This document shows positions 1 through 64,000 of a stretch of 64,000 nt of DNA, piece by piece. Below the pieces are notes generated by a model. It worked only from the letters and a program-made list of their open reading frames with translations. It was not told where the DNA came from and ran no database searches. A program made the translations under genes and the position numbers. Positions within the stretch are counted from its first letter, which is position 1. Every line of letters begins with the position of its first letter. The DNA is from Haloarcula rubripromontorii (GTDB lineage: Archaea; Halobacteriota; Halobacteria; Halobacteriales; Haloarculaceae): assembly GCF_001280425.1 (NCBI RefSeq), contig NZ_LIUF01000003.1, positions 124,001-188,000 on the forward strand. The letters run 5' to 3'.

Positions 1-111
1 AATCAGTGCCAGTGGGGCGTATCCGTCCTGATAGACAGTGTAGAGATAGTACGCAAATGTGAGGAAGATTAGCACGGTCCCGACAACAATCCCCTCAATT
101 GCTGCATCCAT
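1..111 (-). CDS. Small membrane protein, C-terminus outside window
   Basis: The reading frame opens with ATG at 111 and runs off the left edge, giving 37 residues. It has a short acidic N-terminus (MDAAIEG), one hydrophobic helix at about residues 8-24, then a polar tail with a YQDGY motif. The layout resembles the neighbouring 51-residue protein (208-363), which has a helix followed by HREGY, so the two may be diverged paralogs. An AT-rich stretch (TATTATT, about 132-138) lies roughly 25 bp before the ATG and suggests a leaderless transcript of its own. I do not recognise a function. Confidence 0.55.
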   Translation of the reverse strand, partial: MDAAIEGIVVGTVLIFLTFAYYLYTVYQDGYAPLALI

Positions 112-207
112 ATTCACCGATACACGTACTGGAATAATAGGTGTTAGGGTGGGAAACGATAGTCGCAACGACCTGGAGAGGCACCCTCAAAACTCGTTTA
201 CACAGGA

Positions 208-363
208 TTAGCGTTCGATGAGTTCGCCTTTCTTGACCAGCTTCGGGATGCTGTATCCCTCCCGATGCCACTTGATTAGCATCACTGCATAAATGACGAA
301 TACTAAACAGATACCAATCATGGCCTCCAAGAGCTCAGTCGTCACCTCAAGGCCAAGGGCCAT
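208..363 (-). CDS. Small single-span membrane protein (51 aa)
   Basis: The ATG at 363 gives a 51-residue protein. An acidic N-terminus (EVTTELLEA) is followed by one transmembrane helix at about residues 15-33 and a basic tail (KWHREGY, KLVKKGELIER), so the C-terminus is probably cytoplasmic. A longer upstream extension of this frame is low-complexity and has no hydrophobic or conserved character, so I chose the internal start. It resembles the partial protein at 1-111 in size and in the helix-then-GY layout. It sits in the accessory region left of tRNA-Pro. Function unknown. Confidence 0.55.
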   Translation of the reverse strand: MALGLEVTTELLEAMIGICLVFVIYAVMLIKWHREGYSIPKLVKKGELIER

Positions 364-565
364 ACTGAACAGTGGTGGCGGCCGAATCTTAGAACTTCGG
401 GTGAGTGGTCGGTGACCGACGGTATCTGGCCCGTTGTGGCAGGGCTGTGGGTCACCGTGATACCCATCAATGCTATCAGTGGACTGTTCAGGGTAACCTT
501 CTGACAACCCCTTCATTTCTCCTGGTTCATCTGGAGTCTGCGGTACGTAGCGGTGTGTATTTTTG

Positions 566-611
566 CGCCCCGCATGGGGCGTGGCCTTAGCCACACCTCT
601 GTTCGGTGTGG
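566..611. other. Cluster of perfect hairpins, two of them mutually exclusive
   Basis: Three perfect inverted repeats lie back to back. CGCCCC/GGGGCG occupies 566-571 and 576-581 with a 4-nt loop. GTGGC/GCCAC occupies 581-585 and 590-594. CCACACC/GGTGTGG occupies 591-597 and 605-611. The second and third share bases 591-594 and cannot form together. They lie 55 to 100 bp before the start at 666, where a leader could be. The rest of 364-665 shows no convincing gene. Confidence 0.4.
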
Positions 612-665
612 GACCGCTGGCTCCGCGACATTGAATATCTTGCAATTGGTTGGCTTGGATAGAAT

Positions 666-1055
666 ATGGTATCACCATCTTATTCGTGGGATGAGACGGA
701 CTACGGGTATGAACTGGACAACAAACGGATCTCCGTGGATGAGATGAAGATGGAAAGATGGGATACCGGAGAGAGGATCGAGACGACAGCGTTCAATGTG
801 CAGGTACGGATCGGCACACCGGGGTACGCCAGTCCGAAGGATGTCTTGGCCTACGAGGACCCGAAGCCGGCATGGGAGGCAGCCAATATTCTAACACATT
901 TCCTCGAAGAGTGGGGAAAAATGGGCCTGAGCGAACTTCAGAACACGCCGTCTGGGGACTCTCTCCCGACTGGACTGGCTGAAGACGACCCGATAGATCT
1001 GTTTGAGGCATCACTCGGGTACAATGACTTCAAACTCAAGCGTGCGCTACCGTAA
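666..1055 (+). CDS. Hypothetical acidic protein (129 aa)
   Basis: An open frame of 129 residues starts with MVSPSYSWDETDYGYELDN. It is acidic, as expected for a halophile cytosolic protein, and has no signal peptide, membrane helix or cysteine motif. The composition is far more protein-like than the overlapping frames. The middle (residues 43-75) contains VQVRIGTPGYASPKDVLAYEDPKPAWEAA with alternating hydrophobic residues, suggesting a small alpha/beta fold. It stands alone between the small membrane proteins and the cassette at 1512-5117. I do not recognise it. In-frame ATGs at 744 or 750 are possible alternative starts. Confidence 0.5.
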   Translation: MVSPSYSWDETDYGYELDNKRISVDEMKMERWDTGERIETTAFNVQVRIGTPGYASPKDVLAYEDPKPAWEAANILTHFLEEWGKMGLSELQNTPSGDSLPTGLAEDDPIDLFEASLGYNDFKLKRALP

Positions 1056-1511
1056 GAGCCGATAGGGTATCTTTTCCTCGGTTGCTCATGGGCCACTATC
1101 CTGCCGTAGCGTTCGTCTATCCATCCAGCACGCTCTTTCAGCCGATGACACAAGTGCGGGAGCGCGGCGAGCGCTATGCGAGCCGCGCAATTGGATGGGA
1201 GCCGCTTACGGGCAACTACCGTAGGGACACATAGGGTGCGGGCGGCCCGACACCGAACCCCTACGCCGGCGTGAGACGGTGAGAGACGGGGTAGAAAGCC
1301 AGAGCTGGCCGATAGAAATGGCCGAACACTGGCTGAAAACTGGGCCAGTGAGACGCAATTACCCAGATGCGAGAGAAAATACCGCTACAGATAGCTGTGA
1401 AACATAGAACTATCAGCTACAGACTACGTTAGGCGGGTTGAACGAGTGGAAAAAACAATCGCTGACGAGTGCTACAGCTACAGAACCGGCGACCACGTCG
1501 CCCGAGTGAGG
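1056..1511. other. Intergenic stretch with two hairpins, no convincing gene
   Basis: This 456-bp stretch separates two convergent genes. It holds perfect inverted repeats GCGCGGC/GCCGCGC (1162-1168, 1182-1188) and CACTGGC/GCCAGTG (1327-1333, 1344-1350, loop 10). Short frames here, such as a roughly 48-codon frame from 1088, have no recognisable features. The hairpins may act at the 3' ends of the flanking transcripts. Confidence 0.35.
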
Positions 1512-3227
1512 CTAACCGAAGAACTCGGGGTACGGGTCAGTGCGTATTTGGACGTGTTCGGGGTCGATGTACTGCTGGTCGAGCGCACGACCCAGCTGCG
1601 AACCGTCAAGCAGGACTTCGCGGAACAACCGCCAGCGCTCCTCGTCGCGATCGACATCCGTCGAGTCGTCGCCGTCGTGATCGTCGCCCCTGTCGTCGAC
1701 GTCGTCAGCTGATTCGTTCTCCGCCGTATCGCGCTCCTGCCGGCGCTTACGGCGTTCCTTACCGACCTGACGGATATCGTCGAGGCCACGGTCAGGATGG
1801 ACCTGCTGAAGCGCCTCGGTGGCGTTCAGTCGAAGTTCCTCGTTGTGGTAGACAACGATGCGCGGGTACGTCACTCGCAACAGGATATCCATCGACTCCA
1901 GTTCCTGGACGACCTCGCGGACATAGTCGTAACTGAAGCCAGTGATCTCCTCCAGCGTCTCGTAGCTACACCCCTCCGTGACGGCGACCGTCCAGAGAAT
2001 ATCCCACTTCGCCGCTGACAGACTCTCGTAGGTCGTTTTGAGGATCTTCCGTTCGCGCTCTTCGTTGGCCTCTTCCATCGCCTGCCGCCAGCCGGTCGGA
2101 ACGATCACGTCGACCATCTCGCGGTCGTCAGGCTCGTAGTAGTCGTCCTCGCGGAGATCGGGTAGCCCGACGCCGGACCGAATAGCGAATGTCGACACCA
2201 TCTGTCGAAGCGTCGCTCGGAGTACGGTCCACTCGTCGGCGTGGGGCAGCTTCGTGTCGTTGTCTGTTCCGGAAAAGAACGCTTCGAGCTTCGGGTTGCG
2301 AAGGCGCTTGTCGGCTGGATTCCCGCTGACACGATAGACTTTCAATCCGAGGTTGTAGCCTCCACGAGACGCGTGACCGGCGAATCCAATACGGTTCCAC
2401 ATATCCGATACGACGCGCTCTTCAACGTGTTTCCCGCCGCTGTACTTACCACCACCCGACGCGTCGCCGTCGCCACCGTGCTCGACGAGCGTCCGGGCGC
2501 TCCGGAGTTTGTTCGCGACGACGCTCATGAACTCCTCCGTGAAGCGATGATGAACCTCGCCCTTCCAGACACGCCAGGACTCGCGGTTGATGGTCGACCA
2601 GTCCGGGCGATCCTTTCCGAGCGCTTCAAGCGCGGCGTTGGTAACCGTAATCGTCCGCGTGAGCGTCTCCTGGGAGCCTGCATAGGTGGTCTGCGTCCGG
2701 AACTTGGTTCCCTCACCGTACTGACAGACGAGGTGGTCGCCGCTCTTGTAGACGAGATCCTCGTCCTGTGGCTGGACCCACGTCTGGAAACTGACGGGAG
2801 CTCGAAGGCTACTGTCGAGTTCGTCATCTTCAGAGTCGTAGCGCATCACTTGGATCGAGTACTCGTAGCGGACGCTTCCGGTAATTTCCCGGCCGTTGGC
2901 CTCCGTCCCCACTTTCCAGGGCTTCGACTTCACCACGAGATGGCACGGATAGTCGTCGTGCAACCAGTCCCAGCGCTGGTGCACGTCTTCGAGCAAGACG
3001 TATGGCTCGTTGTCCGGGTCTTCGACACGCTCGCGCCAGCCCTCCCAGAGACGCCGGTAGGCAGACCTGTCGTCAAGGTCGTTCAGGACGATCTCGGTTC
3101 CGTGGCCGTGGCTGATGGGGTCCGGATAGTCCAGCACATCGTATTCTCCGGAGCTGGTGATGTCGTCGTCACGTCCGTCGAACGATTCGATATCGGGGGA
3201 TGGAGTCGTTGCGTGGGCAGAACTCAT
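1512..3227 (-). CDS. Haloarchaeal island protein, DUF7845-like, with C-terminal winged helix
   Basis: This 571-residue acidic protein is the last and largest gene of the seven-gene minus-strand cassette. Its ATG overlaps the upstream stop (ATGA at 3224-3227). The N-terminal two thirds contain paired YEYSIQV and SFQTWVQP-type strands of unknown function. Residues about 400-470 look like a winged helix: a TTYESLSAAKWDILWTVAVTEG helix, then YETLEEITGFSYDYVREVVQELESM. An Asp-rich linker (DDVDDRGDDHDGDD) and a conserved-looking tail follow. From memory it matches the DUF7845 family found in haloarchaeal integrated elements and proviruses. DNA binding is inferred from the helix-turn-helix pattern only. 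Confidence 0.75.
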   Translation of the reverse strand: MSSAHATTPSPDIESFDGRDDDITSSGEYDVLDYPDPISHGHGTEIVLNDLDDRSAYRRLWEGWRERVEDPDNEPYVLLEDVHQRWDWLHDDYPCHLVVKSKPWKVGTEANGREITGSVRYEYSIQVMRYDSEDDELDSSLRAPVSFQTWVQPQDEDLVYKSGDHLVCQYGEGTKFRTQTTYAGSQETLTRTITVTNAALEALGKDRPDWSTINRESWRVWKGEVHHRFTEEFMSVVANKLRSARTLVEHGGDGDASGGGKYSGGKHVEERVVSDMWNRIGFAGHASRGGYNLGLKVYRVSGNPADKRLRNPKLEAFFSGTDNDTKLPHADEWTVLRATLRQMVSTFAIRSGVGLPDLREDDYYEPDDREMVDVIVPTGWRQAMEEANEERERKILKTTYESLSAAKWDILWTVAVTEGCSYETLEEITGFSYDYVREVVQELESMDILLRVTYPRIVVYHNEELRLNATEALQQVHPDRGLDDIRQVGKERRKRRQERDTAENESADDVDDRGDDHDGDDSTDVDRDEERWRLFREVLLDGSQLGRALDQQYIDPEHVQIRTDPYPEFFG

Positions 3228-3589
3228 AGTTCAGAATCGAGCGCGGCCTCGTGGACCGGGTCGGGAACAGCAACTGCAATCACTTCGCCGTCGATCTCCG
3301 CGTCGACGGGCACGAACGACTCCGGAGCGAGTGCGACCGGTGCGGGGAGAACGAACTCGGCGGCCCGGTGTCGGTCACAGCGATACCCAAAGACAGGTAT
3401 TTCGTCACCAACTGCGGCGAGTACATCGTGGTCGAGGAGGACGTCGGCAGGTATCTGCGGTGTCCCGACCGACTCCTTACACCCGCGGCCACACACGGGG
3501 CAGAATGCCTCGTCCTCGTGGTCCGGAACGTCAGGTGATCGGACACACACGCGGTGGCTTACAGCCGGCGTTCGGGCGGAGAGCGTCAC
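3224..3589 (-). CDS. Cassette protein with N-terminal CPVC zinc motif (121 aa)
   Basis: The GTG start at 3589 overlaps the TAG of the upstream gene, and the TGA at the other end overlaps the next ATG. This overlap is the main reason to believe the frame. The protein has a possible metal site: CPVCGRGC at about residues 30-37 and C-D-R-H at about 90. Between these lies a region rich in Asp, Glu and Val. It has no membrane helix. I do not recognise a family. Its position suggests it is co-translated with the DUF7845-like protein. Confidence 0.6.
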   Translation of the reverse strand: MTLSARTPAVSHRVCVRSPDVPDHEDEAFCPVCGRGCKESVGTPQIPADVLLDHDVLAAVGDEIPVFGYRCDRHRAAEFVLPAPVALAPESFVPVDAEIDGEVIAVAVPDPVHEAALDSEL

Positions 3590-4116
3590 TACTGTTCACC
3601 CCCGTCAGTCGCGAACGCACCGAGCGTCGAGGCCTCAGTCCGGGCACTCGTCTCGTCAGTATCGACGCCGCCGGCCTGATGGCTGTCGACGAGCCGCTGA
3701 GCCGCGGCCTGGTCGCGTTCCCGCAGGTCCTCGGGCGTGACCGCAGCCTCGTCGTCACAGCACTCACACGGCCGACGGGGGCCACAGGGGAGCCGGTCTG
3801 GTCGCTCGCCGTGGAGGTCAAGCCACTCCTCGCGCTGGTCGAGGCGCTGCATGACCTTCGCCCGTGGCTTCGAGAGCGGGTTGCGCGCTTGATCGGCAAA
3901 GCGGTCGTTTGCGAGTTTCTTCTCGACGCCTCGCCAGGCACGAATCCGCTCGATGCTGTCGATCCCGTCGATAAGCGAGAAGACCAGCTTGCGACGGGCC
4001 GAGTGCGACAGCAGGTCCTGGTCCAGCCACCGTGCGGGGTCCTCGCCGATATCGTCTGCAAGCCGGGGACAGCGCAGCCGCTCGCGACGGTCGCCCGCCT
4101 GGTTCTCTGACGGCAT
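3589..4116 (-). CDS. Cassette protein with CxxxxCxCC cluster (175 aa)
   Basis: The ATG at 4116 overlaps the TAA of the small gene before it (TAATG), and its own TAG overlaps the next GTG. The first half is a helical basic-acidic region (RRKLVFSLIDGIDSIERIRAWRGVEKKL). The middle carries a cysteine cluster CGPRRPCECC at about residues 111-120, followed by helical EDLRERDQAAAQRLVDSH. This resembles small haloarchaeal proviral proteins, but I cannot name a family. A zinc-binding or nucleic-acid-binding role would be a guess. Confidence 0.6.
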   Translation of the reverse strand: MPSENQAGDRRERLRCPRLADDIGEDPARWLDQDLLSHSARRKLVFSLIDGIDSIERIRAWRGVEKKLANDRFADQARNPLSKPRAKVMQRLDQREEWLDLHGERPDRLPCGPRRPCECCDDEAAVTPEDLRERDQAAAQRLVDSHQAGGVDTDETSARTEASTLGAFATDGGEQ

Positions 4117-4256
4117 TACGCATCGTCACCCCCGAAGCCGATTCGCCAGAACTGCGAGAAGTGCTCGCGACGGGTCCAGGGCTTGACGCTCGCGCTGCCA
4201 CCGCCGTAGGCCCAGACAGTCGCGCCCAGCAGGTGCTCGCGGGCGATACTACGCAC
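4116..4256 (-). CDS. 46-residue cassette protein, Trp-rich
   Basis: A GTG start at 4256 overlaps the end of the upstream gene (stop at 4249-4251) in another frame, and the TAA overlaps the next ATG at 4116. The protein begins VRSIAREHLLGATVWAYGGG. It continues with KPWTRREHFSQFWRIGFGGDDA, so it has three Trp residues and a basic centre. The exact fit between two overlapping neighbours is the support; there is no homology that I recognise. It is too short for most automatic gene callers. Confidence 0.5.
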   Translation of the reverse strand: MRSIAREHLLGATVWAYGGGSASVKPWTRREHFSQFWRIGFGGDDA

Positions 4257-4662
4257 CGGACTCACCTCCCGTCAGGTCCTCGTCGGCACGGAACAGTCGC
4301 GAGGAGTCCTTCCCCGTGGAGCAGCGCGGACAGAGTTCGTCGGTAGCGGGTTCCCCCTCTTCGTCGGGCTGGTTAGGGCGAAGGTATCGATAACGCTTCT
4401 CGGTCAGCGTCTCCTGGCCGCACCCGTCGCAGGTGAAAATGACGGGCCGTCCGCCGTCAGGCCGGGCACGGTTTTCACGGTTCGCTCGCGCCCGAACGCG
4501 GTTGGCCTGCCGGGGCTGGAACTCACAGAAGTGCCGCCAGATGAGTTGCCACTGCCGTTCGCAGGGGCCACACATCTCGCGGGTCTCGCCGTCGGGCCAG
4601 CGCATTCGGCAGGTCCGGTCAACAGCGCCACAGGACTCACACACGTCGTCGTGTGAGACCAT
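4249..4662 (-). CDS. Three-zinc-motif cassette protein (137 aa)
   Basis: The ATG at 4662 abuts the stop of the gene before it. Three cysteine pairs are clear: CESCGAVDRTCRM near residues 8-18, CGPCERQW near 31-34, and CDGCGQE near 79-82, matched by CPRC near 112-115. A basic linker (RQANRVRARANRENRAR) joins the halves. This looks like two zinc ribbons and suggests nucleic-acid binding. It is not a family I can name. It belongs to the same overlapping cassette. Confidence 0.6.
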   Translation of the reverse strand: MVSHDDVCESCGAVDRTCRMRWPDGETREMCGPCERQWQLIWRHFCEFQPRQANRVRARANRENRARPDGGRPVIFTCDGCGQETLTEKRYRYLRPNQPDEEGEPATDELCPRCSTGKDSSRLFRADEDLTGGESGA

Positions 4663-5001
4663 CTACGCGTCACCTCCTTCCTGGTCCCACTCGAACTCGT
4701 GGTCGAGCGACGCGTCGGGCTGTGCGAGCTTGGCAGCGAGGTTCTCCTCAGGATAGTCGTGGTCGCCGAAGGCGGACGTGTCGGCGTCGTCGCCGGTGTC
4801 GATGCTTCGGTGTAGCTTCGTGCCGTTTTTTGTCGTGTAGAGGAACGTCTCGACGTCTTTCTCCTCAACAGTGTCCCAGTCGTCCGGGAAGCACTGTCCA
4901 CAGAAGTCGAAGCCCTCGACGCGTGGGGAGTCGGCCGGGAGCGGCTGCCAGCGCCCATTGGCCGCGCATGGAACTTCTAGCGTGACCGTGGCCCCGCTCA
5001 T
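4663..5001 (-). CDS. Cassette hypothetical protein (112 aa)
   Basis: I placed the start at the ATG at 5001 (MSGATVTLEVPC), because it overlaps the TGA of the 39-residue gene before it (ATGA, 4998-5001). The longer frame upstream would read through that gene in another frame. The protein has CAANG, then FDFCGQCFPDDWDTVEEKDVETFLYTT, giving a CxxC pair near residues 34-37. An acidic tail ends HEFEWDQEGGDA. It could be a small zinc-binding protein; no family recognised. Confidence 0.6.
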   Translation of the reverse strand: MSGATVTLEVPCAANGRWQPLPADSPRVEGFDFCGQCFPDDWDTVEEKDVETFLYTTKNGTKLHRSIDTGDDADTSAFGDHDYPEENLAAKLAQPDASLDHEFEWDQEGGDA

Positions 5002-5117
5002 GGCCGACACCTCCCGTTTTCGAGGGCGACGCAATCCTGCTCGTTTTCGATGAGAGGGAAGCCACAGAACTCGCAGATGAGCGGACTTTTTTCCGGGGTG
5101 GAAGCGTCCAAACTCAT
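4998..5117 (-). CDS. 39-residue zinc-finger-like protein, first gene of cassette
   Basis: The ATG at 5117 opens a 39-residue frame MSLDASTPEKSPLICEFCGF. It continues PLIENEQDCVALENGRCRP and ends in a TGA that overlaps the next ATG. Four cysteines (C15, C18, C29, C37) could hold one zinc. It is the promoter-proximal gene of the seven-gene run. A 7-bp perfect inverted repeat lies 32 bp upstream, at 5149-5170. Confidence 0.55.
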   Translation of the reverse strand: MSLDASTPEKSPLICEFCGFPLIENEQDCVALENGRCRP

Positions 5118-5148
5118 GCGGCCCACCCCACACTTAAACGAGGGTGTT

Positions 5149-5170
5149 CTATTCGCCTCGGTACGAATAG
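5149..5170. promoter_or_regulatory. Operator-like inverted repeat before the cassette
   Basis: CTATTCG at 5149-5155 is matched by CGAATAG at 5164-5170, with an 8-bp spacer. A second repeat, TAGCG/CGCTA, lies at 5180-5184 and 5188-5192. Both sit between the tRNA and the first cassette gene on the minus strand, where a repressor of the island would bind. A CTTAAA-like box lies at 5133-5138, but its spacing to the ATG (about 19 bp) is short for a leaderless promoter. Confidence 0.4.
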
Positions 5171-5227
5171 TAATTTGGTTAGCGTAGCGCTATACTGCTC
5201 GTAATCTTGATCCGGGTAGAATTGTAG

Positions 5228-5298
5228 TGGGACCGCCGAGATTCGAACTCAGGTCCGACGCACCCCATGCGCCGAGGATACCGCTACCCCACGGTCCC
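5228..5298 (-). tRNA. tRNA-Pro(GGG)
   Basis: The minus strand folds as a tRNA. The 5' acceptor GGGACCG (5298-5292) pairs with CGGTCCC (5235-5229), with discriminator A at 5228. The anticodon stem GGCGC/GCGTC encloses the loop ATGGGGT, so the anticodon is GGG (proline), and A32-U38 fits tRNA-Pro. The T arm has the GTTCGAATC loop. The 3' CCA is not encoded. The 3' end faces the accessory cassette, the usual orientation for an element integrated at a tRNA. Confidence 0.95.
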
Positions 5299-5319
5299 GC
5301 ACTCTGGGAGAGGTGGGTG

Positions 5320-5329
5320 TTTTAATTAA
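5320..5329 (-). promoter_or_regulatory. Box A of tRNA-Pro
   Basis: TTAATTAAAA on the minus strand is centred about 27 bp before the mature 5' end at 5298. This is standard archaeal box A spacing for a transcript starting close to the tRNA. Confidence 0.6.
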
Positions 5330-5394
5330 GAGCTTCGCTTTGATGACGAGAGTGCCAGCCCGTGACGGGGAAGCGAAGTGGCGGAGCAGGCTGG

Positions 5395-6480
5395 TTACTC
5401 GGCGACTTCGGTACCGGGGCTTTCGATGGTGACATCGGTAAGTGACCAGCCTTCGGTCGCAGACCGGGCATCGACACCGATAGCATTCTTTGCCGCGGTC
5501 ACGGAGATAGTCGACTCAGAGACAGTCCACGAGGCGTTCGTCTTGATGGCGTGGATTCCCTGCTGTCGGCTCTCGATAGTCGTATTTTGGATGGTCCACA
5601 CACCGGTCGTACGAGCAGTGAAGACCCCAATATCTCGGGTTTCGAGCGTGGTATCTTCGAGTGTCCAAGCGCCAGTCGAAAAGGCGGTCACAAGGCCGGT
5701 GTCGCTCTGTGTGACCGTCAGGTCGGTGACCGTCCAGTTACCTTCGCTGTTAATAGCTTTGACGCCCGTATCGCTTCGGCGGACCTCCGTGTTCTGGACC
5801 GTCCAGTCGCCAGTCGTACTGGATGCGTCGACGCCGTCAGCACCGGATCGGTCGACGACCACCGCTTCGACCGTCCAGTCGCCCGTAGACCCACGGACAT
5901 CAGCGCCGTCGCCACCGACATCGACGAAGCGGGTATCGCGAATCGTCCAGTCGCCGCTGGTGCCGCGGGCGAACACGCCGCTGTAGGTCGTGCTGGCGAC
6001 GGCGGCGTCCTCGATAGTCCAGTCTCCAGTCGTGTTGGGCGCGTAGACGCCGACATCGGCGGCGATGACAGTCGTCTCAGTGACCGTCCAGTCGCCGCTG
6101 GTTCCGTTGGCCGCGAGACCGAAGCGGTAGTTCCGCACGGTGAATCCGGTGACGTTCGCTTCGGCTGTGCCGGCCAGCGTGACGCCGGTCCCGTTGACGA
6201 ACCGCGACCCGTCCAGTATCGCCCGGTCAGGTGCGACGAGGGTAATACTCTCGTTGATCCGGATCTCCTCACGGTAGATGCCCGGCCTGACTTCGACGGT
6301 GTCACCGCTATCAGCGGCGTCCACGGCGGCCTGTATCGACCGGTAATCGGCACTCCCGGATTTGTCGACGGTCACTGTCTCCGCTGCTGTCTGGGTCCCA
6401 GCCACGCCGGCTGGCATGACAGCCAGTGTCAGCAGTATCGACAACAGGAGGGCAGTTAGCCTCGGACGCGTGTTTCTCAT
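5395..6480 (-). CDS. Secreted parallel beta-helix protein with GDWT repeats
   Basis: 361 residues. A Sec-type signal peptide at the N-terminus (RPRLTALLLSILLTLAVMPAGVAG) precedes a pectin-lyase-like start (VDKSGSADYRSIQAAVDAADSGDTVEVRPGIY). From about residue 128 to the end there are about ten repeats of 23-24 residues with the core (S/T)-T/S-G-(D/N/A)-W-T-(V/I), with Trp at about 131, 154, 178, 202 and 226. Each repeat would form one coil of a right-handed beta-helix. No membrane anchor is visible, so the protein is probably secreted or cell-wall bound. No catalytic residues are evident; it resembles NosD/PbH1 proteins in fold only. Confidence 0.8.
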   Translation of the reverse strand: MRNTRPRLTALLLSILLTLAVMPAGVAGTQTAAETVTVDKSGSADYRSIQAAVDAADSGDTVEVRPGIYREEIRINESITLVAPDRAILDGSRFVNGTGVTLAGTAEANVTGFTVRNYRFGLAANGTSGDWTVTETTVIAADVGVYAPNTTGDWTIEDAAVASTTYSGVFARGTSGDWTIRDTRFVDVGGDGADVRGSTGDWTVEAVVVDRSGADGVDASSTTGDWTVQNTEVRRSDTGVKAINSEGNWTVTDLTVTQSDTGLVTAFSTGAWTLEDTTLETRDIGVFTARTTGVWTIQNTTIESRQQGIHAIKTNASWTVSESTISVTAAKNAIGVDARSATEGWSLTDVTIESPGTEVAE

Positions 6481-6631
6481 AGTTAGGGTGATAGGGGGCG
6501 AATAGATGTAAACCGTAGTGTTCGTTCACCCGTCGCCGGCAGTACGCTGCAGTACAGCTGGAAGTACCGGCGACGCACGCGGCGGCGCGGCCCGCGAAAG
6601 CGTTATCGGCCGGACCGGCGAACCCCGGAGT

Positions 6632-7966
6632 GTGCTGGAGCTGACGTACGAGTCTGGAACAATCCGCGTGTCGGGGGACCCGCCGTCGGACCTGCCCGGC
6701 GTCGAGTACGACCGGCGTTCACAGACAGGGCGAGCGCCGGCCTGCCGGTACGCCGAACTCGCGGCCGCACTCGATGAGCGTGGGCTGGCATACGAGGACT
6801 GCGTCTGCTCGCTCCCAACACTGTCGCTCTCGACGGCGTACGACCTCAGAGACTACCAGCAGGCGGCGCTTGACGCCTGGCGAGGGGCCGAAGACAGGGG
6901 CTGTCTCGAATTACCGACGGGGAGTGGCAAGACGGTTATCGGCATCGCGGCGATGGTCGCGCTGGGGACACCGACGCTGGTCGTCGTCCCGACTATCGAC
7001 CTGCTGGAGCAGTGGCAGCGCGAGCTACAGCAGGAGTTTGACCAGCCGGTCGGCCGCATGGGCGGGGGCGAACAGCGCGTCGAGGACATCACGGTGTCGA
7101 CGTATGATTCGGCGTACCTGCGGGCCGACGAACTCGGCGACCGGTTCGGGCTCGTGGTCTTCGACGAGGTCCACCACCTCGGCGGGGAGGGCTATCAGGA
7201 TATCGCTCGTCTGCTCGCTGCCCCGGCTCGACTCGGGCTGACGGCGACGTTCGAGCGGCCGGACGGAGCTCACGAGACCATCGAAGACCTCGTCGGGCCG
7301 CTCGCCCGGCGGGTCAGCATCGACGACCTGGCGGGCGAGCACCTCGCGGACTACGATATCAAGCGCATCGAAGTTTCACTCACGCCGGACGAACGGGACC
7401 GCTACGAGGAACATCAGGGGACGTTCACCGACTATCTCAAGCGCTCCAACATCCAGCTCCGGTCCGGCAGCGACTATCAGGAACTCGTGAAGCGGTCCGG
7501 CAACGACCCGGCGGCCCGGGAGGCGCTGCTCGCGAAACAGCGCGCCCGCGAGGTGATGATGAATGCTCGGCGGAAGGTCGACCGGCTGGCGACGATTCTG
7601 GACCGCCACCGCGAGGACCGGATCATCGTTTTCACTGCCCACACCGACCTCGTGTACCGCCTCTCGGAGCGGTTTCTCATTCCCGCGATAACGCACGAGA
7701 CTGACGCGAGCGAGCGTCGGGAGATCTTAGAGCGGTTCCGCGACGGGACGTACTCCCGGGTCGTGACGGCGAACGTCCTTGATGAGGGTGTTGACGTACC
7801 CGACGCGAACGTCGCCGTCGTCCTCTCAGGAAGCGGCTCTGAGCGGGAGTTTACACAGCGGCTTGGCCGGATTCTTCGGCCGAAGGCCGACAGCGGGCGG
7901 GCACTGCTGTACGAACTCGTGACAGAGGAGACCGCCGAGGAGCGAGTTGCCAGGCGACGGCGGTAG
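6632..7966 (+). CDS. XPB/Rad25-type DNA helicase
   Basis: SF2 helicase of archaeal XPB type, thought to act with the nuclease encoded next in DNA repair. Visible motifs are the Q-like DLRDYQQAAL, Walker A LPTGSGKT at about residues 94-101, VVPTIDLLEQWQREL, DEVHH (motif II), LGLTATFERPDG (motif III) and the C-terminal motif VI FTQRLGRILRPK. I chose the GTG at 6632 (VLELTYESG), which is the typical family N-terminus, giving 444 residues; the longer upstream frame looks non-coding. An N-terminal damage-recognition-like domain precedes the helicase core. The DUF790 gene follows after a 68-bp gap. Confidence 0.92.
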   Translation: MLELTYESGTIRVSGDPPSDLPGVEYDRRSQTGRAPACRYAELAAALDERGLAYEDCVCSLPTLSLSTAYDLRDYQQAALDAWRGAEDRGCLELPTGSGKTVIGIAAMVALGTPTLVVVPTIDLLEQWQRELQQEFDQPVGRMGGGEQRVEDITVSTYDSAYLRADELGDRFGLVVFDEVHHLGGEGYQDIARLLAAPARLGLTATFERPDGAHETIEDLVGPLARRVSIDDLAGEHLADYDIKRIEVSLTPDERDRYEEHQGTFTDYLKRSNIQLRSGSDYQELVKRSGNDPAAREALLAKQRAREVMMNARRKVDRLATILDRHREDRIIVFTAHTDLVYRLSERFLIPAITHETDASERREILERFRDGTYSRVVTANVLDEGVDVPDANVAVVLSGSGSEREFTQRLGRILRPKADSGRALLYELVTEETAEERVARRRR

Positions 7967-8034
7967 CGCGCCGTCGTTCCGCGCCGCAGAGGCTGTCGAC
8001 AGCGTTTTTGTCGCTCCACAGCGGAGACACTCGT

Positions 8035-9606
8035 GTGCTGACGAAAGACCTCCTGCGCGTCTCGCGGGCCGGCGGCGGCTATCACCTGCAGTTCGCCGAC
8101 GCCGACGCGGAGCGGCTGGCGGCCCGCGTGCTCGGTATCTACCAGGGCCACGTCGGCGAGTCCCGCGAGAGGCTGGAGACCGCACTCGCGGACATAGAGC
8201 GTGAAGCTGACGATTTCAAGCTGGTCCGCGGGCTGGCGAAGCTCGTCGAGCGGGAGGCCACGTTCGAGACGCGGGCCCCGGTCGACCCCGTTCGCGCCCG
8301 TCGTCGGGTGTTCGAGGCCGCTGCAGATGCCGGGGTTGTGAGCGAGGCCGAGCGAGAACAGGCACTCGCAGCGGCCGCCGACCACTTCGGCACGGACGCC
8401 GAGACGCTGGCCGACGCGCTGTACGCCGACCGGGACTCGCGACAGATCCTCACTGCGGTGGACTCTCGCTGGGGGCCGGACGCACTGCGGACCCAATACA
8501 ACCTCTCGCTTGCGCAGACAGCACTGTTCGACGCGACCGAGGTCCGCGTCCGCTCCTCGGACCCGAAGGCGCTCGTCTCGGCGGTCAAACGCCTCCGACT
8601 CATGTACGAGATCCGCCGAGCGGAGGACGGTCGGGAGGTCGTCGTCACGGGCCCCGACGCGCTGTTCTCGAACACGCGACGGTACGGCACCCGCTTCGCT
8701 CGCCTCCTGCGAACGGTCGCGGCCGCGGGCGAATGGGACCTCACGGCGACCATCGACGACCGTGGCACCGAGCGAGAACTCACCCTCTCCGAGGCCGACG
8801 TGTCGATTCCCGGTGTCGAGCCCGTAACGGAGGTCAGCTACGACAGCGGGGTCGAAGCGGACTTCGCGGGCCGGTTCGCCGCGCTGGACCTTGACTGGGA
8901 CCTGATACGCGAACCGGAGCCGCTGGCGGCGGGCGAACACGTCGTCATTCCGGACTTCGCCTTCGAGTGGCGACCCGGCGCGGACACCGGGGTACGGGAT
9001 ACGGGTGGAGAGGAGCCAGATGGGACCGACGGCGACGCGCCGTTCCGCGTCTTCTTCGAGATTATGGGCTTCTGGACGCCGGAGTACGTCGAGAAGAAAC
9101 TTGCTCGCCTTGACGCACTGGAGGACGTGGAGATGCTGGTCGCCGTCGACGAGTCACTCGGCGTCGGAGAGGAAATCGAAGCGACGGATAACAGGGCGAT
9201 TCCCTACACCGGGACGGTCAGCGTGAAAGACGTCCGGGACGCACTGCGGCCCTACGAGGAACGGCTGGTGCGGGAGAGTGCCGCAGAGATACCCGACGAA
9301 CTCCGACCGGACGACGCTGTCATCTCGCTCGCCGACCTCGCTGTGGCGTACGGCGTCAGTGAAGTCGCGCTGGAAGACGTTTCCTTTCCTACCCACGAAC
9401 TGGTCGGCCGCACACTCGTCGACCCTGCCGTGCTGGACGAGCTGGCCGAGCAGATCGAGCCCGGCATGGCCTACGAGACGGCGAGCGAGCGACTGGATGC
9501 CCACGGTATCGCGGACGACAGCGCCGCCCTCGCGCGACTCGGCTACCGGGTCGCCTGGGAGGGTCTGGGGAGCGGGACCATCGAACCGCGGGACCCAGAA
9601 GCGTAG
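8035..9606 (+). CDS. Bax1-like nuclease (DUF790), XPB partner
   Basis: About 523 residues from the GTG at 8035 (MLTKDLLRVSRAGGGYHLQF). DUF790 proteins are the archaeal Bax1 nucleases that bind XPB, and the gene directly follows the XPB gene. The nuclease core is visible near residues 300-360: VIPDFAFEWRPG, then FRVFFEIMGFWTPEYVEKKL, which matches a PD-(D/E)xK layout. A helical middle domain precedes it. The C-terminal part (LADLAVAYGVSEVALEDV) may be a small DNA-binding helical domain. The role as nuclease partner is inferred from family and context. Confidence 0.88.
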   Translation: MLTKDLLRVSRAGGGYHLQFADADAERLAARVLGIYQGHVGESRERLETALADIEREADDFKLVRGLAKLVEREATFETRAPVDPVRARRRVFEAAADAGVVSEAEREQALAAAADHFGTDAETLADALYADRDSRQILTAVDSRWGPDALRTQYNLSLAQTALFDATEVRVRSSDPKALVSAVKRLRLMYEIRRAEDGREVVVTGPDALFSNTRRYGTRFARLLRTVAAAGEWDLTATIDDRGTERELTLSEADVSIPGVEPVTEVSYDSGVEADFAGRFAALDLDWDLIREPEPLAAGEHVVIPDFAFEWRPGADTGVRDTGGEEPDGTDGDAPFRVFFEIMGFWTPEYVEKKLARLDALEDVEMLVAVDESLGVGEEIEATDNRAIPYTGTVSVKDVRDALRPYEERLVRESAAEIPDELRPDDAVISLADLAVAYGVSEVALEDVSFPTHELVGRTLVDPAVLDELAEQIEPGMAYETASERLDAHGIADDSAALARLGYRVAWEGLGSGTIEPRDPEA

Positions 9607-9623
9607 CGATTCGCGCCCGCCAA

Positions 9624-10124
9624 TCAGAGTTCCCGGCGGCGGCCCTTCGGCACCTGCGACCTGAGTTCGCCGTAGACGTACAGGCCGACACCGACCGGTT
9701 CGGCCTCACCGGCGAGGTCGTGAGTGACGACGAGATATCCCCAGTCGCCGTCCCAGTCGAGTTCCTGATCCTCGCCGGCCACGAACGCTTGGGCGGCGTC
9801 CTCATCGAGGTGGATGACGTTCCGGCTGGCGTGCTCGCCGAACCGCTGGACGGCCTCCAGCGTCGGTTTCCAGTGTTCCTGACGCGTCCGCAGGAACGTC
9901 ATTCCCAGTCCTTCGATATCCACCGGTGACGGCGGGTGACCCCGGTACAGCCACAGTTTGCCAGCGCCGCGTTCCCAGAAGGTGTACCCCTCGAACGTCT
10001 CCGAAGGGACGCCGAACCGCTCGGCCCAGAAGTCCAGCACTTCCTCGCGGGTCGCTCGCTCGGGATCGTCTCGCTCGTCGTCTGTCTCCGGGAGCCGCGT
10101 GAACTCCGTGCTCTGGTCGCTCAT
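9624..10124 (-). CDS. RsmF C-terminal-like / PUA-like protein (DUF7122)
   Basis: 166 residues from the ATG at 10124, which overlaps the stop of the methyltransferase gene (ATGA). Residues 46-75 (YTFWERGAGKLWLYRG) and a later DWGYLVVTHDLAGEAEPVGVGLYVYGELRSQVPKGRRREL resemble the PUA-like domain that follows the catalytic domain in NOL1/NOP2/Sun RNA methyltransferases. Here it is a separate gene, which suggests that an ancestral fused protein is split in this lineage. It likely helps the upstream enzyme bind its RNA. From memory it belongs to DUF7122. Confidence 0.75.
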   Translation of the reverse strand: MSDQSTEFTRLPETDDERDDPERATREEVLDFWAERFGVPSETFEGYTFWERGAGKLWLYRGHPPSPVDIEGLGMTFLRTRQEHWKPTLEAVQRFGEHASRNVIHLDEDAAQAFVAGEDQELDWDGDWGYLVVTHDLAGEAEPVGVGLYVYGELRSQVPKGRRREL

Positions 10125-11032
10125 TCCGCGGGCACCTCCAGTTTTGCACAGAAGAACCCGCCCGTGTCGTTGTGGTGGGGATAGATGCGCTTGGCATCGG
10201 CCACGCTCGGGTCGTAGGTCTCGTCCTGCCACTCGGTGATCCCCGGGGCGTGGTTGAGTGGGAGGTCGTAGTCCACGATTTCACAGGCCACCTCGTCGAG
10301 CACGTAGTCCAGCACGGCCTCGTTTTCCTCCGGTGCGAACGTACAGGTGGAGTAGACAACGGTTCCGCCTGGCTCGGTCACCTCGACGGCTCGCTTGAGG
10401 ATGCCTTTCTGGACGCCGGAGATACCCTCGACGTGCGAGAGCGACCAGTCCTCCAGCGTATCGGGGTTCTTTCGGATGGTCCCTTCGCACGAGCAGGGGA
10501 CATCGACGAGCGCGCGGTCGTACCCCTCGCCGCCGAAGGGCTTGAGCGAGTGGTTGCGGCCGTCCTCGTGAGTGACGGCCACAGTCGTCGCGCCCAGTCG
10601 CTCGGTGTTGGTCCGCAGCGCCGAAATCCGTCCGAGGTTGTTGTCGGTTGCGACGACTTCACCGGTGTCGTCCATCAGCGCGGCGAGCTGGGTCGTCTTG
10701 CTCCCCGGTGCCGCGCAGGCGTCCCAGACCCGGTCGCCGGGCTGCGGGTCCAGTACGGTTGCGGGAATCACTGACACTTCTTCCTGCCCGTGAATCCAGC
10801 CGTGGAAGTACGGCCAGTTCGCGCCGGGAGAGTCCTTGGGCAGGACGAACAGGCCGTCGTGCCAGTCGACGGGCTCGACGGCGATATCCGCGTCCGCGAG
10901 CGCCGTCTGAACCCGCTCGACGGTAGTTTTGATCGTGTTGACCCTGACGGCCGACGGCAGCGGGCGTTCACACGCATCGATGAACGCCTCGAAGTCGTCG
11001 ACGATGGGTCGGTAGCGGTCGAGAGGTTCCAT
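10121..11032 (-). CDS. RNA m5C methyltransferase, RsmB/NOP (NSUN) family
   Basis: 303 residues from the ATG at 11032 (MEPLDRYRPIVDDF). The SAM-binding motif is VWDACAAPGSKTTQLAALM. The two conserved cysteines are in DVPCSCEGTIRKNP (motif IV) and STCTFAPEENE (motif VI). It methylates C5 of cytosine in tRNA or rRNA. The N-terminal AVRVNTIKTT segment is the usual RNA-binding start. The C-terminal end is short and lacks a PUA domain, which is supplied by the overlapping next gene. The target RNA cannot be told from sequence. Confidence 0.92.
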   Translation of the reverse strand: MEPLDRYRPIVDDFEAFIDACERPLPSAVRVNTIKTTVERVQTALADADIAVEPVDWHDGLFVLPKDSPGANWPYFHGWIHGQEEVSVIPATVLDPQPGDRVWDACAAPGSKTTQLAALMDDTGEVVATDNNLGRISALRTNTERLGATTVAVTHEDGRNHSLKPFGGEGYDRALVDVPCSCEGTIRKNPDTLEDWSLSHVEGISGVQKGILKRAVEVTEPGGTVVYSTCTFAPEENEAVLDYVLDEVACEIVDYDLPLNHAPGITEWQDETYDPSVADAKRIYPHHNDTGGFFCAKLEVPAE

Positions 11033-11119
11033 TGTCCGGCGTTCGCTGGCGGTCGGTTTGTGGGTTTCGAACGGCAGTGGCCCATGGCTTTCAAGCCGCC
11101 GGCGACCGACATTCGAGAT

Positions 11120-11857
11120 ATGGCACATATACAGGTCCACCGCGACGATATCGCCCTTGACTCCCCGACACTGGTCGAGGGGCTCCCGGGTGTTGGACTC
11201 GTCGGTAAGATAGCCGCTGACCACCTCGTCGATCTCTACGACATGGAGTACTACGCGTCGGCTCACTGCGAAGGGCTGCCAGAAATCGCCGTGTACGGAA
11301 CTGACGACCCGGACGTTCGCCCGCCGGTCCGACTGTACGCGGACGAGGATCGTGACCTGCTCGTCCTTCAGAGCGACGCCCCGATCTCCCCTTCCGGCGC
11401 GAAAGAGTTCGCTAGCTGTATGGTCGGCTGGTTCGAGGCTAGCGATGCGACGCCGATCTACCTCAGCGGCCGTCCTGCCGAGAAAGATGGGGTTCCGGGC
11501 GTGTACGGCATCTCGACGGGCGACGGGGCGAGAATGCTTGAGGAGGCGGACGTCAATCCGCCCTCTGAGAACGGCGCGATTACCGGGCCAACCGGCGCGC
11601 TGGTCCACGAGTCACAGCGAATCGGGCTGACGAGTGTCGGACTCATCGTCGAAGCCGACCAGCAGTTCCCCGACCCGGAGGCGGCGCGGGCACTGCTCCA
11701 GACGGGCATCAGTCCGCTCACTGACTTCGAGATCGACACTGAGGCGCTGGTTGAGCAGGCCGAAGAAATCGGGCGCGCCAAGGCACAGCTTGCACAGCAA
11801 CTACAGGAGAATCAAGAGGAGAGCACGAGCGCACGGCCGCTCGGGATGTATCAGTAA
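11120..11857 (+). CDS. Proteasome assembly chaperone-like protein (PAC2 family)
   Basis: 245 residues from the ATG at 11120 (MAHIQVHRDDIALDSPTLVEG). The PAC2 family core is clear: LVEGLPGVGLVGKIAADHLVD, followed by LPEIAVYG and a glycine-rich segment ISTGDGARMLEEADV. In archaea these proteins resemble eukaryotic PAC2 and PbaB-type chaperones; the molecular role here is unproven. The C-terminus is a Gln/Glu-rich helix (LAQQLQENQEE). The stop overlaps the start of the SppA gene (TAATGG), so the two are co-translated. Confidence 0.85.
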   Translation: MAHIQVHRDDIALDSPTLVEGLPGVGLVGKIAADHLVDLYDMEYYASAHCEGLPEIAVYGTDDPDVRPPVRLYADEDRDLLVLQSDAPISPSGAKEFASCMVGWFEASDATPIYLSGRPAEKDGVPGVYGISTGDGARMLEEADVNPPSENGAITGPTGALVHESQRIGLTSVGLIVEADQQFPDPEAARALLQTGISPLTDFEIDTEALVEQAEEIGRAKAQLAQQLQENQEESTSARPLGMYQ

Positions 11858-12852
11858 TGGCGGGCGCAGATGACATCGTTCGTGGGCTACTGGTCGTAAT
11901 CGTCGTCGCTATCGGCACGGTTCTGGGGTGGGTGCTGTTTGTCAGAACACCTGACAGCCTCGCCCAGTTGCTCGGCGTCCTGCTGGTCGTCGCTGTCGCC
12001 GTCGCCACAGCCCGTCTCGGCAGCAACATCGCCGGCTCCCTCCTCCCAGCACACAACGTCGCGGAGGTCGCTGTTGAAGGGCCAATCAGCCGTGACGGCG
12101 GTGGCGGCATCACCAGTCCGCCGGTCGGGGCGTCGGCCGACGACATCGTCGAACAGATCGAACGGGCCGACGAGGACCGCGGCTCCGAGGCGCTACTCTT
12201 GAAGCTGAACACGCCGGGCGGCGAAATCGTCCCAAGCGAGGACATCCGCATCGCCGCCGAGCAGTTCGACGGTCCGACCATCGCTTACGCGACGGATGTC
12301 TGTGCCAGCGGCGGCTACGACATCGCCGCCGGCTGTGACGAGCTGTGGGCGCGCGAGGGCTCTATCGTCGGCTCCATCGGCGTCGTCGGCTCGCGGGTCA
12401 ACGCCAAGGACCTGGCCGACCGCCTGGGCCTCTCTTACGAGCAGTTCACCGCCGGTGAGTACAAGGACGCCGGCGTCCCGCTGAAAGAAATGACCGAGGA
12501 CGAGCGCGAGTACCTGCAGGGCATCGTCGACGACTACTACGACCAGTTCATCGACACCGTGGCCGAGGGCCGCGAGATGGACGCCGAGACGCTCAGAGAC
12601 ACCGAGGCGCGCATCTTCCTCGGCGAGGAGGCGGACGAGCGTGGGCTCGTCGACCGGCTCGGCACGCGAGACGATGTCGAGGCGAGTCTGGAACAACGGC
12701 TGGGTGAGGCTGTGACGATCAAGGAGTACGAACCTGAACGCGGGCTGGCAGGGAAACTCCGCGGGGGGGCACAGCAGGTCGCCTTCGCCCTCGGTGCGGG
12801 TATCGCCAGCGTCGCCGACGGCGATATCGAGGGCCTCTCCTTCCGGCGATAG
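11857..12852 (+). CDS. sppA: Signal peptide peptidase SppA-like serine protease (S49)
   Basis: 331 residues. Two N-terminal hydrophobic helices at about 7-28 and 37-57 anchor it in the membrane. The S49 core follows: LLLKLNTPGGEIVPSEDI, catalytic Ser in CASGGYDIAAGCDE, and the candidate catalytic Lys in GEYKDAGVPLKEM, giving a Ser-Lys dyad. The length suits the archaeal single-domain form. It would cleave signal peptides or membrane protein remnants. It overlaps the PAC2 gene and is followed by DUF373. Confidence 0.9.
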   Translation: MAGADDIVRGLLVVIVVAIGTVLGWVLFVRTPDSLAQLLGVLLVVAVAVATARLGSNIAGSLLPAHNVAEVAVEGPISRDGGGGITSPPVGASADDIVEQIERADEDRGSEALLLKLNTPGGEIVPSEDIRIAAEQFDGPTIAYATDVCASGGYDIAAGCDELWAREGSIVGSIGVVGSRVNAKDLADRLGLSYEQFTAGEYKDAGVPLKEMTEDEREYLQGIVDDYYDQFIDTVAEGREMDAETLRDTEARIFLGEEADERGLVDRLGTRDDVEASLEQRLGEAVTIKEYEPERGLAGKLRGGAQQVAFALGAGIASVADGDIEGLSFRR

Positions 12853-12892
12853 CTCGGGAGGTTTTTTATTCGGGGACCGCCTTCGCCGTAGT

Positions 12893-14014
12893 GTGACTAC
12901 GCTGGTGGTGTGTATCGACAGAGACAGTCCGGCCGCAGCGGCGTGTCCCGTCGTCGGCCGCGACGCCGTCGAGTCACTCATCACCCAGACAGGCGTCGTT
13001 GACCCGGAAGACAGCCGGGTCAACTGCCTCCTCGAAGGGCTCGCAGTCACGGATGAACTCGAAGCCGAGGGGTCCTCGCCGGTCCTCGCCGTCGTCGGCG
13101 GCGGGAGCGACAGCGTCGGCTCGGACCGCGAAATCGCCGGCCAGATAGACGACCTGGTCGCCGAACACGACCCGGATTCTGCGGTCGTCGTCGTCGACAG
13201 CGCCGACGACGAGCGGCTGGTTCCCATCATCGAGAGCCGCGTTCAGGTCGACGCCGTCGACCGCGTCGTCGTCCGCCAGGCCCGCGACATCGAGTCGACG
13301 TACTACCTGCTCAAGCAGTTCCTGGCCGACGAGGAACTTCGCAAGACGGTGCTGGTCCCCGTGGGAATCATCATGCTCGCGTTCCCGCTGTTGCTCGTCG
13401 TCACCAGCCCGACCATCGCCGTCGGCGCTATCGCGGCCGCCGTCGGCGTGTTCCTCATCTACAAGGGACTGGGTATCGACGCGTACCTGTCGCGGCTTCC
13501 CGGCCAGACCCGGGAAGCGCTGTACTCGGGACAGGTGTCGCTCGTGACCTACGTCGTCGCCGCCGGCCTCTCGCTCGTCGGCATCTTCGCCGGGGTGCTG
13601 GGCGTCTCTGCGGTCGGCGATATCAGCCCCTTCCTGCTTGCGAACCGCTTCGCCTTCGCGTCCGTCCCGTGGCTGACCGGCGCGGCGCTGGCCGCCTCGC
13701 TCGGTCGCCTGCTGGACGAACTCATCCAGCAAGAGGGGGTCCGGAGCGCGTACGTGAATCTCCCGTTCGGTGCGGTCGCGGTCGGCCTCGTCGTTCGTGG
13801 CTTTTCTGCATACTTTCTCGAACGCGGTGGCGTGTTCGAGCCGTTTCAGGTGCCGGAGACGAACCTCGGCATCGTACAGATTCAGGGGTTCTTGCTGGAG
13901 GCTGGCACCCGTCTCGCGCTATTCATCCTCGCGGGTATCCTCATCAGCCTCGTTGGTGTCCGAGTGGCGACATACGTCAGCCACACCGATATCGAAGATG
14001 AACTGGTGGAATAG
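12893..14014 (+). CDS. DUF373 family membrane protein
   Basis: 373 residues from the GTG at 12893 (MTTLVVCIDRDSP); an AT-rich TTTTTTATT box at about 12862-12870 is about 26 bp upstream, fitting a leaderless start. The N-terminal third is soluble (VVVDSADDERLVPIIESRV). Then come at least six hydrophobic helices from about residue 155 on (VLVPVGIIMLAFPLLLVV and others). DUF373 is an archaeal integral membrane family without an assigned function. The longer upstream frame overlaps SppA and is rejected. Confidence 0.85.
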   Translation: MTTLVVCIDRDSPAAAACPVVGRDAVESLITQTGVVDPEDSRVNCLLEGLAVTDELEAEGSSPVLAVVGGGSDSVGSDREIAGQIDDLVAEHDPDSAVVVVDSADDERLVPIIESRVQVDAVDRVVVRQARDIESTYYLLKQFLADEELRKTVLVPVGIIMLAFPLLLVVTSPTIAVGAIAAAVGVFLIYKGLGIDAYLSRLPGQTREALYSGQVSLVTYVVAAGLSLVGIFAGVLGVSAVGDISPFLLANRFAFASVPWLTGAALAASLGRLLDELIQQEGVRSAYVNLPFGAVAVGLVVRGFSAYFLERGGVFEPFQVPETNLGIVQIQGFLLEAGTRLALFILAGILISLVGVRVATYVSHTDIEDELVE

Positions 14015-14049
14015 ACAGCGATTTACGCCGCCGACGGCTACCGGCGGCC

Positions 14050-14769
14050 ATGACAGACGGCGCGTGGGTTTCGCTGTTCTCCGGCGGCAAAGACTCCTCG
14101 TGGGCGCTGTACCGGGCACTGGAACGGGGCCATCCCGTCGAACGCCTGGTGACGGTCCACCCGGACGGCGATTCCTACATGTACCACGTCCCGGCGACCC
14201 GGTTAGCCCGCCTGGCTGCCGAGAGTATCGGCATCCCACTGGTCGAGGTCGAGCCTGATGATTTCGAGGCCGAGAACGTGTCCGACTCGGGCGAGCAGGG
14301 CGACGCCGAACTCGAACCGCTGGAAGCTGCGCTGCGCGAACTCGACGCTGAACTGGACGGCGGCATCACCGGTGTCACCGCCGGGGCTGTCGAGAGCGAG
14401 TACCAGACGACCCGCATCGAATCGATGGCCGACCGCCTCGAAGCCAACGTCTTCGCGCCGCTGTGGCAGGAAAACCCCCGGGACCTCGCTGACGCGATGC
14501 TGGACGCCGGCTTCGAGATACAGATTATTCGCGTGGCCGCCTACGGCCTCGACGAGTCCTGGCTGGGTCGCACGCTCGACGCAGACGCGCTCGACGAACT
14601 GGAAGCACTCAACGACGAGTACGGCGTCCACATCCTCGGTGAGGGCGGCGAGTTCGAGACGCTCGTGACCGACGGCCCGCACATGGACCGCCGCATCGAA
14701 CTGGCCTACGAGACGGAGTGGGACGGCAGTCGGGGGACGCTCACAATCGACGACGCGTGGCTGGCGTAA
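14050..14769 (+). CDS. dph6: Diphthine-ammonia ligase Dph6-like (ATP-binding domain)
   Basis: 239 residues. The N-type PP-loop VSLFSGGKDSSWALYRAL sits at residues 8-25, and GGITGVTAGAVESEYQTTRIE, LWQENPRDLADAM and LGEGGEFETLVTDGPHM are family blocks. The enzyme amidates diphthine on elongation factor 2 with ATP and ammonia, the last step of diphthamide synthesis. A close relative with a different target is possible, because the family is broad. It lies 35 bp after DUF373. Confidence 0.88.
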   Translation: MTDGAWVSLFSGGKDSSWALYRALERGHPVERLVTVHPDGDSYMYHVPATRLARLAAESIGIPLVEVEPDDFEAENVSDSGEQGDAELEPLEAALRELDAELDGGITGVTAGAVESEYQTTRIESMADRLEANVFAPLWQENPRDLADAMLDAGFEIQIIRVAAYGLDESWLGRTLDADALDELEALNDEYGVHILGEGGEFETLVTDGPHMDRRIELAYETEWDGSRGTLTIDDAWLA

Positions 14770-14797
14770 CTCGCGGAGCGTGCAAAATCGGTGGCTG

Positions 14798-15766
14798 TTA
14801 GCTCCCGTCCGTCAACTGCGTGTGTGCGCCGATGAGTGCACCGGCGAGGTCTAAACTCTCGACCTGGGTGTCGCGGTCGATAATCGACTGGCGGATATCC
14901 GAATCGAGGATCATCGTGTCCGGGAACACGATGGTGTTGTCGAGGCTTGAGTTGACGACCTCGGCTCCCGAGAGGACGTGGACGTTCTCTCCGAGAGTGG
15001 TGTTCTCGATGGTAGCGTCCTCCGCGACAACGGTGTCCCCGTCGAGTTCCCATGCGACGGCCTCCAGATAGCTTTCGGGCGTCCCGATGTCGTACCAGGC
15101 GTCGTCGAAGGTGAACGCACGGACTGGCCCGTCCTCGACGAGCCACTGGATGAACCAGCCGGGTTCGTCAGGGTTGTTCCCGTCTTCGAGGTACTCGTCG
15201 AAGCGAATCGCATCAGGCGGAAAGGCGTAGCAGGCAATCGAGACGAGGGTGCTGTTGGGCTCATCGGGCTTCTCCTGGAACTCCGTGACTTCCTCGCCGT
15301 CGAGTTCGATGAGACCGTAAGAGCTGGCCTTTTCTAGGGACCCGACATCATAGGCTGCGAGCGTGGGGTCGTCGTACTGCTCGAAGTAATCGACGAACTC
15401 CGCGATGTCGAAGCTGATGAGATTGTCGCCGGCAATGACCAGCAGGGCTTCGTCGCCGAGTCCTTCCCGGGCAACCAGTTGGGCGAGCGCGCCGACGACG
15501 CCGAACTTCTCGTCCTCTTCGGCGGTTTCCTCGACGGTCAGGGACGGCTTCTCGAAACTGCTCGCGGCGATGTGGTCCCGGAAGTCGTCGGCAAACCGCT
15601 GGTTCGTGCTGACAAACACGTCGGTAATGCGATCGTCCGCTTCTAACTCGCCGAGAATCCGGTCGATGACAGTCGTCTCACCGACAGGAAGCAACATCTT
15701 GGGCCGGTGCTTGGTGACTGGCCAGAGCCGGGTGGCGTACCCGCCTGCAAGGACAATCGCTTTCAT
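14798..15766 (-). CDS. Sugar-1-phosphate nucleotidyltransferase
   Basis: 322 residues from the ATG at 15766 (MKAIVLAGGYATRLWP). The signature GGYATRLWPVTKHRPKMLLPVGE binds the nucleotide, and LLVIAGDNLISFDIAEF carries the metal-binding Asp. The C-terminal part (VVAEDATIENTTLGENVHVL...DSDIRQSIID) has hexapeptide-like left-handed beta-helix turns. It makes an NDP-sugar, probably dTDP- or UDP-glucose, for cell-surface glycans; the exact base and sugar cannot be read from the motif. It is divergent from the Nudix gene at 15851. Confidence 0.88.
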   Translation of the reverse strand: MKAIVLAGGYATRLWPVTKHRPKMLLPVGETTVIDRILGELEADDRITDVFVSTNQRFADDFRDHIAASSFEKPSLTVEETAEEDEKFGVVGALAQLVAREGLGDEALLVIAGDNLISFDIAEFVDYFEQYDDPTLAAYDVGSLEKASSYGLIELDGEEVTEFQEKPDEPNSTLVSIACYAFPPDAIRFDEYLEDGNNPDEPGWFIQWLVEDGPVRAFTFDDAWYDIGTPESYLEAVAWELDGDTVVAEDATIENTTLGENVHVLSGAEVVNSSLDNTIVFPDTMILDSDIRQSIIDRDTQVESLDLAGALIGAHTQLTDGS

Positions 15767-15850
15767 GTCCAAAAAGAGACAAGCAGAATACAAGTTCTTT
15801 TTCATCGGTTGGACCGCGGCACTTATCGGTGGCCCGGAGTACAACCCCGT

Positions 15851-16498
15851 ATGACTGACGACGCCGACGGTCCTGAAACTGAGACAGGAGATGTGAACCT
15901 CACGGAGAAGATCAACCAGACGAACGTCGACGAGCGTATTTCGAGTCTGGAGGCGGCCTACGACGAGGTCCCGGTCACCGAGGAGACCTTTGAGCTAGCA
16001 CCTGACGACTACGCCGACGTGTTCGCTGCGACACGTGGGACTGGGTACTCCGGGAACAGCGTCGTGTTCGTCACCCGGGACGGCTCTAATTTTCCGGAGT
16101 TAAGCGAGCAGATACCCGAGCAGGCGGCTGGCGACACCCGCGACCGAGTGCTGCTGGTGCTGGGACGCGGCGCTGACATGTGGGCACTTCCGGGCGGCGG
16201 CAAGGGAGACGAGTACGAATCAGTGCAAGGGACTGCCATGCGGCGCGTCAACGAACAGACAGGAATCCGCTGTACGGTCACTGGGGTTGCGGAGGTCGTT
16301 CACTCCAAGTACTATCCGAACACCGATGCACAGGGGTCGGTACATACGCTAGACATCTACCTCGAAGCGGAGTACAAGAAGGGGAGCCTCGACGTGGACG
16401 AGTCGGAACTCGTCGGCGCGGCGTGGTTCGCGGAGCCACCGGAGCGCCTGACTCCGGGAGCCGAGGAACGGTTTGCGGCCTTCCTCGGCGACGAGTGA
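15851..16498 (+). CDS. Nudix-fold protein with degenerate Nudix box
   Basis: 215 residues from the ATG at 15851 (MTDDADGPETETGDV). The C-terminal domain has WALPGGGKGDEYESVQ and RRVNEQTGI, which line up with the Nudix box at residues 117-139. The REUxEExG core reads R-R-V-N-E-Q-T-G, so two of the three usual acidic residues are replaced (by R132 and Q136). Catalysis may be weakened or lost. A helical N-terminal extension of about 95 residues is not part of the Nudix domain. Many haloarchaea carry similar proteins. Confidence 0.75.
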   Translation: MTDDADGPETETGDVNLTEKINQTNVDERISSLEAAYDEVPVTEETFELAPDDYADVFAATRGTGYSGNSVVFVTRDGSNFPELSEQIPEQAAGDTRDRVLLVLGRGADMWALPGGGKGDEYESVQGTAMRRVNEQTGIRCTVTGVAEVVHSKYYPNTDAQGSVHTLDIYLEAEYKKGSLDVDESELVGAAWFAEPPERLTPGAEERFAAFLGDE

Positions 16499-16521
16499 AG
16501 CTGTGACCGGAACAGGCTCTC

Positions 16522-16911
16522 TCAGTGTTCGACTAGTTCCACGAGCACGCCGCCGGTCGTCTTCGGATGGAGGAACGCCACGTCGTGTCCCCACGCGCCC
16601 GGCCGCGGTTCCTCGTCTATGAGGTCGATCCCACAGTCACTGACCGTCGCAAGCGCGGCAGCGATGTCGTCGGTTTCCAGCGCCACGTGATGGATGCCGG
16701 GGCCGTTGCTGTCGAGGTATCTGGGAATCGCGCCGTCGGCGTCCGGCAGCGGTTCTAGCAGTTCGAAGTAGCCGTTGCCCATCTCCAGAAACGTCACCTG
16801 CAGGCCGTCGAACGTCTCCTCGTGGACGACCGATGTCCCGAAGGCCTCGGCGAACAGTTCTGCGAGCGGGTCGGCGTCGTCTGTCGCGATGCCGGCGTGG
16901 TCGAAGCGCAT
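16522..16911 (-). CDS. mce: Methylmalonyl-CoA epimerase (VOC family)
   Basis: 129 residues from the ATG at 16911 (MRFDHAGIATDD). Two VOC (glyoxalase-like) motifs carry metal ligands: HAGIAT at the start, GNGYFELLEPL in the middle, and GIHHVALETDDIAAAL, with a final GVLVELVEH. It interconverts the R and S forms of methylmalonyl-CoA and works with the mutase at 17469-19151. The pathway links propionyl-CoA to succinyl-CoA and serves propionate and odd-chain use, or the methylaspartate cycle in Haloarcula. The longer upstream frame is rejected because homologs start here. Confidence 0.92.
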   Translation of the reverse strand: MRFDHAGIATDDADPLAELFAEAFGTSVVHEETFDGLQVTFLEMGNGYFELLEPLPDADGAIPRYLDSNGPGIHHVALETDDIAAALATVSDCGIDLIDEEPRPGAWGHDVAFLHPKTTGGVLVELVEH

Positions 16912-16970
16912 GTCCAGGGGCTTTGACGGCGTCCGATAAATAGATCTATGACAGCGTACCCGTACCACCG

Positions 16971-17348
16971 CTACTCCCGTTTCAGTCGCTCGCGTCGCCG
17001 CTCGAACTCCTCGTCGTCCAGTTCGCCACTCGCGTAGGCCCGGCGCAATTCCGCGATGGCCTCGTCACGGCCGCCGCTCGCGGCTCCGGTCACGGCTCGG
17101 AAGAGGAGGTATCCCACGCCGACGAGGACGGCCAGGAACAGTACTTGCATCACCACGCCGACCAGGAACATCCAGCCCGGGGCGGTCCCGCCACCGCCCC
17201 ACATGTGGCCGCCGCCCCACATCCCGCCGCCGTACATCCCACCGCCAATCATGCCGACCCCCATCGTGAGAAGCGGCACCACGACGAGGACGCCGAGGAG
17301 TGCGAGCAGAACCACGACGAGTCGACGGTCGGACGACTGTGCGCTCAC
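16971..17348 (-). CDS. SHOCT-domain membrane protein with Gly/Met-rich loop
   Basis: 125 residues, GTG start at 17348. There are two transmembrane helices: VVVLLALLGVLVVVPLLTMGVGM and MFLVGVVMQVLFLAVLVGVGYLLF. Between them lies a low-complexity loop of repeated GGGM(Y/W) and GGGH units (about residues 35-55). The C-terminal 35 residues (IAELRRAYASGELDDEEFERRRERL) are a classic SHOCT motif. The gene lies between mce and mcm on the same strand. It has no enzymatic motif, and its link to B12 or methylmalonyl-CoA metabolism is context only. Confidence 0.8.
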   Translation of the reverse strand: MSAQSSDRRLVVVLLALLGVLVVVPLLTMGVGMIGGGMYGGGMWGGGHMWGGGGTAPGWMFLVGVVMQVLFLAVLVGVGYLLFRAVTGAASGGRDEAIAELRRAYASGELDDEEFERRRERLKRE

Positions 17349-17468
17349 GACGACCTCCCCCGGTCGCGGTAGTGTACCATACTCAGAACTATTCGCTCAT
17401 CGTTCATGTCAATTCCCCATGTGAAACGAAGGCGAGAACGGCGCTTCACTTCGGATTCGAAACCGCGC

Positions 17469-19151
17469 CTACATCGACGAACCGGGCTGGTATTCGCCGA
17501 ACACGTCGCGGAACACGTCACACACCTCGCCGGTCGTGGCGTAGGCCTTCACCGCGTCGATGATGTAGGGCATGACGTTCTCGTCGCCCTCGGCGGCCCC
17601 CCGGAGCGCGTTGAGTTTGGCCTCGACGGCCTCCTCGTCACGCTCCTCGCGGACGGTGGCGACGTTGTCCTGCTGGGCCTGCTCGACGGCCTCGTCGACT
17701 TCTTCGATGTCTTGCTCGCCCTCTTCCTCGACCTGATACTCGTTGACGCCGACGATGATTCGCTCGCCTTCCTCCTGTTCGCGCTGACGTTCGAAGGCCA
17801 CGTCCTGAATCTGGCGCTGTACCCACTGCTCCTCGATGGCGCGGCGCATCCCGCCGCGTTCGTCGACCTCCTCGATGAGGGCGCGGGCCTCGGCTTCGAG
17901 TTCGTCGGTCAGCGACTCGACGTAGTAGCTGCCGGCGAGCGGGTCGATGGTGTCCGCCGCGCCGGATTCATGGGCGAGAATCTGCTGGGTCCGCAACGCT
18001 GTTCGGACGGACTCCTCGGTCGGCAGGCCGATGGCCTCGTCCTTGCCGTTGGTGTGGAGGCTCTGGGTCCCACCGAGGACCGCCGCGAGCGCCTGGTAGG
18101 AGACGCGGACGACGTTGTTCTCGATCTGCTGGGCGGTCAGCGTCGAGCCGGCGGTCTGGGTGTGGAACTTCAGTTGCTTCGATTTGGGGTTCTGGGCGTC
18201 GAAGCGCTCGTCCATGATTTTCGCCCAGAGGCGACGCGCCGCCCGGAACTTCGCCACTTCCTCGAAGATGTTGTTGTAGGAGGCGAAGAAAAACGAGAGT
18301 TGCGGGGCGAACTCGTCCACATCGAGGCCGGCTTCGATGGCGGCCTCGACGTACTCGATGCCGTCACCGAGGGTGAACGCGATCTCCTGTGCGGCCGTGG
18401 AGCCGGCCTCGCGGATGTGATACCCCGAGATGGAGATGGTGTTGAACTTCGGTGTCTCGGCGGCGCAGAACTCGAAGATATCGGTGATGAGCCGCATCGA
18501 CGGCTCCGGCGGGTAAATGAACGTGTTTCGGGCGATGTACTCCTTGAGTACGTCGTTCTGGATGGTTCCGCGGAGCTCCTCGCGGTCGACGCCCTGCTTG
18601 TCGCCGACGGCGATGTACATCGCCAGCAGCACCGACGCGGGGGCGTTGATGGTCATGCTGGTCGACACCTCGTCTAACGGGATGCCGTCGAACACGGTCT
18701 CCATGTCGTCCAGCGAGTCGATGGCGACGCCCGTCTTGCCGACCTCGCCGGCGGCCATCGCGTGGTCGGAGTCGTAGCCCATCTGCGTCGGCAGGTCGAA
18801 GGCCATCGAGAGGCCGGTCTGGCCCTGGTCGAGCAGGTAGTTGAACCGCTCGTTGGTCTCCGCTGCGGTCCCCATCCCGGCGTACTGTCGCATCGTCCAG
18901 AGTCGGCCCCGATAGCCGGTTGGATAGACGCCGCGAGTGTACGGCTCCTGGCCAGGGAAGCCGATGTCCTCCTCGTAGTCGACATCGGAGATGTCTTCGG
19001 GAGTGTATAGACGGTCTACCTCGTGTCCCTCGGTGTCCGTCGTGAACGTCTCCTTGCGCTCGCCAAAGCGGTCGACGGTGGGCTGGACGTCGTCTTCTTC
19101 CCACTGAGCCTTCGACTCCCGTATCTCCGCCAGCTCGTCGGGGTCAAACAT
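17469..19151 (-). CDS. mcm: Methylmalonyl-CoA mutase, catalytic (large) subunit
   Basis: 560 residues from the ATG at 19151 ([15 protein letters not shown]). The acyl-CoA mutase TIM barrel is visible: [44 protein letters not shown], and later [19 protein letters not shown] and [16 protein letters not shown]. The B12-binding domain (DxHxxG) is missing, so the small subunit is encoded elsewhere. It rearranges methylmalonyl-CoA and succinyl-CoA. The next genes on the same strand are SHOCT and mce. A CTTAAG box at 19176-19181 lies about 27 bp upstream. Confidence 0.95.
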
Positions 19152-19175
19152 GGGCGGACTGTCGGACGGCGGAGG

Positions 19176-19258
19176 CTTAAGGGTTCTTAAATCCTTCACG
19201 GTTTGTAATATCTCTTCCGCGGCGATCCGCGGCGCGCCGTTCCGAGGTGGGTTTATAT
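19176..19258. promoter_or_regulatory. Divergent box A pair between mcm and FKBP
   Basis: CTTAAG at 19176-19181 faces mcm, and TTTATAT at 19252-19258 faces the FKBP gene. Both are centred about 26-28 bp before their start codons, consistent with leaderless transcription. Confidence 0.5.
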
Positions 19259-19280
19259 CGTCGTCATCTACCGAGGACGT

Positions 19281-19754
19281 ATGCCAATCGAACCGGGTGA
19301 CGGCGTCACCATCGAATACGTCGGCCGCTTCGAGGACGGGGCCGTCTTCGATACGTCACGTCCCGAAGTCGCCAGAGAGCACGGACTCATCGAGGCACAG
19401 GGCGTCGACGCGAGCGAGTACGGACCGCTTTCCTTCACTGTCGGTGCAGGAGAGATCATAGAGGGAATCGACGAGGCGCTCGCCGGCATGGCTGCGGGCG
19501 AGGAAGCAACTGTCACAGTGCCCCCGGAGAAGGCCTACGGTGAGTTTCAACCCGACCGCGTCCGCGAGTATGACCCCGACACGTTCGAGGGCATGGTGGG
19601 AAAAGAGCCGGATGTCGGAATCCATGTCGAGGCCGAAAACGGGCTTCACGGAGACGTGACTGCTGTCCGAGACGACGCCGTCGAGGTGGATTTTAACCAC
19701 GAGCTGGCCGGCAAGACGCTCGTGTTCGACATCGAAGTCGTCGACGTCAGATAA
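19281..19754 (+). CDS. FKBP-type peptidyl-prolyl isomerase (SlyD-like)
   Basis: 157 residues. The N-terminus [21 protein letters not shown] is followed by [35 protein letters not shown], the FKBP catalytic fold. An insert-in-flap region and a C-terminal beta segment ([20 protein letters not shown]) match SlyD-like archaeal FKBPs. It speeds proline isomerisation in protein folding. No signal peptide, so cytoplasmic. The promoter TTTATAT is at 19252-19258. Confidence 0.94.
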
Positions 19755-19776
19755 TCAGTTCGTCGTCGGTAGCCGA

Positions 19777-20361
19777 TCAATCGCCCGTGTCGTACTTATA
19801 GGTCGCTTCGTCGGGATCGATGCCGAAGTCCTCGGGACCCTCCTCCAGTTCTGCCTCCTCGGGTTCCCCGGCACTGGCCTTTTTGAACCGCGTGCGGAGG
19901 CGGCCGGGCACCTCGAATCGGTCGACGGCAACCCGGAGCGGCACCGCGTCCGGCTGGATGTTCTCCTGTTTGGTCGCGAGTCGGTCCCGAAGCGAGTCGG
20001 GGAGTTGGGCCGGTTCGAGGCGCTCGAAACCGAACTGTGCGAGGAACTCCGAGGCGTTTGTCAGCGAGTAGACGGTGTCGAACCCTTCGTCGCTCGCGTA
20101 CTCGACCAGCCGCTCGATGACGTGGGCACCGACGCCCTGATTGCGCCATTCGGGCAGGACACCGATGCTGGTCAGTTCACAAACTGGTTCGTCGCCGCCC
20201 TTGTGGATGCGGATACGACCAAACCCCGCCTTCTCGTGGCTCTCCTCGTCGATAGCGACGACGTAGTCCCGGGATCTGAAAGCCGTCTCGTCCAGCCCCA
20301 TCTCCTCGATACGGTCGAGCAACCAGACTTCCTCTCGGTTTTTCGCATCCCGGACGTACAT
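19777..20361 (-). CDS. GNAT family N-acetyltransferase
   Basis: 194 residues. The acetyl-CoA-binding block is GVLPEWRNQGVGAHVIERLVEYA, preceded by CELTSIGV and followed by TVYSLTNASEFLAQFGFERL. The usual GNAT core is about 150 residues; the remainder is a basic then acidic tail (RLRTRFKKASAGEPEEAELEEGPEDFG). The substrate is unknown. It is convergent with the FKBP gene. Confidence 0.88.
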   Translation of the reverse strand: MYVRDAKNREEVWLLDRIEEMGLDETAFRSRDYVVAIDEESHEKAGFGRIRIHKGGDEPVCELTSIGVLPEWRNQGVGAHVIERLVEYASDEGFDTVYSLTNASEFLAQFGFERLEPAQLPDSLRDRLATKQENIQPDAVPLRVAVDRFEVPGRLRTRFKKASAGEPEEAELEEGPEDFGIDPDEATYKYDTGD

Positions 20362-20424
20362 ACCTGAAAGTTAACTGCCGCAGTCAAAAGGGTTTGCGGC
20401 GTGACCGACACGGGGTGGCGGAGA

Positions 20425-20460
20425 GGCAATCACTAAGGCAGTTCAACATGATTGATTGCC
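20425..20460. promoter_or_regulatory. 8-bp perfect inverted repeat before the HTH gene
   Basis: GGCAATCA (20425-20432) is matched exactly by TGATTGCC (20453-20460), with a 20-bp spacer. The right half ends one base before the start codon of the regulator at 20462. This is the position of an autoregulatory operator. Confidence 0.45.
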
Positions 20461-20461
20461 C

Positions 20462-21166
20462 ATGATATCGCTCGAGATGGACATGGTCCAGTACGACTGT
20501 CCGTACATCGACACGACACGGGACTACGAGGTGTCGTTTCTGGCCAAACAGTGGGATTTCCACCCTGTCGAGCGAGAGCTTGAGACCCGGATCATGGTCA
20601 ACGGAGCGGACCGAGAAGAGCTGGACCGCGGGCTGAACGCGCTCGAAGCACACGACAACATGGAGTCCTACCAGCTGCTCCGCCGGAAGGGCGATCTGGC
20701 GCTCATCCGCTCGCGCATCGACGAGACGAACGCGATGAGCGTCATCCGCGACCACAGCGGCTACATCACCGGGCCGTTCCGGATCCGGGATGGGTCGGAG
20801 ATCTGGCACGTCGGCTTCGACACCGAGCGCGTCGCTGAGGGGACCCTGTCGGAACTGGACCGGGACAACGATTACACGATCCGGTCCCGCGAGTCCGTCG
20901 ACCTTGAAGATTACTACGACCTGCTACAGAATATTGATTCAGCGAAGCGGCTTGTCGATGGCTGTCGGGAGCTCTCGGAGGTAGAGCGAGACACGCTCGA
21001 AAAAGCCGTCGAAGGCGGCTACTTCGACACGCCCCGAGACGCCACCCTGTCGTCGCTTGCCGAAGAGTTCGATGTGTCCAAGATGGCCATCTCGAAGAAC
21101 CTCCGGCGGAGTCAGCGGAAGATACTCGACCGCGTCACGACGGCGATGAACGACGTGACGGAGTGA
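20462..21166 (+). CDS. HTH-10 (bacterio-opsin activator type) transcription regulator
   Basis: 234 residues from the ATG at 20462 (MISLEMDMVQYDCPYID). The C-terminal helix-turn-helix lies at about residues 180-222: ERDTLEKAVEGGYFDTPRDATLSSLAEEFDVSKMAISKNLRRSQRKIL. This is the Bat-type HTH-10 motif. The N-terminal domain (VSFLAKQWDFHPVERELETRIM) is a sensor-like ACT/PAS-type region of unclear ligand. A palindrome overlaps the promoter. It is convergent with the livF gene, so regulation of that operon is possible but not shown. Confidence 0.85.
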   Translation: MISLEMDMVQYDCPYIDTTRDYEVSFLAKQWDFHPVERELETRIMVNGADREELDRGLNALEAHDNMESYQLLRRKGDLALIRSRIDETNAMSVIRDHSGYITGPFRIRDGSEIWHVGFDTERVAEGTLSELDRDNDYTIRSRESVDLEDYYDLLQNIDSAKRLVDGCRELSEVERDTLEKAVEGGYFDTPRDATLSSLAEEFDVSKMAISKNLRRSQRKILDRVTTAMNDVTE

Positions 21167-21185
21167 CCGTACTGGAGATCTATCG

Positions 21186-21923
21186 CTACTCCGCCCCGCT
21201 CCCCTGCATCAGCTTCTGGATATCTTCGTCGGCCGCTAGCTCTTCGGGGTCGCCGCTGGCGATGATATCACCGCGCTCGATGACGTACAGTCGGTCCACG
21301 ACTTCTGGGACGTGCGTGACGTTGGACTCCGCGATGAGCACCGCGATGTCTCGGTCGTTGATGGCTCGGATGTAGCGCTTGAGGTTCTCGACGACGACCG
21401 GAGCTAATCCCTCCAGCGGTTCGTCAAGGATGAGCAAATCGGGCTGGAGCGCCAGCGCACGGCCGATAGCGACCATCTTCGCCTGGCCGCCGCTGAGGTT
21501 CTGCACCTTCGCGTTCCGACGGTCATCGAGTTCGGTGAGCACGTCGTAGACGCTCTCGATGACCGCGTCCTCGTCGTCGATACCGCGGGCTTTCCCGCTG
21601 GTCCAGATCGGGAGCCGGAAGTTCTCGTCGACGGTCATCCCGGTGAACAGCTTCCGGTCTTCGGGCTGATAGCCGATACCTCGCTTTGGAATCAACTCCG
21701 ACCGGATGCTGGTCAGCTCCTCGCCGCGGAACGTGACTGAGCCGCTCCAGACCGGCGTCAGACCCATGATACCGCGGAAGGTACTCGTCTTGCCGGCTCC
21801 GTTGCGGCCGACCAGCCCGACCGCCTCGCCCGCATTCACGTCGAGATCGATGTCCTCGGTCACCTGGAACCCCTCGACGGCGGCGTTGAGGCCGCGAACG
21901 GACAGCAGCGGCTCGCTACTCAT
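21186..21923 (-). CDS. livF: Branched-chain amino acid-type ABC ATPase LivF
   Basis: 245 residues from the ATG at 21923 (MSSEPLLSVRGLNAAV). Walker A is GLVGRNGAGKTSTFRGIMG, the signature is NLSGGQAKMVAIGRALAL, and Walker B is LLILDEPLEGLAP. It has the short LivF form with IAESNVTHV in place of the classic H-loop sequence. It overlaps livG by 8 bp. It is one of two ATPases in a complete Liv-type importer operon transcribed from 26124. The substrate may be an amino acid, urea, amide or short acyl compound. Confidence 0.92.
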   Translation of the reverse strand: MSSEPLLSVRGLNAAVEGFQVTEDIDLDVNAGEAVGLVGRNGAGKTSTFRGIMGLTPVWSGSVTFRGEELTSIRSELIPKRGIGYQPEDRKLFTGMTVDENFRLPIWTSGKARGIDDEDAVIESVYDVLTELDDRRNAKVQNLSGGQAKMVAIGRALALQPDLLILDEPLEGLAPVVVENLKRYIRAINDRDIAVLIAESNVTHVPEVVDRLYVIERGDIIASGDPEELAADEDIQKLMQGSGAE

Positions 21924-22671
21924 CGTCGCCCACCCCCAGGAGAAGCCGTCGGAGTTCGTCGTCGGTTTCGAGCATCGTCGGCGGGCCGACCCCGTGGACT
22001 GCGCCCTGATGGAGCGCGACGACGCGGTCGGCGTACTCCGTGACGATATCCATGTCGTGTTCGATGGTGACTGTCGTGACGCCCTCGGCCCGGCCGACCT
22101 CGACAATCGTCTCGATGACGTACTCCTTCTCGCGGGTCGACACTCCGGAGGTCGGCTCGTCGAGCAGGAGATAATCCGGGTCGAGGCCGAACGACATCGC
22201 CACGTCGAGCAGTTTTCGGTCGCCGTGGGGGAGCTCTTCGGCGACGGTGTTGGCCGCGTCTCCGAGTCGGAACTTCTCGAGCAGTTCCTCGACCTGTTCC
22301 TCGACCGCCGCGTGGCCGTCGGCCATCGAGAACAGGCTCCAGGTCTTGCCCTGCTCGGTCAACACGACCGTTCGGAGGTTCTCCCGGACCGTCATCTCCT
22401 CGAACACCTTGACGACCTGAAAGCTCCGGGCGATGCCGGCGTCGACGCGCCCGTTTGCTGACATTCCGGTGATGTCGTCACCGTCGAGGACGATAGACCC
22501 CTCGTCCGGTGAGAGGAAGCCGGTGAGGAGGTTGATGAACGTCGTCTTCCCGGCCCCGTTCGGGCCGACGATGAAGACGAGTTCGCCCTCCTCTTTCCCG
22601 AATTCGAGCGTGATGTCGTCAGTTGCGACCAGTTCACCGAAGGACTTCCGCAGATTGCGTGCTTCGAGCAT
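21916..22671 (-). CDS. livG: Branched-chain amino acid-type ABC ATPase LivG
   Basis: 251 residues from the ATG at 22671 (MLEARNLRKSFG); a TTG at 22686 is a weaker alternative. Walker A is IVGPNGAGKTTFINLLTG, Walker B YLLLDEPTSGVST and H-loop TIEHDMDIV. The signature region is shifted: ELPHGDRKLLDVAMSFG, as in LivG. The start lies just after the livM stop. With LivF it powers the LivHM channel. Confidence 0.93.
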   Translation of the reverse strand: MLEARNLRKSFGELVATDDITLEFGKEEGELVFIVGPNGAGKTTFINLLTGFLSPDEGSIVLDGDDITGMSANGRVDAGIARSFQVVKVFEEMTVRENLRTVVLTEQGKTWSLFSMADGHAAVEEQVEELLEKFRLGDAANTVAEELPHGDRKLLDVAMSFGLDPDYLLLDEPTSGVSTREKEYVIETIVEVGRAEGVTTVTIEHDMDIVTEYADRVVALHQGAVHGVGPPTMLETDDELRRLLLGVGDDE

Positions 22672-22672
22672 C

Positions 22673-23821
22673 TCAATCGACTCCAAAGAGGATAATCCGC
22701 AGGCTGGTCAGTGACTCAGCTACCTTCCGTTCGACGGACTGGACCGCACTCCGTCCCCACGTCGACAGGACGGACGGTTCCCGGCGCAGTTCACTGAGCC
22801 GCGCGTTGACGATTCCGCCGGACCGGAGCGAGCCAACGATGCCCCGCGGGAACCCATACACCAGTATCAGCAGCACAACGCCGGTCAGGAACTCGTAGTA
22901 CTGGGTGACGTCCTGCCCCACGTCCTGCAGGAATATGAGGACGACACCGCCGATGAGCGGGCCGACCAGCGTCCGGAACCCGCCCAGAATCGCCATGAAC
23001 AGGATGTCGCCCGACCGGAGGAAAAACAGCGTCCCCTCCGGACGGACGTACTGGCGGACGACGGCGTACAGCCCGCCTGCGACGCCGCCGTAGAGGCCCG
23101 AGATGACGAACGCGGCCCAGACGTACCGCCTGACCGGCAGGCCGATGAACCGCGCCCTGGTCCGCTCCTGCCCGATGGCGTCTAAGGCGTTGCGGAACGG
23201 CGACTGCGTGATGCGGTACATCACGAACAGGCCGATGAGGATGACGACCACTGTCAGGTAGTACGTCAGGATCTGGTACACATCGGGGCTGAACGCAGTC
23301 CCGAACAGAAGCGGCTGGTTCGCCGGCCCCGGCCGAATTGGAAGCCCGTCGCTCCCGCCGAGGGCACTCTGTCCGAGCGCGATGGCGTACAGGAGCTGTC
23401 CGAAGGCCAGCGTCAGGAGCGCGAAGTACAGCCCCGTGTGTCGCAGCGACAGGACTCCGATGATGGCCGCCATCACCGTCGCGGCTGCGATGGCCCCGAG
23501 CAACAGCAGGCCGACGCTCTGGACGCCGGCATACCGCGCCAGCACTGCGGTCGCGTACGCGCCAGTGCCGAAAAAGGCCGCGTGGCCAAAGGACGTGAGC
23601 TTCGTGTGCCGAAGCAGGAGGTTCAGTCCGACTGCCGCGAATCCGAACAACAGGCCCTGATGGATGACGCTGAGCTGGAGGCTATCTGAGAGGCTGGCGA
23701 TGTCGGGGATGAGGAACAGGAACACGACCCCAAGGGCGAGGAAGGCCGCCTCCCGACGGGTCAGCTCAACCCCGAGGAAGCGGTAGGCCGGCGTTCCGTC
23801 GCGGTCGACGCGCTCGGGCAT
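22673..23821 (-). CDS. livM: Branched-chain amino acid-type ABC permease LivM
   Basis: 382 residues. I used the ATG at 23821, which overlaps the livH stop (TGATG); a GTG one codon earlier is possible. At least eight hydrophobic helices are visible (EAAFLALGVVFLFLIPDI, LLFGFAAVGLNLLLRH, and others). The LivM signature GHAAFFGTGAYATAVL and the EAA-like loop TRARFIGLPVRRYVWAAFVISGLYGGVAGGL face the ATPases. The C-terminal tail (SELRREPSVL) is longer than in many LivM. Confidence 0.92.
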   Translation of the reverse strand: MPERVDRDGTPAYRFLGVELTRREAAFLALGVVFLFLIPDIASLSDSLQLSVIHQGLLFGFAAVGLNLLLRHTKLTSFGHAAFFGTGAYATAVLARYAGVQSVGLLLLGAIAAATVMAAIIGVLSLRHTGLYFALLTLAFGQLLYAIALGQSALGGSDGLPIRPGPANQPLLFGTAFSPDVYQILTYYLTVVVILIGLFVMYRITQSPFRNALDAIGQERTRARFIGLPVRRYVWAAFVISGLYGGVAGGLYAVVRQYVRPEGTLFFLRSGDILFMAILGGFRTLVGPLIGGVVLIFLQDVGQDVTQYYEFLTGVVLLILVYGFPRGIVGSLRSGGIVNARLSELRREPSVLSTWGRSAVQSVERKVAESLTSLRIILFGVD

Positions 23822-24765
23822 CACGCTGTCTCACCCCACGTTCCGAACAGGCCCTCTGGCTTGACCAGCAAGATGAGCGCCATGATGGCGAACGGGGCCG
23901 CGATCTCGCCGGGCGGGTACAGCGTAATCATCCAGCTCCGGATGACACCGACGAGGAGTGCGCCGACGAACGCACCGCGGAGGCTTCCGAGGCCGCCGAT
24001 GACGATGACGACGAAAGAAAGCACGAGCGGATTGGTCCCCATCTCAAGCGTCGCCGCCGTCGGCGGGACGGCCATCGCGCCAGCGAAGCCCGCGAGAAAG
24101 GCTCCGAGTGCGAACACGAGCGTGAACACCCGGTCGGTACTGACGCCGATGGCAGTCGCCATCTCGCGGTCGATGGCCGTTGCTCTGATGATGCGCCCGG
24201 TCTTCGTGCGCTCGAAGAACCAGAACAGTCCCGCAACGACGGCCGTGCCGACGAAGATGACGAACACGTTGTAGGTCGGGTAGTTCAGCCCGACGAGTTC
24301 GCTCGTCGGGATTGCGTTGATAGCACTGTAGACGGCGTCGGTCCGTATCGAACTGTCCCCCCAGATGAACTTCTTCACGTCGAGGAGGATGAGCAAGAGA
24401 GCGAAGGTCAGGACTAGCTGGTACACTTGGTCGCGGTCGTAGATCTGACGCAGGAACACCGCTTCAAAGAGGGTCCCAACGGGGAGGAGGATGGCCGCCG
24501 TCACCAGCACGGCGGCGAGGACCGCGAGTATGAACACAGCGGTGCCGACGACGCCGCCGCCCGGCGGGCCGACGATACCGATAATAAACCCGAACACGCC
24601 GATGGCGGTGTACGCGCCCAGCGAGAACAGTTCCCCGTGGGCGAGGTTCAGGACATCCAGAATCCCCAGGATGACGGTCAGTCCCGAGGCGATCATGAAC
24701 AGGATGAACCCGAACTGGATGCCGTTGAGCGTCTGGACGAGCGCGGCTGTGGGTGTTACGGCCAT
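23821..24765 (-). CDS. livH: Branched-chain amino acid-type ABC permease LivH
   Basis: 314 residues. The N-terminus QTLNGIQFGFILFMIASGLTVILGILDVLNLAHGELFSLGAY is the classic LivH start, and the cytoplasmic loop DREMATAIGVSTDRVFTLVFALGAFLAGFAGAM is the ATPase contact. About seven or eight helices. It follows the binding-protein gene by 9 bp and overlaps livM. The membrane pore is formed with LivM. Confidence 0.93.
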   Translation of the reverse strand: MAVTPTAALVQTLNGIQFGFILFMIASGLTVILGILDVLNLAHGELFSLGAYTAIGVFGFIIGIVGPPGGGVVGTAVFILAVLAAVLVTAAILLPVGTLFEAVFLRQIYDRDQVYQLVLTFALLLILLDVKKFIWGDSSIRTDAVYSAINAIPTSELVGLNYPTYNVFVIFVGTAVVAGLFWFFERTKTGRIIRATAIDREMATAIGVSTDRVFTLVFALGAFLAGFAGAMAVPPTAATLEMGTNPLVLSFVVIVIGGLGSLRGAFVGALLVGVIRSWMITLYPPGEIAAPFAIMALILLVKPEGLFGTWGETA

Positions 24766-24774
24766 GGCTCGGTA

Positions 24775-26124
24775 TCAGGCGCTCCAGCTGTCCAGCCAGT
24801 CGCTGCCGGTGACGCCCGGCGGCGGCGCGGTCTCGGTCGCGGCGTAGGTGTTCACGTCGTCGAGCCTGGCCGCGCCGAGGTCGTCGTCATACACCATCTG
24901 CCCGGCGAAGGAGTTCGACGCGCCCTGGTGGTCCTCAGCCATGTTGTGGTAGCCAGCAGGCGTGAAGAAGCCGTGGCCCTCCAGAACCTGTGCGATTTGC
25001 TCCTGGCTCGGGTAGGTCCCCAGCAATTCGATGGCCTTCTCGACGGCCGTCGCCCACGCGGTGACTGCGCCGTACCCGCTCATGTAGTGTGCAGTCGGGA
25101 CCGTCACGCCATCTTGCTGCGTCGCGGCGTCGAACAGCTCGCGGCCGGGCTGCCAGTTACCGAGCGCCGGCTTCCCCCAGTAGTAGTTCCGTGACCCTGA
25201 GTAGATGTCCGTCCCGGCCAGTGCATCGCCCGGTACGTCGCCGGCCGCGCTGTACAGCGTCGTGCCGAACACCGTCGTGTTCTCGAACATGTCGTTGGCG
25301 TTGGCCTGCCGGACGAACGTCGTCACGTCGCCGCCCCAGAGGCTAGAGAAGGTCACGTCCGGCTCCTCGTTGTTGATCGAGGTGATGTGATTCGACATGT
25401 CACTGGCCCCGAGTTCCGGGAACCCCTCGTAGACGATTTCGGCGTCGGTAAGTTTCTGAATGGCCTGTGTGAACACCCGCATCTCGTCCTCGCCGAAGGA
25501 GTAGCCGGGGTTGACACCGGCGACGGTCGAGATGTTGTCAGCACCGATCCGCTCGACGGCCTCCCGGGCCATCGTCACGACCTCCATGATGTCGTAGTTC
25601 TGGAACCGGAAGGAGTAGGTCGGGTCGGTGACTGTCTCCTCGTAGAGTGTCGTCACTGTCCCGTCGGTCCCGACGTTAATGACTTCGTTTTTCTCCACCT
25701 CGGGGGCAATCTGGCTGTGCGTGCCACTGGAGATGGGACCGAAGGTGACCTCTTTCCCTTCCTCGATGAACTGGTTGTAGCTGTCCAGCGGGTTCGACCC
25801 CTCGTTGACCACGTCCAGTTCGATTTCGCGTTGCCCACCGATACCACCCGCCTCGTTGATGCGCTGGACTGCGAGTTCGGCCCCGCGCTGGGCCTGAATC
25901 CCGAGGACGCCCGGTGCGCCGCGGGTGAACGTCAGCAGGCCTGCCTGTATCGGTTCGTCTGAAATTCCGCCGCCGGACTGCCCGCCCTGGTCTGCCGTCT
26001 CGCCGTCGCTTAGCAGTGTCGAGCAGCCGGCGAGCGCTGCGGCGACGGCCGAGCCGCCAATCGCGGAGAGCAGTTGTCGCCTGCCGATACCTTCGCTGTC
26101 ATGGTCCGTTGTCGTTCGTTTCAT
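24775..26124 (-). CDS. Liv-type substrate-binding lipoprotein, Tat-exported
   Basis: 449 residues. The N-terminus has a twin-arginine motif (GRRQLLSAIGGSAVAA) and a lipobox ALAGC at about residue 34, so it is a Tat-exported lipoprotein, as usual in haloarchaea. The periplasmic-binding fold starts with IQAGLLTFTRGAPGVLGIQAQRGAELAVQRINEAGGI and continues with GPISSGTHSQIAPEVEKNEV and VAGVNPGYSFGEDEM. This is the Leu/Ile/Val and amide-binding family; the ligand cannot be assigned. First gene of the operon. A Tat-style pass is expected through the cell membrane. Confidence 0.93.
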   Translation of the reverse strand: MKRTTTDHDSEGIGRRQLLSAIGGSAVAAALAGCSTLLSDGETADQGGQSGGGISDEPIQAGLLTFTRGAPGVLGIQAQRGAELAVQRINEAGGIGGQREIELDVVNEGSNPLDSYNQFIEEGKEVTFGPISSGTHSQIAPEVEKNEVINVGTDGTVTTLYEETVTDPTYSFRFQNYDIMEVVTMAREAVERIGADNISTVAGVNPGYSFGEDEMRVFTQAIQKLTDAEIVYEGFPELGASDMSNHITSINNEEPDVTFSSLWGGDVTTFVRQANANDMFENTTVFGTTLYSAAGDVPGDALAGTDIYSGSRNYYWGKPALGNWQPGRELFDAATQQDGVTVPTAHYMSGYGAVTAWATAVEKAIELLGTYPSQEQIAQVLEGHGFFTPAGYHNMAEDHQGASNSFAGQMVYDDDLGAARLDDVNTYAATETAPPPGVTGSDWLDSWSA

Positions 26125-26141
26125 AGGTGTGTCCCAATACG

Positions 26142-26159
26142 CCCCGGACTCGTCCGGGG
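26142..26159. other. GC hairpin in leader of the liv operon
   Basis: CCCCGGAC and GTCCGGGG are perfect inverted repeats around a 2-bp centre, 17 bp before the binding-protein start. Folding in RNA would need a larger loop. It could reduce or gate translation. Confidence 0.35.
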
Positions 26160-26232
26160 AGGCTAGTCACGTAGTGTGTGCCACGCTCACAGGGGTAGCT
26201 GATGCTTCCGACGTAACCCCCGAATAACGGGA

Positions 26233-26248
26233 GGTTTACACGTAAACC
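26233..26248. promoter_or_regulatory. 16-bp palindrome between liv operon and SDR gene
   Basis: GGTTTAC, AC and GTAAACC form a perfect 7-2-7 inverted repeat in the divergent intergenic region, roughly 110 bp from the liv start and 120 bp from the SDR start. This looks like a binding site for a dimeric repressor that could control both directions. Confidence 0.45.
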
Positions 26249-26370
26249 ACGGTAGCCGGCGAGGCGGCGGAACGGCGTTCTCGCGCCGGAGTGGGGTCCG
26301 CCACAGCAGCCAGTCGGGTATACATGTCAACCCGCCCCTATTCGGACGTGTCTGGAGAACGTGTGACCGA

Positions 26371-27240
26371 ATGGCATCCAGCACCTCTCACGAGCGGCTC
26401 GAAGTCGAGCCGATCGACGAGTCCTCGATCCTGTTCGTCGACGATGACCACTACACGGGCGACACCGTCTGTCTGGTGACCGGCGGCGGGTCGGGCATCG
26501 GCCGGGCGACGGCGCTGGCGATGGCCGCCAACGGGGTGACCGCCGTCGCGACGGACATCGACGCGGACGGCCTCGCCGAAGTCGCGGACACGGCGGCGGA
26601 CCTCGACCTCGACGGGACCGTCGAGACAGTGACCGGCGACCTCGCGAATGACGCGGACATCGAGACCATCGTCGAGACCGCGGCTTCTCACGGCACGGTT
26701 CGCTACCTCGCCAACATCGCCGGCCTCCAGCACATCGACGCCATCGAGGATTTTCCGATGGAGAAGTACGACCAGATGCACGACGTAATGCTTCGCGCCC
26801 CGCTTGCCCTCTCGAAGCGCGTCATCCCACACATCCGCGGGACCGACGACGGCGTCGGTGCCATCGGGAACATGGCGTCGGTTCACGGACACTACGTGAC
26901 CTCAGATAAGGTCGCGTACAACGTCTCGAAGTTCGGCTTACGGGGCCTGACACAGTCAATCGCCGCCGAGGGCGGTGACGGCCTCCGCGGGTTCTCTATC
27001 AGCACCGGCTACGTCAAGACGCCGCTGGTCGTCGACCAGATCCCCGACACTGCCGAGCAACGAGGAATCAGCGTCGACGAGGTCATCGACGACGTGATGC
27101 TGGGACAGGCCCGGGTCAAGGAGATGATGGACCCCATCGACGTGGCGAACCTCTTCGTGTTCGGCTTCTCGACCCACGCCGACCACCTCAACGGCGGGGA
27201 CCTGCTGTTCGACGGCGGCATGACAAAGACGTACGAGTGA
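26371..27240 (+). CDS. Short-chain dehydrogenase, 3-hydroxybutyrate dehydrogenase-like
   Basis: 289 residues. NAD(P)-binding motif TGGGSGIGRATALAMAANG at about residues 38-56. The catalytic triad lies in NMASVHGHYVTSDKVAYNVSKFG (Ser, Tyr, Lys). The preference for D-3-hydroxybutyrate is inferred from the general resemblance and from the acyl-CoA synthetase that follows; an oxidised product would be acetoacetate. An extra N-terminal acidic tail (HERLEVEPIDESSILFVDDDHY) precedes the fold. It is divergent from the liv operon. Confidence 0.82.
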   Translation: MASSTSHERLEVEPIDESSILFVDDDHYTGDTVCLVTGGGSGIGRATALAMAANGVTAVATDIDADGLAEVADTAADLDLDGTVETVTGDLANDADIETIVETAASHGTVRYLANIAGLQHIDAIEDFPMEKYDQMHDVMLRAPLALSKRVIPHIRGTDDGVGAIGNMASVHGHYVTSDKVAYNVSKFGLRGLTQSIAAEGGDGLRGFSISTGYVKTPLVVDQIPDTAEQRGISVDEVIDDVMLGQARVKEMMDPIDVANLFVFGFSTHADHLNGGDLLFDGGMTKTYE

Positions 27241-27378
27241 GACAGTGCCATGAGTAGATGACCGGCCCTGTGCCACACAGGCGGTGCGGAACCGGACTCC
27301 CCGACCGGCCCAGTAACGCGTGCCGGGCGGCGGTACCAGTTTATACCAGACGGCCAAACACTACGGAATACTGACGCA

Positions 27379-29400
27379 ATGAGCGAACAAAACCACGTAG
27401 ACTCCATCGTCCACGAACCGAGCCACGCGTTCGTCGAATCGACGAACGTCTGGAAGTTCATGCAGGCGTACGACATCGACAACTACGACGAACTCATCGA
27501 GCGAACGACCACAGACCTGCCCGAGGAACCCGACTCGGGCGTCGAGTGGTTCTGGGACCTGCTCCCGGAGTACCTCGACATCGAATTCTTCGAAGACTAC
27601 GATCAGGTCCGAGACACTAGTGAGGGGCCACAGTTCACCGACTGGTACACCGGCGGGACAATCAACGCCGCTCACAACGTCTTGGACCGCCACGCAGCGC
27701 GGGATAGCCCGACCCGAAACACAGTCGCGCTCATCTGGGAGGGCGAACCCGGCGACGTGCGGGAAATCACGTACCACGAACTGAATCGGCAGGCCAGTAA
27801 GGTAGCGAACTATCTGGAGTCCGTCGGCGTCGGCACCGGCGACACCGTCGGCCTGTATATGCCGATGGTTCCCGAAGTCGCGTCGATACTGTACGGCTGT
27901 CTCAAGGTCGGCGCAATCGCCGTGCCGATCTTCTCCGGGTTCGGCGTCGACGCGACGGCGACACGCATCGCCGACGCCGAGTGTTCCGTCCTGTTCACCG
28001 GCGACGGCTTCTACCGCCGAGGTTCCAGTGTCCATCTCAAGGGCAGCGCTGACGAGGCCATCAAGCAGGCCGGCGAAGAACTGAGGACAACGCCGGTCGA
28101 ACACACCGTCGTCTACGACCGCCTCGGCGTCGCGGACGACCCCGACGAGACGATCCGCTGGACCCGGCGCGACGAGTGGTGGGACGAGGCTATCGAGACC
28201 GCTGACGACGAGTACGAGGCGAAAGAACTCCCGAGCAATCAGGAGTCAATGCTGCTGTACTCCTCTGGAACGACCGGCAAGCCGAAGGGCATCGTCCACA
28301 CGCACGCCGGCGCGCTCATGCAGGCAGCCAAGGAGATATACTTCGGCTTCGACCACAAGCCCAGCGACCGCTTCTTCTGGGTGAGCGACATCGGCTGGAT
28401 GATGGGGCCGTGGACGCTGCTCGGAAACCACGCCTTCGGCGGGACTGTCTTCATGTACGAGGGCGCGCCGGACCACCCGCAGCCGGACCGCTTCTGGGAG
28501 ATGATCGACCGCCACGACATCACCACCTTCGGCGTCTCGCCGACCGCGATTCGGGCGCTCCGAAAGAAGGGCGACGAGTGGCTGGACGGGCACGACCTCT
28601 CCAGCCTGCGGCTGCTGGGGTCGACCGGCGAACCCTGGGACCCCGAGAGCTGGCAGTGGTTCTACGAGAACGTGGGCAACGAGGACTGTCCAATCATCAA
28701 CATCTCCGGCGGGACCGAGATCATGGGGTGTTTCCTGATGCCGATGCCGATTCAGTCGCTCAAGCCTTGCACGCTGGGCGGTCCGGGGCTGGGGATGGAC
28801 ATCGACATCGTCGGTCCGGATGGTGAATCAATCGTTGACACCCACGAGCGCGGCTATCTGGTCGCTCGGGACTCCTGTCCGTCGATGACACGGTCGCTGT
28901 GGAGCGGCGACGAACGCTACCTGAACGAGTACTGGTCGACGTGGGATGACGTCTGGGACCACGGCGACTGGGCGCAGAAGGACGAGGACGGCCTCTGGTT
29001 CCTCCACGGCCGGGCCGACGACGTACTCAACGTCGCCGGGCGGAAGGTCGGACCGGCGGAAGTCGAGGGCGCGGCGATGGAACACGACGCCGTCAATCAG
29101 GCTGCTGCCGTCGGTGCGCCGGACGACACCACCGGCACTGCCGTCGTTCTCTACACCGTGCTCGAACCCGGCTACGAACCCTCGGCCGACCTCCGCGACG
29201 ATATCCGCGCCGCCGTCGGCGAGGAACTCGGCAAGCCGTTCCGACCCCGTGAGGTCCTGTTTGTCGACGAGTTCCCCAAGACGCAGAGCGGGAAGATAAT
29301 CCGTCGAGCAATTGCTGGCGTCTACCGCGGCGAGGACCTGGGAGACATGTCCAGCATCGAGAACCCGGAGGCGCTCGACGAGGTCCGCGAGGCGTCGTAA
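27379..29400 (+). CDS. Acyl-CoA synthetase (AMP-forming), acetoacetyl/acetyl type
   Basis: 673 residues. The P-loop is LLYSSGTTGKPKGIVHTHAG near residue 294. The A5-like motif is ISGGTEIMG, the A8-like motif GRADDVLNVAGRKVGPAEVE and the C-terminal Lys lies in KTQSGKIIRRAIAG. The N-terminal acidic part and VALIWEGEPGDVREITYHELN fit the acetyl-CoA synthetase branch. It activates a short acid with ATP and CoA. The SDR gene before it suggests a ketone-body-type substrate such as acetoacetate, but acetate or propionate is not excluded. TTTATA at 27340-27345 is about 38 bp upstream, allowing a short leader. Confidence 0.88.
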   Translation: MSEQNHVDSIVHEPSHAFVESTNVWKFMQAYDIDNYDELIERTTTDLPEEPDSGVEWFWDLLPEYLDIEFFEDYDQVRDTSEGPQFTDWYTGGTINAAHNVLDRHAARDSPTRNTVALIWEGEPGDVREITYHELNRQASKVANYLESVGVGTGDTVGLYMPMVPEVASILYGCLKVGAIAVPIFSGFGVDATATRIADAECSVLFTGDGFYRRGSSVHLKGSADEAIKQAGEELRTTPVEHTVVYDRLGVADDPDETIRWTRRDEWWDEAIETADDEYEAKELPSNQESMLLYSSGTTGKPKGIVHTHAGALMQAAKEIYFGFDHKPSDRFFWVSDIGWMMGPWTLLGNHAFGGTVFMYEGAPDHPQPDRFWEMIDRHDITTFGVSPTAIRALRKKGDEWLDGHDLSSLRLLGSTGEPWDPESWQWFYENVGNEDCPIINISGGTEIMGCFLMPMPIQSLKPCTLGGPGLGMDIDIVGPDGESIVDTHERGYLVARDSCPSMTRSLWSGDERYLNEYWSTWDDVWDHGDWAQKDEDGLWFLHGRADDVLNVAGRKVGPAEVEGAAMEHDAVNQAAAVGAPDDTTGTAVVLYTVLEPGYEPSADLRDDIRAAVGEELGKPFRPREVLFVDEFPKTQSGKIIRRAIAGVYRGEDLGDMSSIENPEALDEVREAS

Positions 29401-30591
29401 TCAGCCCCTGACGGCATCCTCGGTCGGCTTCTCAAGCCGTAGCAGCCCGGGCAGCGCGAGCACTGCGAGGACGACTTCCGTCCCGCCGGCGACGAGGAAC
29501 GCGGCGGGATAGCCGAAGGCGCCCGCGACAGTGCCACCGACGAGGATACCAGCGAGGAAGCCGACGCTGCCGAAGATGTTGAACCCGGCCATAGCGGTGC
29601 CGCGCTCCGTCTCGCCGGCGAGGTCCGACACGAGCGCCATCGTCGCCGGGGCCATCAGCGCGCCAATAACGCCGGTCAGTACCATTCCTGCACCGGCAAT
29701 GGTGACCGTCGGCGCTTGCCCGACGCCGACAACAATGAGTCCGTACAGCACCGACCCGACGACAATCGGACCGGTTCGGCCGATGCGGTCAGAAAGGATG
29801 CCGAAGGGATACTGCAGGAGGGCAAACGGGGCGAAAAACAGCGCCAGCATGACGCCGGTTTCGCCAGGCCCCAGTTCGAACGTCTCTCTGAAATACAGGG
29901 TCCCGACGAGTGCGAAAAAACCCGCTGTGAGGCGGTCGATGAACCCGAAGGCGTACGGAACGCTGAGTGACGGACGGCGTCTGAGGCCGGACACGGTCGC
30001 AGTCAGACCCGACCGCCCGTCCGACGGTGCGCGGTCGGTCACAAGCAGGGCAGCCACTGCGACGACGAGTGACAGCGTGCTCGCCACATACAGCGGAAGT
30101 GTCGTCTGAATCTCGTACAGTTGGCCGCCAAGTGGCGCGCCAAGCGCCGTGCCACTGCCGATCGCAATGCCTGCCGCACCCATATTCTTGCCGTGGCCGC
30201 CGCCGAGGTCCATCAGCATCGTCATCGCCAGGGAGAACGCGGCGATCGTCGCTCCACCCTGCAACACTCGCAAGACCAACACGCCGACAAATGGAAGCGA
30301 GGCTGCCCCGGGGAGCCACGCGATGAGGGCGTACAGCACTGCGCCTGCGCCCGCCCCGCCGGCGATGTATGGCGTTCGACGTCCGGTGGCGTCGCTGAGT
30401 ACGCCCCACACGCCGGCAAAAACGACGAACGCCCCGAATTCAGCGGCCAGAAACCACATACTCGCGTTCAGGTCCGTCGTCGCACCCAGCGACTGGACGA
30501 GTCTGTCGACGCCCGGATACAGCAGGACCTGCGCTAGTAACACGGCAAAGATAACGCCCGCGAGAACGCCCCGGTCTGTGCGGTCGGTCAC
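29401..30591 (-). CDS. MFS transporter
   Basis: About 396 residues from the GTG at 30591 (MTDRTDRGVLAGVIFAVLL). An AT-rich box (TATTTTT on the minus strand) lies about 30 bp before this codon, so starts further upstream would fall before the transcript. About twelve hydrophobic helices are present. The MFS loop 2-3 motif is GVLSDATGRRTPYIAG and the equivalent in the second half is GILSDRIGRTGPIVVG. It has no clear substrate motif and resembles drug-efflux-type exporters. It is convergent with the acyl-CoA synthetase (29400/29401). Confidence 0.88.
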   Translation of the reverse strand: MTDRTDRGVLAGVIFAVLLAQVLLYPGVDRLVQSLGATTDLNASMWFLAAEFGAFVVFAGVWGVLSDATGRRTPYIAGGAGAGAVLYALIAWLPGAASLPFVGVLVLRVLQGGATIAAFSLAMTMLMDLGGGHGKNMGAAGIAIGSGTALGAPLGGQLYEIQTTLPLYVASTLSLVVAVAALLVTDRAPSDGRSGLTATVSGLRRRPSLSVPYAFGFIDRLTAGFFALVGTLYFRETFELGPGETGVMLALFFAPFALLQYPFGILSDRIGRTGPIVVGSVLYGLIVVGVGQAPTVTIAGAGMVLTGVIGALMAPATMALVSDLAGETERGTAMAGFNIFGSVGFLAGILVGGTVAGAFGYPAAFLVAGGTEVVLAVLALPGLLRLEKPTEDAVRG

Positions 30592-30711
30592 TGACAACGG
30601 ATACAGCGAGCCGAGAAAAATAGATGTCGGACCCGAGTACGGGACTCTCCTCGCAGAACTTGACAATACCGACCACAGAACAGCGCGTCCGCTTACTCGT
30701 CCCAGTCCGCG

Positions 30712-30825
30712 TTACTCGGCACTGTGGGGCGGAACGAAACCGCAGTTCGAACAGCCGTTGTGCTTCGTCGTCTGGTAGCTCAATTCCGCCCCGCAGTTCG
30801 GACAGTTGTACTGGTCTGAACTCAT
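30712..30825 (-). CDS. Small zinc-ribbon protein (37 aa)
   Basis: The ATG at 30825 gives MSSDQYNCPNCGAELSYQTT and then KHNGCSNCGFVPPHSAE. Two CxxC pairs (C8/C11 and C25/C28) could bind one zinc. The motif CPNCGAEL...CSNCG is typical of small haloarchaeal zinc-ribbon proteins. It lies in the short space upstream of the MFS gene on the same strand (about 120 bp). Function unknown; nucleic-acid or protein contact is possible. Confidence 0.7.
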   Translation of the reverse strand: MSSDQYNCPNCGAELSYQTTKHNGCSNCGFVPPHSAE

Positions 30826-31288
30826 TCACTTACTGATAGTGTTCGACAGTACCTAAACCTTTTCTCGACAATCGTCTATACTATCTTCCCGGCCGAATCA
30901 TACGCTGTAGCGAGCTTATACTCTCCGCTACTAGTCCGTGGGACGAGTGATTATATCAGTCAGCAAAAGTGAACGGGAGTCTATAACGAGTGCCGGTCGA
31001 GGCCTGTTGCCGTCGTCGCGTCCGTGCGACAGCCGGGTCCGGTCTGTGTTTTCGACTGTACGGTGCCTGTGATTGCTGGCGGCACAGTCTCCATCGACTC
31101 CTGTCGAAGTGAGAGAGGGATACTACTCAGCGCGGAACGCAGGTCCTGAGTGCCGGGGCCGCTACTGGCGACCGCTCGTCTCGGTCGACAGGCGGGTTCG
31201 GCCGCGGTGTTTGCTGTCTGTTGTGCTGAACGGCGCTACTGGGTCATCAAAAAACAACGAGACGGAACCGAGGTCGTTCCGTGTCCGT
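30826..31288. other. 463-bp intergenic stretch with a terminator
   Basis: No gene is convincing here. The right end holds a terminator for the minus-strand gene at 31289. The left half contains the AT-rich tracts expected of a promoter for the zinc-ribbon gene, and a TTATAT at about 30952-30957 on the plus strand has no gene after it, so an unannotated RNA is possible. Confidence 0.35.
31245..31281 (-). terminator. Hairpin plus T tract after the PP-loop gene
   Basis: On the minus strand CGGAAC (31281-31276) and GTTCCG (31268-31263) form a 6-bp stem with a 7-nt loop. It is followed shortly by a run of T (complement of 31249-31254). The hairpin begins 8 bp after the stop at 31289. Confidence 0.5.
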
Positions 31289-32266
31289 TTACATGTAGCC
31301 GAGGTCGCGCAGGCGCTCCATCAGGTCTTCCTTGTCCTGGGCGCGGCCGGCGCGCTCGGTCGTGTTCGCCATGTCCTGCAGCCAAGCAGGCTCTTCGGCG
31401 GACTTGTCGGTGCTGACCTCGCTCCCGAGCGAACGGAATCCAGCGAAGTACTTCGGCGAGACCGGGACGTCTTCCTTCTCGATGCCCTCGGGCAGGTCGT
31501 CCTGGCCCTGCGGGACGTAGCCGTCGTCCGGGTAGCCCTCGACTGTATCCGGGACAACAAAGTTCCAGAAGGCTTCCCACACGTCAGCCTCGGCGAACTG
31601 GAGAATCGACTGGATGCGGTCGTGGGGCGGGTAGATGTCCGGGTCGTGACGCGGCGAGAAGAACGTCTCGTCGGCCCGGGACTCCTGCTCGTCCCAGCGG
31701 ATGCCCGACAGGATACCGTCGACGTCGTGCTCCTCGATAGTGTCGTTGAGCGCCACCGTCTTCAGGAGGTGGTTGCCGACGTAGGTGTCGAGCAGGAACG
31801 GGAACGTGTCTTCTTCGTATTCGAGGATGTTCCGGATGTGGTGCTGGTTGTGTTCGGAGAGTTCGTCGACAGGGATGTCGTCACCCGGTTCGAGACCGTT
31901 TTCGTCGACGTAGTTGCCCACGTCTTCGTTCCGAGCCCAGATGACGTCGAGGTCCCACTCGTCGGCCCAGTGCTCGACGAAGTCGATAAGCTCGTCGAAG
32001 TGCTGGTAGTGGTCGATGAAGACGACCGGTGGGACTTCGAGGTCGAATCGCTCGGCGACTTCCTTGACGAAGTACAGCGTCAGCGTCGAGTCCTTGCCGC
32101 CGGTCCACATCACGACAGGGTTCTCGTACTGTTCGAGGCCGGTCTTCGTAACCTCGATAGCCTTCTCGATCTTGTGGTTGACAGTCGGGTACTCTTCGGG
32201 GTCTTCGCCTTCCCCGTCAGTGTAATCAACGTCCAGATAGTCCGGGAACTCTGCTGATTCGGACAT
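31289..32266 (-). CDS. Phosphoadenosine phosphosulfate reductase-family protein
   Basis: 325 residues from the ATG at 32266 (MSESAEFPDYLDVDYTDGE). The N-type PP-loop VVMWTGGKDSTLTLYFVKEV sits near residue 52. VVFIDHYQHFDELIDFVEHW and GILSGIRWDEQESRADETFF resemble the CysH/PAPS reductase and sulfotransferase adenylate chemistry family. No iron-sulfur Cys motif is present, which argues against an assimilatory reductase of the bacterial type. True activity unknown: thiolation, sulfate activation or another adenylation is possible. It is flanked by intergenic space, so it is probably monocistronic. Confidence 0.78.
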   Translation of the reverse strand: MSESAEFPDYLDVDYTDGEGEDPEEYPTVNHKIEKAIEVTKTGLEQYENPVVMWTGGKDSTLTLYFVKEVAERFDLEVPPVVFIDHYQHFDELIDFVEHWADEWDLDVIWARNEDVGNYVDENGLEPGDDIPVDELSEHNQHHIRNILEYEEDTFPFLLDTYVGNHLLKTVALNDTIEEHDVDGILSGIRWDEQESRADETFFSPRHDPDIYPPHDRIQSILQFAEADVWEAFWNFVVPDTVEGYPDDGYVPQGQDDLPEGIEKEDVPVSPKYFAGFRSLGSEVSTDKSAEEPAWLQDMANTTERAGRAQDKEDLMERLRDLGYM

Positions 32267-32400
32267 AGTGTAATGAGATATAATTACGAATGCCAAGTAC
32301 TTTTTGGATGACCGACAGGTATGTGAGACAGTGGCAAATTGCTGACGGCCTCGTGTACACGGTTACTCAGGTTTTTTGTGGCCGACGCGAAAGACGTGAT

Positions 32401-33018
32401 ATGGACGACCGCCCAAGCCTCCCGACCCGTCTCTTCCATCGCTGGCTGTTACGCTACGTCCCCGTAGCCGCGCTGATATTGTTTGCCAGCGCGCTGGTCG
32501 GGTACGGACTCGGCAGCCAGGTCCCCACCGAATGGCTTCAGACTCCCGGAACAGCCGGCGAAAACCCCTTTATGCCAGCTGAACTGACGACCCTCTCGCT
32601 GACGGTCAACAATCTCGGTGCGTTGCTCGTGATGTTGCTCGGCGCGATTTCGCTCGGTTCGATGACGGTTCTCTCACTCGTCTTGAACGGATTGCTCATC
32701 GGGGTCGTCGTCGGTATCGCACTCAAGCAGGTTTCGCCTGTCGTCGTCGCCGCGCTCATCGTCCCACACGGCCTTATCGAGATTCCTGCACTGCTTATCG
32801 TCGCCGCCGTCGGACTCCGGTTCGGCTGGCGCACGATTCAGTACATTCGCGGCCGTACGAACGAACTGGCCACTGGACAGGATATCCGGGAAGCCGGTTG
32901 GCTGCTTGCGACGGCCGCCGTGTTCATCGTGATTGCGGCATACATCGAAGCGAATCTCACTATCGAAATCGCGTCACGATTTACCGAGGCTGATCTCTCA
33001 GGCATTACGCCTGCATAG
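32401..33018 (+). CDS. SpoIIM-like stage II sporulation protein M family membrane protein
   Basis: 205 residues from the ATG at 32401 (MDDRPSLPTRLFHRWLLRY). The SpoIIM domain has helices VPVAALILFASALVGYGLG, VNNLGALLVMLLGAISLGSMTVLSLVLNGLLIGVVVG and VVVAALIVPHGLIEIPALLIVAAVGL. The motif PHGLIEIPALL is characteristic of the family. Archaea use it for an unknown membrane role. About five or six helices. It is divergent from the PP-loop gene. Confidence 0.88.
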   Translation: MDDRPSLPTRLFHRWLLRYVPVAALILFASALVGYGLGSQVPTEWLQTPGTAGENPFMPAELTTLSLTVNNLGALLVMLLGAISLGSMTVLSLVLNGLLIGVVVGIALKQVSPVVVAALIVPHGLIEIPALLIVAAVGLRFGWRTIQYIRGRTNELATGQDIREAGWLLATAAVFIVIAAYIEANLTIEIASRFTEADLSGITPA

Positions 33019-33091
33019 CGGCACAGCCCATCCGCTAACGATGGTGAGCGGTAGCTCGGCAAAACCGAATCCGTGCCCGGACGGGGCCGCG

Positions 33092-33694
33092 TTACGAGAT
33101 GAACTCGTTGTCGCGCCAGTTGACGCCCTCTTCTTCCTCGCCGTCGCGGGGTTCCTCTGCTACGTTGATCGCAGCGGGCCGCTCTTCCCCATCGACGATG
33201 CGGACAGCTTCGAGTTCCTCGTCGACCGCCGCAATTGCCGTCAGCGTCCCCTTCTCTGCGACTTTCGCGACGTCACACAGCACTTCGAACATCGCGTACT
33301 GGAGTGCAGTGTTCTGGAGCACGGTCTCGCGGTCGCCCTTGAAACAGGCGTACTCGACGAGTTCAGACTCGATCTCTTCCTCTTCCTCTTCGAGTGCGCC
33401 CCACTGGGGGCCACCCCCGGAGCTTCCAGTACTCGCGGCTCCGGGCGGCCCCATCTCGTCGGGGTCCTCCTCGTACACCCGGTTCTCCGTGACGCTCGCC
33501 TTGAGTTGGGCCGTCGGAGTGTACTTGCTCATAGAGTCGTCTTTGGCGACGGCGCTGACGATGAGCGTATTGTTTCGACGGGTGATGTCGATGTCAGCGA
33601 TTTCAGGTGGAAGATCCGGATCCTCGAAGAAATCGTATGCGTCTTCCAGTGGCAGTTCAAGTGTCGAGTGAAGTCTGTATACGCGGCTGGTCAT
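33092..33694 (-). CDS. DUF7110-type haloarchaeal protein
   Basis: 200 residues from the ATG at 33694 (MTSRVYRLHSTLELPLEDA). The fold reads as START-like or ferredoxin-like strands: RVYRLHSTLELPLEDAYDFFEDPDLPPEIADIDITRRNNTLIVSAVAK. A Gly-rich, Glu-rich linker (GSSGGGPQWGALEEEEEEIE) is followed by YACFKGDRETVLQNTALQYAMFEVLCDVAKVAEKGTLTAI. From memory it matches a conserved haloarchaeal family, DUF7110. Function unknown; no neighbours on the same strand. Confidence 0.78.
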   Translation of the reverse strand: MTSRVYRLHSTLELPLEDAYDFFEDPDLPPEIADIDITRRNNTLIVSAVAKDDSMSKYTPTAQLKASVTENRVYEEDPDEMGPPGAASTGSSGGGPQWGALEEEEEEIESELVEYACFKGDRETVLQNTALQYAMFEVLCDVAKVAEKGTLTAIAAVDEELEAVRIVDGEERPAAINVAEEPRDGEEEEGVNWRDNEFIS

Positions 33695-33854
33695 GGTTGG
33701 GGAAGCGTGTATCAGTCGTCGAAGGCCGTCCGCTGACGCTGTAGTCACTACTCCATAGGGGCCACTTGCTTATATGACCTGTCCTTCATTCGCGGTTGCA
33801 CCGCTCTATATCAGGGACTCGCTCAGGCGTATGTTAAAGGTATTTACAGACCTT

Positions 33855-33893
33855 CTAGTAGGCCATATGCTAGTGGTATCCAGTGCCTACTAG
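33855..33893 (-). terminator. Long hairpin overlapping the ferredoxin stop codon
   Basis: CTAGTAGGC (33855-33863) and GCCTACTAG (33885-33893) form a perfect 9-bp inverted repeat with a 21-bp loop. The stop codon of the ferredoxin (33890-33892) lies in one arm. It could end or stabilise the transcript. No T run follows. Confidence 0.35.
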
Positions 33894-34222
33894 TCGTCCG
33901 CAGGTGTGGGGTCGCCGTCCTCTGGGGCCACATCTGCTTCAATACTGGGTGGGTACTTCCCGCGGTCCAGTTTCAGGTCCGATTGCGGTCGCGCCATGCA
34001 GGTCAGTGCGTAGTTCTCCCGTTCCCGGTCGGTCAGCCCACGAGCGGCAGGCTGGGTAACCGACCCTTCGACGATTTCCGCCGAACAAGCCAGGCACATC
34101 CCGACGCGGCAGGAGTACTCCTGTGCGATACCCTCCTCGATACACCGCGAGAGAATCGTCTCCTTCTCGGAGACAGTAATCTCCTCGCCCGTCCCCACGA
34201 ATGTCACCGTATGCTCGGTCAT
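33890..34222 (-). CDS. 2Fe-2S ferredoxin
   Basis: 110 residues from the ATG at 34222 (MTEHTVTFVGTGEEITVSE). The 2Fe-2S cluster ligands are CRVGMCLAC (CX4CX2C) near residues 38-46 and the last Cys in LTCMARP. It is a plant-type fold with the GTGEEITV opening and a short acidic tail (SIEADVAPEDGDP). It carries electrons, partner unknown. It is divergent from geranylgeranyl reductase, an FAD enzyme that needs electrons; shared use is only a guess. Confidence 0.9.
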   Translation of the reverse strand: MTEHTVTFVGTGEEITVSEKETILSRCIEEGIAQEYSCRVGMCLACSAEIVEGSVTQPAARGLTDRERENYALTCMARPQSDLKLDRGKYPPSIEADVAPEDGDPTPADD

Positions 34223-34406
34223 GCTCGGCCATTTGATACCCCCCAGCAAAACTCTTTATCACCGCTGTCCCGGAGTGAAACGGACTGCTACCCGTCGACG
34301 CCACACCAGACACCCGCAACGGACCGCTCATCGCGAGGCGTTGTTCCAGTCGTCCGTTGAAACCCGTAGCGGAATAATTTTCTCTCTCCGGGCAGGACGA
34401 GAGTGC

Positions 34407-35825
34407 ATGACCACACACCAGGACGGCAACGCCGACGGAACGTCGGCGACGGCACGGACCGTTTCCGTGGACGTTGTCGTTGTCGGGGCCGGGACATCCG
34501 GTTGTTACGCCGCCGCGACGGTCGCGGACGCGGGCTACGATGTCGTCGTCGTAGAGCGCAAAGACAAGACCGAAGCCGGCCACATCGCCTGCGGAGACGC
34601 ACTGAAGGGTGCCAGCGACTTCCCCGATGCGATTCCGAAGTCCCAGCTCGAATCGGCGTTTACCAACACGGATGTCGACCACGGCCGCTTCGAGATCCCG
34701 CAGGAAGACACCGTCCTCGAGATCCCCGTCCCGGGCGAACTCGCCGTCATCGACCGCTGGGAGTACGGTCGCTGTCTCATCGAGGGGGCAAACGACAGTG
34801 GCGTGGAGTTCCACTACGACACGGTCGTTCAGGACGTGCTGCAAGACGATAGCGGCCGTGTGACCGGCGTCAAAGCCATGCGGAAAGGCGATCCCGTCAC
34901 ATACGAGGGTGACATGGTCATCGACGGGGCCGGCGCACTGTCGATTCTGCAGGACAAGACTGACCTCGAGGACGCGACCTTCGATACGAACGTCCAGTAC
35001 TCGCAGTTCTGTTCGGCGTACCGTGAGATAATCGAAGTCGACGAGCCAGTCGAGTGGGACGACGCGCTCGTGTTCAAGCCGACCGAGCGCTCCGCCGGCT
35101 ATCTCTGGTACTTCCCGCGCACGGACACGGAGATCAACGCCGGCCTTGGCTTCCAGATGAACGAAGAACCGATGGAACTGGTCGACGACCTCAAACGCGA
35201 TCTTCAGGGCCGAAGCGAGTTTGAGGGCGCAAAGGTACAGGATAAACTCGGCGCTGCGCTGCCGACACGCCGGCCGTACGATTCCGCCGTCGCACCCGGA
35301 TTCATGGCCGTCGGCGACGCCGCTGGACACGTCAATCCGACGACCGGCGGCGGTATCGCCGGTGCAGCTTACGCCGGGACCTACGCCGCTGAACAGGCTA
35401 TCGAGGCTATCGAATCCGGCCGGACGGACGACGAAGCCGCGCTCTGGGAGTACAACGAGCGCGTGATGGACCACTTCGGCGCACGGTATGCGGCGCTTGA
35501 CGTGTACAACATCTTCACCACCGCCTACGACGTCGACGACCTGATGGCCCTGCTGGCCGCGTTGCCCGGCGAAAAGCTCGCAGAGGCACTGTACGGCGGA
35601 TCGACCAGCATCGGACTTGGACTCAAACTCAAGATGGCCGTCAAGAGCATCGGCCACCTCGGGACGATCCGGGACCTCTACCAGACAAAGAAGGCCGCCG
35701 ACCGGCTGCTTGACCATTACGAATCCTACCCGAGCGACCGGAGCGGCTTCGAGGCCTGGCAACGCGAGCGTGATTCGATTATGAACGATATCTACGACGT
35801 CACCGGCGCAGACCCCAAGTACTGA
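34407..35825 (+). CDS. Geranylgeranyl reductase family flavoprotein
   Basis: 472 residues from the ATG at 34407. The FAD-binding Rossmann motif VVVGAGTSGCYAAATVADAGYDVVVVERK is followed by GHIACGDALKGASDFP, and later YLWYFPRTDTEINAGLGFQ and the FAD contact GFMAVGDAAGHVNPTTGGGIAGAAYAG. This family saturates the geranylgeranyl chains of archaeal membrane lipids or related isoprenoids. An AATAATTTT stretch is about 30 bp upstream. The exact substrate (lipid core, menaquinone or other) is not readable. Confidence 0.92.
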   Translation: MTTHQDGNADGTSATARTVSVDVVVVGAGTSGCYAAATVADAGYDVVVVERKDKTEAGHIACGDALKGASDFPDAIPKSQLESAFTNTDVDHGRFEIPQEDTVLEIPVPGELAVIDRWEYGRCLIEGANDSGVEFHYDTVVQDVLQDDSGRVTGVKAMRKGDPVTYEGDMVIDGAGALSILQDKTDLEDATFDTNVQYSQFCSAYREIIEVDEPVEWDDALVFKPTERSAGYLWYFPRTDTEINAGLGFQMNEEPMELVDDLKRDLQGRSEFEGAKVQDKLGAALPTRRPYDSAVAPGFMAVGDAAGHVNPTTGGGIAGAAYAGTYAAEQAIEAIESGRTDDEAALWEYNERVMDHFGARYAALDVYNIFTTAYDVDDLMALLAALPGEKLAEALYGGSTSIGLGLKLKMAVKSIGHLGTIRDLYQTKKAADRLLDHYESYPSDRSGFEAWQRERDSIMNDIYDVTGADPKY

Positions 35826-36066
35826 TTCAGCGGTTCGTTTGGGCTTTCGGCCGTGTCTAACTCTCTGGTGTGAATTTGTCAGCGTCAGGTGTCTGATTTT
35901 GAGTGTTATCTGGGTAGTAATTAATTAACATATGAACTGCAATTCTGAACGACAAGTTTTATTATTCGACAACATGATATCAAAATGAAGTCGCACTGGG
36001 GTCGGTCGACCGGGGGGTCACCGAGATGGAGACAGCGTGTCGGCCGTCACCGAGTGGGGGTCAATC

Positions 36067-36528
36067 ATGCTAGCACGCAGATTCAAATCCGACGACAGTG
36101 CAGTCTCGCCAGTTGTGGGTGTCATTCTAATGGTTGCAATAACAGTGCTGTTAGCGGCGACAGCAGCGACGTTCTTCCTCGACTTCGGCTCAGGGAATAT
36201 CGGCCAGAGCGCGCCACAGGCGGCGTTTACGTTCGACTACGACTCTGAAGGGTCCGACAGCTTAGCAATCGAACACCGGAGCGGCGACTCTATTCAGGCC
36301 GGGAATCTGTATATCACCGTTAGCGGGGCTAGCGGTGCTTCAGGTGCCAACGGACAACACGATTTCACGAGTATCGGTGCACCGGCGGCCGGTTCGGATA
36401 TCACAGCCGGGTCACGGGTGACGTTTTCGGAGCCTTCACTCGACCTCTCGGAGGCGACGGTCACGCTGAACTGGAAATCGCCGAACAGTGGCAAGTCTAT
36501 TCAGCTTGCCAGCTGGGAAGCGCCGTAG
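36067..36528 (+). CDS. Archaeal type IV pilin (DUF1628-like)
   Basis: 153 residues from the ATG at 36067 (MLARRFKSDDSAVSPVVGV). The class III signal peptide is clear: RRFKSDDSAVSPVVGVILMVAITVLLAATAATFFLDF, with processing after Asp/Ser by PibD expected. The mature protein is Ser/Gly/Asn-rich (GASGASGANGQHDF) and ends in a beta-strand domain. Pilins of this type form adhesion or surface pili. An AT-rich stretch precedes it at 35921-35955. No other pilus genes are visible here. Confidence 0.9.
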   Translation: MLARRFKSDDSAVSPVVGVILMVAITVLLAATAATFFLDFGSGNIGQSAPQAAFTFDYDSEGSDSLAIEHRSGDSIQAGNLYITVSGASGASGANGQHDFTSIGAPAAGSDITAGSRVTFSEPSLDLSEATVTLNWKSPNSGKSIQLASWEAP

Positions 36529-36533
36529 CGCGC

Positions 36534-37805
36534 TCACTCGCTCAGTTGGCTGATCGCTTCGCTGACGACATCGACGCCGATGGCCAGCGAGTCTTCGTCG
36601 ACATCGAACAGGGGCGTGTGGTGACCGCCGGGGTGGTCGGTCCCGATACCGACGAACGTCGCCGTTCCGCCGTGGCCCTGCACGCGGTCCATCAGGTAGG
36701 TGGCGTCCTCGCTGCCGCCGAGGTCGTCGGTCCGCAGGCGGCTGGTGACGCCGGAAACGGATTCTGCCGCGTCGTACACCACGTCCGCGAGCGCGTCGTC
36801 GCTCACCGCACTCGGCGCTTCTGCGGTCGTCTCGATGTCGACTTCGCAGTCGTGCATCTCGGCGGCGGACGACATGACGGTGTCCGCCCGCTCACTCATG
36901 TACTCTTTGAGTGGGGTCGTCTCGCCGCGGACCTCGCCTTCTAGTGTCGCCTCCTCGGGGACAATGTTCGTCGCCGTGCCACCCTCGACGACGCCGGCGT
37001 TGACCCGTGTCGCGCCGTCACCGTGTCGACGAATCGCATGGAGGTTCTGTACGGCGGTCGCCAGGGCCTGTACAGCGTCTCGTCCCTGTGCGGGATGCCC
37101 GCCAGCGTGGGCTGTCTCACCGGTGAAGGTCGCTCTGAACTGCCGGACGGCGAGGAAGCCGCCGACACCAGCGACGATTTCACCGGTCGGGTGGTCGAGG
37201 CCGATGTGTATCGCCAGCAGGTGGTCCACATCATCCAGATGACCGCTCTCAGCGACGGCCTTTCCGCCGCCGATGACCTCTTCGGCCGGCTGGAAGACGA
37301 CTTTGAACGTTCCGCGGAAATCACGCTCTTTCACCGCCTCCAGCACGCCAAGGCCAATCGTCGCGTGGGCGTCGTGTCCACAGGCGTGCATATACCCCTC
37401 GTTCGTCGAACGGAACTCCTCTGCCGCCGGGGCGTGTGCCACGCTGTCTGCCTCCGTTATCGGCAGCGCGTCGATATCAACTCTGAGCGCAACGGTCGGT
37501 CCCTCGCCCTGTTTGAGTACAGCGAGGGCCCCAGTAAATCCCCCATCGGCGGCCTCCAGCACGTCCTCCCGGGTTCCGGTGTCGCGGGCCTTCGCTTGCC
37601 ACGCTTCGAGTTCGTTGTCGTCGGGGACTGCCATCCGCGCGTCGCCGTTCACGACATCCCGGCCGGTGTACAACTGGTCGACGCCGATTCGCTCTATTTC
37701 GTCGACGATGCGACTGGTAGTGTAGAACTCCCGCCACGCGGGTTCGGGATGACTGTGCAGGTCGCGTCGGACGGACCTGAGACGCTCCTGCTGGGCTTCG
37801 TTCAT
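36534..37805 (-). CDS. M20 amidohydrolase / peptidase
   Basis: 423 residues from the ATG at 37805 (MNEAQQERLRSVRRDLHSHPE). I prefer this to the GTG at 37823, because the box A TTATAA ends only about 10 bp upstream of that GTG, while it sits 30 bp before the ATG. Metal ligands are visible: CGHDAHATIG (M20 signature), AEEVIGGGKAV and the C-terminal GTDHPGGHHTPLFD. It resembles amino-acyl hippuricase-type (AmhX-like) hydrolases. Substrate unknown. Convergent with the pilin gene. Confidence 0.9.
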   Translation of the reverse strand: MNEAQQERLRSVRRDLHSHPEPAWREFYTTSRIVDEIERIGVDQLYTGRDVVNGDARMAVPDDNELEAWQAKARDTGTREDVLEAADGGFTGALAVLKQGEGPTVALRVDIDALPITEADSVAHAPAAEEFRSTNEGYMHACGHDAHATIGLGVLEAVKERDFRGTFKVVFQPAEEVIGGGKAVAESGHLDDVDHLLAIHIGLDHPTGEIVAGVGGFLAVRQFRATFTGETAHAGGHPAQGRDAVQALATAVQNLHAIRRHGDGATRVNAGVVEGGTATNIVPEEATLEGEVRGETTPLKEYMSERADTVMSSAAEMHDCEVDIETTAEAPSAVSDDALADVVYDAAESVSGVTSRLRTDDLGGSEDATYLMDRVQGHGGTATFVGIGTDHPGGHHTPLFDVDEDSLAIGVDVVSEAISQLSE

Positions 37806-37860
37806 GCCGGCAAAACGAGTCACAGTTACTTATAAGAACCCACAGGAGCGAACGACAGCC

Positions 37861-38193
37861 CTACGATCCGCTGCCGACCTGTGTCCGCTGTTCGACGCCA
37901 GCCTCGACGTGGATGGCGTCCGGAAACGTCCGCTGGGTGACCGTCCGAGCGAACTCCTCGTATCCGACGATTTCTATCGTTCGGGTGTAGACGGTGTGGG
38001 TCCAGGACTCGAACCGGCCACCGCCTGGTCCCAGTGACTTCGACTGTGGAATCCGCAACTCCTGTGGTTGCTTCGGGTGCGGGCCTTTCAACTCGACCCC
38101 TTTCTGCTCGGCGTTCTCTTTGATTTCTGTGACAATGTCTTCGAGGCGATGTCGGTCCCCACTTGTGAAGGTAAGTGTCGTGACGAAGGGCAT
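37861..38193 (-). CDS. uS10-family ribosomal protein, second copy
   Basis: 110 residues from the ATG at 38193 (MPFVTTLTFTSGDRHRLEDI). The uS10 fold reads TLTFTSGDRHRLEDIVTEIKENAEQKGVELKGPHPKQPQELRIPQSKSL and VYTRTIEIVGYEEFARTV. The chromosome probably has the canonical S10 with the elongation factor genes; this copy is separate and has an altered C-terminus. A second uS10/mL48-family gene is known in haloarchaea. Whether it is ribosomal or moonlights is unknown. It shares the divergent space with the Nudix gene at 38289. Confidence 0.82.
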   Translation of the reverse strand: MPFVTTLTFTSGDRHRLEDIVTEIKENAEQKGVELKGPHPKQPQELRIPQSKSLGPGGGRFESWTHTVYTRTIEIVGYEEFARTVTQRTFPDAIHVEAGVEQRTQVGSGS

Positions 38194-38288
38194 CTGTGGA
38201 CGAACACTCAGCCGCGAGTGACAAAAGGCCATCTGTTTCCGTTGTGTCTCCGATATTCTCTTAAGTAGCGGTGTCATAAAATCCGATA

Positions 38289-38720
38289 ATGATAGAGGCC
38301 ACGAGCGCGGGAGCCATCCTCTTTCGCGATACGCGTGGCCGGCGGGAGTACCTCCTGCTCAAGAGCCGACCCGGCGATTGGGAGTTCCCCAAGGGCGGCG
38401 TCGAGGGCGAGGAAGAACTCCAGCAGACCGCCATACGCGAAGTGAAAGAGGAGGCCGGAATCGGTGATTTCCGGCTCTTAGACGGGTTCCGCGAAGACTA
38501 CGACTACGTGTTCGAGGCGAACGGCAACACCATCCACAAGACGGTCCACCTGTTCGTCGCGAAATCGTTTGAAGCGTCAGCCGAACTGTCCACAGAACAC
38601 CGCGACCTGCAGTGGCGCGACTACGAACAGGCGATCAACACGGTCACGCAGGACGGCCCGCGCGAGATCCTCGAAGAGGCACACGAGTTCCTCGACGAGC
38701 GCGACGAAGACGAGGAGTAG
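38289..38720 (+). CDS. Ap4A-type Nudix hydrolase
   Basis: 143 residues with an intact Nudix box GGVEGEEELQQTAIREVKEEAGI at about residues 38-60. The WEFPKGGVE start is typical of bis(5'-nucleosyl)-tetraphosphatase, which removes Ap4A and related signal nucleotides. The C-terminus EILEEAHEFLDERDEDEE is helical and acidic. Contrast with the degenerate Nudix protein at 15851. Confidence 0.9.
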   Translation: MIEATSAGAILFRDTRGRREYLLLKSRPGDWEFPKGGVEGEEELQQTAIREVKEEAGIGDFRLLDGFREDYDYVFEANGNTIHKTVHLFVAKSFEASAELSTEHRDLQWRDYEQAINTVTQDGPREILEEAHEFLDERDEDEE

Positions 38721-38801
38721 CGGGCCACACAGCGGTATTCGATTCGCCGCCTGCGGTAGCGGTAGCTCTCGCGACTGTCGTTAGAAAGCACGTCGCCGCC
38801 G

Positions 38802-39275
38802 TCAGACCTGTTCGACCACGACGGTGCTTCCGGCCATGTCGCCGAGACGCTGTTCGTCGTCGTTCATCGCGATGAGAACCACGGCCAGCAGTGCCGAGAA
38901 CGGTGAGAAAAAGAAACCGACGAGTCGAAACACGTTCCGGACGATGGAGTCGACCCACGTGATGTCGCCGCCGCTCTCGTCGGTGATGACGAGGCCGAGG
39001 GCGTGTTTCCCGAGTGTGTACCCGTACATCGCTTCCATGATCGTGTGATAGAGGAAGTAAATGAACGGGAAGCCGATGAGCATGAAGACGTAGGCTCCGG
39101 CTAACCCTGTTACGACGGCGTTGTTCTCGCCGGAGGCGGCACCGCCGACGCCGCCGATGAGGAAGAAGATCACTCCGAAGACGACGCCGACGAGGAGTCC
39201 GTCGAGGAACCGCGCCGTGAAACGTTTGCCGAGTCCGGCCTTCTTTTCGAGGTTTGCTCGTGGATGTTTATCCAT
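38802..39275 (-). CDS. RDD-family membrane protein
   Basis: 157 residues. The RDD motif reads GKRFTARFLDGLLVGVVFGVIFFLIGG at the N-terminus. Helices continue with VVTGLAGAYVFMLIGFPFIYFLYHTIMEAMYGYTLGKHALGLVITDESGGDITWVDSIVRNVFRLVGFFFSPFSALLAVVLIAMN. Three or four helices. Family function is unclear (export or ion exchange has been suggested). It is divergent from DUF5787, with an AT-rich intergenic region. Confidence 0.9.
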   Translation of the reverse strand: MDKHPRANLEKKAGLGKRFTARFLDGLLVGVVFGVIFFLIGGVGGAASGENNAVVTGLAGAYVFMLIGFPFIYFLYHTIMEAMYGYTLGKHALGLVITDESGGDITWVDSIVRNVFRLVGFFFSPFSALLAVVLIAMNDDEQRLGDMAGSTVVVEQV

Positions 39276-39343
39276 ACACTACTGTGCATCCCGTCTGAAA
39301 GAATAAATCTTTCGTAGCCAAATATAAATAAAATAACATCATT

Positions 39344-39360
39344 ATATGGTAGTGCCATAT
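39344..39360. promoter_or_regulatory. Inverted repeat between RDD and DUF5787 genes
   Basis: ATATGG (39344-39349) and CCATAT (39355-39360) are perfect inverted repeats with a 5-bp spacer in the AT-rich divergent intergenic region. GATAAAA at 39401-39407 is a likely box A for DUF5787. Confidence 0.3.
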
Positions 39361-39438
39361 CTGTAGGATACTGGAAGAATACCGACGACGCCGACCACAC
39401 GATAAAACGTTTTGCTATCGACGGACGAACCAACAGCC

Positions 39439-40467
39439 GTGTCGGTCACCTCCGAGTTCGCGTTCGAGTTGCGCGTCTGCCAGTGGGCGGAGCGAGCTTG
39501 GGAACCGACCGACGAGTCGACGGTGCTGGTCGCCCGACAGCTCGGGACGAAATACCGCCGCTGGGACACCGTCATCATCGAGTGCGACCCGGACGGGCTC
39601 CGCGAGCGAGCGGAATTCGGCGCAGAAGCGTTCGATTCGGATCTGTTGCACGTCCTGCAGCACGCGCCATCCGACTGGACGTACTACCGCGATGCGTTGC
39701 CCGACCCCGGCTATCCGTGGCGGTACGTCCGCGAGTCGATCCACGAGGCCGCCGACCGCGACGCACTGGACACGCGCAAGCGCAGCAATCGCATCGAAAT
39801 CCGTCGGAAGCGCCCGTATCCGGACTGGCTTCGACGGATCGTCGCCATTGAGAACAAGCCGGACCTGACGGCAAGCGCGGCCCGTGACCTCGCCCCGCAA
39901 CTGGAGCGCGACGTCGCGCTGTCGCTGGCCGACGAGGTGTGGGTCGCGACAGCGGCGACCGATGAGCGCGTGGAGCCGATTCTGCTGGCGGACCTGCCCG
40001 CGGCCGCCGGCGTGCTGACCGTCGACCCCGAGTCCGGCACGGCCGAGGCCCTCTGGCAGCCGCGGTCCCTGTCGGTTGACGACCCCGGAACGCGAATCCT
40101 CGACCGCCCCGACGACGACCACAGCGCGGCCCGCTTCGAGTACGTCGAGCAAGACTGGAAGCGCGAGCGCCGCCTCGCCCTCGCCGAGCGGGCCTACGAG
40201 CGCGGCTGGCGCGCCTACGCCGACACGATGCGGCCCGACTGCCGGCACTTCCAGCTCCGCGCGGACGAGACGGGGGCCTATCCATATTGCGCGGCGAAAG
40301 AGTGCGTTCCGACGGCCGCGGAGTGTCGCGGTGCGTGCCCGTCGTACGAACCCGAGCCGCCGGTCTGGCGGTCGATGGGCTGGCCGCTCGACGGCGGGCC
40401 AGGCAAGGAAATAAAGCGGCTGTTAGCGCGGCGGCGACGCCGCCAGCGGCCGGGACTGTCAGAATAG
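39439..40467 (+). CDS. DUF5787 protein with C-terminal cysteines
   Basis: 342 residues from the GTG at 39439 (VSVTSEFAFELRVCQWAER). A box A GATAAAA at 39401 is about 34 bp upstream; an earlier TTG start at 39412 would begin inside the promoter. The middle holds a nuclease-like block, YPDWLRRIVAIENKPDLTASAARDLAPQLERDVALSLADEVWVA, with a conserved EN-K pattern. The C-terminus has a Cys cluster: CRHF, CAAKECVPTAAECRGACPSY. Nuclease fold plus zinc or iron-sulfur ligands is my inference. From memory, DUF5787. Confidence 0.75.
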   Translation: MSVTSEFAFELRVCQWAERAWEPTDESTVLVARQLGTKYRRWDTVIIECDPDGLRERAEFGAEAFDSDLLHVLQHAPSDWTYYRDALPDPGYPWRYVRESIHEAADRDALDTRKRSNRIEIRRKRPYPDWLRRIVAIENKPDLTASAARDLAPQLERDVALSLADEVWVATAATDERVEPILLADLPAAAGVLTVDPESGTAEALWQPRSLSVDDPGTRILDRPDDDHSAARFEYVEQDWKRERRLALAERAYERGWRAYADTMRPDCRHFQLRADETGAYPYCAAKECVPTAAECRGACPSYEPEPPVWRSMGWPLDGGPGKEIKRLLARRRRRQRPGLSE

Positions 40468-40490
40468 CCGACCGACACCGCGGTCAGACC

Positions 40491-40970
40491 TCACTCCTCG
40501 GACAGCTCGATGTCCAGTTCGTCGCGCGGAACAGCCAGTCTGAACGTCGGTACGGTCTTCTCGACTGTCTCCACGATACCCTTGTCTGCGAGGCTCCGGA
40601 GCGCGGAGCGAACGTCGTCGGTGTCACGGTCTTCACCGGCGTCGCGCAAGGCGTGCAGCACCGACACGACGCTCTGGCTCTCCTCGTCCGGACCGGCGAT
40701 CACATCCACGATAGCCTGCTGGAGCGGGGTGACCGTCACCGTCTGAATCCGTTCGGAGTCTTCCCCGTCGATAAGCGTCGTCGCCTCCGGCGTCGCACAG
40801 ATGAGGCTGTTGTCGTTGCGGTAGTAGTACTCCTTGAGTTCGGATTCGAGGTACTGGTGGACCTCGCTCCCGCTGTCCATCCCCCAGCGCTCCTGTAACT
40901 CGCCGTTTTTCGTCGGCTGGAGTTCGACGATGTCGGCGAGTCGCTCGCGGGCCTCCTCCGAGAGGGTCAT
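40491..40970 (-). CDS. DUF5797 winged-helix protein
   Basis: 159 residues. A repeated wHTH-like pattern is visible: SEEARERLADIVELQPTKNGELQERWGMDSGSEVHQYLESELKEYYYRNDNSLICATPEA and later QSVVSVLHALRDAGEDRDTDDVRSALRSLADKGIVETVEKTVPTFRLA. Two tandem winged helices suggest a DNA-binding or transcription-related role. The C-terminus ends DELDIELSEE. Matches DUF5797 from memory. Convergent with DUF5787. Confidence 0.8.
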   Translation of the reverse strand: MTLSEEARERLADIVELQPTKNGELQERWGMDSGSEVHQYLESELKEYYYRNDNSLICATPEATTLIDGEDSERIQTVTVTPLQQAIVDVIAGPDEESQSVVSVLHALRDAGEDRDTDDVRSALRSLADKGIVETVEKTVPTFRLAVPRDELDIELSEE

Positions 40971-41022
40971 GGCCCGTCGGTACGACGACCACGTATTTCG
41001 GTGTTCTGAATCCGGCTAGGGC

Positions 41023-42257
41023 TCACTCGTGCCTGAGCGCGTCGATGGGGTCGACCCGCGCCGCCCGCCACGCCGGGTAGAGGCCGGCGACGACGCCGAC
41101 TAGGACGCCGACACCGACCGCAAGCGCCATCCACAGCGGCGCGAGCGAAAACGTGACCTCGGCGTACCGGGTCGCGCCGTAGCCGACGATCAGCCCCAGC
41201 GGGACGCCAAGCAGCGACCCGACCGCCCCGAGCAGGGCGGCCTCGACGAGGAACACCTGCATCACGTCCCCGTTGCGCGCCCCGACAGCTTTCATGATGC
41301 CGATTTCGCGGGTCCGCTCGGTGACGCTGACGAGCATCACGTTGGCGATACCGATAGCGCCGACGACGAGCGCGATGACGGCGATGCCGGTGACGAAGCG
41401 CGTGATGCGCTCGATAACGTCGCTGATCTCCTCGACGAAGTCGTTCCCGGAGCGGGCGACCAGTTCCGTGTCGGCGGCCGACAGCGACCGCGCGTCGGAG
41501 TCACCGGAGAGATACGTCTGAATCGCCGACTGCGTCTCCGGAATCGCCCGCGGGTCGACGACCAGCGTCACCTGCGGGTACGCGCGCTGTCGCACGCCCG
41601 CCGACGGGCTCTCGACGACCGAGTCGTAGAACGGGTCGATTGGGACGTACACCCGCGGCTGGCGGGCGAAGTCGCTGACCGGGACCTCGCCGCGGGTCCC
41701 GTTGACGACGCCGACCACGGTGACGTTCCGTTCGCCGCCGTCCGGCATCGTCATCGTGAGCCGCTCGCCGGCGGTGAGGTTCTCCGAGAACGACCCGGCC
41801 ATGCGCTCGTTGACGACGACGGCCGTCTCGTCGGCCTCGAAGGACCGGCCCTCGACGAGGACGCCGTCGTCGATGCTGGCCGGCTGCACCGCCGTGACCT
41901 GCTGTCTGGCCAGCGTCCGGTTCCCGTGTCGTATCGACTGCGTCTGGACGATTCCCCGCGGGAGCACCGCCTGCACGCCCGGAATGCTCTCCAGTTGCTG
42001 TAGGTCGTACTCGGTAAACACCGGCTGGAGCGTCCGGTCGAAGTCATCGTCGCCCGACGGCGTCCCGAACACGTAGATGTTGCCCGCGTTCGAGGTCTCG
42101 ATGTCGCCGACGATCTCGGCCTCGACGCTGGCCCCGAACGTGGCGAAGGTGATGACCGACGCGATGCCGATGACGACGCCGACGACCGTCAGCGCCGACC
42201 GGAGCTTGTGGGCCCTGATGGACCGGAGCGTGATGCGAACGCTCTCGCCGGCGTCCA

Positions 42258-42258
<1 letters not shown>
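41023..42258 (-). CDS. MacB-like ABC permease (FtsX family)
   Basis: 411 residues. N-terminal helix SIRAHKLRSALTVVGVVIGIASVITFATFGASVEAEIVG, a large extracellular MacB-PCD domain (about residues 45-285), and three C-terminal helices (FVTGIAVIALVVGAIGIANVMLVSVTERTREIGIMKAVGA, VFLVEAALLGAVGSLLGVPLGLIVGYG, ...). The motif TERTREIGIMKAVGA is the FtsX coupling loop. It overlaps the ATPase (TGATG). It likely moves or senses a lipoprotein or peptide at the membrane; it is divergent from a LolA-like gene. Confidence 0.9.
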
Positions 42259-42965
<707 letters not shown>

Positions 42966-43079
42966 GGCCCTGCGTACGGACTGGACAGCAATGAGGGGTT
43001 CGCCCGCAGCAGGTCGGCGAGAGCGGTCCGCGCGCTGACAGGAGCAACCCACTTACTACTCCAGTCCTAAGGCAGACCA

Positions 43080-44096
43080 ATGACAGCCGATACCGGACGG
43101 AGACTGGCTATCGTCGCTGTGTTTGTCACTATCGGACTGCTGGCCGCTGGGGCGGTCGCCGGCGTGTCCGGCCTCAGCGAAATGGGGCAACCGTCCGGCG
43201 ACGAGGTGCTGGACCAGACCGAGCAGCGCTACGACGCAGCCGAGACAATCACTGGAACCGCGACTGTGACCGTCACAAACGACTCTGCGTCGAAGACTGC
43301 AACGGTCGAATATGCCGCCGCCGAGCCGAACAAAAAGTGGGCCGCCGTCACGAGCGAGAACCGGTCGTACGAGATGGGGACGAACGGGACCGTCGTCTGG
43401 GCGGTCGGCGAGAACGAGTCCTACGGCCGTGAACTACCCGACGCGGCGGCGATGAACGACTCCACTGACCCGGTTCCCGAGGAGAACGTCACAGCGACGC
43501 TCCGCGGGACTGCGGAGGTCAACGGCGAATCGACGTACGTCCTCGACCTCGAACCGACCAACGAGAGCCTCGACGCGCCGAACACGACGCTGTGGGTCGA
43601 TACCGACGACTACCGTGTCCACAAGATGACCACTGACGATGGAACGAACCGGACGGAACTCACCGTCGAGGAGACGAATTTCAACGTCAGCATCGACGAC
43701 AGCCAGTTCGCCCCGCCGGCTGACCGAGTCGCCGTCACGAGCGTCGAAACGTACGACACCTACGACGCGGCTCAGTCCGCGACAGATATGGACCTGCCGG
43801 AGTACGAGAACGGGACCTTCGAGGAAGCCCGGTATATCAGCCGGCCCGAGAGTACAGCCGTGGCCCAGCAGTACGACGCTGACGGGGAGAACGTGACGAT
43901 TCTGACCGCGACCGGCGCGTCAAGCTATCTGGACGATGCGGAAAACGGGACGGCAGTACAGGTGAACGGCCAGAACGCGACCGCAATCGAGCGCGATGAC
44001 AGGGCTGTCGTCTACTGGACTGAAAGCGAGGTCACGACCGGCGTGGTCGTCGAGGGGACGACTGACGAGGCCGTCGCCGTCGCTGAAGCACTGTAG
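43080..44096 (+). CDS. LolA-like lipoprotein-carrier-fold protein with N-terminal anchor
   Basis: 338 residues. A hydrophobic N-terminal segment (RRLAIVAVFVTIGLLAAGAVAGVSG) is a signal or anchor. LolA-fold features follow: VLDQTEQRYDAAETITGTATVTVTNDSASKTATVEYAAAEPNKKWAA, then VLDLEPTNESLDAPNTTLWVDTDDYRVHKM. The second half (about residue 230 on) looks like a DUF4367-type domain: YISRPESTAVAQQYDADGENVTILTATG. It is divergent from the MacB-like ABC pair. There is no outer membrane, so a lipoprotein transfer function at the cell surface is an inference. Confidence 0.78.
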   Translation: MTADTGRRLAIVAVFVTIGLLAAGAVAGVSGLSEMGQPSGDEVLDQTEQRYDAAETITGTATVTVTNDSASKTATVEYAAAEPNKKWAAVTSENRSYEMGTNGTVVWAVGENESYGRELPDAAAMNDSTDPVPEENVTATLRGTAEVNGESTYVLDLEPTNESLDAPNTTLWVDTDDYRVHKMTTDDGTNRTELTVEETNFNVSIDDSQFAPPADRVAVTSVETYDTYDAAQSATDMDLPEYENGTFEEARYISRPESTAVAQQYDADGENVTILTATGASSYLDDAENGTAVQVNGQNATAIERDDRAVVYWTESEVTTGVVVEGTTDEAVAVAEAL

Positions 44097-44116
44097 CGAC
44101 GCCCGCTGTCTGTATT

Positions 44117-44581
44117 CTATAGGTCTTCCAGCGTCGCCTTGACTGCTGCCCAGTGGCTCCCTTTCCAGAAATGTTGCCCGCAGTCCGTACAGCGCCAGAC
44201 CTGCTCGTCGTCCGCAGTCGGTGCGTACTCCGGCGTCGGTTCCACCGGGTCGACCTGCTCGACCGGCCCGTTACAGACGCCACAGTGGGCCGGCTCCGGA
44301 GCGAGCGAGAGGCGGAAGCCGGCGTCGGCGAGCTCCCGCAACTGCTCATCAATCTCTCGCTCGGTGAGGAGCACGCTCTCGGATGCGCGGGCGGCGAGGT
44401 CGCTATCCCGAGTTACTACTCGGCGGTCCTCACGTGCCGCTATAGCGAGGAGGTCGTCGTCGGCCTCGGCGTCCCGGTCCAGCGCGTACGCCGTGTCGTA
44501 GCCACACATCCGCAGGTAGGTGGCGAGCTTGCCGAGCATCGCATCAAGCACGAGTCGGTCGCTTGCGGTGTTCTCAGGCAT
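44117..44581 (-). CDS. Mut7-C RNAse domain protein with zinc ribbon
   Basis: 154 residues from the ATG at 44581 (MPENTASDRLVLDAMLGKLATYLR). The PIN-like Mut7-C fold reads LDAMLGKLATYLRMCGYDTAYALDRDAEADDDLLAIAAREDRRVVTRDSDLA. The C-terminal zinc ribbon is CGVCNGPVEQVDP...WRCTDCGQHFWKGSHW. It overlaps the polX stop by 8 bp, so it is co-expressed with PolX. It likely acts as an RNase. No experimental target is known to me. Confidence 0.85.
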   Translation of the reverse strand: MPENTASDRLVLDAMLGKLATYLRMCGYDTAYALDRDAEADDDLLAIAAREDRRVVTRDSDLAARASESVLLTEREIDEQLRELADAGFRLSLAPEPAHCGVCNGPVEQVDPVEPTPEYAPTADDEQVWRCTDCGQHFWKGSHWAAVKATLEDL

Positions 44582-46310
44582 CGAGGAACTCACGGATTCC
44601 GTCGGCGTCACGGGTGTTCAGCACGTCCGCTGTCTCGGCCCACCCCCGCCGCGCCGTGTGCACACCGTAGCGCAGGAGGTCAAAATCACCCGGGCTGTGT
44701 GCGTCCGTGTTGATGACAATCGTCGCGCCGGCCTCGATGGCCTGCTTGACCGCACCGCCACCGAGGTCCAGTCGGGCCGGGTTGGCGTTTATTTCGAGCG
44801 CCGTGTCGTTGTCGGCGGCGACCGTCGCGAGCCGCTCGACGTCGACGTCCAGGCCCTCCCGGCGGTTGAGATAGCGGCCCGTCGGATGGCCGATGACGTT
44901 CACCTCGGGGTGCCGTGCGGCCGCGACGAGGCGGTCCGTGCCGTCCCCGTCGAGCGCGGCGTGTGGCGAGGCGACGACCACGTCCAGTTCGGCGAGGAGG
45001 TCGTCGGCGACCGAGACGCTGCCGTCCGCGCCGATGTTGGCCTCGACGCCGGTGAACACGTCGATATCGGCGTCGGCCGCGACGGATTCGACCTCGGCTA
45101 TCTGCTCACGGAGCCTCTCGTCGGAGACGCCGACGCCGCCGACCATCCCCGGCCCGGTCGCGTGGTCCGTGACGGCGAGGTAGTCGTGGCCGAACTCGGC
45201 CGCGCCAGCGGCCATCTCCGCGATGGTGTTGCCGCCGTCTGACCAGTTCGTGTGGGTGTGGACGTCGCCGCGGACCTCGCCCTCGGCCAGCAGGTCCGGG
45301 AGCGACCCGTCGGCGGCGGCCTCGACCTCGCCGCGGTTCTCGCGGAGTTCCGGCGGGACCCAGTCCATCCCCAGCGCGTCGTACACCGCGTCCTCGCTCT
45401 CGCTGGCGACCAGTTCGCCGGCCCGCTGGTCGTCGTCTTCGACGCCTTCGACATCAAAAACCCCGTACTCGTTGACCTTCAGGTCCCGCTCGATAGCGCG
45501 GTTTCGGACCGCAACATTGTGGTCTTTGCTGCCGGTGAAGTACTGCAGCGCCGCGCCGAACTCCGCGGGGTCGACGACTCGCAGGTCGACCCGTACGTCG
45601 TCCGCGTAGGCGCTGGCCTTCGTCTCGCCGGCTTCGATGACGCGGTCGAGCCCGTCCCAGTCGGCGAACCGCTCGACGACGGCGTCGGGGTCGGCGCTCC
45701 CGGCGAGTACGTCCACGTCGCCGATGGTCGGTCGCCAGCGCCGAATCGAGCCGCCGAGCGCGCACTCGGCCACGGCGTCGCCGGCGGCCATGTACTCTCG
45801 AATCCGGTCGCCGTGGGGTCGGGCCTCGCCCAGCAGCGACCGCTCGTGGGCTTCGCGGGCGAAGTCGATGTTGTCGAGGATGTTCTGCTCCGTCTTCGCG
45901 CCAAAGCCCGACACCTCCTGTATCTCGCCGGCCTCGGCCGCCGCCTCCAGTTCGTCGAGGGTGGTGATGCCCAGCGCCTCGTACAGCGAGCCGACGGATT
46001 TCGGTCCCACGCCCTCGACCGCCGTGAGAGCGTCCATCTCGACGGGCAGTTCCTCGCGGAGTTCGGTCAGCTCCTCGATGTCGCCGGTCTCGAAATACTC
46101 GACGACCTTCGCGGAGATGGCGTCGCCCACGCCGTCGATTTCGCCGACGCTGTCCTCGCCCTCCGCAGCCAGCCCCTCGATGGCTCCGGGGTAGTCCCTG
46201 ATGTTCTCGGCCGCCCGCCGGTAGGCCCGGGGCTTGTACTCCACGCCTTTCGCGTCCAGCAGGTCGGCGAACTCTTCGAGCAGCGTCGCGATTTCGTCGT
46301 TCCGGCTCAT
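44574..46310 (-). CDS. polX: DNA polymerase/3'-5' exonuclease PolX
   Basis: 578 residues from the ATG at 46310 (MSRNDEIATLLEEFADLL). The N-terminal helix-hairpin-helix dRP region (EGVGPKSVGSLYEALGITTLDEL) is followed by the Pol beta nucleotidyltransferase motif GGSIRRWRPTIGDVDVLAGS with the catalytic Asp pair and VDLRVVDP with the third Asp. The C-terminal PHP domain has HTHTNWSDGG and SPHAALDG, giving 3'-5' exonuclease and end-processing activity. Function in base excision repair. Middle gene of an overlapping operon with DUF5788 and Mut7-C. Confidence 0.95.
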   Translation of the reverse strand: MSRNDEIATLLEEFADLLDAKGVEYKPRAYRRAAENIRDYPGAIEGLAAEGEDSVGEIDGVGDAISAKVVEYFETGDIEELTELREELPVEMDALTAVEGVGPKSVGSLYEALGITTLDELEAAAEAGEIQEVSGFGAKTEQNILDNIDFAREAHERSLLGEARPHGDRIREYMAAGDAVAECALGGSIRRWRPTIGDVDVLAGSADPDAVVERFADWDGLDRVIEAGETKASAYADDVRVDLRVVDPAEFGAALQYFTGSKDHNVAVRNRAIERDLKVNEYGVFDVEGVEDDDQRAGELVASESEDAVYDALGMDWVPPELRENRGEVEAAADGSLPDLLAEGEVRGDVHTHTNWSDGGNTIAEMAAGAAEFGHDYLAVTDHATGPGMVGGVGVSDERLREQIAEVESVAADADIDVFTGVEANIGADGSVSVADDLLAELDVVVASPHAALDGDGTDRLVAAARHPEVNVIGHPTGRYLNRREGLDVDVERLATVAADNDTALEINANPARLDLGGGAVKQAIEAGATIVINTDAHSPGDFDLLRYGVHTARRGWAETADVLNTRDADGIREFLDA

Positions 46311-46311
46311 G

Positions 46312-46764
46312 TTAGTAGCTCCGCCCGGCACGACCCGTGCCGGAGTCCGCGTCCTCGTGTCCCAGCGCTTTCTGGAGGAACTTCATCCAGCGCTTTCTGT
46401 CGGCGGCCTCCTGTGCCCGTGCCTCCTGCTCGATGTCGGCCGCGCCGAGCTGTTCGAGCGCGTTGAGCGCCCGGTCGATGCCGATGATAGCCGTGGCGAG
46501 TTCCTCCCCGCGCTCGTAGCTCACTTCGTTGTCCTCGATGCGTTGCTTTCGCTGGAGGCGCTCGCGGCGCAGGTTCTTCTTTGCCTGCTCGACGCGCTCA
46601 CGCTCGCCCCGCGGCACCGTCTCCCGCCGCTTGATTTCGAAGACGAACGACTGGAGTTCTATCTCCTCGCCCTGGACGGTTATCCGGTCGGGGATGTCCG
46701 CACCGACGGTCGCGCTGTCGCGTTCGATGCGCTCCAGCAACTGTTTGCGCTCGAACTCTTTCAC
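46312..46764 (-). CDS. DUF5788 coiled-coil protein
   Basis: 150 residues, mostly helical and rich in Arg, Glu and Lys: RETVPRGERERVEQAKKNLRRERLQRKQRIEDNEVSYERGEELATAIIGIDRALNALEQL. The first part has QGEEIELQSFVFEIKRR strands. From memory, DUF5788. It is the first gene of the polX operon (1-bp gap to PolX). Nucleic-acid contact seems likely from the charge pattern; function is unknown. Confidence 0.78.
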   Translation of the reverse strand: MKEFERKQLLERIERDSATVGADIPDRITVQGEEIELQSFVFEIKRRETVPRGERERVEQAKKNLRRERLQRKQRIEDNEVSYERGEELATAIIGIDRALNALEQLGAADIEQEARAQEAADRKRWMKFLQKALGHEDADSGTGRAGRSY

Positions 46765-46947
46765 TACCGGTTGTTAGACCGGGGTGCCCTTACCCGCTTC
46801 GCCCATTTCCTATCGAGGGTAGCACGGCGTTGTCTATTTGCTACATCCGCGTGTGCCCGGTTAGTAGCCTGTGCCACGCGAACGCTGTGAGCGGTCCCGA
46901 CTGGGGGCAGACGAGGTCGGCGATATCTTTTTCATCGTCTCTATCGT

Positions 46948-46960
46948 TCGTATGATACGA
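46948..46960. promoter_or_regulatory. Palindrome upstream of the CHAT gene
   Basis: TCGTAT, G and ATACGA form a perfect 6-1-6 inverted repeat, about 29-41 bp before the start at 46989. An AATAAC tract follows at about 46962-46967, in box A position for a near-leaderless start. A repressor could sit here and block TBP/TFB binding. Confidence 0.4.
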
Positions 46961-46988
46961 GAATAACACCGTCCCTCTCGGTTATTAT

Positions 46989-49073
46989 ATGACTCTAACC
47001 TTCGAACCGCTTGACGACCGTCCTGGGCTCGCGGTCATTGATCAGATCGAACGTCAGCGCTACCGGATACATACGCCGGCACCCATCGCGCTCAGAGAGG
47101 CAGCGACCGACGTATTTCAGTATCCCGTCGGGGACGCTGTCCAGATACGGACTCAGGCCATCGAACTGCCAACAGTAGTTATGGTGTACGTCCGTGACGA
47201 CGACGGGGCGATAGCCGCTGAGGTCGCGCAGTTCGAGTCGGAGACGCTTCCGGCCGACGACTACGTGCTGGACCCGCTGACGCAGATAAAGACATATATG
47301 CGGGTCGAAGACACCGCGGTTGAGGTCACCGTCGACTCGGACCGGACCCGGATCGAGTTCGATTCCCCGACGAACGTACTCATCGGCGCTCGCTCCCAGC
47401 ACGACCGGCCCGCGGCCACGGTCACGACGACCGGGGACCCGACCGACGTGATGGCCGCCGTCGAGACCTTCGGGTCGGCGCTCAAGGCCTACGACCCTGA
47501 ACGCTCCTATCCAACGCTTCGCGGCCACCCCCCAGCGCTTGAGATCGGTGAGACGCTGGACATCCCGGCGGATATCGACAGTCCGGACACCGGTGTCACG
47601 CTCGAACTCCCGCCCGACCTCGCGTCGATCTTCGTCGCCGCGCCGCTTTCGTACTACCTCGGGGCCTCGCTCGTCCCCGCATCCGAACCGCGGCTCACGA
47701 CCGACACCGGATTCACGTACTCGCTCGACACCGCCCGGGGCTTCGAATCCGAGGTTGGACGCACGCTCAAACGTCTCTTCTTCCTCGATTGTGTCACACG
47801 CACAGAAGGATTCCACCAGATCGACTTACACGAGCGAGCAGCCATCGAGCCGTACGTCGACCTCGACTTCGAGTCGCTGTATCAGCAGCCGCTCGCGGAG
47901 CAAGTCGCCGCCTACCTGCAGGTCCCGTACGACGTTATCGAGGACCACATTCCGAAGTGGCGGCTGACGACGCATATCGACCCGGTGCCGGCGAACGCAG
48001 AACAGCTCCCGTACGTTGTCGACGACCTCGCTATCGTCCGGACACACCAGCAGCAAGGACTGGATCAGGCGAGCGTTCCGGCCGAGGTTGAGGCGGAATT
48101 TACTCGGGACGATGTTATCACCCGTGCTGCGAGTTCCGACACCGCCACCAACCCAGCCGGGACGGACTACGTCGAACCGCAGGCTGAGGATTCACTGGAA
48201 CAGGCCTGGATAGGCGACAGCATCCCCATCGGCGCGAGCAAGCTGACCAAAGCAGCGTTCGAACATCGACTCGACCGCGACACGAACGCCGAGGATATCA
48301 CGATTCGCGTCGTCCAGAACGACGACCGGATGGACGAGGAACGACAGCTCGTCGACGACGTGTACGGGACCCGCGACGACCTGCCGTTCGATGTCACGGT
48401 CCACGACGACCTGACGACGGCGGAACTCAGGACCGTGCTCACGACAGACGCGGAGTTCTTCCACTATATCGGCCACACCGAACACGACGGCTTCGTCTGT
48501 AGCGATGGCAAACTGGACGTGACGACGGTCGACTCGGTCGGCATCGACACGTTCCTGCTGAACGCCTGCAACTCCTACAATCAGGGATTAGCACTCGTCG
48601 AAAAGGGTGCAATCGCTGGCATCGTCACACTCAACGAAGTACTGAACGACGGCGCGGTTCGTATCGGCGAGACGGTCGCACGGTTGTTGAACTGCGGCTT
48701 CCCCCTTCGCGCGGCACTTACCATTGCACGCGGTGAGAGTGTTCTCGGTGGGCAGTATATCGTGGTTGGTGATGGTGGTGTTACTGTGACGCAGACAAAT
48801 GGGGGAATGCCAAACCTGCTTGCGATACAAGCAACTGAAACTGGCTATAACATAGAAATGAACGTATACTCTACGGATGACAAAGCGTTAGGAGCTATTA
48901 TATTTCCGCACATTACTCGCTCTGAGGATCATTACTTAGTACCGGGTGAAATTGACACATTCAATGTTTCTAGGCGAGAATTGGAAGACTTTCTACAAAT
49001 GCAGCAGATACCAGTTAGGAACGAAGGGGACCTCTATTGGAGCAGGTCAATAGATTTGGATTCTATAGATTAA
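46989..49073 (+). CDS. Large protein with C-terminal CHAT (caspase/separase-like) domain
   Basis: 694 residues. The C-terminal third shows the CHAT core: FFHYIGHTEHDGF around residues 491-503, candidate catalytic His496; then DTFLLNACNSYNQGLALVEKGA with candidate catalytic Cys527; and GAIAGIVTLNEVLNDGAVRIGETVA, the strand-helix after the Cys. The N-terminal 450 residues show an architecture of beta strands and helices that I cannot assign. No signal peptide. The last ~110 codons (from about 48,750) switch to AT-rich, non-haloarchaeal codon use, so the tail looks recently exchanged. It probably cuts a partner protein; a candidate is the small membrane peptide downstream. Confidence 0.7.
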   Translation: MTLTFEPLDDRPGLAVIDQIERQRYRIHTPAPIALREAATDVFQYPVGDAVQIRTQAIELPTVVMVYVRDDDGAIAAEVAQFESETLPADDYVLDPLTQIKTYMRVEDTAVEVTVDSDRTRIEFDSPTNVLIGARSQHDRPAATVTTTGDPTDVMAAVETFGSALKAYDPERSYPTLRGHPPALEIGETLDIPADIDSPDTGVTLELPPDLASIFVAAPLSYYLGASLVPASEPRLTTDTGFTYSLDTARGFESEVGRTLKRLFFLDCVTRTEGFHQIDLHERAAIEPYVDLDFESLYQQPLAEQVAAYLQVPYDVIEDHIPKWRLTTHIDPVPANAEQLPYVVDDLAIVRTHQQQGLDQASVPAEVEAEFTRDDVITRAASSDTATNPAGTDYVEPQAEDSLEQAWIGDSIPIGASKLTKAAFEHRLDRDTNAEDITIRVVQNDDRMDEERQLVDDVYGTRDDLPFDVTVHDDLTTAELRTVLTTDAEFFHYIGHTEHDGFVCSDGKLDVTTVDSVGIDTFLLNACNSYNQGLALVEKGAIAGIVTLNEVLNDGAVRIGETVARLLNCGFPLRAALTIARGESVLGGQYIVVGDGGVTVTQTNGGMPNLLAIQATETGYNIEMNVYSTDDKALGAIIFPHITRSEDHYLVPGEIDTFNVSRRELEDFLQMQQIPVRNEGDLYWSRSIDLDSID

Positions 49074-49141
49074 GTGCGCTAATCGGCCAGTACTCCATCC
49101 TAAGTAAAGGAATAGTTCAACCTACTCAATATTTTTACCGT

Positions 49142-49273
49142 CTATGGCCCAGGGTACGCGCTATTATTAGCTGCTGCGGTCCCTGCCTGCGACAGTAGCA
49201 ACAGGAGAGTGAACAGTGCGCCGGTCATTTTTGGGTGCTCTGCGAGGTATTCGCGCATGGTGGTATCTGACAT
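49142..49273 (-). CDS. 43-residue hydrophobic peptide (DUF7503-like)
   Basis: The ATG at 49273 gives MSDTTMREYLAEHPKMTGAL, then FTLLLLLSQAG and TAAANNSAYPGP. A short charged head (REYLAEHPK) is followed by one hydrophobic helix of about 15 residues. From memory it matches DUF7503, a short conserved haloarchaeal family. It is convergent with the CHAT gene (68-bp gap between the stops), so it has its own promoter in the AT-rich region to the right. An export or anchor signal, or a membrane-active peptide, is possible. Confidence 0.7.
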   Translation of the reverse strand: MSDTTMREYLAEHPKMTGALFTLLLLLSQAGTAAANNSAYPGP

Positions 49274-49680
49274 GATACAACTTCGATGACGGCGGGTAGA
49301 TAATTAAATTTATTTGAAAAGTACCTACATATTATATATTGTATTAAGTATAGAATTAAAAGTTAAATCCAGAAAATAACATGCACAAGGCTAGAAGCGC
49401 GTGTTTAGTGGGCAGAGGCACACGCACAGGTCGTGCGTACACGTAAGAGATAACCAGCGACACCCCCATCAGTAGCGTTTAGTAGACAGGTATGTAATTG
49501 ATAATCAGGGTCTAGTATTGATGTATGAATGGAAAACAGCTGATGATTATCTGAGATGTATATCTCCTGCTAGTTCGCTCCGGGGGTCGGACGCAGGGTG
49601 GTCGATGTGTACGGCAATCGCTATCAGTTTGATAGAATGGCTGCTTGCTGGCGGCTTTGTCGCCACCACCGGGAGGACGG
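49274..49680. other. AT-rich intergenic stretch, no gene seen
   Basis: About 400 bp with much lower GC than the surroundings, including a TTTAATTATC tract about 35 bp before the peptide start at 49273. Only short frames without features occur (for example 21 codons from 49381). It continues the low-GC zone that begins inside the CHAT gene. Confidence 0.4.
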
Positions 49681-50625
49681 ATGACTTCTGAGGAGCAGTG
49701 GCGGCTCGGAGATAAGACGGTAGAGCTGTCCAGTGCGGCCATCAGCGGCAGCCGGCGCGCGGCAACGCGACATGCACCACTTCTCCGGACCGAATCAGTG
49801 GACCGGCGTGACGAGACGCGGGCAGAGGTACCGGTTCCACTGGCGAAAGTCGAGCAGTCGCAGGAGTGTACGGTGCTGCACGTCGATGATGACCCGCAGG
49901 TCGGTGACCTGGTCGAGATGTATCTCGAACGCATCAACGACGACTTCAACGTCGTGACCAAGACCAGCGCCGTCGCCGCGCTTGAGGTCCTCCGGAGCGA
50001 GCAGGTCGACTGTATCGTCAGCGATTACGATATGCCAAACACCGATGGGCTGGAGTTTCTGGAACTCGTCCGCGAGCAGTATCAGGACATCCCGTTTATT
50101 CTGTTTACTGGCAAGGGCAGTGAAGAGATCGCCAGCGAGGCAATTGCATCGGGTGTCACGGACTATATGCAGAAGGGAGGGAGATCAGACACGTACGATG
50201 TCCTGGCCAACCGAATCGAGAATGCCGTTGAACAACACCGCACAGAACAGCGGTTCTGGAACGCCCTCTCGTGGTATCAACGGCTCGTTGAACAGGAGCT
50301 TGCGGGCGTCTGTATCATTCAGGACGGGACGTTTGTCTACGTGAACCAAAAGCTGGCTGACATTTTTGGCTATGACCAGAGTGAACTTATCGACGAGTCT
50401 CCGGCCCTCCTCACGGCGGAAGGCGACGGCGACAGACTTCCTGAGTCACTCCGAGCGGCAGAGTCAGACGAACTCGATACGTTCCACTCGGAGTTCGAAG
50501 GGCGACAGGCCGACGGTGAAACGCGCCCCATCGAAGTATCCGGCGGGTCGATTGAGTACGACGGCAATCCGGCGTGGATAGGCGTGCTGCGAGACGCAAA
50601 AAGTAATCCCGACACTGACGGGTAA
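49681..50625 (+). CDS. Response-regulator receiver protein with PAS domain
   Basis: 314 residues from the ATG at 49681 (MTSEEQWRLGDKTVELSSA). A long N-terminal tail precedes the receiver domain: VLHVDDDPQVGDLVEMYLE, phosphoacceptor Asp in DCIVSDYDMPNTDG, then FILFTGKGSEEIASEAIASGVTDYMQKGG. A PAS domain follows (AGVCIIQDGTFVYVNQKLADIFGY ... ESPALLTAEGDGD). There is no kinase domain or output DNA-binding domain. It is a phospho-relay or sensor component, typical of haloarchaea. It starts beside the AT-rich stretch. Confidence 0.88.
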   Translation: MTSEEQWRLGDKTVELSSAAISGSRRAATRHAPLLRTESVDRRDETRAEVPVPLAKVEQSQECTVLHVDDDPQVGDLVEMYLERINDDFNVVTKTSAVAALEVLRSEQVDCIVSDYDMPNTDGLEFLELVREQYQDIPFILFTGKGSEEIASEAIASGVTDYMQKGGRSDTYDVLANRIENAVEQHRTEQRFWNALSWYQRLVEQELAGVCIIQDGTFVYVNQKLADIFGYDQSELIDESPALLTAEGDGDRLPESLRAAESDELDTFHSEFEGRQADGETRPIEVSGGSIEYDGNPAWIGVLRDAKSNPDTDG

Positions 50626-50756
50626 GTCGCTGCTTGGCTGTTGCGTACAGCCTTTTGCTGTTACCAATTCAGACACCGCAGTGTCATAGCAGTGTGTCGC
50701 TGGCTGGCTCAGTGTAAGCACAATCCCTTTCCACGGGCCACTCCTATCGTAGTATA

Positions 50757-51689
50757 ATGTCGGAGTGCGATGCCTGTGGGAAGCAGGAGAACATGCCGTA
50801 CCAGTGTGGGCACTGTGGTGGGACCTACTGTGCGGAACACAGACTGCCCGAGGCCCACGATTGCCCCGGACTTGACAACTGGAGCGATCCGGGCGGCGTG
50901 TTCGACAGCGGGTTCGACGAGAGTGTAAACACCGGCCAGACCTCCGGCGGTGGCGTCGCCGACCGGCTCGGTATCGACACCGGGCCCGGCGGGCCACTGG
51001 CGTACTTCCGGGGGAACGTCACATACCTGTTCCTGGCGATTATGGGGATCGTATTCATTCTCGAACACGTTGTCATTCTCTCTCTGGGCAGCGACGCCTT
51101 TCAGACGCTGTTTGTCCTCCATCCGAACAATCCCGAGTACGTCTGGACCTGGGTCACCTCAGTGTTCTCACACGCTCCCTTCGGGTTCTATCACATCCTC
51201 GGCAACGGGATTATCATCTACTTCTTCGGCCGGATCGTTGAGCAGCAGATCGGGTCGAAGAAATTCGCCATATTCTTCCTCGCCTCCGGCGTGCTGGCTG
51301 GCCTCGGACAGATCGCAATTCAGACGGTACAGGGCACTTCCGCCGGCGTCCTCGGAGCCAGCGGCGCGGCGCTGGCGATCATGGCGTTTCTGACTGTTTT
51401 GAAACCCGATCTCCGCGTGTACCTGTACTTCCTGATTCCCGTCCCGATCTGGGCTATCACCGGATTTTATTTCCTGTTGAGCATCTTCGGATCGCTCAAT
51501 CCGATGGGGGCCGGCCTGCTCGGCGGTAACATCGCGCACCTCGCCCACCTCATCGGTCTCGTCATCGGGCTCTGGTACGGCCAGAAAATCAAGGGGCAGG
51601 CCCGGATCCCCGGCCAGATACAGTTCGGCGGTGGCGGCGGCCCCGGCGGGCCGGGTGGACCGGGTGGTCCCGGCCGGCGTCGTCCGTAA
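50757..51689 (+). CDS. Rhomboid protease with AN1-type zinc finger
   Basis: 310 residues. The N-terminal 35 residues form an AN1-like zinc finger: CDACGKQENMPYQCGHCGGTYCAEHRLPEAHDC. Six or seven transmembrane helices follow (YFRGNVTYLFLAIMGIVFILEHVVIL, ...). The catalytic Ser is in GVLGASGAALAIMAF and the His in GGNIAHLAHLIGLVIG. The C-terminus is Gly/Pro-rich. It cleaves membrane proteins in the bilayer; the zinc finger could contact a cytoplasmic partner. Its stop is 3 bp before the endonuclease V start. Confidence 0.92.
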   Translation: MSECDACGKQENMPYQCGHCGGTYCAEHRLPEAHDCPGLDNWSDPGGVFDSGFDESVNTGQTSGGGVADRLGIDTGPGGPLAYFRGNVTYLFLAIMGIVFILEHVVILSLGSDAFQTLFVLHPNNPEYVWTWVTSVFSHAPFGFYHILGNGIIIYFFGRIVEQQIGSKKFAIFFLASGVLAGLGQIAIQTVQGTSAGVLGASGAALAIMAFLTVLKPDLRVYLYFLIPVPIWAITGFYFLLSIFGSLNPMGAGLLGGNIAHLAHLIGLVIGLWYGQKIKGQARIPGQIQFGGGGGPGGPGGPGGPGRRRP

Positions 51690-51691
51690 CG

Positions 51692-52498
51692 ATGCACCCG
51701 GTTCGCCCTGAGTTCGTCCCCGACCCGTCGCTCTCACAGGCTGCGATGGAAGCGCTACAGCGGGACATCGCCGAGGCTGCGCGGTTCGAAGATGATCTGG
51801 GATTTTCTCCCCAAGGTATCGCTCACTCAGGAGACGCTCCGGACGGCAAGCAGACGACGCTGAGGACTGGCGATGGGGCTGCGGACCCGCCGCTCGTCGC
51901 CGGCGTCGACCAGGCGTTCGTCGACGACAGGGCCGTCTCGGCTATCGTCGTGCTACAGAACGGCGAGGTCGTCGAGCGGGTCAGCGCCGTCGAACGGACC
52001 GAAATCCCGTACATCCCCGGCCTGCTGTCGTTCCGCGAGGGCGGGGCAATTCTGGCCGCGTTTGCGGAACTGGAGACCGACCCCGACGTGGTGCTGGTCG
52101 ACGGCAGCGGTCGCATTCATTTCCGGGAAGCTGGGCTGGCGACACATATCGGCGTCACACTGGACGTACCAGCCGTCGGCGTCGCCAAGAATCTCCTCTG
52201 TGGCACGCCGGAGCAGTCCCTCGATGAGACGTACCCGGAAGGGACGCGGATTCCGATTACTGCCGACGACAGCGTTGAGACCTGCCCCGATGGAACGGTT
52301 ATCGGTCACGCGCTCCAGACGCGTCAGTACGACTCGCCGAACCGGTACATCAACCCGCTCATCGTCAGTCCCGGCCATCGCGTCAGCGCCGGGTCCGCGG
52401 CGGCCCTCGTCGAAGCCACCGCTGACGGCTACAAGCTGCCCGAACCAACCCGGCTTGCCGACAGCTACGCCGACGAGGCGAAGGAATCTGTCGAATAA
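51692..52498 (+). CDS. nfi: Endonuclease V
   Basis: 268 residues. The three metal/catalytic blocks are LVAGVDQAFVDD (Asp), EIPYIPGLLSFREGG (Glu) and DVVLVDGSGRIHFREAGLATHIGV (Asp). The family motif ATHIGVTLDVPAVGVAKNLLCG is clear. It cuts the DNA backbone one base 3' to deaminated bases such as inosine. Longer than the bacterial enzyme because of an N-terminal acidic region (about residues 20-65). Confidence 0.93.
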   Translation: MHPVRPEFVPDPSLSQAAMEALQRDIAEAARFEDDLGFSPQGIAHSGDAPDGKQTTLRTGDGAADPPLVAGVDQAFVDDRAVSAIVVLQNGEVVERVSAVERTEIPYIPGLLSFREGGAILAAFAELETDPDVVLVDGSGRIHFREAGLATHIGVTLDVPAVGVAKNLLCGTPEQSLDETYPEGTRIPITADDSVETCPDGTVIGHALQTRQYDSPNRYINPLIVSPGHRVSAGSAAALVEATADGYKLPEPTRLADSYADEAKESVE

Positions 52499-52552
52499 GC
52501 CGTCCGATAACCGACAGTATAACTTCCCGGGGTGTGTTTGCCCGGCCAACAC

Positions 52553-53377
52553 ATGGCGAAGACGGTGCTGATTACGGGGGCGTCCTCAGGTATCGGGCGG
52601 GCGAGTGCCGAGGCGTTCCTGGCCGACGACTGGACTGTCTGGGCGACCGCTCGTGACGAATCGGACATCGAAGACCTCGGCGACAGCGGCTGTCGAACCG
52701 CCGAACTCGACGTGACGAACCCCCGTGAATGCGAGCGGGTCGTCGAGGCGCTCGTCGATTCCGAGGGGCGACTCGACTGCCTCGTAAACAACGCCGGGTA
52801 TCCGCAGTTCGGCGCAGTCGAGGACGTGTCGACGGCGGCGCTGCACGAGCAGTTCGACGTGAATCTTTACGGGCCGCACCGACTCATCCGCGAAGCGCTC
52901 CCGCACATGCGCGCTCGCGAGAACGGGACTATCGTCAACGTCTCCAGCGTCGCTGGCCGTATCGCGTTCCCGAATCAGGGCGGCTACGCAGCTTCGAAGT
53001 TCGCGCTGGAAGGACTCAGCGACGCCCTCCGGATGGAGGTCGAGGAATTCGGCATCGACGTAGTGCTGGTCGAACCTGGCCCGATCGAGACCAACTTTGA
53101 CGACCGCGCTGACGAGGAACTCGACAACCTGGAAAAATCCGGCGCGTACGACTGGCTGTATCAGGCTCACGAGGATTCGAGTCTCATCGGCATTCAGGAC
53201 GCGCTCTCGGTCACGCCCGGGACGGTTGCGCTGACCATCCGCGATGCCGCCAACGCCAGCGATCCCGAACCGCGGTATCCGGTCGGACAGGGCGCGCAAT
53301 TGCTGCTCATGCTTGATTACCTGCCGGCTCGGTGGCGTGACGCGGCCTTCGGCGTTATCCGGAAGCTGACTAGCTAA
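52553..53377 (+). CDS. Short-chain dehydrogenase/reductase
   Basis: 274 residues from the ATG at 52553 (MAKTVLITGASSGIGRAS). The N-terminal TGASSGIG cofactor motif, NNAG (CLVNNAGYPQFG), and catalytic Ser/Tyr/Lys in VNVSSVAGRIAFPNQGGYAASKFALEG are intact. The C-terminal end is longer than in the smallest SDRs (DYLPARWRDAAFGVIRKL). Substrate unknown; it looks similar to general oxidoreductases of lipid or steroid-like substrates. Confidence 0.92.
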   Translation: MAKTVLITGASSGIGRASAEAFLADDWTVWATARDESDIEDLGDSGCRTAELDVTNPRECERVVEALVDSEGRLDCLVNNAGYPQFGAVEDVSTAALHEQFDVNLYGPHRLIREALPHMRARENGTIVNVSSVAGRIAFPNQGGYAASKFALEGLSDALRMEVEEFGIDVVLVEPGPIETNFDDRADEELDNLEKSGAYDWLYQAHEDSSLIGIQDALSVTPGTVALTIRDAANASDPEPRYPVGQGAQLLLMLDYLPARWRDAAFGVIRKLTS

Positions 53378-53396
53378 GCCGCGACCGTCGCCTCAC

Positions 53397-54488
53397 TCAG
53401 TCCAGACAGGCCGCGACAACCGACAGCAGCCGCTCGCCGCGCACTTCTTCGGCGAACAGCGGCACGCGGCGGACATCGTGGCCCCGGAACATGTCCTGTG
53501 ACCGAGCCAGCGCGTCCTGCTGGACCTGCCAGCGCCGCGCGCAGAACTCGCAGTCGGCGTGGTTCGGACCGGCGATGTCCACGTCTTCGCCGAGCACCTC
53601 ACTCGGGTCCTGCATCACTCGGTTGACGACGACGGTGCTGACCGGAATGTTAAATTCGTCGAGTTGAGCGAGCAAGCGCTCGGATTCGACGACGGACAGT
53701 TCCTCGGGAACCATCACGATGCGGAAATCCGTCTTCCGGGGATCCTGTAGAATCGACCGCAGATGCTCGATTCTGTCCGACAGTTCCCGCAGGTCCTCGA
53801 TGCCGGCTTCGGCGTCGACCTCGTCGTCATCGCCGCCGAACATCCCAGTGAGGTTGTCCATCATCCCCGAAAATCGCTCGCGGAGTTGCAGAATCTTCCC
53901 GACCATCGAGTCCATCGTCTCGGGGAGTTCCAGCAGCCGGAGCGTGTGACCGGTGGGCGCGGTGTCGATGACGACGCGGTCGAAGCGGTCGTCGTCGACG
54001 TAGTCCAGCAGGAGCCGGAGCGCCGCGGCTTCGTCGGCTCCGGGCATCGAGCCGCCGAGGAGTCCGTCCTCGCCGCCGATGGGGTCCTCGGCCTGGCCCG
54101 CGCCTGCCGCACCGCCTGCACCCCCACCGAACATCCCATCGCCGCCGAGGAGTTCGCCCACACCGCCCAGTGCGTCCTCATCGACGCCCAGCGGCCCCTC
54201 GCCCACGGCGGCCTCCGGATCGATCTCTGCGGCGTACAGCGGGATATCCTCGCGGATGCGCGTCGGTGTCGCCGGGATATCCGCATCCAGCGTGTCCGAG
54301 AGGGAGTGGGCAGGGTCCGTGGAGACGACGAGTGTCGCCGTGGCATCTCGCGCGGAGGCCAGCGCCGTGGCTGCGGCACACGTCGTCTTGCCGACACCGC
54401 CTTTCCCCCCGTAGAGGACGTACTCCGCCGCGTCGATTCCCGCGGGTGCGTCGATGTCGTCGACCGCTTCGACGTCGAGTTCGCTCAT
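53397..54488 (-). CDS. ArsA/Get3-like ATPase
   Basis: 363 residues. P-loop YGGKGGVGKTTCAAATALA at residues 27-45, switch I DPAHSLSDTL and VIDTAPTGHTLRLL for switch II. A Gly-rich insert (GGVGELLGGDGMFGGGAGGAAGAG, about residues 108-131) is typical of haloarchaeal members. The C-terminal motif is GPNHADCEFCARRWQVQQ. Family function: targeting of tail-anchored membrane proteins or, less likely here, arsenite export; no arsenite genes are near. Convergent with the SDR gene. Confidence 0.9.
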   Translation of the reverse strand: MSELDVEAVDDIDAPAGIDAAEYVLYGGKGGVGKTTCAAATALASARDATATLVVSTDPAHSLSDTLDADIPATPTRIREDIPLYAAEIDPEAAVGEGPLGVDEDALGGVGELLGGDGMFGGGAGGAAGAGQAEDPIGGEDGLLGGSMPGADEAAALRLLLDYVDDDRFDRVVIDTAPTGHTLRLLELPETMDSMVGKILQLRERFSGMMDNLTGMFGGDDDEVDAEAGIEDLRELSDRIEHLRSILQDPRKTDFRIVMVPEELSVVESERLLAQLDEFNIPVSTVVVNRVMQDPSEVLGEDVDIAGPNHADCEFCARRWQVQQDALARSQDMFRGHDVRRVPLFAEEVRGERLLSVVAACLD

Positions 54489-54539
54489 GCCAGAAGCTAC
54501 ACTCGTCCGGACTTGAGTACTTCCCGAAAAGGAGTTGTC

Positions 54540-54701
54540 CTACTGTCTCGAAGACCGCGCTTCCCGGACGTCCGCGCCGTCACGGAGTTTGTCCTCACAG
54601 TTCGGACAGACCCGAGGACCGTGACCCTCGACGGCTTCTGGTGTAAAAACCCGTACGTACTGCTCGGTTACGAACTCACCGCAGTTCTGACACTCGGGCA
54701 T
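54540..54701 (-). CDS. Small zinc protein, DUF7563-like (53 aa)
   Basis: The ATG at 54701 gives MPECQNCGEFVTEQYVRVFT. It continues PEAVEGHGPRVCPNCEDKLR and DGADVREARSSRQ. CxxC pairs at C4/C7 and C32/C35 form a zinc ribbon. From memory this is DUF7563, a common small haloarchaeal protein. It lies 51 bp upstream of the ArsA gene on the same strand. Function unknown. Confidence 0.8.
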   Translation of the reverse strand: MPECQNCGEFVTEQYVRVFTPEAVEGHGPRVCPNCEDKLRDGADVREARSSRQ

Positions 54702-54776
54702 CTATAGGTACACTCGTTCCACGATGTAAATGCCTTCCGCTGTCAACGATTTCTTCCGGTTGATCAGCAGGTGGCG

Positions 54777-57224
54777 TTACCGGTGGTCGGCCCAGAACGA
54801 ATCCAGTTGGCTCGCGAGGAAGTCCGGCGTCATCCGAGTGAACTCCTCTCGCTCCCCCGCTGGCAGGTACGGATACACCGAATGGCGTGCGTCCGGTGTG
54901 TACCGACGGCCGACCAGCGCCCGCACCCCGACTTCGTCGACGCCGCGGATGACGCGGCCGATGGCCTGGCGCGCGCGCCGTACAGCCGGCACTGTCAGGG
55001 CGTACTCGAAGGCGTTGTCCTCTCCGAAGGCGTCGCCGTAGGCGCGCTGGACGCCCCGGACGCGGGGTGATCCGATGTTCACCAGCGGGATGCCGACGAC
55101 CGCACATGTCGACAGCTTCTCGCCGTCGTAGTCGACGCCCTCGGTCAGCGTCCCGCGCGTCGACGTGACCATGACTGTTCCATCGCCGCTGAAGAACTCG
55201 CGTTTCAGCCGTTCGGTCTCCTCGTTGCTCGATGATTCGTCCACGAGGACCGGTTTTTCCACGGCGTCCTGCAGGTACGCGCCGGCCCAGCGCGCCTCTC
55301 GGTAGTTCGGCATCGCCACCATGACGTTGCCCGGCGAGCGGGCCAGCGCGCGCAGGGCCTGTGCGTACTCGTCGCGGGTGGGGTTCCAGTTCTCGCCCAG
55401 CGGCCGCATCGACTCGGGGTCGCCGCGGTTGCGCGCGGTAAACGGCGTCGCGTCGACGAGGTACGAGGCGCGGTTCTCGGGCGGGAACGGCAGGTCGTAG
55501 GTCGTCGACCGGACCGGTCGTCCGTCACCGGCCTCCTCGTCGGAGGCCGTCGAACCCGTCTCGGCCATCGAGTCCAGCCCGGACACGCGGGTGAACACGT
55601 CAAGCGGTTCCAGGGTCGCGCTCATCAGAATGCCGCCCCCGAGGTCGTCGAAGACGTTCCGCAGGGCCGTCGCTGGCATGCAGTTGTAACACAGCAGGCC
55701 TGGCGTGTAGACGGCCTGATAATCTGCGTCGAGGCTCTGTCCGTGGTTGGGCGAGTGTTCAAGTTCGATTTCCCGGAGGAAGGTGGCGTGGTCGCGCTCC
55801 CACCACTGGCCAGCCAGCACGCCGACGGCGGCACACACCGGCTGCCGGGTCAGCCCGAGCTGGTCGATGGCGTCCTCGACGGCGGCTCCGACCTTCGACA
55901 ACGAACGCCAGAGCGAGCCGTCGTAGCCCTTGCGCTCGGCCCACTCCGTCAGCTCGTCCTGCTCGACCGTGTCGGGGTCCCGGAGCGGGATTTCGCGGTC
56001 GTGTTCCGGGAGGAGTGACGGGTCCGCGCGCCACCCCTCGTGTTCGGCGTCGAGGAACGCCTCGATGCGGTCGTCGAGCCATCGGACGAGGTCGTCGTAG
56101 AACTTCCTGGCCTGGTCGACCGCGTCCAGCGGGACTTCTCGGGCGGACAGTACCTCACGCACCTGCGCCTTGTGGTCCGCGCTCTGCTGGGCGCGCTGGA
56201 TAAGCGTCGTACAGTCGTTTCGCGCCTGCACGATGGTCTGGCGGCCAAGGCGGTCCGACAGGAGGTCCCGGACGCGCTCTTCGAGCCGGTGGGCCTCGTC
56301 GACGATGACGAGCGTCTGGTCGTCGAGCACGTCCGAGAGCAGCGGGCGAGAGCCCGGGTCGAACAGGTGATTGTAGTTCCCGATGATAACGTCGGCCTCG
56401 TTCAGCAGCACGCTCATCACCCGGTGGGGGCAGGTCCCGCGTTCCGTCGCCGCCGGGAGATAGTCGTCCATCGTCACCACGTGCCCCTCCCCGGCTGAAA
56501 AGTCGACGGGCGAACCCTTGTTGCGGGCGTACCAGTCGGCCTCGAACGGACAGTACAGCGGTGGGTCCGACCCCTCTGCCATCGACTCCGGGGCCGTCGG
56601 CTGTGCCTGTCGATACGGCGAGGCCGCGCCCTCCGTCCGGAGCGTGTCATCACCGAGGGTTGACTGCTCGGCCGCGTCGGGGCGCGCGGCCGCGGCGAGG
56701 TCCTGGCCCTTCCGCGGGTCCCACCACTGGTCGTCGTCGGCCTCACCGGCGACTGCGGCGTCTGCGACAGCCGCGCCGTCCGAGCCGCCATCGTCCTCGA
56801 CTAACCTCGCTGTCGCCTCCCTGAGGTCCTCACAGCGGTCGTGTGTGCCTACGTCGTCCGGGAACTGGCCCTCGCGACCGTACGGGCAGAGGTCGCGCTT
56901 GCCGACCAGCGAGATGCCGTCGAACGGCTCCTCGATACCGGCGTTGAGCGCTCGCAGGTCGTCGACGAACTGCTGGAGTTGCTGTTTGACCGGCGTGACG
57001 ACGACCATTCGCTCGTACAGGTCCGTATCGCGAACCAGCGTCGCGCCGGCGGTGAGCGCGGCCATCGTCTTGCCGGTCCCGCATGGCCCTTCCATTGCGA
57101 GAAAGCCGCGTGCCTTGCCCGCCTCGATGGCTCGCTCGACGGCGTCGGCCTGATTCTCGTACGGCTCGTCGAAGCCAAAATACGTGCGCCAGGACTCCGT
57201 GCCCGTCGAGGCAGAGTCTGCCAT
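54777..57224 (-). CDS. XPD/Rad3-type iron-sulfur DNA helicase
   Basis: 815 residues. Walker A EGPCGTGKTMAAL at residues 45-57, DEAH box VIVDEAHRLEERV (about residue 311), and C-terminal motifs ILMSATLEP, VMVTSTRGTLTEGVDY and QAIGRVIRG. The iron-sulfur cysteines are C113, C131, C225 and C265. A 90-residue acidic, Ala-rich insert separates C131 from C225, longer than usual. DNA-unwinding helicase for excision repair or related work; XPB is encoded at 6632. No promoter partner genes. Confidence 0.92.
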   Translation of the reverse strand: MADSASTGTESWRTYFGFDEPYENQADAVERAIEAGKARGFLAMEGPCGTGKTMAALTAGATLVRDTDLYERMVVVTPVKQQLQQFVDDLRALNAGIEEPFDGISLVGKRDLCPYGREGQFPDDVGTHDRCEDLREATARLVEDDGGSDGAAVADAAVAGEADDDQWWDPRKGQDLAAAARPDAAEQSTLGDDTLRTEGAASPYRQAQPTAPESMAEGSDPPLYCPFEADWYARNKGSPVDFSAGEGHVVTMDDYLPAATERGTCPHRVMSVLLNEADVIIGNYNHLFDPGSRPLLSDVLDDQTLVIVDEAHRLEERVRDLLSDRLGRQTIVQARNDCTTLIQRAQQSADHKAQVREVLSAREVPLDAVDQARKFYDDLVRWLDDRIEAFLDAEHEGWRADPSLLPEHDREIPLRDPDTVEQDELTEWAERKGYDGSLWRSLSKVGAAVEDAIDQLGLTRQPVCAAVGVLAGQWWERDHATFLREIELEHSPNHGQSLDADYQAVYTPGLLCYNCMPATALRNVFDDLGGGILMSATLEPLDVFTRVSGLDSMAETGSTASDEEAGDGRPVRSTTYDLPFPPENRASYLVDATPFTARNRGDPESMRPLGENWNPTRDEYAQALRALARSPGNVMVAMPNYREARWAGAYLQDAVEKPVLVDESSSNEETERLKREFFSGDGTVMVTSTRGTLTEGVDYDGEKLSTCAVVGIPLVNIGSPRVRGVQRAYGDAFGEDNAFEYALTVPAVRRARQAIGRVIRGVDEVGVRALVGRRYTPDARHSVYPYLPAGEREEFTRMTPDFLASQLDSFWADHR

Positions 57225-57364
57225 TGGACCGGGGTTAGTCGCCTTCGTATTTGAACCGCAGGGTTCCTCGCTGTCGCAGTTGCTCAGTGCGAATCGCGTC
57301 AGAACCGCAGTGAACCGAAAAACGGGCTGTGACTGACCGCCGTCCAGTCACCGGCACCGAGCCG

Positions 57365-57925
57365 TTAGTCCAGCAGACCGAGGTCGCTGAGCCGCTCGAC
57401 GATCGTGTCGACGGCTTCCTCCGCGTCCTCCTTTCGCTTCCCGCCGGTGACGACGAGCTTCCCCGAACCGAACAGCAGCGCGACCACGTCGGGCTCGTCG
57501 AGTCGGTAGACGAGGCCCGGGAACTGCTCCGGCTCGTACTCGATGTTCTCAAGTCCGAGGCCGATAGCGATAGCGTTGAGGTTGAGCGAACTTCCGAGGT
57601 CCGCGGAACTGACGATGTTCTGGACGACGATTTCCGGGTCGTCGTCGACCTGGATGTTCAGGTCGCGGAGCTTGTCGAAGACGATGCGCAGGCTCTGGTG
57701 GACATCGTCCGTGGATTTCGCACCCGTGCAGACGATCTTGCCCGACCGGAAGATGAGCGCGGCGGATTTCGGGTCCTGTGTCCGATAGACCAGCCCCGGG
57801 AACTGCTCGGGGTCGTAGTCGGCGCCTTCCAGGTCCATCGCGACGCTCTCAAGGTCGAGTTCTTGTCCGATACCGGTCGAAGCAACGACATTTTCGATGT
57901 CAATGCTCTCTTTTGGGTCGACCAT
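57365..57925 (-). CDS. tbp: TATA-box-binding protein
   Basis: 186 residues with two imperfect repeats: IENVVASTGIGQELDLESVAMDL ... FPGLVYRTQDPKSAALIFRSGKIVCTGAKS and QNIVSSADLGSSLNLNAIAIGL ... FPGLVYRLDEPDVVALLFGSGKLVVTGGKR. Each has the FPGLVYR and SGK.V.TG signatures. It binds box A to start transcription with TFB. Haloarchaea often carry several copies. Three candidate TATA boxes lie right before its start, so self-regulation is possible. Confidence 0.97.
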   Translation of the reverse strand: MVDPKESIDIENVVASTGIGQELDLESVAMDLEGADYDPEQFPGLVYRTQDPKSAALIFRSGKIVCTGAKSTDDVHQSLRIVFDKLRDLNIQVDDDPEIVVQNIVSSADLGSSLNLNAIAIGLGLENIEYEPEQFPGLVYRLDEPDVVALLFGSGKLVVTGGKRKEDAEEAVDTIVERLSDLGLLD

Positions 57926-57931
57926 ATAGTG

Positions 57932-57962
57932 TTTTAAATACCGGATTTAAATCATATAAACG
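57932..57962 (-). promoter_or_regulatory. Three AT-rich TATA-like boxes before tbp
   Basis: Reading toward the gene, TTTATAT, ATTTAAAT and TATTTAAAA lie in the last 37 bp before the ATG. The middle box is centred about 24 bp before the start, the best fit to a leaderless promoter. The other two could bind TBP or TFB and affect initiation. Confidence 0.5.
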
Positions 57963-58126
57963 TTTGTGATGCTGTGATTACTAGTCGTTCTTCGACTTCT
58001 ACCACGTCCGACAGATTCCATTCAAGTAGGGGTCTGTCGGTTGAGCGCTCCTGCGTTGGCCGTTTACTCCGGCCGTTCAGGCTGCCGCCCGGCCGTCACT
58101 GGGCCGCTCAAAACGAACTTGTAGCG

Positions 58127-58567
58127 CTATACGGTCCGACCGTCGTTGTCGACGACGCTCGCGAACGCGACGTTTTCCTGTACGGTCTCGATCTCGACGG
58201 TCGGTGAGTCGCCCGGTTCGCCGTCGGGGACGATGACGACGTACCCGCGTTCGACTTTTGCGATACCGTCGCCCTGGTCGCCGAGCGATTCGATGGTAAC
58301 GTTTCTGATTTCGCCCTCGTCGACTGGCGGTTGGGGGACGTCAGTGTCAACTCGGCCCGGGTCGGTCTCCTGTTTGGGCGTCTGTGTCGGTGGTGTCGCC
58401 GACGAGCCGGCGTCGACCTGCGAAAGCAGGCCGACACGGTAGGTCTCGCCCGGCGAAACTGCGCCGTGGGATACTTCACTTTTCGGAATTTCGACAATAT
58501 ATCGGTCTCCATCAGTCTCTATCTGGGCACTGAACAATGTACTGAGCGCATCTGGAACTTCGACCAT
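58127..58567 (-). CDS. TRAM-domain protein
   Basis: 146 residues. The C-terminal part is a TRAM domain: IRNVTIESLGDQGDGIAKVERGYVVIVPDGEPGDSPTVEIETVQENVAFASVV. The N-terminal half (LSTLFSAQIETDGDRYIVEIPKSEVSHGAVSPGETYRVGLL) resembles a small beta-barrel and is followed by a Pro/Thr/Gln linker. TRAM domains bind RNA; in archaea some act as RNA chaperones. Role here is inferred from the domain alone. Confidence 0.85.
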   Translation of the reverse strand: MVEVPDALSTLFSAQIETDGDRYIVEIPKSEVSHGAVSPGETYRVGLLSQVDAGSSATPPTQTPKQETDPGRVDTDVPQPPVDEGEIRNVTIESLGDQGDGIAKVERGYVVIVPDGEPGDSPTVEIETVQENVAFASVVDNDGRTV

Positions 58568-58637
58568 AGCCTATTCTACGGCTCATGATAGATAATGGTC
58601 CTGCCCGGATGTGGTGAAAATTGCCGGCAGTTGCCGA

Positions 58638-59828
58638 TTAGTCGTCGCCTTCGACGCGATTGGTCTCCGTACTGACCCCAGCCTCATCGAGCAGTTCCGT
58701 TCTGTGCTCGTCTAGCAGTGGTGCGCGACCACCGGGCGAGGGCATCGTTTCGGTCATCTTTATCGGACTGCCGGCGATAGTCATCCGGTTGTCTGCGCCC
58801 GGTTGCTCCACCTCGGCGAGCATCTCCCGGTCATGGATGTGGGGGTCTTCGAAGATGTCGGCGGTGTTCTGGACTGGCGCGGCCGGCACACGTCCCTCGA
58901 GCAGGTCCAGGAGCGTTTCCGAGTCGATGGTGGCGGTCCAGTCGGCGATTTCGCTGCCAAGGGACTCTCGGTTCGCGATGCGACTGCCGGCGTCGGGGTA
59001 GTCCGCAGCGAGGTCCGGGCGCTCCATCGCCTCACACAGTGCTTCCCAGTGGCCGTCGGCGAACGCCGCGATGACGACGTGGCCATCGGCAGCCTCGAAG
59101 GAGTCGTACGGGAACAGCGTCGGGTGAGAGTTCCCCTGCCGGGTCGGTGACTCGCCGTCACAGGAGTACTGATACACCGTCCGCTCACACAGTGATACCA
59201 TCGAGTCGTACATTGCTGTATCGACGTATTGCCCTTCACCAGTTCGGTCGCGGTGATGGACGGCCGCGAGGATACCGACGGCGTTCAGCACGGCGGTGAA
59301 GAGGTCGCCGACGCCGGGGCCGACCTTCGTCGGGGGGCCATCCGACTGGCCGGTGATTTCCATGACCCCGCCCAGCGCCTGTGCAATGAGGTCGAACGAG
59401 GGCTGGCCCTGCCGGTGAGTTTCGCCCGTCCGCGGGTCGCCAAAGCCCCGAATCGAGGAGTAGATGAGGTCCGGGTTGTGTTCTCGTAGCGTCTCGTAGC
59501 CGCAGTCGAACTTCTCCATCGTGCCGGCCTTGAAGTTCTCGACCACCACGTCTGCGCGCTCGACGAGGGAAAGGAACGCCTCGCGGTCTGCATCGGTCCC
59601 AAGATCGAGTTCGAGCGAGCGTTTCCCACGGTTGACGCTCTGGAAGTAACCGCCGTAAGCCTCTTTCTCGCCGTCGTTCACGAACGGTGGGTTCGACCTG
59701 ATGAGGTCGCCGCCGGGGCGTTCGACCTTTACCACATCCGCGCCCATGTCCGCGAGCAACATCGTACAGTACGGTCCGGCGAGGACCTGTGTCAGGTCGA
59801 GCACACGCAAGTCGTCAAGCGCACCCAT
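58638..59828 (-). CDS. mct: Mesaconyl-CoA C1-C4 CoA transferase (CaiB/BaiF family)
   Basis: 396 residues from the ATG at 59828 (MGALDDLRVLDLTQVLAGPYC). The family III CoA-transferase signature is DLTQVLAGPYCTMLLADMGADVVKVERPGG, and the catalytic Asp likely lies in QPSFDLIAQALGGVME. Assignment as the mesaconyl-CoA transferase comes from context: it is divergent from mamA, mamB, mal and mch of the methylaspartate cycle. It would move CoA from the C1 to the C4 carboxyl of mesaconate. Another CaiB activity cannot be excluded by sequence alone. A TTTATG box lies about 30 bp before the start. Confidence 0.85.
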   Translation of the reverse strand: MGALDDLRVLDLTQVLAGPYCTMLLADMGADVVKVERPGGDLIRSNPPFVNDGEKEAYGGYFQSVNRGKRSLELDLGTDADREAFLSLVERADVVVENFKAGTMEKFDCGYETLREHNPDLIYSSIRGFGDPRTGETHRQGQPSFDLIAQALGGVMEITGQSDGPPTKVGPGVGDLFTAVLNAVGILAAVHHRDRTGEGQYVDTAMYDSMVSLCERTVYQYSCDGESPTRQGNSHPTLFPYDSFEAADGHVVIAAFADGHWEALCEAMERPDLAADYPDAGSRIANRESLGSEIADWTATIDSETLLDLLEGRVPAAPVQNTADIFEDPHIHDREMLAEVEQPGADNRMTIAGSPIKMTETMPSPGGRAPLLDEHRTELLDEAGVSTETNRVEGDD

Positions 59829-59949
59829 GGGAAAACCACGTCGGGGCGGCCGCATAAACCTTCTTGAACGTCCGTTATAAATTCCTTAAGGCCATATTAT
59901 CATGAAAGACCATTAGGTTTATCACTACCCGACGACGACGACGTAGTAC
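59829..59949. promoter_or_regulatory. Divergent promoter region between mct and mamA
   Basis: TTTATG on the minus strand lies about 30 bp before the mct start. TTTATC on the plus strand (about 59918-59923) lies about 32 bp before the mamA start. The AT-rich centre contains a CCTTAAGG palindrome (59883-59890). Both directions could share a regulator. Confidence 0.5.
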
Positions 59950-60390
59950 ATGCCCCGGACCGTTATCCTCGGCGTGATTGGCTCCGACGCACACGTCGTC
60001 GGCATCACGATTCTAGAGCAGGCGCTCTCGGCCGCTGGCTTCGAGGTCATCAACCTCGGCGTCCAGACCGCACAGGACGAGTTCGTCTCCGCCGCGAAAT
60101 CTCATGACGCCGAGGCGGTACTGGTATCCTCGCTGTACGGGCACGCCCGCCAGGACTGCGAGGGGCTGCACGACGAACTCGACGACGCCGGGCTCGACGT
60201 GCTCACCTACGTCGGCGGGAACCTCGCCGTCGGACAGTCCGACTTCGAGGAGACGCAGGCGACCTTCCGACAGATGGGTTTCGACCGCGTCTTCGACGCG
60301 GAGACTGACCCAGAGGAGGCTATCGAGATGCTCCGGGAAGACCTGCAACTGACGACAACAGAGGCGGAGCAGATCAGGGTTGACGGGTGA
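59950..60390 (+). CDS. mamA: Methylaspartate (glutamate) mutase small subunit, B12-binding
   Basis: 146 residues. The B12-binding motif is VIGSDAHVVGITILEQALSAAGFEVINLG, with the DxHxxG His that ligates cobalt, and SSLYGHARQDCEG and TYVGGNLAVGQ at the loops. It carries the corrinoid cofactor for the mutase that turns glutamate into 3-methylaspartate. The stop overlaps the reading region of mamB (start 3 bp later). First gene of the operon mamA-mamB-mal-mch. Confidence 0.95.
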   Translation: MPRTVILGVIGSDAHVVGITILEQALSAAGFEVINLGVQTAQDEFVSAAKSHDAEAVLVSSLYGHARQDCEGLHDELDDAGLDVLTYVGGNLAVGQSDFEETQATFRQMGFDRVFDAETDPEEAIEMLREDLQLTTTEAEQIRVDG

Positions 60391-60392
60391 CT

Positions 60393-61856
60393 ATGCCAAC
60401 TGACGAGCGACTCAGCGACGACCAGCTACAGCGCATCGCAAACGATCTCAGGGACAACTGGCACACAGGTCGCGAAGTCGACTTTGAGGAGGCTATCGCC
60501 TTCCACGAGTCACTGCCAGCCTCAAAACAGTTCGCCCAAGTGCTGGAATCGGCCGACCAGCCGCTCCTCCAGCCACGGGCGGGCGTTCCCTGCCTCGAAG
60601 AGCAGATCGACCTCCTGCGCTATCTGCAGGACGAGGGCGGCGCGGACCTCCTGCCGACGACCATCGACTCCTACACGCGGGACAACGAGTACGAGAAGGC
60701 CGAGGAGGGGCTGGCGGCCTCCCGCGGGAGCGAGGAGAACGAACTCAACGGCTTCCCGGCGGTCAACCACGGCGTCGAGGACTGCCGACGGCTCATCCGG
60801 GCGCTGGACGCACCGGTCGAGGTGCGCCACGGGACGCCCGACGCCAGATTGCTGGCGATGGTCACGCTTGCCGGCGGCTTCCAGAGCTTCGAGGGCGGAC
60901 CGATTTCCTACAACATCCCGTACACGAAACGGCACGACCTCGCGACGACCATCGAGCACTGGCAGTTCGTCGACCGACTCTGTGGGGCCTACACCGAGCG
61001 CGGCGTGACTATCAACCGCGAGCCCTTCGGCCCGCTGACCGGGACGCTCGTCCCGCCGAGCATCGCCATCGCGGTGATGCTCGTCGAGGGCGAGCTTGCC
61101 GCCACGCAGGGCGTTCGCTCGCTCACGCTCGGTTACGGACAGGTCGGCAATCTCGTGCAGGACGTGGCGGCACTGCGCGCGTTGCGGAAGCTCGGTAACG
61201 AGTACCTCCGTGACGAGGTGACGGTCACGACCGTTTTCCACGAGTGGATGGGTGGCTTCCCGCCGGACGAAGCCCGCGCAAACGGCGTCATCAGTCTCGG
61301 CGGCGCGACGGCGGCCGTCGCACAGCCGGACAAAGTCATCACGAAATCCGCCCAGGAGTTCCAGGGCGTGCCGACGAAGGAGGCCAACGCGGCCGGACTG
61401 CGAACGACGAGACAGCTCATCGATATGATGATCGAACAGGACATCGACCTTGGAGGTATCGACGAAGAACAGGCGCTCATCGAGCGAGAGACGCGCCACC
61501 TGATGGACGCTATCTACGAGGCCGGCGACGGCGACGTGGCACAGGGGGTCATCAACGCCTTTGACAGCGGCGCGCTGGACGTGCCGTTCGCGCCGAGCGA
61601 CGCCGCGAAGGGCGCAGTGCTGCCGGCCAGAGACGACGACGGCCGAGTTCGCATCTTCGAGTTCGCGGACCTCGAGCTCCCGGACGACATCAAGGAAATC
61701 CACGCCGCGCGGCTGGGCGAGCGGGCCGAGACCGAGGGCCGCGACCAGTCGTTCCGGATGGTCGCCGACGACGTGGACGCCATCAGCGACGGGAAACTCA
61801 TCGGGAGACCGACCGGCGACAACGGCCCTGCGGGAGGTGCGAGCGATGCGGATTGA
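60393..61856 (+). CDS. mamB: Methylaspartate (glutamate) mutase catalytic subunit
   Basis: 487 residues. I used the ATG at 60393; a GTG at 60387 two codons earlier is possible. GlmE-type blocks are PLLQPRAGVPCLEEQIDLLRYLQDEGGADLLPTTIDSYTRDNEY and FPAVNHGVEDCRRLI, followed by GGFQSFEGGPISYNIPYTKRHDL, and TVTTVFHEWMGGFPPDEARANGVISLGGAT. The coenzyme-B12 mutase catalyses glutamate to 3-methylaspartate with MamA. The stop lies 11 bp inside the mal gene (overlap). Confidence 0.95.
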   Translation: MPTDERLSDDQLQRIANDLRDNWHTGREVDFEEAIAFHESLPASKQFAQVLESADQPLLQPRAGVPCLEEQIDLLRYLQDEGGADLLPTTIDSYTRDNEYEKAEEGLAASRGSEENELNGFPAVNHGVEDCRRLIRALDAPVEVRHGTPDARLLAMVTLAGGFQSFEGGPISYNIPYTKRHDLATTIEHWQFVDRLCGAYTERGVTINREPFGPLTGTLVPPSIAIAVMLVEGELAATQGVRSLTLGYGQVGNLVQDVAALRALRKLGNEYLRDEVTVTTVFHEWMGGFPPDEARANGVISLGGATAAVAQPDKVITKSAQEFQGVPTKEANAAGLRTTRQLIDMMIEQDIDLGGIDEEQALIERETRHLMDAIYEAGDGDVAQGVINAFDSGALDVPFAPSDAAKGAVLPARDDDGRVRIFEFADLELPDDIKEIHAARLGERAETEGRDQSFRMVADDVDAISDGKLIGRPTGDNGPAGGASDAD

Positions 61857-63114
61857 GGCCGTTCGAACGGTGCCCGGGCTGTCGGGCTTTTTCTTCGACG
61901 ACCAGCAGGCCATCAAGGACGGGGCGACCCAGAGCGGGTTCGCCTACGACGGCCAGCCGGTCACCGAGGGGTTCGACCGGATACGGGAGGCCGGCGAGGC
62001 GCTCATCGTGGAACTTGAACTCGCCGACGGCTCCGTCGCGACCGGCGACTGCGCCGCAGTCCAGTACTCCGGGGCCGGCGGCCGCGACCCGCTGTTCCGG
62101 GCCGAGAAATACCGCCCGGTCGTCGAGGGGCCAGTCGCCGACGCCCTCCGCGGGCGGGACGCGACCGAGTTCCGGGCGAACGCGACGATGCTGGAGGAAA
62201 TGAGCGCCCAGCGCTCGGGCGGCGACCAGCTCCATACTGCGGTCCGCTACGGCGTCTCGCAGGCGCTGTTGAACGCCGCCGCCCGGGCACGAGGTGTGAC
62301 GCCGACGGACGTACTCGCCGACGCCTACGACACTGAGCCGGCGACCTCGCCGGTCCCCGTGTTCGGCCAGTCCGGCGACGAACGGCGCATCAACGCCGAG
62401 AAGATGCTCATCAAGGGCGTGCCGGTGTTGCCCCACGGCCTGTTCAACAGCGTCGAGAAGGTCGGGGAGAACGGCGAGGGCTTGCGGGACTACCTCGCGT
62501 GGCTCTCGGACCGGGCGACCGCGCTCGGGCCGGAGCCGTACTCGCCGCGCTTCCACGTCGACGTGTACGGCATCCTCGGGAAGGTGTTCGGCCCGCCGTA
62601 CGACCGGACCGAGGTGACCGACTACTTCGAGACGCTCCGGGAGGCCGCCGCGCCGTACCCCCTTCAGGTGGAGGGACCGATGGACGCGGGCGGCCGCGCC
62701 GACCAGATCGCCGAGATGGCCGAACTCCGCGAGGGGCTGGCCGACGCCGGCGTCGAGGTCGACATCGTCGCCGACGAGTGGTGTAACACCTTCGAGGACG
62801 TGCAGGCGTTCGTCGACGCGGGCGCGGCCGACCTGGTCCAGGTGAAGACGCCTGACCTCGGCGGCGTCCAGCGCTCGGCCGAGGCGGTCCTGTACTGCGA
62901 CGGCACGGACACCCGCGCCTACGTCGGCGGAACCTGCAACGAGACCGTGACTTCGGCGCGGGCCTGCGCCCACGTCGCGCTGGCGACCGACGCCGCACAA
63001 GTGCTTGCGAAACCGGGCATGGGCTTCGACGAGGGGTTCATGGTCGTCACGAACGAGATGCGGCGGGCGCTTGCACGCCGGGAGGCCACACGGGAGGTGC
63101 CGGCCGATGACTGA
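61846..63114 (+). CDS. mal: Methylaspartate ammonia-lyase
   Basis: 422 residues from the ATG at 61846 (MRIEAVRTVPGLSGFFFDDQQ), inside the end of mamB. MAL-type blocks are KDGATQSGFAYDGQPVTEGF, GDCAAVQYSGAGGRDPLFRAEKY and the enolase-superfamily segments LQVEGPMDAGG and LVQVKTPDLGGVQRSAEAVLYC; the Lys in QVKTPD is the likely catalytic base. It removes ammonia from 3-methylaspartate to give mesaconate. Overlaps mch by 8 bp. Confidence 0.95.
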   Translation: MRIEAVRTVPGLSGFFFDDQQAIKDGATQSGFAYDGQPVTEGFDRIREAGEALIVELELADGSVATGDCAAVQYSGAGGRDPLFRAEKYRPVVEGPVADALRGRDATEFRANATMLEEMSAQRSGGDQLHTAVRYGVSQALLNAAARARGVTPTDVLADAYDTEPATSPVPVFGQSGDERRINAEKMLIKGVPVLPHGLFNSVEKVGENGEGLRDYLAWLSDRATALGPEPYSPRFHVDVYGILGKVFGPPYDRTEVTDYFETLREAAAPYPLQVEGPMDAGGRADQIAEMAELREGLADAGVEVDIVADEWCNTFEDVQAFVDAGAADLVQVKTPDLGGVQRSAEAVLYCDGTDTRAYVGGTCNETVTSARACAHVALATDAAQVLAKPGMGFDEGFMVVTNEMRRALARREATREVPADD

Positions 63115-64000
63115 CTGGACCGACCCCGACGCCGTAGACCTCTCGGACGGCGAGACGTTCGACGCCCTGCTCGACCGCGCCGAGACCAGGGAGAAGGGCC
63201 ACTTCTTCGAGTTCTTCGCGGAGGGCGACGAACTCGTCCACGACCCCGGCCTGCGCCTCTCCCAGCACGGCAGCGAGCAGTGGATGGGCCAGACGCTCAA
63301 CCACGACCCGGCGTACTGGCGGGCCGACGCGGCTCGCGAGCGCGACTACGAGGACGTGCCAGTCCACCCCGATTACCTGCTCGCCTGCGTCATGGGCATC
63401 ACCGTCGAGGACCTCTCGGAGAAGGGCGGCTACTTCCTCGGGCGCGACGACGTACAGTTCCACCGCCCGGCGACCCCGGGAACGCTGCTGGCCGTCACCT
63501 CGACCGTCGTCGACACGCGGACCTCCTCGTCACGGCCGAAGTACGGCATCGTGACGTGGGAGACGGAGGGCCGCGACCGCGAGACGGGCGAGACGCTGGT
63601 GACCTACCGGCGGACGAACATGATTCCGCGCCGGGAGCCCGCGGCGACCGACGGCGGCGCGGTCGGCGAGCAGGACGCGGGCGGTCCGACGCTCCCCGAC
63701 ACGCTACTCTCGCCCGACGGCGAACACTTCGCGGACTTCCAGCGGGCGCTCGACACCGCTCGTGAGGAACAGGCCGCCGTCGCCTACCGCCACGAACGCG
63801 GCCGGACGATGGACGACCAGCTTGTCGCCGGCCTGCCGCTGGCGACGCTCAACACCGCGCGCCAGCACCACAACCGCGACGAGATGGCCGACTCGCCCTC
63901 GGGCGACATCGTCGCCTATGGCGATGTGACCCGCTCGATTGCGCTTGCCCACGCCCGCTCCGACGAGGCGACCTACCGGGAGCACCGGTTCGCAGACGAG
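63107..64000 (+). CDS. mch: Mesaconyl-CoA hydratase, C-terminus outside window
   Basis: The ATG at 63107 gives 298 residues before the window ends. It has tandem hot-dog (MaoC-like) folds: HDPAYWRADAARERDYEDVPVHPDYLLACVMGITVEDLSEKGGYFLGRDDVQFHRPATPGTLLAVTSTVV. The second half has YRHERGRTMDDQLVAGLPLATLNTARQHHNRDEMADSPSGDIVAYGD, with the conserved HxxN-like tract. It hydrates mesaconyl-CoA to beta-methylmalyl-CoA, later cleaved to glyoxylate and propionyl-CoA. Propionyl-CoA would feed the mce/mcm branch at 16.5-19 kb. Confidence 0.93.
   Translation, partial: MTDWTDPDAVDLSDGETFDALLDRAETREKGHFFEFFAEGDELVHDPGLRLSQHGSEQWMGQTLNHDPAYWRADAARERDYEDVPVHPDYLLACVMGITVEDLSEKGGYFLGRDDVQFHRPATPGTLLAVTSTVVDTRTSSSRPKYGIVTWETEGRDRETGETLVTYRRTNMIPRREPAATDGGAVGEQDAGGPTLPDTLLSPDGEHFADFQRALDTAREEQAAVAYRHERGRTMDDQLVAGLPLATLNTARQHHNRDEMADSPSGDIVAYGDVTRSIALAHARSDEATYREHRFADE

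Follow-up and report, generated by a model that had tools for sequence, protein, structure and literature searches.

What a CHAT-like protease gene does beside a very short gene for a hydrophobic peptide that runs towards it was asked for a locus in a 64,000-nucleotide stretch of Haloarcula rubripromontorii DNA (contig NZ_LIUF01000003.1; hereafter the window). A preliminary description of the locus had reported a 694-residue protein starting at 46989 with a CHAT core (HYIGH, LNACNS) and a convergent gene starting at 49273 for a 43-residue peptide, and had read the two as a protease and its membrane peptide in the manner of bacterial gasdermin systems. The 694-residue protein matched Pfam CHAT (PF12770) weakly, at 12.7 bits, below the gathering cut-off of 24; 10 of 43 homologues matched the same family at E 0.01 or better (best 1.8e-8). 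An AlphaFold2 model was built on the 43 homologues (mean pLDDT 88) and aligned with gingipain RgpB (Z 20.3, residues 323-637, 241 residues aligned, rmsd 2.8), a SAVED-CHAT protease (Z 19.0, residues 432-602, 169 aligned, rmsd 2.2) and separase (Z 18.4, residues 324-602, 213 aligned, rmsd 3.6). On the strength of this model the protein is assigned to clan CD (CHAT/separase/gingipain-like), with a caspase-like alpha/beta fold and predicted proteolytic activity. H496 and C527 were kept in at least 90% of the 43 homologues, and both were placed after consecutive core strands in the predicted structure. The open reading frame, the two residues (invariant in 27 homologues) and the clan CD fold (Z about 20) bear out the CHAT core that had been read from the sequence.

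The N-terminal domain (residues 1-147) was submitted separately to structural search, which gave Z 8.4 at best and no firm relative. Sequence searches of the PDB returned no relative of the CHAT-like protein, and NCBIfam returned no match. No match to the PADLOC 2.0.0 defence models was found among the window proteins or the 43 homologues. The 694-residue sequence carried no export signal, and its Pfam scan gave the weak CHAT match with no secretion or trafficking domain and no Ig family. Homologues were present in 52 of 60 relatives, and the nearest named relatives of the window gene were from Haloarcula species. Positions of all features are collected in Table 1.

Table 1. Features of the CHAT-peptide locus with their positions in the window, and loci carrying each peptide-tail type.
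Feature	Position	Strand	Basis	Loci
CHAT-like clan CD cysteine protease gene (predicted), 694 aa	46989..49073	+	ORF; fold Z 18-20 to gingipain, separase, SAVED-CHAT	
N-terminal beta-sandwich domain, residues 1-147	46989..47429	+	separate model, pLDDT 90.6	
His496 codon CAC, candidate catalytic His, motif HYIGH, after strand 488-494	48474..48476	+	invariant in 27 homologues	
Cys527 codon TGC, candidate catalytic Cys, motif LNACNS, after strand 519-525	48567..48569	+	invariant in 27 homologues	
Hypervariable C-terminal domain, residues 596-694, allotype-defining	48774..49070	+	pN/pS in 13 Haloarcula genomes	
Co-exchanged block: CHAT C-terminal domain, intergenic region and peptide tail	48774..49168	.	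mosaic identities, AU tests, orphan cassettes	
Convergent intergenic region, 68 nt, within the exchanged block	49074..49141	.	mean 29% identity among 13 genomes; both flanks above 85%	
43-aa DUF7503 peptide MSDTTMREYLAEHPKMTGALFTLLLLLSQAGTAAANNSAYPGP	49142..49273	-	Pfam PF24335, E 1.5e-22	
C-terminal Gly-Pro codons, nearly invariant	49145..49150	-	GP end in 105/124 DUF7503-type partners	
Variable tail codons NNSAYP, residues 36-41	49151..49168	-	tail types match CHAT C-terminal types	
Hydrophobic segment, residues 17-31, then AAA; signal-peptide-like or membrane anchor	49181..49225	-	sequence; head and segment conserved	
Conserved upstream block of peptide gene, TATA-like TTTAATTA	49300..49350	-	alignment of 18 Haloarculaceae upstream regions	
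Tail type SAYPGP				L001, L002
Tail type STYIGP				L003, L006
Tail type NIYIGP				L004, L005, L007
Tail type SSY[IF]GP				L008, L012, L013
Tail type NTYFGP				L009
Tail type SSY[VA]GP				L010, L011

The convergent peptide gene was confirmed where it had been described, and its product matched Pfam DUF7503 (79.4 bits, cut-off 27) as its sole match above cut-off. The two genes lie tail to tail, with 68 nt from stop to stop. Judged by its residues, the hydrophobic part of the peptide could equally be an anchor or a signal peptide, since a Gly breaker and Ala-Ala-Ala come before the final NNSAYPGP. The peptide head (window 49220-49273) showed unusually few synonymous differences, with a pS of 0.15 where the CHAT core has about 0.33; this, together with the conserved block upstream, hints at nucleotide-level constraint or regulation.

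The pairing of the two genes, which the preliminary description had offered as its own inference, was examined from both sides. Each of the 48 DUF7503 peptides above cut-off in the 60 relatives was convergent to a CHAT homologue, and a search from the CHAT side found the peptide at 73 of 80 named haloarchaeal CHAT loci. Among 16 genomes picked mostly for many copies, 52 of 57 peptides were paired with CHAT and five were solitary, so that the peptide was found mostly with a CHAT neighbour in both samples and the pairing stands. The five solitary DUF7503 peptides (L219-L223), above cut-off and without a CHAT neighbour, also end in Gly-Pro. Small open reading frames ending in Gly-Pro occupied the convergent position at 111 of 171 CHAT loci and were seen 0, 2 and 0 times at three control positions; their number opposite CHAT far exceeds chance expectation. 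Stop-to-stop gaps lay between -34 and 126 nt apart from a single gap of 260 nt, and values of 0 or -4 were frequent.

Of 391 genomes sampled from the class Halobacteria, 334 carried DUF7503. CHAT homologues reached 16 copies in one genome and 13 in another, and were located on 25 haloarchaeal plasmids, some copies being on megaplasmids. Phage and viral collections yielded no CHAT relative and no viral contig with CHAT, and the peptide was not found in phages; there was thus no sign of a viral carrier. Outside Halobacteria, homologues in the phylum sample came from four genomes of one family (L230-L233), in which the CHAT core was kept, the C-terminus was different and no Gly-Pro partner was evident; one of the four (L231) did not show the His-Cys motif.

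Across lineages, comparison of the partner peptides indicates that their constant part is the C-terminus (about six variable residues, then Gly-Pro) and not the membrane segment. The Gly-Pro end was missing in about 15% of DUF7503 partners. Multi-copy genomes carried partners that were unrelated to DUF7503 in sequence and had nothing but the Gly-Pro tail in common with the others. Among 108 distinct partners ending in Gly-Pro, the six residues before it varied, with I, T, Y or V favoured at -4, and the Gly-Pro codons showed zero non-synonymous change in Haloarcula or Haloferax. Within Haloarcula, peptide pN was 0 in the head and 0.25 in the tail. The hydrophobic segment, by contrast with the C-terminus, is dispensable in several lineages: it was absent from partners in Halococcus (L122, L124), Haloplanus (L097, L119) and others (L049, L050, L198), which ended in TYSGP, VSGP, ISGP or TYGGP. 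From these partners it seems that the tail is able to work within the cell. The partner of Haloplanus ruber L119, on the reverse strand and overlapping the CHAT stop, consists of 14 near-identical tandem tail units TADGNSGGISGP.

Two other origins for the Gly-Pro end were considered. Gene overlap forcing the codons was rejected, since Gly-Pro was kept where the genes lay 50-126 nt apart. Ribosome arrest or 2A-type skipping at Gly-Pro is unlikely given the tandem internal Gly-Pro units and the variability of the residues before Gly-Pro.

Variation in the protease gene was measured in 13 close Haloarcula species, with one genome per species. Residues 1-595 (the core) gave pN of about 0.03 and pS of about 0.33, with a mean core identity of about 94%; residues 596-694 gave pN of 0.27-0.37 and pS of 0.69-0.78. 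The same C-terminal jump was seen in Haloferax CHAT. Because synonymous divergence was doubled in residues 596-694, relaxed constraint alone is insufficient to account for the jump; the segment predates the surrounding core, which fits exchanged alleles. A second CHAT paralogue of the same 13 species, for which no peptide was detected, was flat to its end (pN 0.02-0.05). This paralogue (L039, L199-L218; in the genome of the window, G000:C3:440824-442482) has about 33% identity. Relatives of its clade elsewhere do have Gly-Pro partners, so its peptide was probably lost in Haloarcula.

C-terminal domains of the 13 Haloarcula proteins fell into types with 68-92% identity within and 35-61% between, and these types coincided with the types of the peptide tail. 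In partial Mantel tests, tail distance was associated with domain distance given the core (r=0.52, p=0.001 in Haloarcula; r=0.21, p=0.0005 for 95 sequences), and the peptide head showed no association with the domain given the core (r=0.02, p=0.37). Tail and domain are physically linked, so these correlations show co-inheritance and not, by themselves, contact. P675, G635 and W684 of the C-terminal domain were fixed within the variable block.

The two variable ends were found in an exchanged block of about 400 bp that spans the 3'-3' junction. Loci L007 and L008 were 91-98% identical over residues 300-594, fell to 57, 43 and 57% over residues 595-694, to 30% in the intergenic region and to 59% in the tail, and returned to 98% in the hydrophobic segment and 100% in the head; L005 and L010 gave a similar mosaic. 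In AU tests on the core tree, four of five multi-member tail types were rejected as clades (p 0.0022, 2.5e-7, 1.5e-42 and 2.3e-44), and a clade of type A was not rejected (p 0.25). The aligned sequences show in this way that the block has been exchanged between species as a unit. In a Halorussus-like genome (G399), each of two full CHAT-peptide pairs has behind it a truncated copy of CHAT that comes with a peptide of its own. Truncated and full copies were 97% and 90% identical in the core and 37% and 38% identical in the C-terminal domain; the truncated orphan copies look as a donor cassette for exchange would look.

The account towards which we lean is a two-gene recognition module, in which the C-terminal domain of CHAT would recognise the tail of the cognate peptide in a polymorphic self or pherotype recognition. 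The fixed Gly-Pro, together with a tail co-exchanged with the hypervariable domain, points to recognition of the tail. The hypervariable C-terminal domain (about 100 residues) of a cytosolic clan CD protease would bind the variable tail and the Gly-Pro carboxyl end; the conserved head and hydrophobic segment would position or export the peptide, the tail of about six residues would serve as a specificity tag, and binding of the cognate tail would activate or inactivate the protease. The tail-to-tail arrangement of the genes makes the specificity segments neighbours, and they could be swapped jointly: one recombination in the conserved flanks would replace both and leave the pair matched, which would give a reason for the strict layout. 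Such polymorphism would suit discrimination of self from non-self or of pherotypes. To the computed pairing, fold and motif, near-invariant Gly-Pro, matched hypervariable segments, block exchange and orphan cassettes, we add by inference the contact of tail and domain, the control of proteolysis, the direction of the switch and the biological role. Against the recognition module, physical linkage alone would move both segments together. By the positive-inside rule, moreover, the hydrophobic segment of the best-studied partners would leave the tail on the outer side of the membrane, where a cytosolic protease could reach it only after re-import or with an inverse insertion of the peptide. Further points against the module are the roughly 15% of DUF7503 partners that lack the Gly-Pro end, the five solitary peptides and the type A clade that the AU test left standing.

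One concrete form of this recognition account, less likely but still in play, is a secreted signal of RRNPP type: the leader would be cut after Ala-x-Ala and a 7-9-mer (NNSAYPGP here) re-imported to bind CHAT. The layout of short hydrophobic core, Gly breaker, Ala-x-Ala and variable tail suits such a signal, as does a constant leader with a variable mature part, the arrangement of pherotypes. Some partners, however, have no leader at all. RRNPP receptors are known with a TPR/HTH architecture, whereas the core of the putative receptor here is a protease fold. As in the RRNPP pairs of Firmicutes, a short peptide gene adjoins the gene of a soluble protein, and the variable part is the C-terminal end of the precursor, here a putative one (PMC10075063); the haloarchaeal pair differs in that its soluble partner is a predicted protease fold with an N-terminal beta-sandwich, that it is archaeal, and that both C-termini are exchanged as a cassette. 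It is unlikely that the pair is instead a toxin-antitoxin or effector-inhibitor system, in which a harmful CHAT protease would be held by the tail as its dedicated inhibitor and polymorphism would arise from competition between copies. The orphan cassettes beside full copies resemble the standalone cassettes of polymorphic toxin systems (PMC3482391), some CHAT copies are on megaplasmids as noted above, and a partner built of 14 tandem tails would make sense as a titrating inhibitor; on the other hand, CHAT homologues without a detectable peptide are common, the Haloarcula paralogue among them, and a convergent layout is unusual for such pairs. Polymorphic toxin systems (PMC3482391) further share a constant N-terminal part, an exchanged C-terminal domain and a cognate small gene with the haloarchaeal locus, in which, unlike in those systems, the variable part holds no known toxin domain, no export signal is seen and the 43-residue partner lies on the opposite strand.

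The gasdermin-like reading of the preliminary description, according to which CHAT would cut the head or tail off a membrane peptide and the freed hydrophobic piece would damage the membrane and kill the cell, we consider improbable. It survives in its protease half: the strict pairing, the clan CD fold and the His-Cys motif all agree with it, the fold is related to that of the partner-cutting SAVED-CHAT and Craspase proteases, cleavage could take place at the conserved His/Asn-Pro-Arg/Lys that precedes the hydrophobic segment, and up to 16 CHAT copies per genome would fit a defence role. Against its membrane half speak the partners that lack a hydrophobic segment (L122, L124, L097, L119, L049, L050, L198), and selection has fixed the C-terminal Gly-Pro and diversified a co-exchanged tail, neither of which a pore former would need; nor were the PADLOC defence models matched. 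Very improbable, finally, is the absence of any functional coupling, with the 3'-3' junction acting as a recombination hot spot between conserved flanks and the gene ends varying neutrally. Linkage alone could yield the correlation of tail and domain, and the intergenic region is variable as well. However, the variable block contains constant positions (the Gly-Pro end, P675, G635 and W684), the paralogue that has no detected peptide is flat, and unrelated partners converge on Gly-Pro tails.

The proposed recognition module shares with bacterial gasdermin-protease pairs, Craspase (Csx29/TPR-CHAT with Csx30) and SAVED-CHAT the clan CD fold, the His/Cys motif and an adjacent small partner gene. 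It differs from them in a tiny peptide partner with a near-invariant Gly-Pro end, in its convergent layout and in a hypervariable C-terminal domain of the protease that is exchanged with the peptide tail. The 43-residue peptide is too short for the gasdermin pore-forming fold and matched DUF7503 only; its hydrophobic segment, a candidate for membrane activity, is present in the window and absent in some partners. VARTIG modules of Thermococcales (PMC8416519) are likewise archaeal proteins with a C-terminal domain made hypervariable by recombination, but are large Ig-domain proteins without protease or peptide tail, whereas the protein here is a 694-residue protease fold; according to the authors of that study, Ig-based searches revealed no close counterpart among other archaea (PMC8416519).

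The literature searched contained no paper on either DUF7503 or the CHAT proteins of haloarchaea, and the family libraries searched assign DUF7503 no function. The protease fold itself is known; the module, as far as the literature was searched, is new and has not been described. If the recognition module is real, it would be an archaeal recognition system, present in most haloarchaea, whose protease and peptide diversify jointly within a single exchangeable block. Mating in haloarchaea proceeds by cell fusion, which is more efficient within species and whose molecular mechanism has been described as unknown (PMC5496957), and the polymorphic protease-peptide locus is a testable candidate for recognition in this mating. 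We entertain, tentatively, a haloarchaeal self-recognition locus likened to the heterokaryon-incompatibility loci of fungi: the cell's own peptide tail would set the caspase-like protease, a mismatch of types at mating fusion or peptide exchange would release or withhold proteolysis, and swaps of cassettes of about 400 bp, with silent copies next door, would renew the types. A self-recognition role at cell fusion fits the polymorphism and the mating by fusion, and is speculation. Caspase-like activity in Haloferax volcanii has been assigned to no gene, and clear homologues at the gene level were described as lacking (PMC3615174); the CHAT family, which would likewise give caspase-type proteolysis in haloarchaea, offers candidate genes for this activity, and candidates only.

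Other genes were recorded around the pair. A DUF7504 gene lay directly upstream of CHAT on the same strand at about 24 of 76 loci (for example L088 and L137) in many genera, and was absent from this position in Haloarcula; Pfam numbers DUF7503 and DUF7504 consecutively. DUF7504 was considered as a third gene of the operon and was treated as accessory, being absent upstream of CHAT in Haloarcula and a large multi-copy family. Often, at about 19 of 76 loci, the neighbour of the peptide gene in the same orientation encoded a response regulator with a HalX domain (downstream in L100 and L137). In the window, a DUF5788 gene (46312-46764, -) precedes the CHAT gene and is read in the other direction, and a gene for a protein with a response regulator receiver and a PAS domain (49645-50625, +) lies beyond the peptide gene.
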